A stretch of DNA of 36,020 nucleotides from a virus. Positions 1 to 36,020 of this stretch are shown here, piece by piece. The number at the start of each line of letters is the position of its first letter. Position 1 is the stretch's first letter. The position numbers and the translations under genes are program-made. The notes under the pieces are model-generated. The model saw only the letters and a list, made by a program, of their open reading frames with translations, made no database searches and had not been told where the DNA came from. Location of the stretch: positions 1 through 36,020 of IMG/VR virus record IMGVR_UViG_3300044974_000516. One strand, given 5' to 3'.

Positions 1-1
1 C

Positions 2-316
2 ATCGAGGTCGGCATCAACGAGGGCACGGTGCGTAGCTGGCTGAGCAGGGCAGCGCAGGGCGGGCAATACGCTATTTTTGCTGAGCGATGGGCGCGCGCG
101 CGCGTACGATCTAGGGCAGCGCTGGTCCAAAACATCGCTCAGGCAGGCGCCGATGATTGGCGCGCCTCGGCATGGCTCCTTGAGCGATACGACCCCGAGC
201 ACTTCCCCCAGCGTCCCGAGGTGCAGGTCACGACGCATGTGCACCAAGGCGCCGAGGTCGCGCCCCTGCTTCAGAAGCTCGTCAGCGCCAAGCCCGAGAA
301 GGTCGGCAACGCGTGA
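2..316 (+). CDS. terS: Terminase small subunit, 5'-truncated by window start
   Basis: This is the C-terminal part of the small terminase; its reading frame is open from base 2. The complete allele is at 35162-35599, and the encoded residues present here are identical to it because all nucleotide differences are synonymous. It keeps the end of the helix-turn-helix (EGTVRSWLSRA) and the family-typical DDWRASAWLLERYDPEHF segment. The stop TGA overlaps the GTG start of the next gene (GTGA). The missing N-terminus is due to the window boundary, not to a broken gene. Confidence 0.85.
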   Translation: MEVGINEGTVRSWLSRAAQGGQYAIFAERWARARVRSRAALVQNIAQAGADDWRASAWLLERYDPEHFPQRPEVQVTTHVHQGAEVAPLLQKLVSAKPEKVGNA

Positions 317-546
317 GCGTCCTGCTGTCATGGCAAGGCGGCCTCGGTGACTGCTGGTTCGGGCGACCGACAGACAGACCATGCGAGGCGCGGGACTGCA
401 CTCGGCAGGCCGGCTACACCTGCGACGCCCACGACGAGGCCGGGCGATGCGGCCTAGAGGTCTGCACCGAGCACTCCGTCGAAGTCATTGTCGGTGGCCT
501 CGGTGGTCACCTGTGCAGCGGCCATGCCTCGCATCAGCGAGCTTGA
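313..546 (+). CDS. Small Cys/His-rich protein between terS and terL
   Basis: This 77-residue protein has no family I recognise. It starts at GTG overlapping the terS stop, and its 3' end overlaps the terL start, so it lies inside the terminase operon. Possible metal ligands are C24, C29, C37, C46, C51, H54, C68 and H71, spaced like a two-zinc B-box or cross-brace fold. Comparison with the second allele (35596-35829) supports this: only 47 of 77 residues are identical, yet all eight candidate ligands are kept, while the extra Cys at 14 is lost. The N-terminal MSVLLSWQGGLG and C-terminal HASHQRA are also conserved. A role in packaging, or an accessory role such as binding host protein or DNA, is inferred only from position. 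Confidence 0.7.
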   Translation: MSVLLSWQGGLGDCWFGRPTDRPCEARDCTRQAGYTCDAHDEAGRCGLEVCTEHSVEVIVGGLGGHLCSGHASHQRA

Positions 547-1930
547 CCCGCTGCCATGGCAGGCCGAGTTCCTGCGCGCGGGTCTGAGTGGTGAGTGGCC
601 ATCAGATGCGGCGGCGGTCCGTGGTGGCTTGGGCTCGGGCAAGTCACTCGCGCTCTGTGCTCTCGCCATCCTACTTTGCGAGACTCGCCCCGGCGCGCTG
701 GTGGTCGTCGGCATGGACACGTTCAGGCGTTTGCGTGACGTGCATCTACCGCATCTGCACGGCCTGCTCGCGGGCTCGGCCGTAACCTACGCGGCGTCCG
801 AGCAGGCGTTCGTCTGGGCGTCAGGGTCGCGGCTCCTACTTGCTCACCTCGACACCCCGGCGAACTCTGGCCCCGGCTCGTCACCTATCGAGGGTCTGAA
901 CGCGCACGCCGTCCTCGTGGACGAGTGCCAAGTACTGCGGCCTGACGTGCTCGACGTGGCCCGGTCGCGTGCTCGTGTACCTGTGGCCGACCAGCGCGGC
1001 CAGATGCAGCGGCCCGTCGTCGTGACCTGCGGCATCCCGGTCGAGCCTGCGTGGTGGGTAGAACGAACGCGGGAGATAGGCGGCGAGGCTTACCTGCCGC
1101 AGTCGTCGGAGAACGCGCAGCACCTCGGGGCGGGATGGCTTGAGCGCATGCGTGAGACGCTGAGCGACCGTGACTTCGCGGCCCTCGTGGAGAACCGGCC
1201 GCTTCCCCCGGTTGGGTCGGTCTTTCACGCGTGGGCGCCTGAGAAGTGCGTGACGCAGGAACTGGTCGACTACAGCTACATGCGGACCATGCTTGCGATG
1301 GACTTCGGTCTAAGGCATCCGTGCGCGCTCCTGCTTGTCGAGCTCACGCGCGGTCGGTGGCACGTGACCCGAGAGTGGGCGCCTGACGACGAGACGCTGC
1401 CCGACTTCCTTGCGCGACTCTCCATCGAGTGCACGCCTCGGCGACTGTGGCAGCAGGGCAGTCAACGCATCCCGCTCGACGCCGTCGTGGCTGACCCTGC
1501 AGGCGGCGCGCGCTCGGCTCAGACCGGCATCGCTGACCTCGACCTCGTGGCGCTGTCGCCTCCCAAGGGGCTGGGCATCATGCCCCGCATCGAGCGCGAC
1601 CCCGAGCGGCGGGACATCGTCAGCGGTTGTACTCGCGTAAACCTCGCCCTCGAGCGCGGCGCTCTGACGGTCGACCGTGCGCTTTTTGACGCGGGCATCC
1701 GAGCGCCTGCCAGCAAGCGCACACTCGCCAAGGCCATGACCGGCTATCGCTGGGACGACCGCGCACCTGGTCGACCTGCCAAGGACGGGACGCACGACCA
1801 CCACGCCGACACGCTGCGGTACGCCGTGCGCGAGGTGTTGTGGTATCTGCCCGACCCGACGCGGCGCGAGGCAGCGCCTGCAGCTCCTGAGCGTAGGCGT
1901 GTCGAGCTCGACCCGATGGACGTGCGCTAA
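524..1930 (+). CDS. terL: Terminase large subunit (packaging ATPase and nuclease)
   Basis: This 468-residue protein would power DNA translocation into the prohead and cut the concatemer. Walker A is GGLGSGKS at residues 34-41 and Walker B is VLVDE at 130-134. The C-terminal RNase H-like nuclease is marked by acidic residues D260 (AMDFG), D324 (VVADPAG) and D429 (HHADTLRYA), the usual triad pattern of phage terminases. An upstream in-frame ATG at 488 exists, but ATG 524 (MPRISELDPLPWQ) places the ordinary terminase N-terminus first and gives the short overlap seen between neighbouring genes. The stop at 1930 is followed within 3 bp by the -35 box of the downstream RNA promoter. Length is normal for the family. 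Confidence 0.93.
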   Translation: MPRISELDPLPWQAEFLRAGLSGEWPSDAAAVRGGLGSGKSLALCALAILLCETRPGALVVVGMDTFRRLRDVHLPHLHGLLAGSAVTYAASEQAFVWASGSRLLLAHLDTPANSGPGSSPIEGLNAHAVLVDECQVLRPDVLDVARSRARVPVADQRGQMQRPVVVTCGIPVEPAWWVERTREIGGEAYLPQSSENAQHLGAGWLERMRETLSDRDFAALVENRPLPPVGSVFHAWAPEKCVTQELVDYSYMRTMLAMDFGLRHPCALLLVELTRGRWHVTREWAPDDETLPDFLARLSIECTPRRLWQQGSQRIPLDAVVADPAGGARSAQTGIADLDLVALSPPKGLGIMPRIERDPERRDIVSGCTRVNLALERGALTVDRALFDAGIRAPASKRTLAKAMTGYRWDDRAPGRPAKDGTHDHHADTLRYAVREVLWYLPDPTRREAAPAAPERRRVELDPMDVR

Positions 1931-1932
1931 GC

Positions 1933-1960
1933 TTGACGCGCTCGAGGAGCGTGGTATCGT
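1933..1960 (+). promoter_or_regulatory. Extended -10 promoter driving the terL-downstream RNA
   Basis: The -35 box TTGACG (1933-1938) and -10 box TATCGT (1955-1960) are separated by 16 bp, with an extended -10 TG dinucleotide (TGg at 1952-1954). It begins two bases after the terL stop codon. Transcription would start near 1966, which is the first base of a 9-bp closing helix, so promoter and RNA fold agree in position. Confidence 0.7.
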
Positions 1961-1965
1961 GCCTC

Positions 1966-2090
1966 ATCTCCTTCGCCGGTGACTCAGGGGCTTTGCTCAT
2001 TTCACCCTGACGAGCCGGGCCGGTCCAACCCGTGGCAGGGGAGGGAGATAGACCCTCGGGCGCATAAGCGCTCGGGGGTTTGCCTTTTTA
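1966..2090 (+). ncRNA. Predicted ~125-nt structured RNA next to terminase
   Basis: No coding frame fits, but a complete transcription unit is visible: promoter at 1933-1960, structured body, intrinsic terminator at 2053-2090. The predicted fold is a three-way junction. Helix P1 pairs 1966-1974 with 2041-2049 (9 bp, one G-U). P2 pairs 1978-1982 with 2002-2006 and has an inner 1988-1991/1995-1998 hairpin. P3 pairs 2016-2019 with 2029-2032 around a 9-nt loop. I do not recognise a known riboswitch, 6S, tmRNA or SRP signature. Its place beside terL invites comparison with the phi29 packaging RNA, but no homology is claimed. It could instead be a regulatory RNA or a leader attenuating the portal operon. 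Confidence 0.6.
2053..2090 (+). terminator. Intrinsic terminator after terL and the predicted RNA
   Basis: An 11-bp stem pairs 2053-2063 with 2068-2078 (two wobble pairs) around the loop ATAA. It is followed at once by a T-rich run (TTTGCCTTTTTA, 2079-2090). This is a textbook Rho-independent terminator. It would end both terL read-through and the short RNA. Confidence 0.85.
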
Positions 2091-2181
2091 TGGGGGCGGC
2101 CCTAACCTGCGAGTCAAGCGTGTGTCGTGGGATGGTCTCGCGGCGCATGTGCTGAGTCTAGGCCTCGCCCCCGGCCATTCT

Positions 2182-2305
2182 TTGACAGCGCGTCTCCTCT
2201 CCGCGGACTAGCCGCGGCCCCATTGAAGCTCGACAATGACCAGGCGACGCCCGGACCGTCTAGCGATTTCCGCGGACTCCGGTCCGTGGCCCCATTGAGA
2301 CGCGC
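2182..2305 (+). repeat. Tandem hairpin repeats enclosed by 9-bp inverted repeat
   Basis: A consensus-like TTGACA (2182-2187) is followed by GCGCGTCTC (2188-2196), whose exact reverse complement GAGACGCGC lies at 2297-2305. Between them are two related units 69 bp apart. Each begins TCCGCGGACT, forms a GC-rich dyad (2201-2206/2212-2217 with loop ACTAG; 2270-2277/2282-2289 with loop TCCG and one G-U) and ends GGCCCCATTGA. The dyads differ by 3 bp in loop and arm length but keep both flanks. It may be a structured RNA or a pair of protein-binding operators. No convincing -10 box sits at 16-18 bp from the TTGACA. Confidence 0.6.
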
Positions 2306-2438
2306 GACTCTTTGCACTCCCCCCGTCAGGACCAAGGCTCGCGGAGTCCCGGCCAGACCATCGGTAGACGGTCCCGCTGGGCGCCTTGAGCACTGACCGT
2401 GCGTGTCTTGGCGGGGGCGTGCGTTTTCTAACGCGCTG

Positions 2439-2454
2439 TGCTAGGGTGCCGCTC
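2439..2454 (+). promoter_or_regulatory. Leaderless extended -10 promoter for portal operon
   Basis: TGc followed by TAGGGT (2442-2447) lies exactly 7 bp before the portal ATG at 2455, and no Shine-Dalgarno sequence is present. The same arrangement (TGn, TAGGnT, 7 bp, ATG) recurs at 7951-7966 and 29510-29525. Transcription would start at or next to the A of ATG, giving a leaderless mRNA. Confidence 0.65.
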
Positions 2455-3837
2455 ATGGCACTCTCCGTACAGGTCAACAAGTACACCGCTCCCGAGGCCG
2501 TCGACGGCAAGGGCGTGGGCGTGCAGTCGTTGCCGGTCAATGACGGCGAGACCAACCTGCGCCTCGTTCAGCTGGCCCCGCGCATCGCTGCGTACCGTGT
2601 GGCGATGCGCTGCGCTCCCTGCGCAGTCGGCGCTCAGGCGCTGCTCGGGCTGGCGACGCAGGCCACGTGGGATGTCGCAGCGGCGCCCGACTCGCCCACG
2701 TCTGAGGCTGCGGCCGAGGTTGTCCGGCGCACGCTCGGTCTCGGTGGGTACGCCTCCCCGGTCATCGAGTGGGACGGTCGAGTGCTTAGCCTGCCGTCGT
2801 GGGAGACGCGGATGCGTCAGCTCCTGACCGGCGCGCTCTACGGCTTCGCCTTGGCCGAGATGGTGGCCTATCCCTACGAGGGCACCACGTACATCGACCT
2901 TGAGCCGCGCGACCAATCGAGCGTGCGTCAGTGGGTCTACGAGGGGCGGCGCATCGTCGCGGTTGACCAGTGGCAGCGCGAGCCTTACGGCCTGTCCAGC
3001 GTCGGCTCGGTGCGTATCCCCTACGAGCGCCTCGTGCATCTCGTCTGGCCGTCGCTGTCTGAAGGCGTCGAGGGCGTGGGCCTGCTGCGTCAGGTCGAGC
3101 CCCTGGCCTCGGACTACCGACGCGCGACCAACCTGCGCAACGTCTTGGTCCAGCGGTACGCGGTGCCGGTTCCTACCGTCACCATCGACGAGGACGCCTT
3201 GGCCCGTCAGCGTGGCACGGCTCCCTCGCAGCAAGAGTACGAGGCTGCGCGCGACGAGCTGCTGCGCGTGCTGCGTCGGTACACCTCGCACGAGGAATCT
3301 GCGCTCGTGCTGCCGTCGTGGGCGTCGCTCTCCTTTGAGGGTGCGTCTGCTGCGTCTGGCTCTGGTCCGCTCTCCGCTGTCGTCAGCGACATCGAGCGCG
3401 AGATTCTGCAGGCGTTCTATGTGCAGTTCTTGGCGATGGGCTCCAGCGGCTCGTCTGGCGCCTACGCTACGGCGCAGGTCCACGCGGAGCTCGCGGCGCA
3501 AATGGCGGGCGACTTGTGCCAATGGCTGGCCGAGGGGCTTAGCTCCTACGTGCGCGCCATCGTCAACGCGAACATCGGCCCGATGCCGCTCGACCAGCTC
3601 CCGCGCCTGACTTACTCGGGCATCCGGTCGAGCCTGTGGGTGGAGAAGGTCGGCGACGTCGTGTCACTGCTCTCTGCTGGCGTGCTCACTCCCACGGCCG
3701 AGGACGAGCGGGCTATCCGGTCCGCGCTCGAACTGCCTGCACCGACGCGGGCGGCTGAGGTCCGGTCTGAGCGTGAGCGCCTCGGGCGCACCGTGCGGCC
3801 GACGACTACACCTTCTACGCTTCCCGGAGGCATCTGA
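2455..3837 (+). CDS. Portal protein (Mu gp29/DUF935-like)
   Basis: This 460-residue protein would form the dodecameric channel at one capsid vertex, through which terminase pumps DNA and to which the neck attaches. The central EPLASDYRRATNLRNVLVQR segment and the helical region ending in FYVQFLAMGSSGSSGAYATA, followed by a long helix around HAELAAQMAGDLCQWLAEGL, resemble the DUF935 family of Mu-like portals. Position directly after the terminase block and before the protease supports this. An in-frame TTG at 2386 would add 23 residues, but ATG 2455 is placed exactly by the leaderless promoter. The stop overlaps the next start by one base (TGATG). Confidence 0.82.
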   Translation: MALSVQVNKYTAPEAVDGKGVGVQSLPVNDGETNLRLVQLAPRIAAYRVAMRCAPCAVGAQALLGLATQATWDVAAAPDSPTSEAAAEVVRRTLGLGGYASPVIEWDGRVLSLPSWETRMRQLLTGALYGFALAEMVAYPYEGTTYIDLEPRDQSSVRQWVYEGRRIVAVDQWQREPYGLSSVGSVRIPYERLVHLVWPSLSEGVEGVGLLRQVEPLASDYRRATNLRNVLVQRYAVPVPTVTIDEDALARQRGTAPSQQEYEAARDELLRVLRRYTSHEESALVLPSWASLSFEGASAASGSGPLSAVVSDIEREILQAFYVQFLAMGSSGSSGAYATAQVHAELAAQMAGDLCQWLAEGLSSYVRAIVNANIGPMPLDQLPRLTYSGIRSSLWVEKVGDVVSLLSAGVLTPTAEDERAIRSALELPAPTRAAEVRSERERLGRTVRPTTTPSTLPGGI

Positions 3838-5363
3838 TGCCGTTGCTGTCGACTGAGGAACTCACGCCCCCAGAGGCAGTGCAGCGCGAGGCGCTCAAGG
3901 GCGTGGCTCTGCACGAGGCGGGCAAGTCGGGCGACGGCATCAAGCCCGAGACCATCCGGCGCGCCAATAGCATCGCCAACGGCGAGCCGCAGTCAGAGCA
4001 GTGGGTGACCAGCGAGGCGCCCGCGTGGTTTGCTCGTCACGAGGCCGATTGGGAGGAAGGCGTCGACGACGTCGAGGGCCAAGAGTCCCCCGGCTTCGTC
4101 GCGTGGCTCCTGTGGGGCGGCGACGCTGGTGAGGAGTGGGTCGAGGAGATGCAGCAGCTGTATCTCGTGCGACGTGCGCAGGAGGAGGGCAGCGTGCCTA
4201 GCCCCGGCGTTTCGGCGCTCGCAGTCGAGCCCTCGCACCTCGCGGCCATCGCTGCGGGTAAACCCAAGCGGTACTTTGAGGGCGCGCTCGGCACGATGCA
4301 CGTGGACGGCCCGCTCTACCCCATCGACTACTACAGCATGCGCCTCGACCTGAAGCGCGCGCAGCTGCAGGGCGAAAAGGTCATGGTGATGCACGTCGAC
4401 AGCCCCGGCGGCTACGTGGCCGGAGTGCGTGAGACCAGGCGTGCTATCGCTCGGGCGCAGGAGCAGGGCATCTACGTCCTCGCTTACGTCTCGGGCATGG
4501 CTGCCAGCGCTGCACTCTGGCTCGCTGCTGCGGCCGATGAGGTCGTTCTCTCGCCTCTGGCGCAGGCGGGCTCGGTGGGCGTCGTGGTGACCCTCGCTCG
4601 CGATGGCGAGGAAGGCAGCACGGTCGAGGTCGTGTCGAGTCAGACGCCCCGCAAGCGTGCATCGACGAGCGACAGCGACTACATCGCAGCCCTGCAGCGT
4701 CGTGTCGACCAGCTCGCGGGCATCATGCTCGGCGAGATTGCGGCCGACCGTGGCGTGGCTGTCGAGTCCCTCGGTGATGGCTCGGTCTACGCGGCCGACG
4801 AGGCTGTGGCGCGTGGTCTGGCTGACCGAATCGCGACCAATGCAGACGATTGGATGTTCCTTGGGGGCTCGATGCCCCTCGACTACCAGCGGCGTGTCCG
4901 GTCCGTCACGGCTGCCGCGTTTATCTCGGACGGCGACAGGGAGGCCCCGATGGGCGATGTGAACGAGACGGCGCAGGCCGTCGACAACGCGGCGCTCGGC
5001 GAGGTCGAGCGTCTGCAGGCTGAGCTGCAGGCTGCGCGTGAGCAGCTGCAGGCGATTCAGGATGCCGCGCACAAGGCGCAGGACGAACTCCTGCGGCGCG
5101 ATGCGGTGGCGATGGTCGAGACGCACGTGGTCGGCGGGCGCATCCCGCAGGCCAAGCGCGGTGAGTGGGTGGAGCGTGCGATGCGCATGGGCATCGACGA
5201 GGTCGCGGGCATGCTCGCTGACCTGTCGCCCATCGTCGCGGTCGCGGCCCCGGTTGGGCACGGCGGCGCGGCCGCTGATGCCGTGAATGAAGACCCCCGC
5301 GTTGCCGAGGTTCGGCGCGCTAATGACATGCTCGCGCGAGTCCGCGCCGGGCGAGGAGTTTGA
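3837..5363 (+). CDS. XkdF-like / S49 head protease / scaffold fusion
   Basis: This 508-residue protein would mature the prohead by cleaving scaffold and capsid precursors. Residues about 15-105 resemble the XkdF-type N-terminal domain (IRRANSIANG, WFARHE, FVAWLLWGGDAGEEW). Residues about 150-345 form an S49 (SppA/lambda gpC-like) protease: HVDSPGG, then GMAASAALW with predicted nucleophile S224, and K273 about 49 residues later as general base, the usual Ser-Lys spacing. From residue 372 the sequence is a coiled-coil scaffold-like domain (LQAELQAAREQLQA) ending in a Mu gpI-like HVVGGRIPQAKRGEW region. An internal start with a good ribosome-binding site could make the scaffold alone. Confidence 0.82.
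   Translation: MPLLSTEELTPPEAVQREALKGVALHEAGKSGDGIKPETIRRANSIANGEPQSEQWVTSEAPAWFARHEADWEEGVDDVEGQESPGFVAWLLWGGDAGEEWVEEMQQLYLVRRAQEEGSVPSPGVSALAVEPSHLAAIAAGKPKRYFEGALGTMHVDGPLYPIDYYSMRLDLKRAQLQGEKVMVMHVDSPGGYVAGVRETRRAIARAQEQGIYVLAYVSGMAASAALWLAAAADEVVLSPLAQAGSVGVVVTLARDGEEGSTVEVVSSQTPRKRASTSDSDYIAALQRRVDQLAGIMLGEIAADRGVAVESLGDGSVYAADEAVARGLADRIATNADDWMFLGGSMPLDYQRRVRSVTAAAFISDGDREAPMGDVNETAQAVDNAALGEVERLQAELQAAREQLQAIQDAAHKAQDELLRRDAVAMVETHVVGGRIPQAKRGEWVERAMRMGIDEVAGMLADLSPIVAVAAPVGHGGAAADAVNEDPRVAEVRRANDMLARVRAGRGV
4950..5363 (+). CDS. Nested scaffold protein from internal start
   Basis: An in-frame ATG at 4950 (codon 372 of the protease gene) is preceded by GGGAGG at 4939-4944 with a 5-base spacer, stronger than most gene starts here. 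It would yield a 137-residue protein beginning MGDVNETAQ and holding only the coiled-coil and C-terminal capsid-binding-like region. Known parallels are lambda C/Nu3 and Mu I/Z, where scaffold is translated from inside the protease gene. The internal product is inferred from sequence only. Confidence 0.6.
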   Translation: MGDVNETAQAVDNAALGEVERLQAELQAAREQLQAIQDAAHKAQDELLRRDAVAMVETHVVGGRIPQAKRGEWVERAMRMGIDEVAGMLADLSPIVAVAAPVGHGGAAADAVNEDPRVAEVRRANDMLARVRAGRGV

Positions 5364-5365
5364 CA

Positions 5366-5761
5366 ATGGCCAGCGTGAATGGTCTCGGGAGCATCAAGTC
5401 GTACCGCCTCACGGGCACCGTGACGCGCGGTCAGGTCGTCAAGGCCGATGGCCTCAGCGGCGGCATCGCGGCTGGGGCGCAGGCCACCAGCGGCGGCGAT
5501 TACCTCGTCGGCATCGCTCTCACGAGCGGCGTCGCGGGTGACATCGTCGACGTGCAGGTCCTGGGCAACTGCCCGTTCGCCATCGCGAGCGGCGTCATCA
5601 ACCCTGGGCAGTTCGTCACGGCCGACGCGGCGGGCAAGCTCGTTGCGGCTGCCTCGGGCGACCGCATCCTCGGCGTCATCCTCAGCGGCGCGACCAGCAC
5701 CGGCGCGACCGCGGACGGTGTCGTCTGCGAAGTCAACCTCCAACACTCCATCTTCCCCTGA
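5366..5761 (+). CDS. Capsid cement/decoration protein (DUF2190-like)
   Basis: This 131-residue, glycine- and valine-rich beta protein lies between the protease and the major capsid gene, the usual position of decoration proteins that stabilise the shell after expansion. The pattern YRLTGTVTRGQVVKAD ... GVINPGQFVTADAAGKLV ... GDRILGVILSGAT is typical of the DUF2190 fold. ATG 5366 is preferred over an upstream start at 5360 because GGAG sits about 7 bases before it. It is 3 bp after the protease stop and 11 bp before the next gene, so it should be co-translated at high level with them. Confidence 0.8.
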   Translation: MASVNGLGSIKSYRLTGTVTRGQVVKADGLSGGIAAGAQATSGGDYLVGIALTSGVAGDIVDVQVLGNCPFAIASGVINPGQFVTADAAGKLVAAASGDRILGVILSGATSTGATADGVVCEVNLQHSIFP

Positions 5762-5772
5762 GGTAAGCAGCC

Positions 5773-6831
5773 ATGAGCGCAGCCAATCAGAGCCAACTCG
5801 CCCCGGTCTCCCCGATTCTCTCGGGTGCGGCCATCGGCGCCGCGCAGTCCCTGCAGGGGCTGGTCTTCCCCTTCCTCCCCATCCAGCCGGTCGTGCCGAC
5901 CGCCTCGAAGGGCACCATCTTCGTCGAGAACTCCTCGGGCTACATGGGCAGCCCGCAGGTCGTCGCGACGGCTCTCGGCGCGGACTACCCGCGGCGCGCT
6001 CTCGGCGCCCCGACGACGGTCACGTACAGCTGTGAGGAGTACAAGCTCGCGAGCGACGTGGTCCCGCAGAAGCTCTCCGAGCGCTCGCAGTTCCCCACGA
6101 GCCTGGCGGAGCGCGAGGCTGGCGCCATCGGCCGCAAGCTGGCCCTCGACATGGAGGCGCGCACGAGCTCGCTGTTCTTCTCGACGGCGAACTGGCCCGA
6201 CGCGGCCCTCGCTGCGGTGCCCGGTGCGGGCTCGCAGTGGGACACCATCGTCACGGCGACCCCGATGCAAGACCTCGCCATCCTCAAGAGCATCGTCCGC
6301 GCGCAGTCCTACGGCCGCGACCCCGACACGCTCATCATCGGCCGTGAGGTCGCTGACGCCTTCCAGCGTTCGATGGCTGCCTCGGGCATCCGACTCGTCA
6401 CGAGCGGCGCGGCTGCTGCGCTCCGTCAGGTCGCGACCGACGCGTACCTCAAGGAGCTGGTCGCGGGTGAGCTCGGCCTGAAGCTGCTCATCGGCGGCGC
6501 TCGTCGTCAGTCCTCGGCCGACGCCACCACGTTCGCCTCGTCCTACCTCTGGGGCAAGTCGATCTGGATGGGCTGCCTCGAGAACGCGGACACCATCGCG
6601 AACGCCTCGGGCGACATCATGGCGCGCGCGGTCGCGGCCCTGCTGCTCGTCGAGGACGGCCTCTCGGGTCAGGGTCTGAGCATGGACGGCCTCGCGCTGC
6701 CCATCTCGGTCCGCGAGTACCTGACGGCGCCCCCGCAGGCGGTCGGCTCCATCGTGGCCGGTGAGGTCTACAGCGACGAGGTCGTCCTCGACGCCAACCT
6801 CGGCTACCTCGTCACGGCGGTCGTCAGCTGA
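5773..6831 (+). CDS. Major capsid protein (HK97-fold)
   Basis: This 352-residue protein is the expected main shell subunit. It follows protease/scaffold and cement genes and has the right length. No classical motif proves it, but the layout fits: a flexible N-arm, EEYKLASDVVPQKLSERS resembling an E-loop/spine-helix region, a long helix SLAEREAGAIGRKLALDMEARTSS (split here by a GxxGRK turn), and a C-terminal A-domain with VREYLTAPPQAVGS. Codons are strongly biased toward C/G-ending forms (ctc, gtc, atc), as expected for a highly expressed gene. It starts 11 bp after the cement gene with a weak GAGG, and its stop overlaps the next ATG. Confidence 0.8.
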   Translation: MSAANQSQLAPVSPILSGAAIGAAQSLQGLVFPFLPIQPVVPTASKGTIFVENSSGYMGSPQVVATALGADYPRRALGAPTTVTYSCEEYKLASDVVPQKLSERSQFPTSLAEREAGAIGRKLALDMEARTSSLFFSTANWPDAALAAVPGAGSQWDTIVTATPMQDLAILKSIVRAQSYGRDPDTLIIGREVADAFQRSMAASGIRLVTSGAAAALRQVATDAYLKELVAGELGLKLLIGGARRQSSADATTFASSYLWGKSIWMGCLENADTIANASGDIMARAVAALLLVEDGLSGQGLSMDGLALPISVREYLTAPPQAVGSIVAGEVYSDEVVLDANLGYLVTAVVS

Positions 6832-7094
6832 TGCGCGCCCGCGTCCGACTCCTGCGACCGCTGCCTAAGATGGGGTACTACAATGCCCCGGCTGAGGTGG
6901 ACATGACCCGCGAGCAGTGGCTCGCTGCGTCGTCGCTGCTTGGCTCGGACGCGGTGCTGCTCGATTACCGCTCACCTCCCGAGGTCGAGGCGGTCATCGC
7001 GGCAATCATGGACGATGCGGCGCCTGTTGATGAAGCGCCCGCCGTCCCTCTATCTGCGCCCAAGGTCCTTGTGTCGCGTAAGCGCAAGGGCTGA
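6831..7094 (+). CDS. Small head-associated protein, unknown
   Basis: This 87-residue protein starts one base inside the capsid gene's stop (TGATG). The N-terminal beta-like MRARVRLLRPLPKMGYYNA followed by TREQWLAASSLLGSDAVLL resembles short phage proteins found between capsid and connector genes that bind at the head vertex, but I cannot assign a family. The C-terminal third is Ala/Pro-rich and ends in a basic RKRKG. The next gene begins directly after the stop, so it belongs to the head operon. A connector or capsid-accessory function is an inference from position. Confidence 0.7.
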   Translation: MRARVRLLRPLPKMGYYNAPAEVDMTREQWLAASSLLGSDAVLLDYRSPPEVEAVIAAIMDDAAPVDEAPAVPLSAPKVLVSRKRKG

Positions 7095-7934
7095 GTGGCG
7101 ATCCCGGCCGACATTCGTGCGGCTCTGCGTCGTCGAGATGCGGACCTGACGCGACTCGGTGACCGTATCGGCGCGGAGCTCGTCGGCCTGCGTGACACGC
7201 TACGTGACCGGCTCCTCGAGCTGGCTACCGAGGCAGGTGGCGGCGATTGGCGCACCGGCCTGCTCGCGGTGCAGCTCGACCAGGTCGCGGCGGCGGTTGC
7301 CGAGGAAACCGGCGAGATACAAGACCAGTGGCTCGACGGGCTCGACGACATCGAGCGCGCGACCCCCGATTATCTCCGCAGCGTGGGCCTCGACCCCGAC
7401 AACGTCGTCGACATCGAGGCGCTCACGGCCGTCATTGACGCAGCCCGGCGCGACGCCAACGACGCGTTCCGAGCGGCGAACCTCACCACGGCCACGGACC
7501 TCGTCCCGCTCATGCGCGAGGGCTACCGGCTGGAAAGCATCACCGAGCTTTCGCAGCGTCTGGCCGAGCGGCTGCAGGTCTCTCTCGGGCAGGCAGCCAC
7601 CGAGGCACGGACACAGACGGCGGTCTACGCGCGCGCCATCTCCAACGCGTACGCGGACGAGTCCGGCGTGCCGATTGGCTTCGCCTATGGTGGCCCCGAC
7701 GACGGCCTCACGCGTCCCTTCTGCGAGGCGTGCCTGGGCTTCTGGTTCTCGCCTGAGTTGGTGCGCGGGCTCGACAATGGGCAGACCGGCCTGCCTCATC
7801 CCTTGGAGAGTGGCGGCGGGTACAACTGCCGACACTCGTGGCTTGCTGTCCCCTTGGCGACGGCCAAGCGGTGGGGCTACAAGGAAGCCGACGCATCGAC
7901 CGTGCGCACGGCCAACAACGCCGCGACCGGGTGA
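7095..7934 (+). CDS. Minor head protein (Mu gpF / SPP1 gp7-like)
   Basis: This 279-residue protein starts at GTG immediately after the previous stop. Its C-terminal signature is typical of the Mu gpF/SPP1 gp7 head morphogenesis family: DGLTRPFCEACLGFWF, then GLPHPLESGGGYNCRHSWL, with Cys and His positions resembling the family's conserved (T)R..C ... NCRH. The N-terminal two thirds are helical. Family members bind the portal and are carried in the head in a few copies, affecting assembly or DNA ejection. Location after the capsid gene rather than next to the portal is a variation on the usual order. The gene is followed by a 32-bp gap holding a leaderless promoter. Confidence 0.78.
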   Translation: MAIPADIRAALRRRDADLTRLGDRIGAELVGLRDTLRDRLLELATEAGGGDWRTGLLAVQLDQVAAAVAEETGEIQDQWLDGLDDIERATPDYLRSVGLDPDNVVDIEALTAVIDAARRDANDAFRAANLTTATDLVPLMREGYRLESITELSQRLAERLQVSLGQAATEARTQTAVYARAISNAYADESGVPIGFAYGGPDDGLTRPFCEACLGFWFSPELVRGLDNGQTGLPHPLESGGGYNCRHSWLAVPLATAKRWGYKEADASTVRTANNAATG

Positions 7935-7950
7935 CGTAGGGGCCTCAGTG

Positions 7951-7966
7951 TGGTAGGCTCTGCGCC
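7951..7966 (+). promoter_or_regulatory. Leaderless extended -10 promoter before neck/tail genes
   Basis: TGg-TAGGCT (-10 box 7954-7959) stands exactly 7 bp upstream of ATG 7967, with no ribosome-binding site in between. It matches the portal and endolysin promoters in sequence and spacing. It would start a separate transcript for the neck and tail block. Confidence 0.6.
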
Positions 7967-9007
7967 ATGACCGCACGCAAGCTCCTGACCGGCCTCGGCC
8001 ATGTGTGGCACTGGACCAATCCAGACGGCGTGCTCGTCGCTAACCCCACGCTGACCATCGACTGGCCAGCGGGTGTGCAGACCTACTCGTTGACGCAGTC
8101 GCGGCAGGTCGACCAGGTCACAGCTATCAGCACGGACCGGCGCACGTTGACCGTGACGTGGGGTCTGTCAGGTTCGCCCACCACGGCCATCAGCGGCGAT
8201 CAGCCAGCGGCCGTTGTGCTGCAATCCATCGGCCTCGTCGGTGCCTCGCTGCGCGTCGTGCGCGTGGTCACGGATGATGGCATCGAGGGCACGCTTGAGC
8301 TTGCCGAGCCGGTGCCGCATCCGGTCGCGTTCGCGGTCAATCCCGCGAACCTGCACTGGCTGCAGCGGCAGGCGGCCATCTCGAGCGCGCATATCGGCGC
8401 CACGCCAATGCGCAACATCCGATGGACCATCGACTACGAGACCGTCGACGCCTTCAACGCTGAACCCCTCGCCTATGACCGCGACCGCGACGTCTTGCAC
8501 GTGGTCGCGATGGAGTTCGCCACGCGGCTGAGCGATGCCGAACTGCTCGGCTACGTGCCCGACCTGCGAGCGCGGCCCGCTGGTCAAGGCTCGTGGAAGC
8601 TCCAGCGCGACGCGGCGCTCGACGAACTCATCGGCCACATCAAGCGGCGCATCTCGCCTCGCCACGAGGACGTGCTACCAGGTCGACAGTTCGCCCGCAC
8701 GCATGCCTACCTCGCGGCGGCGGTCATTCTCGATGGCACGAGCATGGGCGGGCAGGACCGAACGGCGCTTGCCACGTACTACCGCGAGCGAGCGTCGCAG
8801 GAACTCGACAACGTCTTGTCGCTCGTGGACTGGCAAGACCTCAACCTCAATGGCGAGGTCGAGCCCGAGGAGATCGACGCGGCGTCGTCGCAGCAGCTGG
8901 CCCGGCAGGTCGGCACCACGCTGACCAACACGGCCATCGTCTCGTTCCCTGTCGACCCGCAACCCCCGGCGACCATCGAGCTCGCCCGCGTTACAGACCA
9001 GCGATGA
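7967..9007 (+). CDS. Head-tail adaptor candidate, unknown family
   Basis: I do not recognise this 346-residue protein by family. It is the first gene after the minor head protein and is followed by neck and tail-completion genes, so an adaptor or neck-proximal structural role is likely. The N-terminal half (to about 170) is beta-rich with repeated T/V strands (TLTVTWGLSG, GTLELAEPVPHPVAFAVNP). The C-terminal part contains helices around LQRDAALDELIGHIKRRISP and TALATYYRERASQELDNVL, then WQDLNLNGEVEPEEID. That helical part is reminiscent of head-tail connector adaptors, and the protein might fuse such an adaptor to a beta domain. Translation is predicted to be leaderless. Confidence 0.65.
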   Translation: MTARKLLTGLGHVWHWTNPDGVLVANPTLTIDWPAGVQTYSLTQSRQVDQVTAISTDRRTLTVTWGLSGSPTTAISGDQPAAVVLQSIGLVGASLRVVRVVTDDGIEGTLELAEPVPHPVAFAVNPANLHWLQRQAAISSAHIGATPMRNIRWTIDYETVDAFNAEPLAYDRDRDVLHVVAMEFATRLSDAELLGYVPDLRARPAGQGSWKLQRDAALDELIGHIKRRISPRHEDVLPGRQFARTHAYLAAAVILDGTSMGGQDRTALATYYRERASQELDNVLSLVDWQDLNLNGEVEPEEIDAASSQQLARQVGTTLTNTAIVSFPVDPQPPATIELARVTDQR

Positions 9008-9576
9008 GCATCGAGGCCAAGCACGACTTTGGCGCGACGTGGCCCTCGTTCGTGTGGGACGCCACAGCCGTGCGCGATGTCGGCGAGGCCCTGCGCACGT
9101 CGCTCGTGCAGCGCACGTTCTTCGAGGGCTTGGACGTCGACGATGCGCCCATGAAGCGTTACTCGACAAAGCCCGTAGTCATCTACAACAAGAGCGAGAC
9201 GGCGCGGCGGCTCAAGCCCAAGGGCGGCGTGCCGTGGAAGGGTCGGCGCGGCCCGATGAAGGGTCGCACGGTCGGCCGCTTCTACGAGGGCGGCTACGCT
9301 GAGTACAAGGAGCAGAGCCGCAAGGGTCTGAACTCCAACTCGGTCGAGGTGGACCTCATCCTCTCGGGGCAGCTCTCGCGCTCCATCGCCTTGACGGCGG
9401 TGGGCAAGACGGGCGTCACCATCTCTCCTCGAGGCGCGGCCGTGGCCTACGCTGGCGCGACCCACGATAAGCGCAACTGGTGGGGTATCAGCCAGCGCAA
9501 CTACGCGGACTTGCAGGCGGCGCTGCCTGCCATCATCGGCGGCGCTATTCAGCGTAGCCTGCGAGGCAAGCAGTGA
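9004..9576 (+). CDS. Tail completion / virion morphogenesis protein (gpG/gp10-like)
   Basis: This 190-residue protein starts at ATG 9004, overlapping the upstream stop by four bases (ATGA). Basic patches (RRLKPKGG, KGRRGPMKGRTVGR) precede the segment VDLILSGQLSRSIALTAVG and a following TISPRGAAVAYA. The SGQL-x-x-SI element plus a short beta strand pair is typical of HK97 gp10/Mu gpG virion morphogenesis proteins, which join head and tail. It lies just before the tail terminator candidate, the standard order in siphophages. The basic loop region is longer than usual for this family. Confidence 0.65.
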   Translation: MSIEAKHDFGATWPSFVWDATAVRDVGEALRTSLVQRTFFEGLDVDDAPMKRYSTKPVVIYNKSETARRLKPKGGVPWKGRRGPMKGRTVGRFYEGGYAEYKEQSRKGLNSNSVEVDLILSGQLSRSIALTAVGKTGVTISPRGAAVAYAGATHDKRNWWGISQRNYADLQAALPAIIGGAIQRSLRGKQ

Positions 9577-10025
9577 GCCTGTACGGTCTCCTCGATGCGC
9601 TCTCCGCGGCCGTCGCCGGCATCGTGCCTGCGACTGCGCCTGGGCTTGCCTTCACCTTGGTGGACTTCCCCTCTGAGGGCGAGCTGCTCCAAGAGTCCGA
9701 CCGAGTCCCGAGCCGAGCAGTCTACGTGCAGGAGGGTCCACCCATCGACACGGGGCTCGTGTCTGGCGACCCCATCGACGAGGCCAGTTACGGCATCACC
9801 ATCACGGTGCTCTATCGTGAGGCCGACTTCGCAGGCTCTGCGTACCGGGCAGCGGTCGAGGACGCCGTCAACATCATCAGCACCATCCGGCCGCAGTCGG
9901 TATGGGCATCACAAGCAAACGACGTGGCCGTCTACCCTGACACTCAGGTCGAGGACATCGGCGACGTGGACAGAGTCACAGGGCGCATTCTTCGCGTCCG
10001 CATGACAGCGAGGGTGAGTGTATGA
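9573..10025 (+). CDS. Tail terminator-like protein
   Basis: This 150-residue protein starts at GTG 9573 with a GTGA overlap. It has the composition and size of tail terminators (lambda gpU / HK97 gp10-neighbour class) that cap the tube and end tail elongation: an N-terminal helix (LYGLLDALSAAVAGIV), then strands such as YGITITVLYREADF and GRILRVRMTARVSV, with a helix AYRAAVEDAVNIISTI between. It sits between the completion protein and the tube protein, which is the expected location. Assignment rests mostly on size, fold pattern and gene order. Confidence 0.6.
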   Translation: MSLYGLLDALSAAVAGIVPATAPGLAFTLVDFPSEGELLQESDRVPSRAVYVQEGPPIDTGLVSGDPIDEASYGITITVLYREADFAGSAYRAAVEDAVNIISTIRPQSVWASQANDVAVYPDTQVEDIGDVDRVTGRILRVRMTARVSV

Positions 10026-11314
10026 GCGCAGGACGTTTGGGCGGTCAGTCGGTCGCCATCGCAGTCGAGTCCACCTACGGCAGCCCCGACGCAGCGGACC
10101 ACGCGCTGGTCGACACCTCAGGCTTGACCTTCAACGCCGTGAAGCCCACGCGGGCGTCCTCGAGCAACGAGGCCACCACGGCGACCATCCCGCTCTACTC
10201 TGAGCCTGCCGTCTCGACGAGCGGCGCGGGTCAGGTGCCCGAGCCCGAGGCGCCCTACCTGTCGAGCGGCGAGCCTGCCATCCGTGAGCTCGGCGACTTC
10301 GACATGGTCTTCAAGGGCGAGTCGGCGCAGGGCGTCAACTTCTCGGGCACGCGCCTCGCGGAGCTGCTCGGCTCGTCGCTGGGCCTCGTCAGCAAGACGG
10401 GCGGCTCTGCTGTGACCGTGACGAACGACGTCAGCGACACCGAGTTCGAGGTGTCCGCGGGTGACCTCGCGCTCGTGAACCCCGGCGACGTGGTCGCGTG
10501 GGTGTCGGCGGCGCGGCTCACCGAGTACGCCATCATCACGGCCGTCAATGGCGGCACCAACGTCGTGACCGTGCGGCCTGCCTTCTCGGCGAACCCGCAG
10601 ACGGGCGACAGCGTCAAGCTCTGCTCCGTGGCGTATCCGAAGATCGGGGCGCTCGGCGCAACGTCGCTGGCGGTGCGCTACCGTGACCGTGCTCGCGAGG
10701 TGATGAGCACCGGCTGCCGCGCGAACAACATCGGGCTGGCGTTCAGCGGCGACGACAAGCGCACGCTGGAGATGACCTTCACTCTGAGCCCTGCGTTCAA
10801 GAGCGTGACGGCCTACGGCTCGGCGCTGGCGGGTCCGGCGAACTTGGCGAACGGCGTGGCGCTCAAGCGCTGGGGGCAGGCCATCTACGCCCCGAGCACG
10901 ACGGGTTCGCGGACCGTGGCGACGCTGCGCGACATGACGGCCACCATCACCATCGGGCTCGACCCGGTCGGCTCGGCTACCACGAGCATCGTGGGTGCGG
11001 CTGATGCCGAGGTGACCAGCGCTCAGGTCACGGTTTCGCTGACCTTCTCGGACTTCGTGCGCGCGACGCTGCGGGACATGATTCGCCTGGGCGAGACGAA
11101 CACGTGGGTTTTCCCCATCGAGGGCGGCGAGCTCGCCGGCGCGGCGCTCATCATCCCGGCCGGGTTCGTCCAGGAGTTGCCCGGCGACACCATCGAGGAT
11201 GAGCGCTCCTTCAGCACCTGCACCATCGCGGCGGCGTCGAGCCCCTACACCGGCACGAGCGGCACGCCCACGGCGGCGAACGGCGCCTACTTCCTGCTCG
11301 CGTTCTGCTCCTGA
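10022..11314 (+). CDS. Major tail tube protein
   Basis: This 430-residue protein precedes the frameshifted tail chaperones, as major tail proteins do. The N-terminal GGQSVAIAVESTYGSPDAAD is a common opening of tube proteins of the DUF-type found in actinophage and Mu-like siphophages. Long beta-rich stretches (TVTNDVSDTEFEVSAGDLALVNPGD, here quoted in part as SDTEFEVSAGDLALV; TMTATITIGLDPVGS) fit the tube fold. It is longer than minimal tube proteins (about 150-200 residues) and may contain an added surface domain around residues 120-200. Codon usage is strongly C/G-ending, as in the capsid gene, which suggests high expression. The stop overlaps the next ATG. Confidence 0.72.
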   Translation: MSAGRLGGQSVAIAVESTYGSPDAADHALVDTSGLTFNAVKPTRASSSNEATTATIPLYSEPAVSTSGAGQVPEPEAPYLSSGEPAIRELGDFDMVFKGESAQGVNFSGTRLAELLGSSLGLVSKTGGSAVTVTNDVSDTEFEVSAGDLALVNPGDVVAWVSAARLTEYAIITAVNGGTNVVTVRPAFSANPQTGDSVKLCSVAYPKIGALGATSLAVRYRDRAREVMSTGCRANNIGLAFSGDDKRTLEMTFTLSPAFKSVTAYGSALAGPANLANGVALKRWGQAIYAPSTTGSRTVATLRDMTATITIGLDPVGSATTSIVGAADAEVTSAQVTVSLTFSDFVRATLRDMIRLGETNTWVFPIEGGELAGAALIIPAGFVQELPGDTIEDERSFSTCTIAAASSPYTGTSGTPTAANGAYFLLAFCS

Positions 11315-11892
11315 TGGCGCTCGCAATCGCCACCAACACGCAGGTCGCGTCGCGGTTCGTCCTCATCTGCGACCCCTCGGTCCAGCAGGCGAACGAGGTC
11401 GAGGCCCTGCGTCGGTACATCGAGACGCGGGACGTGTCCGCGCTTGTCATCCCCGAAGATGCCACGTGGGTTGAGGCGCTGCCTCTGGACCGTCGTGCGG
11501 TCTGCGTGGCTGAAGCCCAAGCGCACATCGCACGCGGGGCGGTCGAGTACGGGTCAGCGGAGCGCGTGCTGCGTCGCCACGAGGCCATCGTACGCGCGGC
11601 CTGCGTCAGCATCTCCGACCTACCGCAGCTCAAGCGGGACGCCTCGGGCTACCCGGTCGAGCGGCTGTGGGAGCTTCTGCCCGACGCAGAGTCGGTCATC
11701 GTCGGCATCGCGGCGCATGTCGAAGCGGTCTCGACGCTCCCAAAAGCGCCCGTGCCGTCCTCGACTGGCTCGCGTGGGCGGGGGCGTGCGAGCGCCTCAG
11801 CGCCCGGCGCTACGAGTGCGGCACCTGTGCAGACGGAGATTGCGGCGGTGTCGGCGACGAGTGGGCAGCCCGAGAGCAGCGGGACGGTGTGA
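11314..11892 (+). CDS. Tail assembly chaperone G
   Basis: This 192-residue zero-frame product lies between the tube and tape measure genes. The N-terminal 140 residues are globular (DPSVQQANEVEALRRYI; DRRAVCVAEAQAHIARGAV). The tail from about residue 145 is low-complexity Ser/Ala/Gly/Pro, as expected for the part read only when no frameshift occurs. By analogy with lambda gpG it coats the tape measure during tube assembly. The slippery heptamer C-CCA-AAA at 11739-11745 lies in exact zero-frame register at codons 143-144, followed by GC-rich sequence that could fold as a stimulator. Confidence 0.8.
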   Translation: MALAIATNTQVASRFVLICDPSVQQANEVEALRRYIETRDVSALVIPEDATWVEALPLDRRAVCVAEAQAHIARGAVEYGSAERVLRRHEAIVRAACVSISDLPQLKRDASGYPVERLWELLPDAESVIVGIAAHVEAVSTLPKAPVPSSTGSRGRGRASASAPGATSAAPVQTEIAAVSATSGQPESSGTV

Positions 11893-12134
11893 CATGGCTG
11901 GCGGTCGACATGTACGACCGCGAGCGGTGGAGCGTGGTGTGTCCCGAGCACGAGGCGCGGTCCCTGTGGGTGCATCGCGTGGTCGAGGCTTTCGAGGCGA
12001 CGCGGGCGGGGCTGCGCCTCGAGGACGTGGTGCCCGATGCCACGGCGGCCGTGGTCGAGGGCGTGCTACATCTGGCGCGCGCGCTGCGCGAGGCTGAGCA
12101 CGCAGAGGTCGAGGTCGCAAGGAGGAAGCGATGA
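11314..12134 (+). CDS. Tail assembly chaperone GT via -1 frameshift
   Basis: A -1 slip at CCCAAAA (11739-11745) joins the first 144 residues of G to a -1 frame that continues SARAVLDWLAWAG and runs to a stop at 12132-12134, giving about 273 residues. The -1 frame is open well before the slip site and codes for a globular, aromatic-rich domain, whereas the competing zero-frame tail is low complexity. The T part has a CGTC-x4-C cluster and a later CPEHEA, a possible metal site. Its end overlaps the tape measure start by four bases. This matches the lambda G/GT arrangement, where the fusion recruits tail tube subunits to the tape measure. Confidence 0.78.
11739..11745 (+). promoter_or_regulatory. 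-1 ribosomal slippery site CCCAAAA
   Basis: The heptamer fits X-XXY-YYZ (C CCA AAA) in the zero frame, and re-pairing in -1 gives CCC AAA. It is the only sequence I found in the overlap that satisfies the rule. The shifted frame yields the sole plausible continuation into the T domain. Confidence 0.78.
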
Positions 12135-13786
12135 GCGTCACCAACCTGCAGATTGCAGTCAAAATCGAGGGCGCCGACGAGGCAGCCAGCAAGCTGCAGC
12201 GCGTCGAGAACGCTGCGGACGAGGTCGGCAAGAAGTCAGAGAAGGCAGGCGGCCTGCTGGCTGGCTTTGAGTCTGGCGTCAAGAAGCTCGACGACGCGGT
12301 CGACAAGGTCGAGCGACCCATGCGCACGTTCAGCGGCGCGCTCGACATCGCCTCTCTAGCCCTCGGCGTGGGGTTGGCTGGTCCGCTCGGGCAGGTCATC
12401 AGCCAACTCATCGAGTTCGGCGGCGTGGCTCTCGACGCTGCGCGGTCCGCTGGCATCTTCGCTCGGTCGAGCGAGGAGATTGCCAACAACATCCGAGACG
12501 TCGGCAAGGCTGCGACGTCGTCACAGGAGGACGTCACAAAGTTCTACGCGGCCATCGCTGCGGGTGCGCAGGGTCAGGGCGCCACGCTTGAGCAGCGCGC
12601 TCTCATCGAGCGCACAGGCGTGTCTCTGGGCGGTCTGCGCAAAGAGCTTGCCGACCTGCAGCAAGGCATCACCGAGGCCATCGCCACGCAGGCCGAGGCT
12701 CGGCGTATCATCGCCTCAACGACCGAAGACCTGACGCGGCAAGTTGGGCCGGTGCGCTCTCGGGCAGAGGGTGAGCGGCTGCGCCAAGAGCGGAAGGTCG
12801 CGCAAGACGAGTTGCAGCGAGCCATTGGGCTTGAGCAGACCTTCCGCAGTTCGGCAATCAATCGTCAGGACACCATCGACCGCCTGACGCGGCAGACGAC
12901 GGAGGCTCTCGGGGCACAGACTAACGCGCAGAAGGCAGTCACTGCGGCAAAGGTTGAGGACGTCAAAGTCACCGAGCGCGCGACTAGGGCAACCCGCGAG
13001 AGCACCGAGGCAATCCAAGCGGAGATCGAGCGACTCAAGCAGGCCGAGTTCGACCGAATCACTGCCAAGGTCATCGCAGAGGAGCGAGCACGCATCGAGT
13101 TCGAGCGGTCGTCAACGCCTCTCGCGTTGGCCGAGGGTCTGCCGGTGCAGGGTCCGACGCTGCAGGAGGCGCTGGGTGACGTCATTGGCCCTGGCGCACC
13201 GGCAGTCAAGACGATCTCCCCGCTTGAGGAGAGCCTCAACAGCCTGTCCGAGTCTGCGATGAACCTGGAGTCGATGGGCGTGGGCGCGCTGCAGTCGTTC
13301 AGCCAAGCGGCAGGGCAGGCGCTCGCGTCACTGGTTATCGACGGCGACAAGGCTGCTGGCTCGTTCAAGAAGCTGGCGGGCCAAGTGGCTGCGGGCTTGA
13401 GCGCGCAGGCGTTCGGCTACGCTGTATTCCTGACAGCGCTCGGTGTCGCTGCGACGCTCGCTCCTGTAGCACTTGGCGCCCTCAACCCGAGCGGCTTGTT
13501 CGCGGGTGCTGCGGCCATGGCGGGCACCGGCCTCCTGCTCGGCGTGACGGCGCGGGCGCTGGGTGCCTCGACCTACGGGCCAGGGCAGTCGTCGCAGTCT
13601 GCATCAGGCGCGGCGGGTGGAGCTCAAGACCGCGTGTCGTCGTTCTCGGCGGGCGGTGGTGGCGCGCAGCCGATGCAGGTCACGGTCGTGCTCGGTGTCG
13701 ACGAGGTGTCCAATGTCCTCGTCCGGCAGTCGCAGCGCGAGTCCCGCGCTGGTAGTCTCTCCTCGTCACGATTGGCGGTGGTCTAA
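12131..13786 (+). CDS. Tape measure protein
   Basis: This 551-residue protein sets tail length and guides tube assembly. It is strongly helical: VKIEGADEAASKLQRVENAADEV at the N-terminus (a typical tape measure opening, quoted only in part), hydrophobic segments near 78-110 and 425-475 that may insert in the host membrane at ejection, and a Gly/Ser/Gln-rich patch near 480-510. It starts at ATG 12131 after a strong AAGGAGG. At about 0.15 nm per residue, the usual tape measure relation, it predicts a tail near 80 nm, short for a siphophage. The next gene's start overlaps its stop. Confidence 0.82.
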   Translation: MSVTNLQIAVKIEGADEAASKLQRVENAADEVGKKSEKAGGLLAGFESGVKKLDDAVDKVERPMRTFSGALDIASLALGVGLAGPLGQVISQLIEFGGVALDAARSAGIFARSSEEIANNIRDVGKAATSSQEDVTKFYAAIAAGAQGQGATLEQRALIERTGVSLGGLRKELADLQQGITEAIATQAEARRIIASTTEDLTRQVGPVRSRAEGERLRQERKVAQDELQRAIGLEQTFRSSAINRQDTIDRLTRQTTEALGAQTNAQKAVTAAKVEDVKVTERATRATRESTEAIQAEIERLKQAEFDRITAKVIAEERARIEFERSSTPLALAEGLPVQGPTLQEALGDVIGPGAPAVKTISPLEESLNSLSESAMNLESMGVGALQSFSQAAGQALASLVIDGDKAAGSFKKLAGQVAAGLSAQAFGYAVFLTALGVAATLAPVALGALNPSGLFAGAAAMAGTGLLLGVTARALGASTYGPGQSSQSASGAAGGAQDRVSSFSAGGGGAQPMQVTVVLGVDEVSNVLVRQSQRESRAGSLSSSRLAVV

Positions 13787-15063
13787 TGCCTGTCATCGTC
13801 CTTCCCGGCTCGGCTACCTCGGCGCGGTCAATCCCTGCGCTGCTTGCTCGATGCGACGTCTACGAGTTCGCGGGCTCGACCGTGTTCACGCGCGGGGCCA
13901 CGAACGTCACCATTCCTGCCACGGCCACGCTCTACGACGGCGGGCGATACCCCGACCTCTTGGCCTTTTTGAACGGCTACGGCTCGCAGCTGGGGCAGTC
14001 GATGAGCGAGGCCCTCAACGCTGATTGGACTGCGGGCGGCGGCGTGCCTGCCACGTGGGAGGTCGGCATCGACGAGACTGACCGCATCTTCGTGCGCGTG
14101 CTGACTGCGGAGATCGCGTCCTTCGCGGTGCAAGCGTCGACCGGCAATCCGTGGGGCTTCACATCTCCCATTGCGAGTTCGACCACGGTCGGCTCGTACC
14201 AGGTCATCACGGCGCCCGATGCGTGGGAGCGTGGCAACCTCGACCTCTGGAACGTGGGCCAAGGCTTCACGGTCAACGACGGGCTCACCTTTGGGGGACT
14301 CTACAACGAAGACGTCACCGTTCATTCGTTGCCTGTGGCTCTGCGCGCCTATGACGCCGAGGCTGACGGCGTGTTCCCCACCGACTCGCTTGAGCAGGTC
14401 GACAACGACGCCAACGACAACGTGTTCCGGCGCATCCGATGGGGCATCGACACGACGGGGCGCGTGTGGACGTCCTACCCGGTGGGCATCTCGGGCATCG
14501 GCTGGCCTGCGACGGCCATCTCCAAGCGGTTCCGGCGCATGCTCGGCTTTACCGGCGAGGAAACCCCGGCGCTCGTCTCGTCACGCTACCTGCTGACGGC
14601 GACCTACCGCACGCCCCTCGTCCTCGTCCTCGAGCGCGGGCTCACGCGACACAGCCGAGTGCTCCGCAGCATCGACGGCGTGGTGGAGCTGCAGGACGGC
14701 CGAGCGCGAGGGCGCCACGTCGGGCACTCCATCACGCACGAACTGGAGTTCACCGTGCGCGGGCAGTCGGCGGCCGAGAGCGACGAGGGCCAAGTCATCG
14801 CAGCCTGGGCGCCTTACGTCACGCGCGGGCAGCCCTGCACACTCGACTTCACATGGGGCGACTCGCGGCGGGCGCGGCTTCTTGAGACGCTGCTCGACGG
14901 TACGGACGTGCCAGCCTTCACCGATGGCTACACGACGGAGCCTCTCGCGGGGCGCGTCGTGGCAAGGGTCGCGGCAAGCTCGGCCAGTGACTACCCGGTG
15001 AGGCTCTCGGGCGCTCGCGTGCGGTCTGAGCCCATCGCCATGACGCTGGTCGAGGAGCCCTGA
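13786..15063 (+). CDS. Distal tail / tail-tip protein candidate
   Basis: This 425-residue protein is the first gene after the tape measure, where distal tail (Dit) or first baseplate proteins lie. It is beta-rich, with segments such as WEVGIDETDRIFVRVLTA and FRRIRWGIDTTGRVWTSYP, and a C-terminal half (SITHELEFTVRGQS; AWAPYVTRGQPCTLDF) reminiscent of a second beta domain. I do not recognise a specific family. It overlaps both neighbours by one base (TGATG), tying it to the tail operon. Confidence 0.62.
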   Translation: MPVIVLPGSATSARSIPALLARCDVYEFAGSTVFTRGATNVTIPATATLYDGGRYPDLLAFLNGYGSQLGQSMSEALNADWTAGGGVPATWEVGIDETDRIFVRVLTAEIASFAVQASTGNPWGFTSPIASSTTVGSYQVITAPDAWERGNLDLWNVGQGFTVNDGLTFGGLYNEDVTVHSLPVALRAYDAEADGVFPTDSLEQVDNDANDNVFRRIRWGIDTTGRVWTSYPVGISGIGWPATAISKRFRRMLGFTGEETPALVSSRYLLTATYRTPLVLVLERGLTRHSRVLRSIDGVVELQDGRARGRHVGHSITHELEFTVRGQSAAESDEGQVIAAWAPYVTRGQPCTLDFTWGDSRRARLLETLLDGTDVPAFTDGYTTEPLAGRVVARVAASSASDYPVRLSGARVRSEPIAMTLVEEP

Positions 15064-16139
15064 TGCCTCGCCCCATTCCAGCCAGCTACACGCCCATCGA
15101 CCCGCAGGAACTGCTCACCGGCGAGCCTCTCCTCGCAGACTCGGCGGCGCCTCTCTCTGCGGCGTCCAACTGGCTCGATGCGAACAGCGGCCGCACGGAC
15201 TGCATCTCGCAGTCGTTCGTATTCAACGCGGCCACAGGCACGACGCCCTGCGCGCGCATCGCCAACACATCGGCCACCGTTGCAACGTGGCAAATCCCCG
15301 AGTTGTCGGGCGTCACTCAGGTGTTCGTCGTCGTGGCGTGCAAGGTGCGCCCCGGCCCTGTCGGCAGTAACCATTTGCTGCAGGTCACGAGCGTCAACGG
15401 TGGCGGCTCGTTCAGCGTGACAGGCGGGTCCGGCCTCGACGCCACGGTCAAGTTTTTCAGCGGTACTGTCGCGGTCTCGTGGGTCGGCGGGTACGAGCGC
15501 ATCAACCTGCGCCTGCGTGCCGACAGCGTGTCCTCGCTCGAGGTGTGGAGCATCCTTGTCACGCATGCGCAGCCTACGTCTCTGCCAGCCGGTCGACAGG
15601 CAGACGGGCGCATGGCGTTCGATGGCGAGGTGAGTCAGGACAACCCGCTCTCGGCTCGCACGATGCAGGCCCTGCACGACAACGAGACGGCGTTCAATGC
15701 GCGCCCCCACGTGGCGGTCAACGTCTCGGACTTGCAGAACGTCAACGTGGCGGGGCAGGACAAGCTGCAGCCCTACCAGCACCGATGGGCCTGCGTCCGC
15801 ATGCCGGACACTGAGTCGCAGGACCGGACACTCTCGGTGCGTGTGACCATCTCAACGCCCCTCGGCGCGGGCGTCCTGCGCTTCGGCTACGCAGGCACGG
15901 CCGACTTGAGCGGCGAGGGTGGGCAGGTCGCGGTGCAGGTCGCTGCGGGCAAGGTCCGAGACACACAGGTGCTCGACCCCATCACCCAACTCGACGTGCC
16001 GAGCATCTCACGGCAGGACGTGGGCATGCTGTGGCACGGCCTGAGCCTCTGGCCACAGCCCGACCCCGCAACGTGGGATGTGCCGGTCGGCACCTCGGCG
16101 TGTGACATTCACGGCGTCCTTGTTTGGGGGTGGCAGTGA
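15063..16139 (+). CDS. Tail-tip structural protein, unknown
   Basis: I recognise no family for this 358-residue protein. It is Ser/Thr/Val-rich with jelly-roll-like strand patterns in residues 30-180 (FVFNAATGTTPCARIAN; VFVVVACKVRPGPVG; VKFFSGTVAVSWVGGYE). A second domain from about 215 includes HDNETAFNARPHVAVNVSD. The first domain could bind carbohydrate or form part of the tail tip; this is inference from composition and position between the distal tail candidate and the large hub protein. It overlaps the upstream stop (TGATG) and its own stop overlaps the GTG start of the next gene. Confidence 0.6.
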   Translation: MPRPIPASYTPIDPQELLTGEPLLADSAAPLSAASNWLDANSGRTDCISQSFVFNAATGTTPCARIANTSATVATWQIPELSGVTQVFVVVACKVRPGPVGSNHLLQVTSVNGGGSFSVTGGSGLDATVKFFSGTVAVSWVGGYERINLRLRADSVSSLEVWSILVTHAQPTSLPAGRQADGRMAFDGEVSQDNPLSARTMQALHDNETAFNARPHVAVNVSDLQNVNVAGQDKLQPYQHRWACVRMPDTESQDRTLSVRVTISTPLGAGVLRFGYAGTADLSGEGGQVAVQVAAGKVRDTQVLDPITQLDVPSISRQDVGMLWHGLSLWPQPDPATWDVPVGTSACDIHGVLVWGWQ

Positions 16140-16774
16140 GCGTTCCCTACCGCGGCATCTTCTCGCAGCCATCGCAGGCCGAGGCGTTCAGCGCTCGGCC
16201 AGTGGTCGGCCCCACGCTCGCGGGTCACGCGAACGCGCTCAACCATCTCGCGGGCGTCAGGTCCCGCCATTGGCACACAGCGCACGTGACGCAGTTCGCG
16301 GACACGGTCGTGGCCGAGCAGCAGGGCTACGTCAGCGCCACCGAGGGCATCAACCAGACGGCCTACGTGCTGCTGTCGCTCGGGCAGCTGGACTACGCCA
16401 TCGAACTCGCCCTGCTCACATCCTCGCTGCAGGCTGACTACTCGCTGACGCCCATGGTCGACGTCACGCTGCAGACCTTGGCGGGCGCGACCGTTGACCG
16501 TGGCATCATCTTCACGCGCGCCGACAATAGCCTCGTCGCAGACGTGCGTGGCTACGCGGCGAACCGCTACCGCATCATGCCCACGTGGTCGAGGAGCGGG
16601 ACGACGCGGCGCCCTGGACTCGCGACAGGTCTGGTCAAGACGCAGCCCCGAGCGCTGGAGACTGACACGACGGGCGGCACGGCGCGTGGGACGCGGGCGC
16701 TGCTACGCATCGACACGACCTCGTGCCGCATCCATGCGGTCGCGTGGTGTCCTGTCTGGGGAGATACGCTGTGA
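16136..16774 (+). CDS. Tail-tip structural protein, unknown
   Basis: This 212-residue protein starts at GTG 16136 in a GTGA overlap; an upstream TTG at 16124 is disfavoured because it gives a longer overlap. The N-terminus SVPYRGIFSQPSQAEAFSARPVVGPTL is extended, and ALNHLAGVRSRHWHTAHVTQF is rich in His and aromatic residues. The remainder alternates strands. Its C-terminal part (RALLRIDTTSCRIHAVAWCP) is similar in flavour to the C-terminus of the preceding protein (TSACDIHGVLVWGW), which may mean that the two tip proteins share a related end domain. The function is unknown. Confidence 0.6.
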   Translation: MSVPYRGIFSQPSQAEAFSARPVVGPTLAGHANALNHLAGVRSRHWHTAHVTQFADTVVAEQQGYVSATEGINQTAYVLLSLGQLDYAIELALLTSSLQADYSLTPMVDVTLQTLAGATVDRGIIFTRADNSLVADVRGYAANRYRIMPTWSRSGTTRRPGLATGLVKTQPRALETDTTGGTARGTRALLRIDTTSCRIHAVAWCPVWGDTL

Positions 16775-19700
16775 GCCTCGACGACCTGCGCGGGCGGCAG
16801 CTCGCCCTCCTCGTGACCGTGGCGGGTGTCACCGACCGCTACTACTCCGGCCCTGCGCCCGACACGCAGACCATCGAGGGCACGCTGGCGGGGCTCTACC
16901 CACGCGACTATCGCGACATCGAGGCGGTGCTCGACCTCGGCCCCGAGGGTGGCAGCATCGACGACGTCACCGGCATGAGTGAGCAGCAGGCCGTGACGGT
17001 CAAGCTGCTTGCCCAGAACGCGCGCGTCTCGCCTGCCACGGTGACGGGCTCGGCGTGGACGGTTCACCCTGTCTCCACCTTCCGGCGTATTGGCCCGGCT
17101 GGCGCCTCGAGCAAGACGCGCATCGCGGCGACCATCCCTCACGAGCTCGGCCCCACGGATGTCGACGTGGTCGACTCGTCGGGCATCGTCGCGGGCGACA
17201 TCATCCACGTGGGTCTTGAGGCGCTGCAGGTCGGTAGCGTCTCGGGCAACACGTTGCAGAACTGCCTCCGCATCATCGGCCAGACGCGGCGGTATCGGCA
17301 CACCTACGACGCGGTGCGCGGCTGGCAACCCTATGTCACCGAGGCGCCCATCTTCTGGCGCGGTCGCGTGGCCATTGTCCAAGCGGCGCCCGTCGTCGGT
17401 GGGCAGCGGGTCGGCTCGTATCTGGAGATATGGCGCGGCGTCCTCGACCGCGAGGCCGAGTTGGCGCCTGACGGTCTGTCGCTCACCCTGCGCATCGCCT
17501 CGATGACGGCGGCCATGCGCCAGAAGCTCTCAGGCGGCGCGACCTCTGCGCAGCTCGTCCGCGGGTGGCATCACTTCGCGCCTCGGGCAGACGGCGCGGA
17601 CGGCTGCCAGGTCTCCCACGAGCAGGAATGGGACACCGGCGCGGCTGTTCGCACTCCGTACTCCCTGCACGATGCCGACACCATCGAGACGGACGGCAAC
17701 GCATACACGGCTCATTTCAACCTGTTCGACATCTCCCTGCCCGATGGTCACCCACGACAGGGGCGACTGCAGCTGGAGAACGGTGTCGGCGCATCGACTG
17801 TCCACGAGGTCACGGCGCGCAACCTGACGGGCGGCGGCAAGTCTCGCTTCGACGTCAGCCCCAATGCGGTCGCGTTGGTCGGCACTAACGTCGGCGACGC
17901 GGGCAACGTCTCGACCTCCGAGTACTCGACGCTCTCGCTGGTCGACCCGACTGGAGGGGGGGAGATTGTGCGCTGGCCTGACCGCCTGCTCTCCGTCGTC
18001 GCAGGTGCAGACCTGACGCAGCGTGCGTGGAACTTGTCCCGCTGGCAGTGCGAGACGTGGTCACCTGTCACCACGCAGGGCGTCGAGGGACGCTGGGCGA
18101 ACGTGCGCCTGTGGTCCTCGGGTGATGGGTCACATCAGGTGCACCTCGCCCTGCAGGAGCAGGGGCAGGGCGGCGCGCTGCAGGTCCGGTTCGGGCGCGA
18201 CCGTGGCAACGAGAACAGCCTCTGCCTCGGCTGGGATTGGCGCGCGCTCGATGCTGGCGCGTGGCCGAGCAACAAGCTGCGCCGGGTCGACACGAGCGCG
18301 CTCGACCGAAACAACGACGTCGACGCCTACGACGTGCGCGGCCCTGCTCTCGCGTGGGCGCAGGTTGGCGACACTTACCTGCTCGTCACCGACGACGTCT
18401 TCGCAGGCGGGGCGCCTCAGTGGGTGCGTCTTGAGGGCGGCGACGACTACGGCACGCAGTCAGTCATCTACGCTCTGGTCTCTGCCTCGACACCGGCGCT
18501 CGACCCGGACACCGGCGCTCAGGTTGGCTATTCGCTGACGGTCGACCAGTGGTCACCCGAGCGCGACACGTTCATCATCGACCGCGGGACCCCGGTGCAG
18601 GTGACGCCGGTTGCGCGCTTCTTTCAGGAGACGCCATCCCGCGCGGCCGTTGTGCTGCTCGTCTCGGCCGTGGGCGCCCAGACTGAAACCGTGCTCGACT
18701 ACCTGCCGGTAGGTGCGGGACTCGCTGCGACGGACGTGCTGCCCAGCAGTTTCGAGTCGTTCCCCGTCCCCGAGGTGCTGCGCGACTACAACGCGCCCAT
18801 CGACCCCAACGAGACGGTCGAGGACAACATCCGGGACATCCTCACCCTGCTCGGCGCGTCGGTCGTGCAGCGGTACGCACTCGGGCGGCAGTACGTAGCC
18901 CTCGCCCCCATCACCTCGGCCGATGAGCGCGAGGCCGTGTTGACCATCACGGACGCCGAGCTGCTCGTCGATGGGCAGGTGACGAGCGCAGTCGACGGCA
19001 AGGTGGTCCGCGCCTACAAGCTGTCGAGCGACTACAACGACGCGGGCGAGGCGCAGCGCGTCATCACCTACGTGGACAGCGACGCCATCTCTGCGGCCGG
19101 TGGCGACGCTGGCGCCCAGCTCGACATCGACCTGCGCGGCATCGTCCTCGAGGGTGGCGCGGCAGACGCGGCGGTGAACCTGCTCCCTTACGTGCAGCAT
19201 CTCCGCAAGCGGGTCGGCGTGCCTCGCGTGCGCTACCAGCTGGCGGTGAGCCTCGACCTTACCGGGGCGCATGAGGTCGCGCTCGGTGACTGCGTCGTCC
19301 TCACGGCGGCCGCTGCCATCGCCATTGACGGCACCATCGGCGTGACCTCGCAGCCCTGCCGCGTCATGGGCCTTGAGCGCGACTGGCTCAGGAACCGCTT
19401 GAGCCTCACGCTATCCTGCACAGGCGGTCGACCCTCGGGCTACGTGCCGAGCCTGCGCGTGGCGTCCGTTGTCGACCCCGTCACGGTCACCGTGCAGCCC
19501 AACCAGTACACGGCCACCACGGACCCTCGCACCGGCGAGGCTCAGACCGACCTCGGCACGAGCGCGGTGCCATACTTCGCCTCGCAGGACGTCGTCCTCT
19601 GCGTGCCTGCGGGCGCGTGGTCGAGCTCCACAACCCGCACCATCCTCAGCATCGTAGGCGTCACCGTCACGCTCGACGGCGCGCACGGCCTCGCCATCGG

Positions 19701-19818
19701 CGACGACATCGAGCACGCAGGGTGGGCGCTCGTCACCGACCAGGTGCGGCGGTATGCGTACCTCGCCCGGCCTGACGGGACCATTGGCGGGACCGACCCG
19801 GCCAAGAGCATCGGCTGA
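16771..19818 (+). CDS. Large tail-tip / baseplate hub protein
   Basis: This 1015-residue protein is the last and largest gene of the tail-tip block, where the central hub or tip attachment protein is encoded. It starts at GTG 16771 overlapping the previous stop. Residues 1-240 contain hub-like strands (DTQTIEGTLAGLYPRDYRD; YLEIWRGVLDREAELAP), where a virion axis-facing domain reads W-R-G-x-(L/V), a common hub feature. A middle region (about 270-560) contains a carbohydrate-module-like set of strands. The C-terminal third includes DLTGAHEVALGDCVVLTAAA and SLTLSCTGGRPSGYVP, typical of tail hub ends. Assignment is by position, length and pattern, without a diagnostic motif. Confidence 0.66.
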   Translation: MSLDDLRGRQLALLVTVAGVTDRYYSGPAPDTQTIEGTLAGLYPRDYRDIEAVLDLGPEGGSIDDVTGMSEQQAVTVKLLAQNARVSPATVTGSAWTVHPVSTFRRIGPAGASSKTRIAATIPHELGPTDVDVVDSSGIVAGDIIHVGLEALQVGSVSGNTLQNCLRIIGQTRRYRHTYDAVRGWQPYVTEAPIFWRGRVAIVQAAPVVGGQRVGSYLEIWRGVLDREAELAPDGLSLTLRIASMTAAMRQKLSGGATSAQLVRGWHHFAPRADGADGCQVSHEQEWDTGAAVRTPYSLHDADTIETDGNAYTAHFNLFDISLPDGHPRQGRLQLENGVGASTVHEVTARNLTGGGKSRFDVSPNAVALVGTNVGDAGNVSTSEYSTLSLVDPTGGGEIVRWPDRLLSVVAGADLTQRAWNLSRWQCETWSPVTTQGVEGRWANVRLWSSGDGSHQVHLALQEQGQGGALQVRFGRDRGNENSLCLGWDWRALDAGAWPSNKLRRVDTSALDRNNDVDAYDVRGPALAWAQVGDTYLLVTDDVFAGGAPQWVRLEGGDDYGTQSVIYALVSASTPALDPDTGAQVGYSLTVDQWSPERDTFIIDRGTPVQVTPVARFFQETPSRAAVVLLVSAVGAQTETVLDYLPVGAGLAATDVLPSSFESFPVPEVLRDYNAPIDPNETVEDNIRDILTLLGASVVQRYALGRQYVALAPITSADEREAVLTITDAELLVDGQVTSAVDGKVVRAYKLSSDYNDAGEAQRVITYVDSDAISAAGGDAGAQLDIDLRGIVLEGGAADAAVNLLPYVQHLRKRVGVPRVRYQLAVSLDLTGAHEVALGDCVVLTAAAAIAIDGTIGVTSQPCRVMGLERDWLRNRLSLTLSCTGGRPSGYVPSLRVASVVDPVTVTVQPNQYTATTDPRTGEAQTDLGTSAVPYFASQDVVLCVPAGAWSSSTTRTILSIVGVTVTLDGAHGLAIGDDIEHAGWALVTDQVRRYAYLARPDGTIGGTDPAKSIG

Positions 19819-20144
19819 TGCTGCACGGCGACACGTGGGTGATGATTGCGGGCGTAGTCCTAAGCGTCGCGGTCGTTGGCGCTCTGGTCTGGTACGTGAA
19901 CAGCATCATCCCGCAGACGCTGGGTCAACGTGAGTGGCTCACGCGGTTCGTCGCGCTCGTCTTGACCGTGTTTCTCGGCGTCTTCGTGGCCGACGTCATG
20001 GTGAGCTGGGACGTGCAGCTGATGAGCGACGACCTCAGGCGCGGCCTGTTCGATTTGATTAAGAGCATCGTGCTCGTGGTCTTCGGCTACCAGTTCGGCG
20101 CCAAGGCGACGACGGCAGGCGACGACGACAAGCCCGAGCAGTAA
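19818..20144 (+). CDS. Small membrane protein, holin-like
   Basis: This 108-residue protein starts in a TGATG overlap with the hub gene. It has hydrophobic segments at about residues 8-28 (MIAGVVLSVAVVGALVWYV) and 43-63 (FVALVLTVFLGVFVADVMV), and a third weaker one near 81-95 (IVLVVFGYQF), then an acidic tail DDDKPEQ. Three short membrane segments with a charged C-terminus fit a holin, but the endolysin gene lies about 9 kb away near a second holin-like gene. It could instead be a membrane protein involved in DNA entry. It ends the late operon and is followed by a terminator. Confidence 0.6.
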   Translation: MLHGDTWVMIAGVVLSVAVVGALVWYVNSIIPQTLGQREWLTRFVALVLTVFLGVFVADVMVSWDVQLMSDDLRRGLFDLIKSIVLVVFGYQFGAKATTAGDDDKPEQ

Positions 20145-20174
20145 GCGGCGCAAGTCCGCACGGCTCAAGGCTCT

Positions 20175-20214
20175 GCGCACAAGGCGCAAAAAAGTGCGCG
20201 CTCTTTGCTTTTTT
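20175..20214 (+). terminator. Intrinsic terminator between late tail and early genes
   Basis: GCGCAC (20175-20180) pairs with GTGCGC (20194-20199); an alternative inner stem pairs 20184-20188 with 20195-20199. A T-rich run (TTTGCTTTTTT, 20204-20214) follows. It sits directly after the last tail-block gene and directly before the early promoter. Confidence 0.55.
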
Positions 20215-20215
20215 G

Positions 20216-20245
20216 CTTGCGTCCGCAAGTGAAGGCGCATAGATT
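20216..20245 (+). promoter_or_regulatory. Early promoter with overlapping dyad
   Basis: The -35 box TTGCGT (20217-20222) and -10 box TAGATT (20240-20245) are spaced by 17 bp. The -35 lies inside the palindrome CTTGCG-TC-CGCAAG (20216-20229), which can be read as TTGC-N4-GCAA. The same dyad overlaps the -35 box of the promoter at 25002. It likely drives the recombination genes, with the dyad as a candidate operator. Confidence 0.6.
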
Positions 20246-20305
20246 CACCTCATCAGCAAGGCGCTGACGACGACGAACCAAGAGGCCACCGAGCGGTGGG
20301 ACTGA

Positions 20306-20323
20306 CGCCGCTGGGGAGCGGCA
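20306..20323 (+). repeat. Leader hairpin copy 1 (CCGCTGGGGAGCGGCA)
   Basis: The motif forms a stem CCGCT/AGCGG (extended to 6 bp by G/C) with a GGGG loop, lying 12 bases before the ATG at 20335. The identical 16 bases recur before two other early genes (22186-22201 and 25037-25052). Confidence 0.65.
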
Positions 20324-20334
20324 AGGGAGACAAC

Positions 20335-21177
20335 ATGGCAAGCAATACGGACATCATCGCCCAGGCCGACGTGCTCGGCCCCACTGCGCTCGTGGCTGCG
20401 GCCTCGTCGCTGGCGCCCGACGCGCTGCGCGGCAAGCCTCACGACGCGCTCATTGTCCTTATGGCCGGTCGCGAGCTGGGCCTCGCCCCGATGCAGTCGA
20501 TGCGCATGCTCGGCGTCATCAAGGGCAAGGTCACGCTCGCAGCCGACGCCACGGTCGCGCTGGTCCGTCGCTCGGGCGAGTGCCTGCAGTGGCGCCTCGT
20601 CGAGTCGACCGCGCAGCGTGCGACCTACACGACGCAGCGCAAGGGCGACACCGAGCCGACGACGCTGACGTGGACCATCGAGCAGGCGCAGCGCGCGGGG
20701 CTCACTGGCGGGCAGGGCTGGCGCTCCTACCCCGAGGCGATGCTGCGGGCGCGCTGCGCTGCGGCTCTGGCGCGCATCGTCTACCCCGACCTCGTCGCAG
20801 GCATTTACGACCCCGACGAGCTGGCGACCCCGCTCGACTCTGGCAGGGTCGAGACGCTCCGTCCTGTCGAGGCGCCCAAGCCGGTCGTGCAGGTGCTTGA
20901 GGAAGCGCCCAAGGTCGAGCAACTCCCGGTCGCGGTCGACACGCGGTCCGGCCTGACTGGTGAGCTGCTCGGCCTCGGCGACGATGTGCCCGACTACGTC
21001 GAGACGCTGTTGGCGCGCGATGGCCTCGACATCGGCACGGCCCCGCTCGGTCGACTGCGCGGCGCTGTGTCCTACCTGACGACGAGCCGCGGCCGGACTG
21101 CGCTGGCTGCGTGGCGTGCTGAGCGAGACCAGGCGATGGATGCCGAGGTCACCTACGAGACGCAAGGGGAGGGCTGA
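20335..21177 (+). CDS. RecT-like single-strand annealing protein
   Basis: This 280-residue protein has a pattern seen in phage RecT-type recombinases: an opening helical region with KPHDALIVLMAGRELGLAPMQSMRML, quoted in part as GRELGLAPMQSMRMLGVIKG, then KVTLAADATVALV, TIEQAQRAGLTG, and SYPEAMLRARCAAALARI followed by YPDLVAGIYDPDEL. Such proteins anneal complementary single strands during phage recombination and replication. The Ala/Val/Pro-rich linker after residue 185 leads to a smaller C-terminal region. Start ATG 20335 follows GGGAG by about 5 bases; a longer frame from 20296 would run through the leader hairpin and is disfavoured. Neighbouring SSB and RecU-like genes agree with this role. 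Confidence 0.72.
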   Translation: MASNTDIIAQADVLGPTALVAAASSLAPDALRGKPHDALIVLMAGRELGLAPMQSMRMLGVIKGKVTLAADATVALVRRSGECLQWRLVESTAQRATYTTQRKGDTEPTTLTWTIEQAQRAGLTGGQGWRSYPEAMLRARCAAALARIVYPDLVAGIYDPDELATPLDSGRVETLRPVEAPKPVVQVLEEAPKVEQLPVAVDTRSGLTGELLGLGDDVPDYVETLLARDGLDIGTAPLGRLRGAVSYLTTSRGRTALAAWRAERDQAMDAEVTYETQGEG

Positions 21178-21180
21178 GAC

Positions 21181-21411
21181 ATGACAATCGAACAGCAAGT
21201 GGAGCTCGACGTCCTGCGCGTCGAGTGTATGCGGGCGGCGCGTGATGCTCAGGAGCGTGGCGCGGTCGACTTGTCCATCGTGTTCGGGATCGGGGTCTGT
21301 GTCGGGGCGCTCATCTGGTGTGATGCCGAGCCCAGCCGCGGAAACCTCATCAGCCAGCTGCGCGGCTACAAGGCCGAGCTTGAGTCGCTGGGGAGGGGTC
21401 CCAATGTCTGA
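21181..21411 (+). CDS. Small single-TM protein, unknown
   Basis: This 76-residue protein is 3 bp downstream of the recT-like gene. One hydrophobic stretch, LSIVFGIGVCVGALIWC (about 31-47), could span the membrane; charged helices flank it. Its stop overlaps the next gene's ATG. It belongs to the early operon, and no function can be given. Expression is supported by tight packing and a GAG-rich leader region. Confidence 0.6.
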   Translation: MTIEQQVELDVLRVECMRAARDAQERGAVDLSIVFGIGVCVGALIWCDAEPSRGNLISQLRGYKAELESLGRGPNV

Positions 21412-21838
21412 CCTCATCGTGGGCGATAAGGATGGGCGCGGCTTCGACTGGGTGAGCGTCACGCTCGGCGCCTGCCTCGGCGCGACCATCACCTTCATCG
21501 TCGGCAGCCAGAACGGTGAGCAGGTCGGCAAGAGCATCGAGCGCGCTACGGTGCAGTGCATCGACGAGCTCGGCGTGCGTAACAGCGACTCGACCTCGGC
21601 GTGCTGGGACATGCAGGCCGACGCGCTCAACAAGATGGAGTTGCAGCGGCAGGCCATCGACCGTTTGGCCGAGCGCTGCGTGCTCTCGGTGCCACTGGCC
21701 GAGCGGTTGCGCGTGACCAAGACGCGGGACGTAAAGCCCTTCAAGGTTGTCATTCCCGCGCCCAGCTCCAACGCCGGCTCGGCCGATTGGGATGCGGAGG
21801 ACTTCGGCCCCGAGGGCGACCCGGACGGCAAGCCATGA
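21404..21838 (+). CDS. Small membrane-anchored protein, unknown
   Basis: This 144-residue protein starts at ATG 21404, eight bases inside the preceding gene, after GGGGAGGGG. It has a predicted membrane segment at about 16-34 (WVSVTLGACLGATITFIVG) and then a soluble region with Cys residues (TVQCIDELG, SACWDMQAD, ERCVLSV) and an acidic C-terminus (DWDAEDFGPEGDPDG). Two adjacent early genes each with one membrane segment might form a pair, for instance in superinfection exclusion or in anchoring replication; that is speculative. The start is fixed by the Shine-Dalgarno; a longer frame from 21242 runs antisense to sense composition and is rejected. Confidence 0.62.
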   Translation: MSDLIVGDKDGRGFDWVSVTLGACLGATITFIVGSQNGEQVGKSIERATVQCIDELGVRNSDSTSACWDMQADALNKMELQRQAIDRLAERCVLSVPLAERLRVTKTRDVKPFKVVIPAPSSNAGSADWDAEDFGPEGDPDGKP

Positions 21839-22185
21839 CGCACAACCCGGAGACGTGGCTGCGCCACAAGCGGCGCCTCCTCGATGCTTGGTGCGCTCAG
21901 GGTCGGCCGAGCTACCGACGATGGGCGCCTGATGGCTACGACGTCAGCATCGACATGGGCGGCGAGTACGAGACCGAGCTAGTGGTCGAGGCCGAGGAGC
22001 AGCACGAGGAGTCGGCGACCGAGTGGGACGGATACCCCGGCGTGCGTGGTGGCTGGCACGTCTTCGGCGTGTGGCTCCAGCGGCACGGCGCCTGGGTGAA
22101 CATCATGAATCGCATGGGGCGAGACCGCCTTGAGGCAGTACGGCGAGAGCTGCGGGCGATGGGCGCCTGCGGCTACTACAACTGA
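21835..22185 (+). CDS. Small acidic protein, unknown
   Basis: This 116-residue protein starts in an ATGA overlap. The N-terminus is basic (WLRHKRRLLDAWC); the middle is strongly acidic (MGGEYETELVVEAEEQHEESATE), quoted in part as ELVVEAEEQHEESATE; the end is helical (RDRLEAVRRELRAMGAC). No family is recognised. It closes this small early cluster and is followed by the second leader hairpin. Confidence 0.6.
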   Translation: MTHNPETWLRHKRRLLDAWCAQGRPSYRRWAPDGYDVSIDMGGEYETELVVEAEEQHEESATEWDGYPGVRGGWHVFGVWLQRHGAWVNIMNRMGRDRLEAVRRELRAMGACGYYN

Positions 22186-22201
22186 CCGCTGGGGAGCGGC
22201 A
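22186..22201 (+). repeat. Leader hairpin copy 2 (CCGCTGGGGAGCGGCA)
   Basis: The identical 16-base hairpin begins directly after the upstream stop and ends 15 bases before ATG 22217. No new promoter is evident here, so it would act within a polycistronic message. Copies 1 and 2 also share ACTGAC just upstream. Confidence 0.65.
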
Positions 22202-22216
22202 GACAGGAGAATGAGC

Positions 22217-23020
22217 ATGGGAGAAATGAAGTCCAAGGTGATGATGGTCGACCCGGCGCTCGCGCTGGCGTGGCTGCAACGAAACATTGAGACCAACCGA
22301 CCGCTGCGGCCGACTGTCGTGGAAAACTACGCAGACGAGATGAGGCGCGGCGAATGGCATCTGACCCACCAGGGCATCGCGCTCGACATCGACGGCAACC
22401 TCATCGACGGACAGCACCGACTCGCAGCCGTCATCAAGGCCAACGTCATCGTCCCAATGATGGTCACGGTCAACGCGCCTCGGGCCTCGTTCGTCGCGCT
22501 GGATGGTGGCGTCAAGCGCACGCTCGCGGACAGGCTGACGATGCCTCCCGATGTGGTGACTGTCCTGAATGCTGCATGGTGCCTGAAGAAAAACTCAACG
22601 CAGCGCACCACTCCAGCCACTGTCGCGGCGCTGGCGAGCACGGAGTTTGGCGCGGCAACGAAGCGCTTGTTTGAAACCAGTCCGCTGACCAGGCGCAGGG
22701 TCATGTCATCATCCAGCGTCTCGCTGGCGGCCGTGGTGAACATCGTCGAGGGGCAGGACTTCGACTGGGTGGTGGAGCAACGGCGAGTGCTCATCAGCCA
22801 AGACGAGGCGAACGAAACGCCCATGGCCAAGTCGTTTCGCAGGCGGTTCCAAGACCGACGAATCGGCGGCGATATTTTCACGGCCATCGACGTGCTGGCC
22901 TGTGCGTTGCGTGTGTTTGACGCAAGCTGCGCGCATCTGACTGGAGTCAAGCTGTACGAGGGGTGGGAGTCCGCTGCCCGCAGTCGCGTCATCAACGCAC
23001 TCAACAAGGAGAGCAACTGA
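22217..23020 (+). CDS. ParB-like / DGQHR-motif phage protein
   Basis: This 267-residue protein carries the ParB/Srx-like signature [20 protein letters not shown] near residues 62-82, with the preceding [20 protein letters not shown] helix usual in this family. It continues [18 protein letters not shown], a segment common in related phage proteins, and a helical C-terminal domain with VINALNKE at the end. ParB-fold members bind or cleave DNA or hydrolyse nucleotides; the phage members have no proven function. ATG 22217 is chosen over ATG 22211 because AGGAG then has a 7-base spacer. The SSB gene follows after two bases. Confidence 0.7.
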
Positions 23021-23022
23021 AC

Positions 23023-23493
23023 ATGGCAAGCGTCAACAAAGTCATCCTTCTCGGCAACCTCGGCGCGGACCCCGAGGTTCGGTACACGTCGAACGGGCAG
23101 GCGGTTACCGAGCTGCGCATGGCCACAAGCGAGCAGTGGACCGACAAGGACGGGCAGCGGCAGGAGCGGACCGAGTGGCACGCCGTCAGCGTGTGGGGCA
23201 AGACGGCCGAGCTCTGCGGGCAGCATCTGGCCAAGGGGCGCTCGGTGTACGTCGAGGGGCGGTTGGAGTCGCGCGAGTACACCGACAAGGAGGGCGTCAA
23301 GCGCAAGGTCTGGGAGATCCGCGCCGACAAGGTGACGTTCCTCGGCGGAACCAAGCGGGACGAAGACCGGCCCTCGGCGAGCGACGCGCTGTGGATGGGG
23401 CAAGGCGCGCCCAAGGTGGCAGACCGAGTGCGCAGCAACCCGCCATTCTCCAAGCCCACGACGCCTGACGACTCGGACCCTATCCCGTTCTGA
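23023..23493 (+). CDS. ssb: Single-stranded DNA-binding protein
   Basis: This 156-residue OB-fold protein has the classic SSB opening [20 protein letters not shown] and continues through [35 protein letters not shown] and VTFLGG. The C-terminus DDSDPIPF is the conserved acidic tail that recruits partner proteins. It coats single-stranded DNA at the fork and supports the RecT-like, RecU-like and replication proteins encoded nearby. It starts at ATG 23023 after AAGGAG. Its stop codon touches the iteron-like array. Confidence 0.95.
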
Positions 23494-23541
23494 TTGCGCA
23501 GGATTGCGTAGGATTGCGTAGCGCGCAATGCGAGCGCAATC
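23492..23541. repeat. Iteron-like array of GATTGCGYAG
   Basis: Three contiguous 10-bp direct repeats, GATTGCGCAG (23492-23501), GATTGCGTAG (23502-23511) and GATTGCGTAG (23512-23521), are followed by two inverted copies of the core (CGCAAT at 23524-23529 and 23535-23540). The array is intergenic and begins at the ssb stop. A 10-bp period puts the repeats on one DNA face, as for initiator or repressor binding. The HTH gene downstream is a candidate binder. Confidence 0.75.
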
Positions 23542-23596
23542 ACCGACAAGCCTAGCAATCGGGGCGTGCTCGCTGACGTGGGCGCGCCCTTTTAGT

Positions 23597-23625
23597 TTGC
23601 GTGTGGATTGCCGCACGGATACAGT
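23597..23625 (+). promoter_or_regulatory. Early promoter for HTH/replication genes
   Basis: The -35 box TTGCGT (23597-23602), a 17-bp spacer and the -10 box TACAGT (23620-23625) match the promoter at 25002-25029 in both boxes. It lies between the iteron array and the HTH gene. The rest of the 162-bp gap holds no gene. Confidence 0.65.
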
Positions 23626-23655
23626 AAGACGCCCAACTGATGGGCAAGGAGAACC

Positions 23656-23895
23656 ATGTTCAACATCGGCGCGTGGGAGGCATCGGGCCTCACAATCAAG
23701 GCTCTCGCAGAGGCGGCAGGCGTGTCGTTTTCAACGGCTTGGCGCTGGATTCACAAGGGCGCGACGCCCTCCCCGCTGGCGCGGCGACGCCTGGTCAAGC
23801 TCGGCCTGTGGGCGCAACGCTCCAAGGTGACCAAGCCGACGCAGGCCCAGGTCGATGCGGCCAAGCGCATACTCGCAGCGGCGGACGCGCAGTGA
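23656..23895 (+). CDS. Small HTH DNA-binding protein, regulator candidate
   Basis: This 79-residue protein has a clear helix-turn-helix: LTIKALAEAAGVSFSTAWRW (about residues 12-31), where AEAAGVS is the turn and STAWRWI the recognition helix. The C-terminal half is basic and helical (QAQVDAAKRILAAADAQ). ATG 23656 follows AAGGAG by 5 bases. It is the only compact Cro/repressor-like protein in the window, and it lies directly after the iteron array and its promoter, so it may bind GATTGCGYAG or the TTGC-N4-GCAA dyads. It could alternatively be an Xis/AlpA-like accessory factor. The end overlaps the next gene (GTGA). Confidence 0.72.
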   Translation: MFNIGAWEASGLTIKALAEAAGVSFSTAWRWIHKGATPSPLARRRLVKLGLWAQRSKVTKPTQAQVDAAKRILAAADAQ

Positions 23896-24764
23896 GCTGG
23901 GTACGCGTCGACTGCGACATCCCGATGGATGGTCGCCTCGTGGGCAGCGGTCACGCGTGGGCATGGCCTGCGGTCGTGGCGCGCGCCAAGGCGGGCGACG
24001 GTCGCATCCTGATGCGCGAGTGTAGCCCGCGGGTGATGGCGTACCTGTGGGGGCCGTCGCTTGAGGCGTGGCAGGCGGCGCTCGACCATCTGCTCGAGGT
24101 CGGCCTGCTCATCGTCGATGGCGACGCGTACCTCGTGGCGGGCTGGGACGAGTACCAGCGGGACAACACCGGCGCCGAGAGGCAGCGGCGTCACCGAGCG
24201 TCACGCCGTAACGGTGACGTCACGGACGGTCACGTGACGTCACGTGACATAACGGCAAGTAACGGTGACGTCACGTTACGTCACGTGACGTCGCGTGACA
24301 GTCACGCCTACAGTACAGTACAGGACAGGACAGTACAGGACAGTACAGTAGCTGCTGACGCAGCTACTACGCGCGCGCATGCGCCCGCGCGCGAGGCAGC
24401 CACGGCGGCCACGACGGGTGACCAGCTCGGGGCAGTCGCTGAGCGCTGGCGCCTCGCGCTCCGAGGCAAGACAGGAGCGGCGCCCCTCGTGGTCGGTGCT
24501 CTGGACATCGACGCCCTGAGCGCGGCGGTTGCCGAGCGCGGAGCCGAGTACGTGACGAGCTGCATCGACCGAGCGGCAGAGGTCGCAGGCGGCAGCGGCC
24601 CGAGCTTGGCCCTGCTCCGCTCCATCCTGCGCGACGGCGTACATCCGACAAAGCCGACCAAGTCCGGTCAAAGCCGGTCAAAGTCGGACAAACCCAACGA
24701 CCACGACCCCAAGCGCGTCAACGATGCGTGGAAGGACGTGCCTGACCAGGGGTACACCTTTTGA
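23892..24764 (+). CDS. Replication initiator-like protein with origin repeats in gene
   Basis: This 290-residue protein starts at GTG 23892. The N-terminal domain, about residues 1-90, has the winged-helix pattern of phage replisome organisers (WQAALDHLLEVGLLIVDGD, AYLVAGWDEYQRDN). A low-complexity linker (about 100-160) is encoded by the origin-like DNA repeats and reads NGDVT-x-x-HVTSRD twice. The C-terminal half is helical (ALDIDALSAAVAERGAEYV; LALLRSILRDGV) and ends in a polar tail. It would bind the repeats and recruit the DnaC-like loader encoded downstream, like lambda O with its internal ori. A -1/+1 start choice is not needed; the overlap with the HTH gene is 4 bp. Confidence 0.66.
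   Translation: MSWVRVDCDIPMDGRLVGSGHAWAWPAVVARAKAGDGRILMRECSPRVMAYLWGPSLEAWQAALDHLLEVGLLIVDGDAYLVAGWDEYQRDNTGAERQRRHRASRRNGDVTDGHVTSRDITASNGDVTLRHVTSRDSHAYSTVQDRTVQDSTVAADAATTRAHAPAREAATAATTGDQLGAVAERWRLALRGKTGAAPLVVGALDIDALSAAVAERGAEYVTSCIDRAAEVAGGSGPSLALLRSILRDGVHPTKPTKSGQSRSKSDKPNDHDPKRVNDAWKDVPDQGYTF
24189..24368. other. Candidate replication origin inside initiator gene
   Basis: Three elements lie in order. First, two 51-bp direct repeat units (24208-24258 and 24259-24309) begin GTAACGGTGACGTCACG and contain multiple TCACGTGACG/GTGACGTCAC dyads, with extra CGTCAC copies just upstream. Second, eight perfect pentamers ACAGK occupy 24310-24349, richer in A+T than the surroundings. Third, a perfect 9-bp inverted repeat AGTAGCTGC/GCAGCTACT (24347-24355 and 24360-24368) has the loop TGAC. 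The arrangement of iterons, lower-melting tract and hairpin inside an initiator gene parallels lambdoid origins. Confidence 0.65.
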
Positions 24765-25081
24765 CAACCGACCAGCTCGACGCACTCCTGAGTCAGATCT
24801 GCGCGCCCGACGTGCGGAGCATCCTGACAAACCGACCCCCGCGCATCGAGGACGAGCGCAAGGCCCGCATGGCTGTGCGTGACGCACTGCTGGAGCTGCG
24901 CGCAGGTCGCAAGCTCGACGCGGGTGAGCGCATCATCGCCATCCACGGCATCGGCAAGCGCGACGGCTGGCCTCTCGCGTTCGCGGCCGTGTCGATTTCG
25001 CTTGCGAGTGCAAACCAAACCGCTACAGTCGAAACGCCGCTGGGGAGCGGCACCCACCACAGGAGACAGCACAATGAGTGA
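24761..25081 (+). CDS. Small unknown early protein, TTG start
   Basis: This 106-residue protein starts at TTG in a TTGA overlap with the initiator gene. Residues 1-70 look like a normal helical protein (TTDQLDALLSQI, EDERKARMAVRDALLELRAG, ERIIAIHGIGKRDGW). The C-terminal third is encoded by the next promoter and leader hairpin, so that part is probably tolerated read-through sequence rather than a domain. No family is recognised. The C-terminus overlaps the next ATG by 8 bases. Confidence 0.55.
   Translation: MTTDQLDALLSQICAPDVRSILTNRPPRIEDERKARMAVRDALLELRAGRKLDAGERIIAIHGIGKRDGWPLAFAAVSISLASANQTATVETPLGSGTHHRRQHNE
25002..25029 (+). promoter_or_regulatory. Early promoter with TTGC-N4-GCAA dyad
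   Basis: The -35 box TTGCGA (25002-25007), a 16-bp spacer and the -10 box TACAGT (25024-25029). The -35 is part of TTGC-GAGT-GCAA (25002-25013), the same dyad geometry as at 20217-20228. It lies within the 3' part of the upstream frame. Confidence 0.6.
25034..25052 (+). repeat. Leader hairpin copy 3 (CCGCTGGGGAGCGGCA)
   Basis: This third exact copy of the 16-base hairpin lies 5-8 bases after the -10 box and 21 bases before ATG 25074, so it would be the first structure of the transcript. Shared flank ACG makes the match with copy 1 nineteen bases long. Confidence 0.65.
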
Positions 25082-25637
25082 CGACAAGCGCATCGGCACG
25101 GCCGACAACTACGCCATCAGCGACGCGGCCGAGGCTGCGCGTGCGGCCTACAGCTACCGCAAGACGCCCGAGTACGAGACGTGGCTGCAGGAGGTCGCGG
25201 CGTGGCGGCGCTGCGGCATGGACGGTCCGCAGCCCCCGGCGCCCGACCTGAGCCAAGGCCTGCAGGAGTACCGCTACGGCGAGCCGACGCGGCGCGTGTC
25301 GGTCGACCTCTGGCGCGAAGACCTGCGCGGCCTCGACCTGCGGGACATCCCGCGCAGCACGTACGGCGCGACCGTGCGCGACAAGTGGCGCATCCTCGGC
25401 ACAGTCCTGCCGGGGCGCGACCAGATCGAGCTCGGCGCGTTCGAGCTCGCGTCGGTGATGACGCGGTTTATGCTCATGGAGCTGGGCCTGCGTCGTGGCG
25501 GCGATGCGGGCGACGCGTACAACGACCTCGTCGGCGAACTGTACGGTCACGCGCTCGAGGCGGCGCAGAAGATGGTTGAGCACCTGCTCACGGCCGACAT
25601 CGAGTCAGGCCTCAAGCGGCCCACGGAGGACGCATGA
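25074..25637 (+). CDS. Early protein of 187 residues, unknown
   Basis: This gene has its own promoter, leader hairpin and Shine-Dalgarno (AGGAGA), and so is probably well expressed. The sequence is soluble and charged: an N-terminal helical part (AISDAAEAARAAYSYRKT), a Pro-rich stretch around residues 52-60, then VSVDLWREDLRGLDLRDIP and a helical C-terminal region (ELASVMTRFMLMELGLRRG; EAAQKMVEHLLTADI). I recognise no family. The stop overlaps the helicase loader start by four bases, suggesting a role in replication, but nothing in the sequence shows it. Confidence 0.65.
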   Translation: MSDDKRIGTADNYAISDAAEAARAAYSYRKTPEYETWLQEVAAWRRCGMDGPQPPAPDLSQGLQEYRYGEPTRRVSVDLWREDLRGLDLRDIPRSTYGATVRDKWRILGTVLPGRDQIELGAFELASVMTRFMLMELGLRRGGDAGDAYNDLVGELYGHALEAAQKMVEHLLTADIESGLKRPTEDA

Positions 25638-26383
25638 AGCCCATCGACCCCAACGACCTGAGCAAGTACCTCGACCTCGACGCGCCCACGGTGCCTCGTC
25701 CGCATCTGGTCCCGCTGTCGTGGCATGACGTCGAGCTCCACAAGACCGACGACGGCCTCTGCGCGTGGCGGTCGTACACCTGCCCCGTGTGCTGCGGCAC
25801 CGAGAGGCACACGAGGACGGGCGAGCGCTGCCAGTGCGCGGGCATCGGGGCGCGCATGCGGCGCCTGACCTTGGCGCGCATCCCTTGGACCTACCATCAC
25901 ACGACCATGGACGACCTGAGCCCCGAGGGGCGCGCGTGGGTGGAGAGCTACCAGCCCGAGGGCAAGGGCCTGCGCTTCCTCGGCTCGACCGGGCGAGGCA
26001 AGACGCATCGCATGCTCTGCGCAGTGCGTGGCCTCTGCGAGCGCGGCATCTCGGCGCGGTACGTCTCGTGGGCGCTGTGGCTCGACGACATGCGGCAGGC
26101 GATGGGGCGGGACGGCGACATGGCAGCGCTCAAGGCGCGCATCGAAGGGCCTGCAGTCGTGGCGCTCGACGACATCGGGCGAGAGCGTGACACGGACTGG
26201 GCGCAGTCGCAGCTCGACCAGCTGCTCGAGCGGCGCACGCTGTCGGGTGGTACGGTGCTCATCGCGTCGAACCTGACGGACGAGGGGCTTGAGATGCACC
26301 TGGGCGACCGGCTTTGGTCGCGCATCAAGGCGAGCACGCGGCCGGTGGTGATGACGGGCAAGGACTGGAGGGCGGCCAAGTGA
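25634..26383 (+). CDS. DnaC-like helicase loader ATPase with zinc finger
   Basis: This 249-residue AAA+ protein would load the host replicative helicase at the phage origin. A zinc-binding cluster lies at residues 50-68 (CPVCC ... CQC). Walker A is GSTGRGKT at 117-124, Walker B is VVALDD at 175-180, a sensor-1-like ASN is near 216, and a GDRLWSRI segment with a probable arginine finger is near 229-236. The order matches DnaC/IstB-type loaders. It starts with an ATGA overlap after the 187-residue unknown protein. No helicase or polymerase gene is visible, so the phage probably recruits the host replisome. Confidence 0.82.
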   Translation: MKPIDPNDLSKYLDLDAPTVPRPHLVPLSWHDVELHKTDDGLCAWRSYTCPVCCGTERHTRTGERCQCAGIGARMRRLTLARIPWTYHHTTMDDLSPEGRAWVESYQPEGKGLRFLGSTGRGKTHRMLCAVRGLCERGISARYVSWALWLDDMRQAMGRDGDMAALKARIEGPAVVALDDIGRERDTDWAQSQLDQLLERRTLSGGTVLIASNLTDEGLEMHLGDRLWSRIKASTRPVVMTGKDWRAAK

Positions 26384-26607
26384 GCAAGGACGCATGGACG
26401 CAGCTCGTGCGGGACTACTACTCGTCCAAGTGGACGCAGTGCGGCCGGATGGCCGAGTCGCTCTACGCTGAGGGTGTCGAGCTCGAGGAGATTGCGACCC
26501 GGCTGAACGCGTGCGGGTTCCGCACGTCGAAGGGGCTGCGCTGGTCGCAGATCGGCGTGTACGGGATGCTGAGGGCTCGACGAGACGAGCGACGGAGGAT
26601 GCACTGA
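26380..26607 (+). CDS. Small HTH protein resembling serine-recombinase tail
   Basis: This 75-residue protein starts at GTG 26380 (GTGA overlap). The segment LEEIATRLNACGFRTSKGLRWSQIGVYGML, quoted in part as EIATRLNACGFRTSKG and WSQIGVYGML, closely follows the recombinase-domain pattern of large serine recombinases (IA..LN..G..T..G..W....V..ML). There is no catalytic domain, so it is not an integrase; it probably binds DNA or nucleoprotein. It sits in a run of small early genes with 1-14 bp overlaps. Confidence 0.65.
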   Translation: MSKDAWTQLVRDYYSSKWTQCGRMAESLYAEGVELEEIATRLNACGFRTSKGLRWSQIGVYGMLRARRDERRRMH

Positions 26608-26819
26608 TGGTCCAGATTCTGACGATGCACCCACAGGTGAAGCTCGGCGGCGGGAGTGCCTGCCCCGAGTGCGGGTCGAGGACGGCCGAGCGGTCGCAGC
26701 GGGTGACGGCGTCCGGCCTCGACGAGCGGCACCAGTGGTGGCTGACGCGGCACTCCTGCGAGGGGTGCGGGTGGGCGCAGGACGAGCTAGCGCAGGGGGT
26801 GAGCAGTGGCCAAGGCTGA
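26607..26819 (+). CDS. Small zinc-ribbon protein
   Basis: This 70-residue protein has two CxxC knuckles, CPECG near residue 20 and CEGCG near 51, separated by about 30 residues with a WWLTRHS strand before the second. This is a zinc-ribbon pattern used for DNA or RNA contact or for protein interfaces. ATG 26607 overlaps the upstream stop (TGATG), and GGAG lies nearby. The 3' end overlaps the next GTG start by 14 bp. The target is unknown. Confidence 0.68.
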   Translation: MVQILTMHPQVKLGGGSACPECGSRTAERSQRVTASGLDERHQWWLTRHSCEGCGWAQDELAQGVSSGQG

Positions 26820-27102
26820 CGTGGCAGCGGCGCGGGTCAACCTGCGCGCGGCGCTGGAGCGGCATGGTCTGCGCGGCCGAGTGCAGGACATCGGCACGGT
26901 GCGGGTAAGGTTCGGCCGGTTCGCTCTGGTCGAGTATCTGCCTCGGGGCGGCGACGGTCCAATGATGTGGCGCACGTGGAGCTTTGCGGAGGGGCAGGCG
27001 TGGTTTGAGGCCGACGAGCTGCACGTCGCTCTCGGGCGCACTGTCGAGGCGCTGCGCGAAACGAGAGACGCGGCCAAGCGGGCGCTGGGGCAGGAGCCAT
27101 GA
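26806..27102 (+). CDS. Small unknown protein
   Basis: This 98-residue protein starts at GTG 26806. A short helical N-terminus (VNLRAALERHGLR) is followed by beta-rich sequence (DIGTVRVRFGRFALVEYLP; MMWRTWSFAEGQAWF) and a C-terminal helix (ALRETRDAAKRALG). No family is recognised. Tight overlaps on both sides support translation within the early operon. Confidence 0.58.
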   Translation: MAKADVAAARVNLRAALERHGLRGRVQDIGTVRVRFGRFALVEYLPRGGDGPMMWRTWSFAEGQAWFEADELHVALGRTVEALRETRDAAKRALGQEP

Positions 27103-27356
27103 CCTGCGAGCGTTGCGAGTTCATCGAGGCCGAGTACGTCCGAGCCGAGGCCGAGGACCTGACGCGCGATGCGCTTGTGCTGGCGTTGGCTGCGGCGCGG
27201 GTCGAGCGGAATCGGCTGCGCGAGGCTCTGGCGGCGGTCGACCACAGCTACCAGACGGGCAGCGTGCTGCCTGCGTGGGTGCTGCAGACTCTGGCCGAGC
27301 ACCATGCGCGGATTCTGGCCACATGGCCAGAAAGGGGGAGTCGTGACCGTCAGTGA
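27099..27356 (+). CDS. Small coiled-coil protein with N-terminal CxxC
   Basis: This 85-residue protein starts at ATG 27099 (ATGA overlap). It begins MTCERCEFIEAEYV, giving a CxxC pair, then an almost continuous helix (LVLALAAARVERNRLREALA). It could pair with another CxxC protein nearby to bind a metal, or dimerise by the coiled coil. The function is unknown. Confidence 0.58.
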   Translation: MTCERCEFIEAEYVRAEAEDLTRDALVLALAAARVERNRLREALAAVDHSYQTGSVLPAWVLQTLAEHHARILATWPERGSRDRQ

Positions 27357-27741
27357 GCAAATCGACCTTGCTCTCAAGAGCGTCATGCCGTGCAGGGAGA
27401 GGATCCGAGGCGGGTGGCTCCACAGCGCATGGATGTTCTATGACTTCATGCCGGTCAGGACGCGCGCCACACGTGGAGCGCAGCGCAAGGCTGCTCAGGA
27501 CTTGGCCGAGCGCTTGATTGAGCATCACCGTCAGCAGCTCATCGACAAGGCGTTGAAGCATCTGCCGCTTGGCGCTGCGGCCAGCGAATGCGAAGTGCGG
27601 ACGCCTCGCCCCGTGGACTCGCCAGGGCTTATGGTCGTTGTGGAATGGCGCGTGAAAGACAGCGCGGTAGAGCGTACCCGAAGGCAAGCTCGGTGGCGTT
27701 GGCGTATGAGCTGTAGCCAACAGGAGGCAAGGCAGCCATGA
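27343..27741 (+). CDS. Basic early protein, unknown
   Basis: This 132-residue protein has GTG 27343 as start after AAGGGGGAG, overlapping the previous gene by 14 bp; the start is uncertain because the spacer is short. The sequence is basic, with helices RATRGAQRKAAQDLAERLIEHH (quoted in part as AAQDLAERLIEHH) and an Arg-rich end (TRRQARWRWRM). The middle strand LMVVVEWRVKD suggests a small alpha/beta fold. Local base composition is slightly lower in G+C than in its neighbours. No family is recognised. Confidence 0.55.
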   Translation: MTVSEQIDLALKSVMPCRERIRGGWLHSAWMFYDFMPVRTRATRGAQRKAAQDLAERLIEHHRQQLIDKALKHLPLGAAASECEVRTPRPVDSPGLMVVVEWRVKDSAVERTRRQARWRWRMSCSQQEARQP

Positions 27742-28265
27742 CCACGGCGGCGACCAGAGGCAGGTCCTCGCAGCGGCGCGGCTCGCAGTGGGAGCAAGCC
27801 ATCGACGCGTACCACGACCATCTCCGTGCAGCCGGTAAGGCGTGGCTAGTCCGCGTCCCTACCGAGGCGCGCGTCATGGGTCCGACCGGCATGGATGCCC
27901 GAGGGCGCACGACCTTTCCGGCGACTTGGGCAAGCCGAGCGTCGGTCGACTTCGTCGGCGTCGTGGCCGGTGGTCGAGCGGTCGCGCTTGAGGCGAAGAC
28001 CTGCACGACTGAGCGGTGGTGGTTCAGTGAGGCGCTCGGCGGCCCGACTGCGGGTAAGGCTGCGGGCATCGAGTGGGAGACGCTCGACGCGGTCGACCAG
28101 CTCGGCGGCCTCGCCCTCGTGCTGCTCGATTGGCGCGGGTCGCAGTGGTGCGTCGAGTTCGGCGTCCTGCGCGCGTGGCGCGAGGCGGGCAAGGCGTCGG
28201 TGATAGAGACGGAGCTGGCGCCTCGGGCGCGGCTCTTGAAGGGGGCACAGTGGCTGAGTTCCTGA
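27738..28265 (+). CDS. RecU-like Holliday junction resolvase
   Basis: This 175-residue protein has the nuclease core of RecU/PD-(D/E)xK resolvases: GSQWEQAIDAYHDHLRAAG at the start, then ASVDFVGVVAGGRAVALEAKTC, here the D-x(n)-E-x-K triad (DF ... LEAK), followed by a hydrophobic strand LGGLALVLLDWRGSQW. RecU-type enzymes cut four-way junctions so that replicated DNA can be packaged. It fits with the RecT-like and SSB proteins. ATGA overlap with the previous gene; the end overlaps the next GTG by 16 bp. Confidence 0.78.
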   Translation: MTTAATRGRSSQRRGSQWEQAIDAYHDHLRAAGKAWLVRVPTEARVMGPTGMDARGRTTFPATWASRASVDFVGVVAGGRAVALEAKTCTTERWWFSEALGGPTAGKAAGIEWETLDAVDQLGGLALVLLDWRGSQWCVEFGVLRAWREAGKASVIETELAPRARLLKGAQWLSS

Positions 28266-29305
28266 CCGTCCTACCTGAGCAGCATCTGCCCACCATCCGC
28301 GAGTGGCAGCGTGAAACGTGGAATGCGGAGCGTGAGCGGTACGTGGCACTCAAGCGCCTGCTCACGCTGCGTCTGGCCAGCGCCCTGCATGAGCACGGCA
28401 TCGGCCTGACGTACGAGTACATGGGGCGCACGGCCGACGCATGGAGCCGCGAGCTCGTCGAGATAAACGCGCGCGGGACGCAGCCGCGGCTGGCGACATC
28501 GCCTCATCTGATGCGTTATGTGGGCGAGTACCAGCAGCGCGAGAACATCGACCTGCGCAGCGGTGCCATCCTTGAGTTGCTAGGCTTGGAGCGTGCCAAG
28601 CGTGCGGAGGAAGGCGGCCCGAGTCGTCACGTCCACATCTCAGGCGCGGCGCTACAGAGGCTCCTACAATGGCGCCAAGAGATAAGCGCGCACAGCGGCG
28701 CAGCGGTATCGCTTGCTTCCATCCTCGCGGTGCAGCTCATCGACGGACTGGAGCGCATCGGCATCAGATGCGACACTAGGGGAAGCGAGCGCCCGCCTGA
28801 CTCGCCTCTGCGCAGTGGTCGACCTCCTACCGATTCCGACGACCGCGCGCGCGCCTACAACTACCAGGCGCCCGCCTTGCTTTTCGCACGCTGCCTCGAG
28901 GCGGCACCCAAGCTCGGCATCGACGTGACCGGCAGGTACGCGGCCGGGAAGGTCATCGTGCATCTCATCATGACCAGCGAGAGCATTAGCCCGACGCTGC
29001 TGCAGGCTCAGTTCACCTATGGGCAGGCAGTCGCCAACGCTCGCAGGTCGCTGCGCGCGCGTGAGCGAGCGGAGTCCGACAAGGTCTACGCAGAGCGATT
29101 CCTGACCTTGTGCAAGGAGCGGGCGGCGCGTGACAAGTGGCAGCGCAAGGGAGGCGTGGGCAAGCCTCCTGCCTCGACCATCGACGACCATCTTGGGCGC
29201 ACGGTCCATGGCCACAACGCCGAGCGCATCGCAGCGGACCGGGCAAACCGGCACGCTGACATGCGCGAGCACAAGCAGGAAGTGGCGCGGCGCTCGGTTC
29301 GGTGA
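28250..29305 (+). CDS. Large early protein of 351 residues, unknown
   Basis: The last gene of the early block starts at GTG 28250, after GGGGGC, overlapping the resolvase end; a longer frame from 28073 lies inside the resolvase gene and is rejected. It is helical throughout, with a central IRC/Arg-Pro loop (SERPPDSPLRSGRPPTD) separating two halves. The C-terminal 80 residues are strongly basic (ANARRSLRARERAESD, CKERAARDKWQRKGG, HKQEVARRSVR), which suggests nucleic-acid binding. No catalytic motif or family is recognised. Confidence 0.65.
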   Translation: MAEFLTVLPEQHLPTIREWQRETWNAERERYVALKRLLTLRLASALHEHGIGLTYEYMGRTADAWSRELVEINARGTQPRLATSPHLMRYVGEYQQRENIDLRSGAILELLGLERAKRAEEGGPSRHVHISGAALQRLLQWRQEISAHSGAAVSLASILAVQLIDGLERIGIRCDTRGSERPPDSPLRSGRPPTDSDDRARAYNYQAPALLFARCLEAAPKLGIDVTGRYAAGKVIVHLIMTSESISPTLLQAQFTYGQAVANARRSLRARERAESDKVYAERFLTLCKERAARDKWQRKGGVGKPPASTIDDHLGRTVHGHNAERIAADRANRHADMREHKQEVARRSVR

Positions 29306-29311
29306 TACTGT
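29303..29311 (+). promoter_or_regulatory. Extended -10 promoter for endolysin leader region
   Basis: TGa-TACTGT (-10 box 29306-29311) lies right at the stop of the last early gene. A -35 match at 16-17 bp is weak, as is acceptable for extended -10 promoters. The predicted start near 29318 coincides with the 5' base of a 10-bp stem. Confidence 0.45.
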
Positions 29312-29317
29312 ACCCAT

Positions 29318-29498
29318 CTCACGCTCCTCGGCGTCTGCACTCCGTACGCGGCTGAACGGGGGGCGTGAGTATTGTCTAGGTGGGATGGGGGCGGGACATC
29401 TCCCCCATGGTCTAGGCTCCTGCGTGGCGCGTCGGCTGTCTCCTTGCCCCCGCGTCACCGTCTGCCGTCGCCTCCATCCCTCCTAGACCATGCAGGAG
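29318..29498 (+). ncRNA. Structured leader or small RNA with alternative pairings
   Basis: A 5' stem pairs 29318-29327 with 29360-29369 (10 bp, one G-U). Downstream, the segment 29474-29492 can pair in several exclusive ways: 29374-29388 with 29474-29488 (14 of 15), 29406-29416 with 29482-29492 (11 of 11, CATGGTCTAGG), or locally CTCCT/AGGAG (29480-29484/29494-29498). ATGGGGG (29385-29391) pairs with CCCCCAT (29402-29408). No open frame of note is present and no T-tract ends it. It may be an attenuator-like switch, or protein-binding DNA. Confidence 0.45.
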
Positions 29499-29509
29499 TG
29501 GGCCTGATG

Positions 29510-29525
29510 TGGTAGGGTGTCGCGC
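29510..29525 (+). promoter_or_regulatory. Leaderless extended -10 promoter for endolysin
   Basis: TGg-TAGGGT (-10 box 29513-29518) is exactly 7 bp from ATG 29526, without a Shine-Dalgarno, as at the portal and neck promoters. The -10 hexamer is identical to that of the portal promoter. Confidence 0.65.
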
Positions 29526-30056
29526 ATGAGCGAACGCCTGACCCCGCACTTCAGTGACGTTGAGTTCGTCGATTGGCGCAACGGCCACGTCTGGCAGACT
29601 CCCACGTCACGAGCCCGCTACCTCGAGCTATGCCAGCGCACGCTGGAGCCACTGCGCGAGGCGCTTGGGCGCTCGATCCGCATCGTCAGCGGAGAGCGCA
29701 AGGAGAGCAAGACGGCGGCGAACTCGCGGCACATGCCCCCTGAGCTCCGACCCTCGGTCAAGGAGCGCGGCAAGCCTGACGGCAGCCCAGACGCGGCAGC
29801 CGACATTCAAGTCGGCGGCATGCTGCCCATCGACGTGGCCCTCGCGGCGCTGCGGCTCATGGCTCAGCGCGAGATCCCTGTGGGCGGCGTCGGCATCTAC
29901 CCGACGTTCGTTCACCTGGACAACCGTGGGCGCTTGGCGAGCTGGAAGGGCTCGGGCGTCGATGATGCAACTTGGCAGAGATTCCGCGCGGCGGTGGTCG
30001 ACTGCGCGACAGCAGTGCGAATCAGCATGGAGGTCGGGAGCGATGACAATGCGTAA
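29526..30056 (+). CDS. Endolysin, M15-family peptidase
   Basis: This 176-residue protein would cut the peptide cross-links of peptidoglycan. The zinc-peptidase M15 pattern is visible: RIVSGERKESKTAANSRH with H69, then D93 in SPDAAADI and VHLD with H130 and D132, followed by the typical NRGRLASW. The H-to-D spacing is about 17 residues longer than in most M15 enzymes because of an inserted loop (MPPELRPSVKERGKPDG). There is no signal peptide, so it needs a holin. ATG 29526 is fixed by the leaderless promoter. The next gene overlaps its stop. Confidence 0.82.
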   Translation: MSERLTPHFSDVEFVDWRNGHVWQTPTSRARYLELCQRTLEPLREALGRSIRIVSGERKESKTAANSRHMPPELRPSVKERGKPDGSPDAAADIQVGGMLPIDVALAALRLMAQREIPVGGVGIYPTFVHLDNRGRLASWKGSGVDDATWQRFRAAVVDCATAVRISMEVGSDDNA

Positions 30057-30507
30057 GGTGGCAGCAGTGGTCGCGGCTGTGGCGATGGTCGGCGCGGTCC
30101 CGGTGACGGGCTCGGCGCAGGACGCCAACGGCATCTACGGCAACGTCTACGGCTGCGCGGTGGTCGCTCCGACCTCGGCGGCGTGGACGCAGATTGCCTC
30201 GTCGGACATGAAGGACACCTCGACCGGCACGGCGCTGTCGGCGGGCTTGTTCCTCTCGTCGCTCTCGCTGGTCTCGCGTGATGCGTGGGGCGGTAACGCC
30301 TCGTTCATCTGCCTCGGACCGGCGGCGAGCTGCCCCGCAGCGACGACGAACGCGCCCCGCCTCGACGCTGGCACGGCCAAGAGCATCGAGGTCCGTGGTG
30401 TCCTGAGCGGGACGGCGCAGAGCAGCATCACCACGCTGTCGCTCAAGGGCTCGGCCGTTGGTGCGTCGAACGTCGAGGTCTGCGCCCACTACCGGAAGGT
30501 GCCGTGA
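30049..30507 (+). CDS. Secreted protein with Sec signal peptide, unknown
   Basis: This 152-residue protein starts at ATG 30049, 8 bases after GGGAG (ATG 30043 would add two residues). It begins with a Sec signal peptide: basic MRK, hydrophobic [14 protein letters not shown] and a cleavage site after GSA at residue 23. The mature part is small, Ser/Thr/Ala/Gly-rich and has four Cys (YGCAVV, FICLG, AASCP, EVCAHY) that could form two disulfides in the periplasm. Sandwiched between endolysin and tail fibre, it may act at the cell surface, for example against superinfection, or be a virion protein exported for another reason. No family is recognised. Confidence 0.68.
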
Positions 30508-33500
30508 TGGCTGGCACGACGACGACTTTTCCCGGCGCTCCTGGTCCGGCTGGGCCGGCTGGTCCCGAGGGTCCCGAGGGTCCGCAGGGGCCGGTTGGAC
30601 CCGAGGGTCCTCCTGGGCCGCAGGGTGACCCCGGCCCGCCTGGGCCTCCGGGCGACCCGCAGACGCCCTACGCGAGCACGCCTGCCAACATCGGCACGGC
30701 TAGCGCGGGCTCGTCCGACGACTACGCGCGCGGCGACCATGTCCACGCGGCGGCGCTCGCGGACCTGTCTGACGTGGCCTCGACGGCTCCGTCCTCGGGC
30801 GAGGTGCTGACGTGGTCGGGCTCCGAGTGGGCGCCTGCTGCGGCGACAGGTGGCTCAGAGGCGGTGTTCGCAGGCGCGCTCACCGTCTACGTTGACCCGG
30901 TCAACGGCACGGACGCTCCTGGTGGTGGCACTCTCAGCGCACCATACGCCTCGATCAACTACGCCTACTCGCAGGTCACGTCGCTCGGCAACCCAAGCAA
31001 CAGCACCTACAACGCAAGCGTCGGTCAGTTCGTCACCGAGAAGTTGATCTTCCAACTTGCGCCTGGTCGCTACGTGGAGGACGTCACGCTCGGCTTCAAG
31101 CGTGCGCGCGTGCAGCTGATTGGTAATGGCGTGCAGATTGTCGGCAACGTGAAGATGTCGGCAGTTCGCGCGGACTTCCCCGCGTCCAGCATGGAAGCAC
31201 TCAAGGCCAGCTTCCCTGCGCCGTGGGCGGGCGTTTCGGCGCAGATGACTTTCGAGATCACGGGTGAAGCCGGCGGCGGCGTCGAAGCCGACACGACCGC
31301 AGACCCGCTCGTCGTCACGGGCCTGTCTTCTCTCGCCTTTGAGGAGTCGGCGTTCGCGGGCAGTGGCGTTGGGTCCAACTGGGACAACAACTACGGCCAG
31401 TTCAACTTCTACGCGAACAAGGCCAACCTGATTGGCGGCATGGTTCTCGGCACCAGCTATACGGTACCGACGACCAACGGGCTCCCCACGTCCGTCATGG
31501 AGATTGACGGCTCCACGGTTGGCGAATCGGGATTCGTCCGTAGCTACATCGGCGCGGTGCCTTATGCCTACGTGTCGAGTCCGTCGACGTGGAGCAACGG
31601 TACAGGGCAGGCCACTGGCACGCAGAGCGGCACGACGCTCCAAGACACGACCAAGGCGTGGACGGTCAACCAGTACGCGGGCGCCACGGTCAGTCTGACC
31701 GGAGGGACGGGTTCAGGCCAGACTGCCACGGTCGTCTCCAACACCGCGACGACGCTGACGCTGTCGACGACTTGGGGCACGACGCCGGTCGCCAATAGCA
31801 CCATCTACTCGCTGGTCGGCACGGCCAATAAAGCGCCTACGGGCACGATCACACTCAAGTGCCACAACTCCACGCTGGCTGCTGCGCTCGGCCCGCGTTT
31901 GACGCTCGGCGAGGTTGACGGCTGCCGCATCTACGACATCGACCGCTCCATGCTCGGCACCGTCGACAATGGCGCCGTCACTGGCTCGACGTCGACTTCG
32001 TACATCGGATTCGTGGTCAACCAGTTCCGCGTCTACTCGGGCACCGGCGTCCCTGCGTCGCAGTACCGCATCGGTTCTTCCTCGAGCGGCACTCGGTACA
32101 AGATGGACTCGACGTCATACACCACGCTCGCGTTCAGCCGAAACTCGTCAGGCGTGCTCTCTGCGCGCACGCTGAACCCCGCGACAAGCTCGGGAACGGC
32201 AACGGGGGGCGCAGCGACAACGATCACGGACACCAGCAAGGCGTTTACGACGAACCAGTGGACGGGCGGCACGATCACGCTGACGGGCGGCACCGGATCG
32301 GGGCAGACCCGGACGGTCTCGTCCAACACCGCGACTGCCATCACAGTGTCTCCTGCGTGGGCGATCAATCCCGCGGCGGGTACGACGTACACCGTCACTG
32401 CTCTCGTTGCTTTCGACTTCCTCGACGAAGCGCGCTCGCTGGCGTACACGCCAACGACGAGCGCCAACTGGTCGACCGTGCCTGCGACGGTCGGCGCGGG
32501 TTTGGATTCGCTCGCGTCGGACAAGCAGCCTGTCGATGCGACCCTGACTGCGCTCGCTGGGTTGGCCACGGCTGCTGATGCTCTGCCGTACTTCACCGGC
32601 ACTGACGTCGCATCGACGACGACCCTGAGCTCGTTCGCGCGCACACTCATCGACGATGCGGACGCGGCGACGGCTCGCACGACGCTGGGCCTCGGCACCG
32701 CGGCGACGCAGAACAGCACGGCGTTCCAGTCGGCCGACGCGACGCTGACGGCCCTCGCTGGTGTCACCACGGCGGCGGACAAGCTGCCGTACTTCACCGG
32801 CGTCGACACAGCGGCAGTCGCGGACATCACCACGGCGGGTCGTGAGATTCTGTCGACCGCCTCGAGCGGGACCAACGGGCAAGTGCTGACCAGCTCGGGC
32901 GGCGGCGCTCCCACGTGGACGACGGTGTCGGGTGGCGGTGGCTCTGGTCTCCCGACCTCGCAGAGCTGGACCATCGACTGGCGCCCGACCTCGGTCGCCT
33001 ACGCCACGCTCGCGGCCTCGGGCTGGACACTCGTCAACCTGACGAGCAACGGGCTGTTCGCCGACACAAACGGCAACATCTACGAGGAGTTGGTGCAGAC
33101 CGGCGTCACGTCGATTGGCTACTTCTACCCGACCGCGCTGACGGTTCAGAACAATCAGCCGTGGGAAATGGAGTGGGACGTCTGGACGTCGCTGCTCGAT
33201 GGTTTCGTCACGCTGCAGGCCAACGAGGGCGCAGGCGCGGGCAACTATCGGTGGCGGATGCTCTACAACACGACGACCGGCACCCCGGCTGGGTCATGGC
33301 AGGCGCAAGGCCCCTCGGGCGGTGTGTCACTCAGCGCGCCGTACGATGTGCAGACCAGCTCTCGCATCATCATGGGTATGCAGAGCGAGCCGCGCGCAAG
33401 CCGCGCGTACTACGCAAACGGCGCGTGCGTCGGTCTGCTCAACCCCAACGGATGCGCCGCGGGCGACAACACGAACGTCCCCGGCAAGTACCTGTTCGGC

Positions 33501-33620
33501 AACTCGTCGACCAGCGCCACGGCCTTCACGCTGCGCGTCTACGGCGCCCGCGTCCTTCATGGCTCGCGCGGCTCCGCCCCTCCCTATGCCCGCAACATCT
33601 GGCCCCCGGTGCAACCATGA
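30507..33620 (+). CDS. Collagen-like tail fibre / receptor-binding protein
   Basis: This 1037-residue trimeric fibre candidate starts at ATG 30507. Residues 10-51 form fourteen Gly-X-Y triplets, a collagen-like stalk as in several phage fibres. [24 protein letters not shown] is a motif widespread in phage fibres. Two related beta modules occur near residues 366 and 562 (T-x-K-A-(W/F)-T-x-NQ ... [10 protein letters not shown]). Two LTALAG-type fibre repeats lie near 675 and 748 ([26 protein letters not shown]). The C-terminal 225 residues look like a lectin-type beta sandwich ([16 protein letters not shown]) and probably contact the receptor. Codon use and composition vary along the gene, with several less GC-rich patches, consistent with modular exchange. 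Confidence 0.85.
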
Positions 33621-33958
33621 CCTCGCGTCTTTGCTTCTCGGCTCTGTTTCTCGGGGCGTGTTCGGGCGCTCATCTGCCTCCCGTACCGGCTCCCTCGTCG
33701 GTCCCGTCGTCGAGCTCGGGCATGCGTCCGTGGGAGTGTGTTACCCCGGTCGGCTCCATCTCGGTCGATCTGCCCGAGGCGCACGGCCTGCCGCTCGTCG
33801 GCATCTCGGCCACGGTGCTCGTGGCGGGTGCTCGCGTGACCACGACCTGCGAGCGCACGGACGCGCCCGCGCCTGCGTCGGCTCCTGCGTCGGTTCCTCC
33901 GACCGCGGCCCCCGATGCCGAGGTGCCCAAGCTCGCTGCGCCTGAGTCGGCCCCATGA
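33617..33958 (+). CDS. Small proline-rich lipoprotein, outer-spanin candidate
   Basis: This 113-residue protein starts with an ATGA overlap. [15 protein letters not shown] resembles a lipobox (LGAC, C15), though the Gly at -2 is not ideal. The mature region is Pro/Ser-rich, with [12 protein letters not shown] and a C-terminal [16 protein letters not shown]. Short Pro-rich lipoproteins beside holin and coiled-coil genes are typical outer-membrane spanins. A small beta region ([32 protein letters not shown]) is present. The lysis-module context supports spanin, but an exclusion lipoprotein is possible. Confidence 0.6.
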
Positions 33959-34164
33959 AGGCGATAAGTATGCGAGGGTATCGCACGCTCATCGCGGGCG
34001 TGGTCGGCATCGTCGCCATCACCATCCTTGCGATGCACGGCGAGGGCTCGACGGACGGCGCGATTGCGCAGATTGCGGGCATCATCGGCGTGCTGGCCGG
34101 TCGGTCGATGGCTGACCGTGAGCAGCACCCACCCACGACCCCACCGACACCTCCCGCAGCATGA
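33955..34164 (+). CDS. Holin-like two-TM protein
   Basis: This 69-residue protein has two hydrophobic segments, TLIAGVVGIVAITILAM (about 11-27) and AIAQIAGIIGVLAG (about 36-49), and a hydrophilic Pro-rich C-terminus (HPPTTPPTPPAA). This is class II holin topology, forming membrane lesions that release the endolysin. It starts at ATG 33955 with an ATGA overlap and sits in the lysis cassette next to two lipoprotein genes. It is a better holin candidate than the tail-linked membrane protein at 19818. Confidence 0.7.
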   Translation: MKAISMRGYRTLIAGVVGIVAITILAMHGEGSTDGAIAQIAGIIGVLAGRSMADREQHPPTTPPTPPAA

Positions 34165-34496
34165 AGGCGGCACTCCTCGCAGCCGCCCTTCTCGTCGGCT
34201 GCGGGGGGCAACCACGCGTGCGTCCCTCGCCCGTCGAGCGGGCAATCGCCATCGGCCTCGTGACGCTCGGCACCGGCGCGGCCACGGTCGCGGCTCAGTG
34301 CCCCGACTCCACCGAGGACGAGTGCCAGGCGCTCTCTGCTCGAGCGGGCGCGGTCGTGCTCTCAGTCTCCCTCGCTGCTGCGGCGCAAGCGTGGCTCGTC
34401 GCGTCTGACGACGAGTCAGAGAGGGCGCGCGCTCAGGAAGCCATCAACTCGGCCAAGCAGCGCCAGACCGAGCGCGTGCTACGCGAGGAGAAGTGA
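34161..34496 (+). CDS. Lipoprotein with two hydrophobic segments
   Basis: This 111-residue protein begins MKAALLAAALLVGCGG, a canonical lipobox (LVGC, C14). The mature part has hydrophobic stretches AIAIGLVTLGTGAATVAA (about 27-44) and AVVLSVSLAAAAQAWLVA, separated by CPDSTEDEC with two Cys, and ends in a basic helix (ARAQEAINSAKQRQTERVL). The combination of a lipid anchor with membrane-spanning stretches is unusual. It could be a spanin-type or exclusion protein. ATGA overlap upstream; 1 bp from the next gene. Confidence 0.63.
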   Translation: MKAALLAAALLVGCGGQPRVRPSPVERAIAIGLVTLGTGAATVAAQCPDSTEDECQALSARAGAVVLSVSLAAAAQAWLVASDDESERARAQEAINSAKQRQTERVLREEK

Positions 34497-34497
34497 C

Positions 34498-34773
34498 ATG
34501 GAGGTCACCACGGCCATCGCTCTCACCGGCCTCGGCGTCACCATGGGCGGCGTGCTGTGGCGCGTCGCAGCACACGCAGCGCAGACCCGCGCCCATGTCG
34601 ACCGGCTGCAGGCTGACGTGACGACGTTGCAGGCGCACGTCAAGCAGCTCGACGAGTCGAAGGTAAGCGCGAAGACTCTCACTGAGCGGATGGTCGGCCA
34701 GAAGCGTGATATCCTCCAACGGGTCGAGATTTCGCGGCTGTCCGGGCAGCCGGTGCAAGACGGAGACACCTGA
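34498..34773 (+). CDS. TM plus coiled-coil protein, inner-spanin-like
   Basis: This 91-residue protein has an N-terminal membrane segment (TAIALTGLGVTMGGVLWRV, about 4-22) and then a long coiled coil (HVDRLQADVTTLQAHVKQLD) and a polar end. This is the layout of inner-membrane spanins and of XhlA/hemolysin-like proteins. It lies in the lysis cassette with two lipoprotein genes that could be its outer partner. It would bridge the membranes at lysis in a Gram-negative host. Confidence 0.63.
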   Translation: MEVTTAIALTGLGVTMGGVLWRVAAHAAQTRAHVDRLQADVTTLQAHVKQLDESKVSAKTLTERMVGQKRDILQRVEISRLSGQPVQDGDT

Positions 34774-35162
34774 TGCACATCCTCATCTACGCGGAGACGC
34801 ACGCCTGTCGTGACCTACTGAGGCAGGCTGCGGCGCTCCTTGGGCCAGTCACAACCACGGTTCACTCTCGCGTCATCGACGCACTGCGGCAGCTCGACGA
34901 CATGCCCCCGCCAGACCTTGTGTTTGTGGCCGAGGACATCGGCGACAGCGAGCAGGAGAGCGGCCCCGAGCAGATGCACCACGACCACGTGCTGATGGCG
35001 GCTAGACGTCGAGGCGTCGCTGCTGTCATGCTTGGGCGGTGGCAAGTGAGCGGGCAGGTGTACGGGGCACCTGTCGTCCCCGAGTTGGGGGCAGCGATGC
35101 GACTGGTGACGATGCAGCGGCTACGGGCTACGGCTCGCGAGGCGCTGTTGGGGGTAGCGTGA
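34773..35162 (+). CDS. Receiver-fold-like protein lacking phospho-site
   Basis: This 129-residue protein resembles a response-regulator receiver in pattern: a strand and helix MHILIYAETHACRDLLRQAA, then ALRQLDDMPPPDLVFVAED, and later strands (VAAVMLGRWQV). The acidic pair normally at the first strand is AE, and the usual DL-x-x-x-D acceptor reads DLVFVAED, so phosphorylation is doubtful. If real, it is a pseudo-receiver used for protein contacts. It lies between the lysis cassette and terS, overlapping both neighbours by one base. An unrelated small alpha/beta fold is equally possible. Confidence 0.55.
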   Translation: MHILIYAETHACRDLLRQAAALLGPVTTTVHSRVIDALRQLDDMPPPDLVFVAEDIGDSEQESGPEQMHHDHVLMAARRRGVAAVMLGRWQVSGQVYGAPVVPELGAAMRLVTMQRLRATAREALLGVA

Positions 35163-35599
35163 TGGCTGAACAGGCCAAGCGTGGCAGGGGTCGACCCAAG
35201 GAGAGTGGGACGCTCTGCAGCAACGAGAACATCGACAAGCTCTGCGAGGCGTTGGAGCGGCTGGGCATCGGCTCGTATGCGTGCATCGAGGTCGGCATCA
35301 ACGAGGGCACGGTGCGTAGCTGGCTGAGCAGGGCAGCGCAGGGCGGGCAATACGCTATTTTTGCTGAGCGATGGGCGCGCGCACGCGTACGATCTAGGGC
35401 AGCTCTGGTCCAAAACATCGCTCAGGCAGGCGCCGATGATTGGCGTGCCTCGGCATGGCTCCTCGAGCGATACGACCCCGAGCACTTCCCCCAGCGTCCC
35501 GAGGTGCAGGTCACGACGCATGTGCACCAAGGCGCCGAGGTCGCGCCCCTGCTGCAGAAGCTCGTCAGCGCCAAGCCCGAGAAGGTCGGCAACGCGTGA
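35162..35599 (+). CDS. terS: Terminase small subunit, complete allele
   Basis: This 145-residue protein recognises the packaging site and regulates TerL. A basic N-terminus (KRGRGRPKESGT) is followed by a helix-turn-helix (ALERLGIGSYACIEVGINEGTVRSWL, quoted in part as IEVGINEGTVRSWLSRA), a linker helix, and the motif DDWRASAWLLERYDPEHFP typical of TerS proteins. ATG 35162 overlaps the preceding stop by one base and gives a sensible N-terminus; a start at 35039 lies in another gene's region and is rejected. The downstream GTGA junction to the Cys-rich gene is as in the left copy. This is the allele that completes the truncated copy at the window start. Confidence 0.88.
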   Translation: MAEQAKRGRGRPKESGTLCSNENIDKLCEALERLGIGSYACIEVGINEGTVRSWLSRAAQGGQYAIFAERWARARVRSRAALVQNIAQAGADDWRASAWLLERYDPEHFPQRPEVQVTTHVHQGAEVAPLLQKLVSAKPEKVGNA

Positions 35600-35829
35600 G
35601 TGTCCTGCTGTCATGGCAAGGCGGCCTCGGTGAGACGCGTTTCGGCTGGCATCCCGGCCGAGCCTGCGAGCTGCCCGACTGCCACGAACACGCGCGGTAC
35701 GTCTGCGACCATGACGACGCGCAGGGCCGCTGCGGGCTAGAGGTCTGCAGCGCGCACTCGGTCGAGACGGTGCCGGGCAACAGCGCCCTGCATCTCTGCG
35801 TGCATCATGCCTCGCATCAGCGAGCTTGA
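35596..35829 (+). CDS. Small Cys/His-rich protein, second allele
   Basis: This 77-residue protein is the same length as the allele at 313-546 and 47 of 77 residues are identical. Conserved are both ends and all candidate metal ligands (C24, C29, C37, C46, C51, H54, C68, H71), whereas the stretch at residues 13-36 and 58-65 is largely replaced. This argues for a structural metal site with a variable surface. Confidence 0.7.
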   Translation: MSVLLSWQGGLGETRFGWHPGRACELPDCHEHARYVCDHDDAQGRCGLEVCSAHSVETVPGNSALHLCVHHASHQRA

Positions 35830-36020
35830 CCCGCTGCCGTGGCAGGCAGAGTTCCTCCGAGCTGGCTTGTCGGGTGAGTGGTCATCAGACGCAGCGGCGG
35901 TCCGTGGTGGCTTGGGCTCGGGCAAGTCACTCGCGCTCTGTGCTCTCGCCATCCTACTTTGCGAGACTCGCCCCGGCGCGCTGGTGGTCGTCGGCATGGA
36001 CACGTTCAGGCGTTTGCGTG
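35807..36020 (+). CDS. terL: Terminase large subunit, second allele, cut by window end
   Basis: The first 71 residues of TerL are present, starting ATG 35807, including Walker A (GGLGSGKS). The protein is the same as the left allele apart from P26S; several silent changes separate the first 87 bases, and the rest is identical. Truncation is only the window edge. Confidence 0.85.
   Translation, partial: MPRISELDPLPWQAEFLRAGLSGEWSSDAAAVRGGLGSGKSLALCALAILLCETRPGALVVVGMDTFRRLR

Follow-up and report, generated by a model that had tools for sequence, protein, structure and literature searches.

Phage accessory genes are usually sought as proteins, and morons, the autonomous accessory cassettes of phages, carry protein genes. 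In lambdoid phages, the leader at the late promoter consists of the promoter, a short structured RNA and a terminator ahead of the late genes. The packaging RNA of phi29-type phages is a small multi-helix molecule that forms a required part of the motor and is therefore kept in close relatives. In the Gifsy-1 prophage, IsrK has been described as a case in which one promoter yields two products, a short RNA that is terminated and a read-through transcript, the latter being the mRNA that leads to the antiterminator AntQ (PMC4825925). Mini-CRISPR arrays borne by viruses have also been reported (PMC6858448), as have repeat-like RNA anti-CRISPRs, or Racrs (PMC10651486).

The locus presented here offers three structured RNA candidates together with a mini-CRISPR array. 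It belongs to a 36,020-base record of an uncultured phage (IMG/VR IMGVR_UViG_3300044974_000516), which in its entirety is referred to as the window. In the window, terL occupies positions 488-1930 and the portal gene is next downstream. The minimum-energy fold of the whole gap between these two core genes resolves mostly into successive, separate stem-closed domains, which are designated modules B, C, D and E. Module B, the one adjoining terL, is probably an accessory phage tool that lies outside the packaging motor.

Relatives were drawn from metagenomic contigs picked by TerL similarity. Two TerL searches of viral contigs returned 48 and 59 loci on mostly overlapping contigs, and the comparison set comprises 58 contigs, the window counted, in which both terL and portal could be placed. 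Left out of this set were L001 (a duplicate of the window) and L099 (a duplicate of L098), along with L038, L044, L048 and L049, for which terL or portal could not be placed. Among cultured phages, TerL was represented by 68 records with identities of 25-26% among the matches listed, and there was no DNA match to window positions 1930-2180. A TerL search for the host, performed without a positive control, was negative in 7 genomes at E<=1e-10 and in sets of 392, 347 and 329 at E<=1e-30. Elsewhere in the window, a large protein (30504-33620) carries a collagen-like repeat close to its N-terminal start (Pfam Collagen), and a 551-aa protein (12131-13786) is matched weakly to DndD by PADLOC (E 9.7e-05), possibly by coiled-coil similarity.

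The original prediction placed a promoter of the form TTGACG-N16-TATCGT with an extended -10 two bases past the terL stop, and it is found as described at 1933-1960 on the plus strand. Since the consensus matches once in 10 kb against 0.6 matches expected by chance, the motif by itself is not significant. Across the relatives, the promoter pattern was detected in 41 of the 58 terL-portal gaps, and the 16-nt spacing is identical in all 23 distinct promoter rows amid diverged surrounding sequence. The -10 element reads TATCGT in all four versions of B. To describe this promoter as B's own is not quite correct, since it also occurs in relatives devoid of B, where it serves module C instead. In those phages, C starts approximately 6-7 nt past the -10 element, i.e. 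near the start site.

Module B corresponds to a predicted plus-strand RNA of approximately 125 nt (1966-2092), identified by its fold and, among homologues, by sequence patterns and a covariance model. Without its terminator, the domain spans 1966-2049 and begins at the predicted start site. The closing helix, P1 (1966-1974/2041-2049), encloses two hairpins. P2 (1976-2018) pairs 1976-1980 with 2014-2018 and 1984-1989 with 2005-2010, leaving an internal loop (GAC/CGA) and an apical loop rich in pyrimidines. The short P3 (2029-2040, paired at 2029-2031/2038-2040) is the weakest part of the domain and has alternative folds. With respect to the three-way junction that had been proposed, the layout of a 9-bp P1 at 1966 around two hairpins stands, but its folding energy is no better than chance. 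The domain without terminator gave z-scores of -0.72 in the window and -1.18, -0.66 and -0.47 in the other versions, and 62 to 140 of 500 shuffles folded equally well across the four, so that a strong three-way junction is not backed by energy. The whole piece has a z-score of -4.24, which must come largely from the terminator since the domain alone gives about -0.7.

Comparison of the four versions adds to this picture. RNAfold returns the same overall topology in each, with P3 variable, and the promoter, RNA domain and terminator hairpin follow in the same order in all four. The comparison of ten P2 pairs revealed five changes, each confined to one side and compatible with G-U pairing on the plus strand; read on the opposite strand, they would produce A-C mismatches, a pattern that favors an RNA of the plus strand. 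In a MAFFT alignment of the four versions, two pairs of P1 are changed on both sides. For B as a whole, 2 of 38 pairs are doubly changed; of 500 shuffles, 87 have at least as many, and with the partners slid by -1 the number rises to 4. Gaps or unpaired-type failures make up 6 of 150 cells, mainly in P1 and P3 of L027. The check put forward with the original prediction combined a covariance model with a test for covariation: the model returned known copies only, and the double changes did not outnumber those of the shuffled or slid controls. Because P3 differs among the versions and the sequence of the P2 apical loop is not conserved, no base-pairing seed is visible. From sequence, it is plausible that a discrete, structured RNA of about 125 nt is made that ends at the terminator, and its architecture is conserved.

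The intrinsic terminator of B (2050-2090, plus strand) has a 14-bp stem (2050-2063/2068-2081), recovered by both folding and a stem scan, and a U-tract at 2085-2089. Stem and U-tract are in place as anticipated for a strong terminator after the RNA domain. A scan for stems of at least 12 pairs with U behind them picked out two sites in the window, 2049 and 23561, and 40 dinucleotide shuffles yielded no such stem. The second site (23561-23590) is another strong terminator-like hairpin on the plus strand. When 41 distinct gap sequences were examined, a terminator finder was positive for the terminator of B in the two sequences of the window type, in L097 and in L098; elsewhere, its only reports were a weak site in L011 and a site far upstream in the gap of L097. 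In L027, the U-tract is displaced and the finder is negative.

No Rfam family reached its gathering score in the window or in 13 relatives. At E<=10, the region 1925-2460 gave three sub-threshold matches, none of the packaging-RNA kind. Judged from titles and abstract openings, none of the papers listed was recognized as describing this RNA, and any novelty of B would rest on these together with the Rfam results. Three other identities for B were considered and rejected. The histidine operon leader (RF00514) scored 17.8 bits against a requirement of 49 (E 1.8). A leader peptide could be read in the window as an open frame from GTG 1980, and the start codon is missing in L097, L098 and L027. 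A hammerhead-like CUGACGAG, noticed by eye in P2, is lost in L027.

Module B is present in 7 of the 58 gaps, namely those of the window, L003, L041, L045, L097, L098 and L027. The copies in L003, L041 and L045 are identical to that of the window, and the collection searched contains four distinct B sequences only. In the remaining 51 gaps B is missing, including those of phages with 98-99% identical TerL, and it is therefore not needed for packaging. When viral contigs were scanned twice with patterns derived from B, only the known set was recovered. Likewise, a covariance model (R1) trained on the four distinct versions gave no convincing further copy in 63 sources and 23 whole records. R1 also gave weak matches (15-24 bits) on minus strands, in the distant relatives L034 and L037, and in L083, whose two alignments were inspected; these were taken as hairpin look-alikes.

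Identities within the gap do not follow those of TerL. Between the window and L097, B is 91.8% identical and the TerL nucleotides are 69.6% identical, a lower bound with the ends counted. Between L097 and L027, TerL is 92.2% and B 57.9% identical, and between L028 and L013, module C is 96.4% and TerL 68.7% identical. In the distant relative L034 (4404-4560), and likewise in L037, a non-homologous promoter, a structured stretch and a terminator-like hairpin occupy the same place; this hairpin is visible in the fold and negative in the terminator finder. Given the discordance of B and C with TerL and the alternative unit in L034 and L037, the gap is best seen as a recombining accessory region, and in some relatives it has no evident protein gene. 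Examined as an autonomous RNA cassette, B has promoter and terminator flanks, the finder being blind to the terminator of L027, and combines patchy presence with independent exchange. At the level of sequence, these comparisons establish the anatomy of B, its conservation in four versions, its exchange as a cassette and its dispensability in near-identical phages.

Directly behind B, the window holds a short form of module C (2091-2173, plus strand). The covariance model for C (R2) was built from long forms only and gives a weak, offset match to the window (2072-2161, 25 bits, E 0.013), short forms of this kind scoring 20-30 bits (E 0.0009-0.14). Module C was recognized in 44 of the 58 contigs, including L097, L098 and L027, where it lies behind the B terminator and scores 72-89 bits; in 17 unrelated repeat-bearing contigs, the model found no match. 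Covariation is firm for the long form: 15 sequences exclusive of the window show 9 of 20 pairs doubly changed with 95.5% of cells paired, and none of 500 shuffles reaches the covariation score. Long forms (e.g. L019:3574-3677) hold a conserved GGCGAGUCAA motif, and the B of L027 also contains GGCGAGUCA. Behind C, in gaps such as those of L002, L012, L019 and L102, there are tiny hydrophobic frames with purine-rich sites upstream. As read by eye these end in, e.g., CHGGLYSII, and a loose expression for them was positive in 17 of the 58 gaps.

Module E, the third structured RNA candidate (2321-2416, plus strand), lies directly upstream of the portal promoter. Its covariation score exceeds those of all 500 shuffles; as for its other controls, 42 of 500 shuffles reach its count of doubly changed pairs and 419 of 500 its pair-type count. 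The portal promoter itself (2419-2447, plus strand) is conserved, non-standard and approximates GTGCRT-N17-(TGTGS)TAGNNT. A looser expression finds it in 54 of the 58 gaps (it is missing in L101, L102, L108 and L109), including gaps in which C and E are unrecognized, e.g. L030 and L034. The list of open reading frames starts the portal gene at TTG 2386, but for those of the distant relatives L034-L043 that have a portal match, the alignment begins at residue 24, corresponding to ATG 2455. This ATG lies 7 nt downstream of the promoter, and across relatives the start codon is 6-7 nt past the -10 element. With a start codon so close to the -10, the sequence argues that the portal mRNA is probably leaderless and independent of B. 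A role for B as a leader regulating the portal operon, as had been suggested, is set aside since the portal gene has a separate, conserved promoter.

Module D (2188-2305, plus strand) is a mini-CRISPR array with repeats at approximately 2194-2229 and 2267-2301, a 37-nt spacer at 2230-2266 and a perfect 9-nt inverted repeat (2188-2196/2297-2305) that closes it. By eye, the first repeat is approximately 3 nt short and the second ends in GAGAC. The Rfam model CRISPR-DR16 matches the first repeat with 19.6 bits, short of the required 35 (E 0.077). Among the 119 stretches of genome contigs listed as matching the repeat core CCGCGGCCCCATTGAAGC, 62 contain arrays with 4 repeats or more, and 60 of these 62 have a median spacing of 70-74; the start-to-start spacing in D is 69-72. 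Examined as a virus-borne mini-CRISPR array, D has a bona fide repeat family at CRISPR spacing, and no cas hit came up when the larger window ORFs were run against PHROGs (20 queries), Pfam (10) and PADLOC (20). As an accessory RNA, D belongs to a known class.

Among the relatives, two repeats are present in 11 of the 58 gaps and a single repeat in two (L020 and L104). The two-repeat arrays examined (window, L016, L025, L027 and L028) each have the perfect 9-nt closing inverted repeat; the solitary repeat of L020 is without its left arm. Spacers differ between relatives. Those of L027 and L028 differ at six of their 38 positions, namely 1-3, 6, 9 and 12, and in sequence the differences at 6, 9 and 12 look as if they reflected two synonymous variants of one gene. 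Searched for protospacers in viral contigs, patterns from the L025 and L027/L028 spacers matched the arrays themselves only, and across 27 records the L025 pattern matched its own two records only. The spacer of the window was compared with the window and loci L001-L110 only; it has a 15-nt inverted match to module E. In reverse, the L025 spacer reads as a Walker-B-like RAASLVIIDELC, which is absent from the DnaC-like helicase loader of the window (25634-26383). In four unrelated viral contigs (L068, L077, L080 and L090), a half-repeat, a spacer and a half-repeat could be seen by eye within an outer stem, as if they encoded a single crRNA-like unit.

We prefer, at about even odds of being correct, to read B as an accessory cassette of non-coding RNA with an early end and some read-through, most likely acting in trans. 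As the most economical account, this would place B first in a unit made of RNA modules only. Host RNA polymerase would start at approximately 1966 from the conserved promoter and transcribe the P1-closed three-way junction. Most transcripts would probably end at the terminator near 2090 to yield the RNA of about 125 nt, and a fraction may read through into C, the mini-CRISPR array D, and E. The cassette, extending from the -10 element to the U-tract, lies between the promoter and C and is swapped among phages. As part of an accessory RNA island, its RNA would most likely act in trans on a target in the host or in a rival phage. We infer the transcription of B, its termination efficiency, its read-through and its action in trans; the case for read-through is that C is recognizable behind the terminator and that promoter patterns find no other promoter between B and C in the window. 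A broader proposal, which is rather doubtful, would treat the terL-portal gap as a site at which stem-closed RNA modules are exchanged (here B, C, D and E, all carried on one transcript), with B as an interchangeable "RNA moron" directed against host defense or rival phages and the island belonging to no RNA family.

The main rival draws on the same recognizable C behind the terminator and on a possible pairing between the 3' strand of P1 and the 5' arm of the terminator. According to this explanation, B would be a cis-acting attenuator, either riboswitch-like or protein-gated, that controls C, D and E: once P1 opens, GAGGG on its 3' strand would pair with CCCUC of the terminator arm and allow read-through. 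The GAGGG...CCCUC complementarity and the U.G pair of the terminator on which such a switch would depend are kept in all four versions, B lies directly between the promoter and C in each of them, and the lack of another promoter between B and C in the window is also in keeping with such control. However, the alternative hairpin has 5 pairs only to set against the 9-bp P1 and the 14-bp terminator, no conserved ligand pocket is visible between two B types that are 57.9% identical, and the portal gene has its own promoter. An attenuator is possible, if on the unlikely side. It may also be that only the promoter and terminator matter, insulating terL from the next unit, with the fold an incidental G+C-rich structure. 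A domain no stabler than its shuffles (z -0.5 to -1.2) and a terminator that ranks among the best-conserved parts would suit this view, but the same junction recurs in two sequence types and the changes are G-U compatible throughout the compared P2 pairs. We consider it unlikely.

The occurrence of a mini-CRISPR array in the same stretch, within an exchangeable accessory region, suggests yet another role for B as an RNA decoy against host defense, akin to the repeat-mimicking Racrs but of another shape. B did not behave as a Racr-like CRISPR-repeat mimic: queries with the array repeat gave no match in B, the Rfam CRISPR model matches D rather than B, and L097 and L098 have B without the array. 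A decoy role, also raised in the original prediction, is quite improbable. For a packaging RNA of the terminase-portal motor, one could cite the position of B next to terL and its multi-helix shape. The original prediction had entertained this role, and it does not survive the comparison of relatives, given the 51 of 58 gaps without B, some beside TerL of 98-99% identity; nor was a second copy of B present elsewhere in the records searched. A packaging RNA beside the terminase is thus a tempting reading that is unsupported and removed by the analysis, with next to no chance of being correct. Returning to the accessory cassette, if B and its neighbors are made as RNAs, this recombining gap would mark out a locus where RNA-based tools of phages could be sought, and the purpose of the region could be tested through the mini-array.

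Compared with the known systems, B is like the phi29-type packaging RNA only in its position beside packaging genes. Close relatives do without it, and the terminase and portal here are of other families. With the lambdoid late leader, B shares the sequence of promoter, short structured RNA and terminator; unlike the situation there, the portal gene here has its own promoter. The two-product scheme of IsrK resembles in layout the one proposed for B and differs in that the read-through product of B would be further RNA modules. Turning to D, its repeats matching bona fide arrays, its one spacer and the lack of cas genes among the scanned window proteins are like those of virus-borne mini-arrays and Racrs. 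In contrast to a Racr, D has two repeats and so is not a solitary unit, and its array is closed by an outer stem. Finally, B is like a moron in being a promoter/terminator unit set amid structural genes and absent in some near-identical relatives, whereas its cassette carries an RNA and its promoter also serves relatives that lack B.
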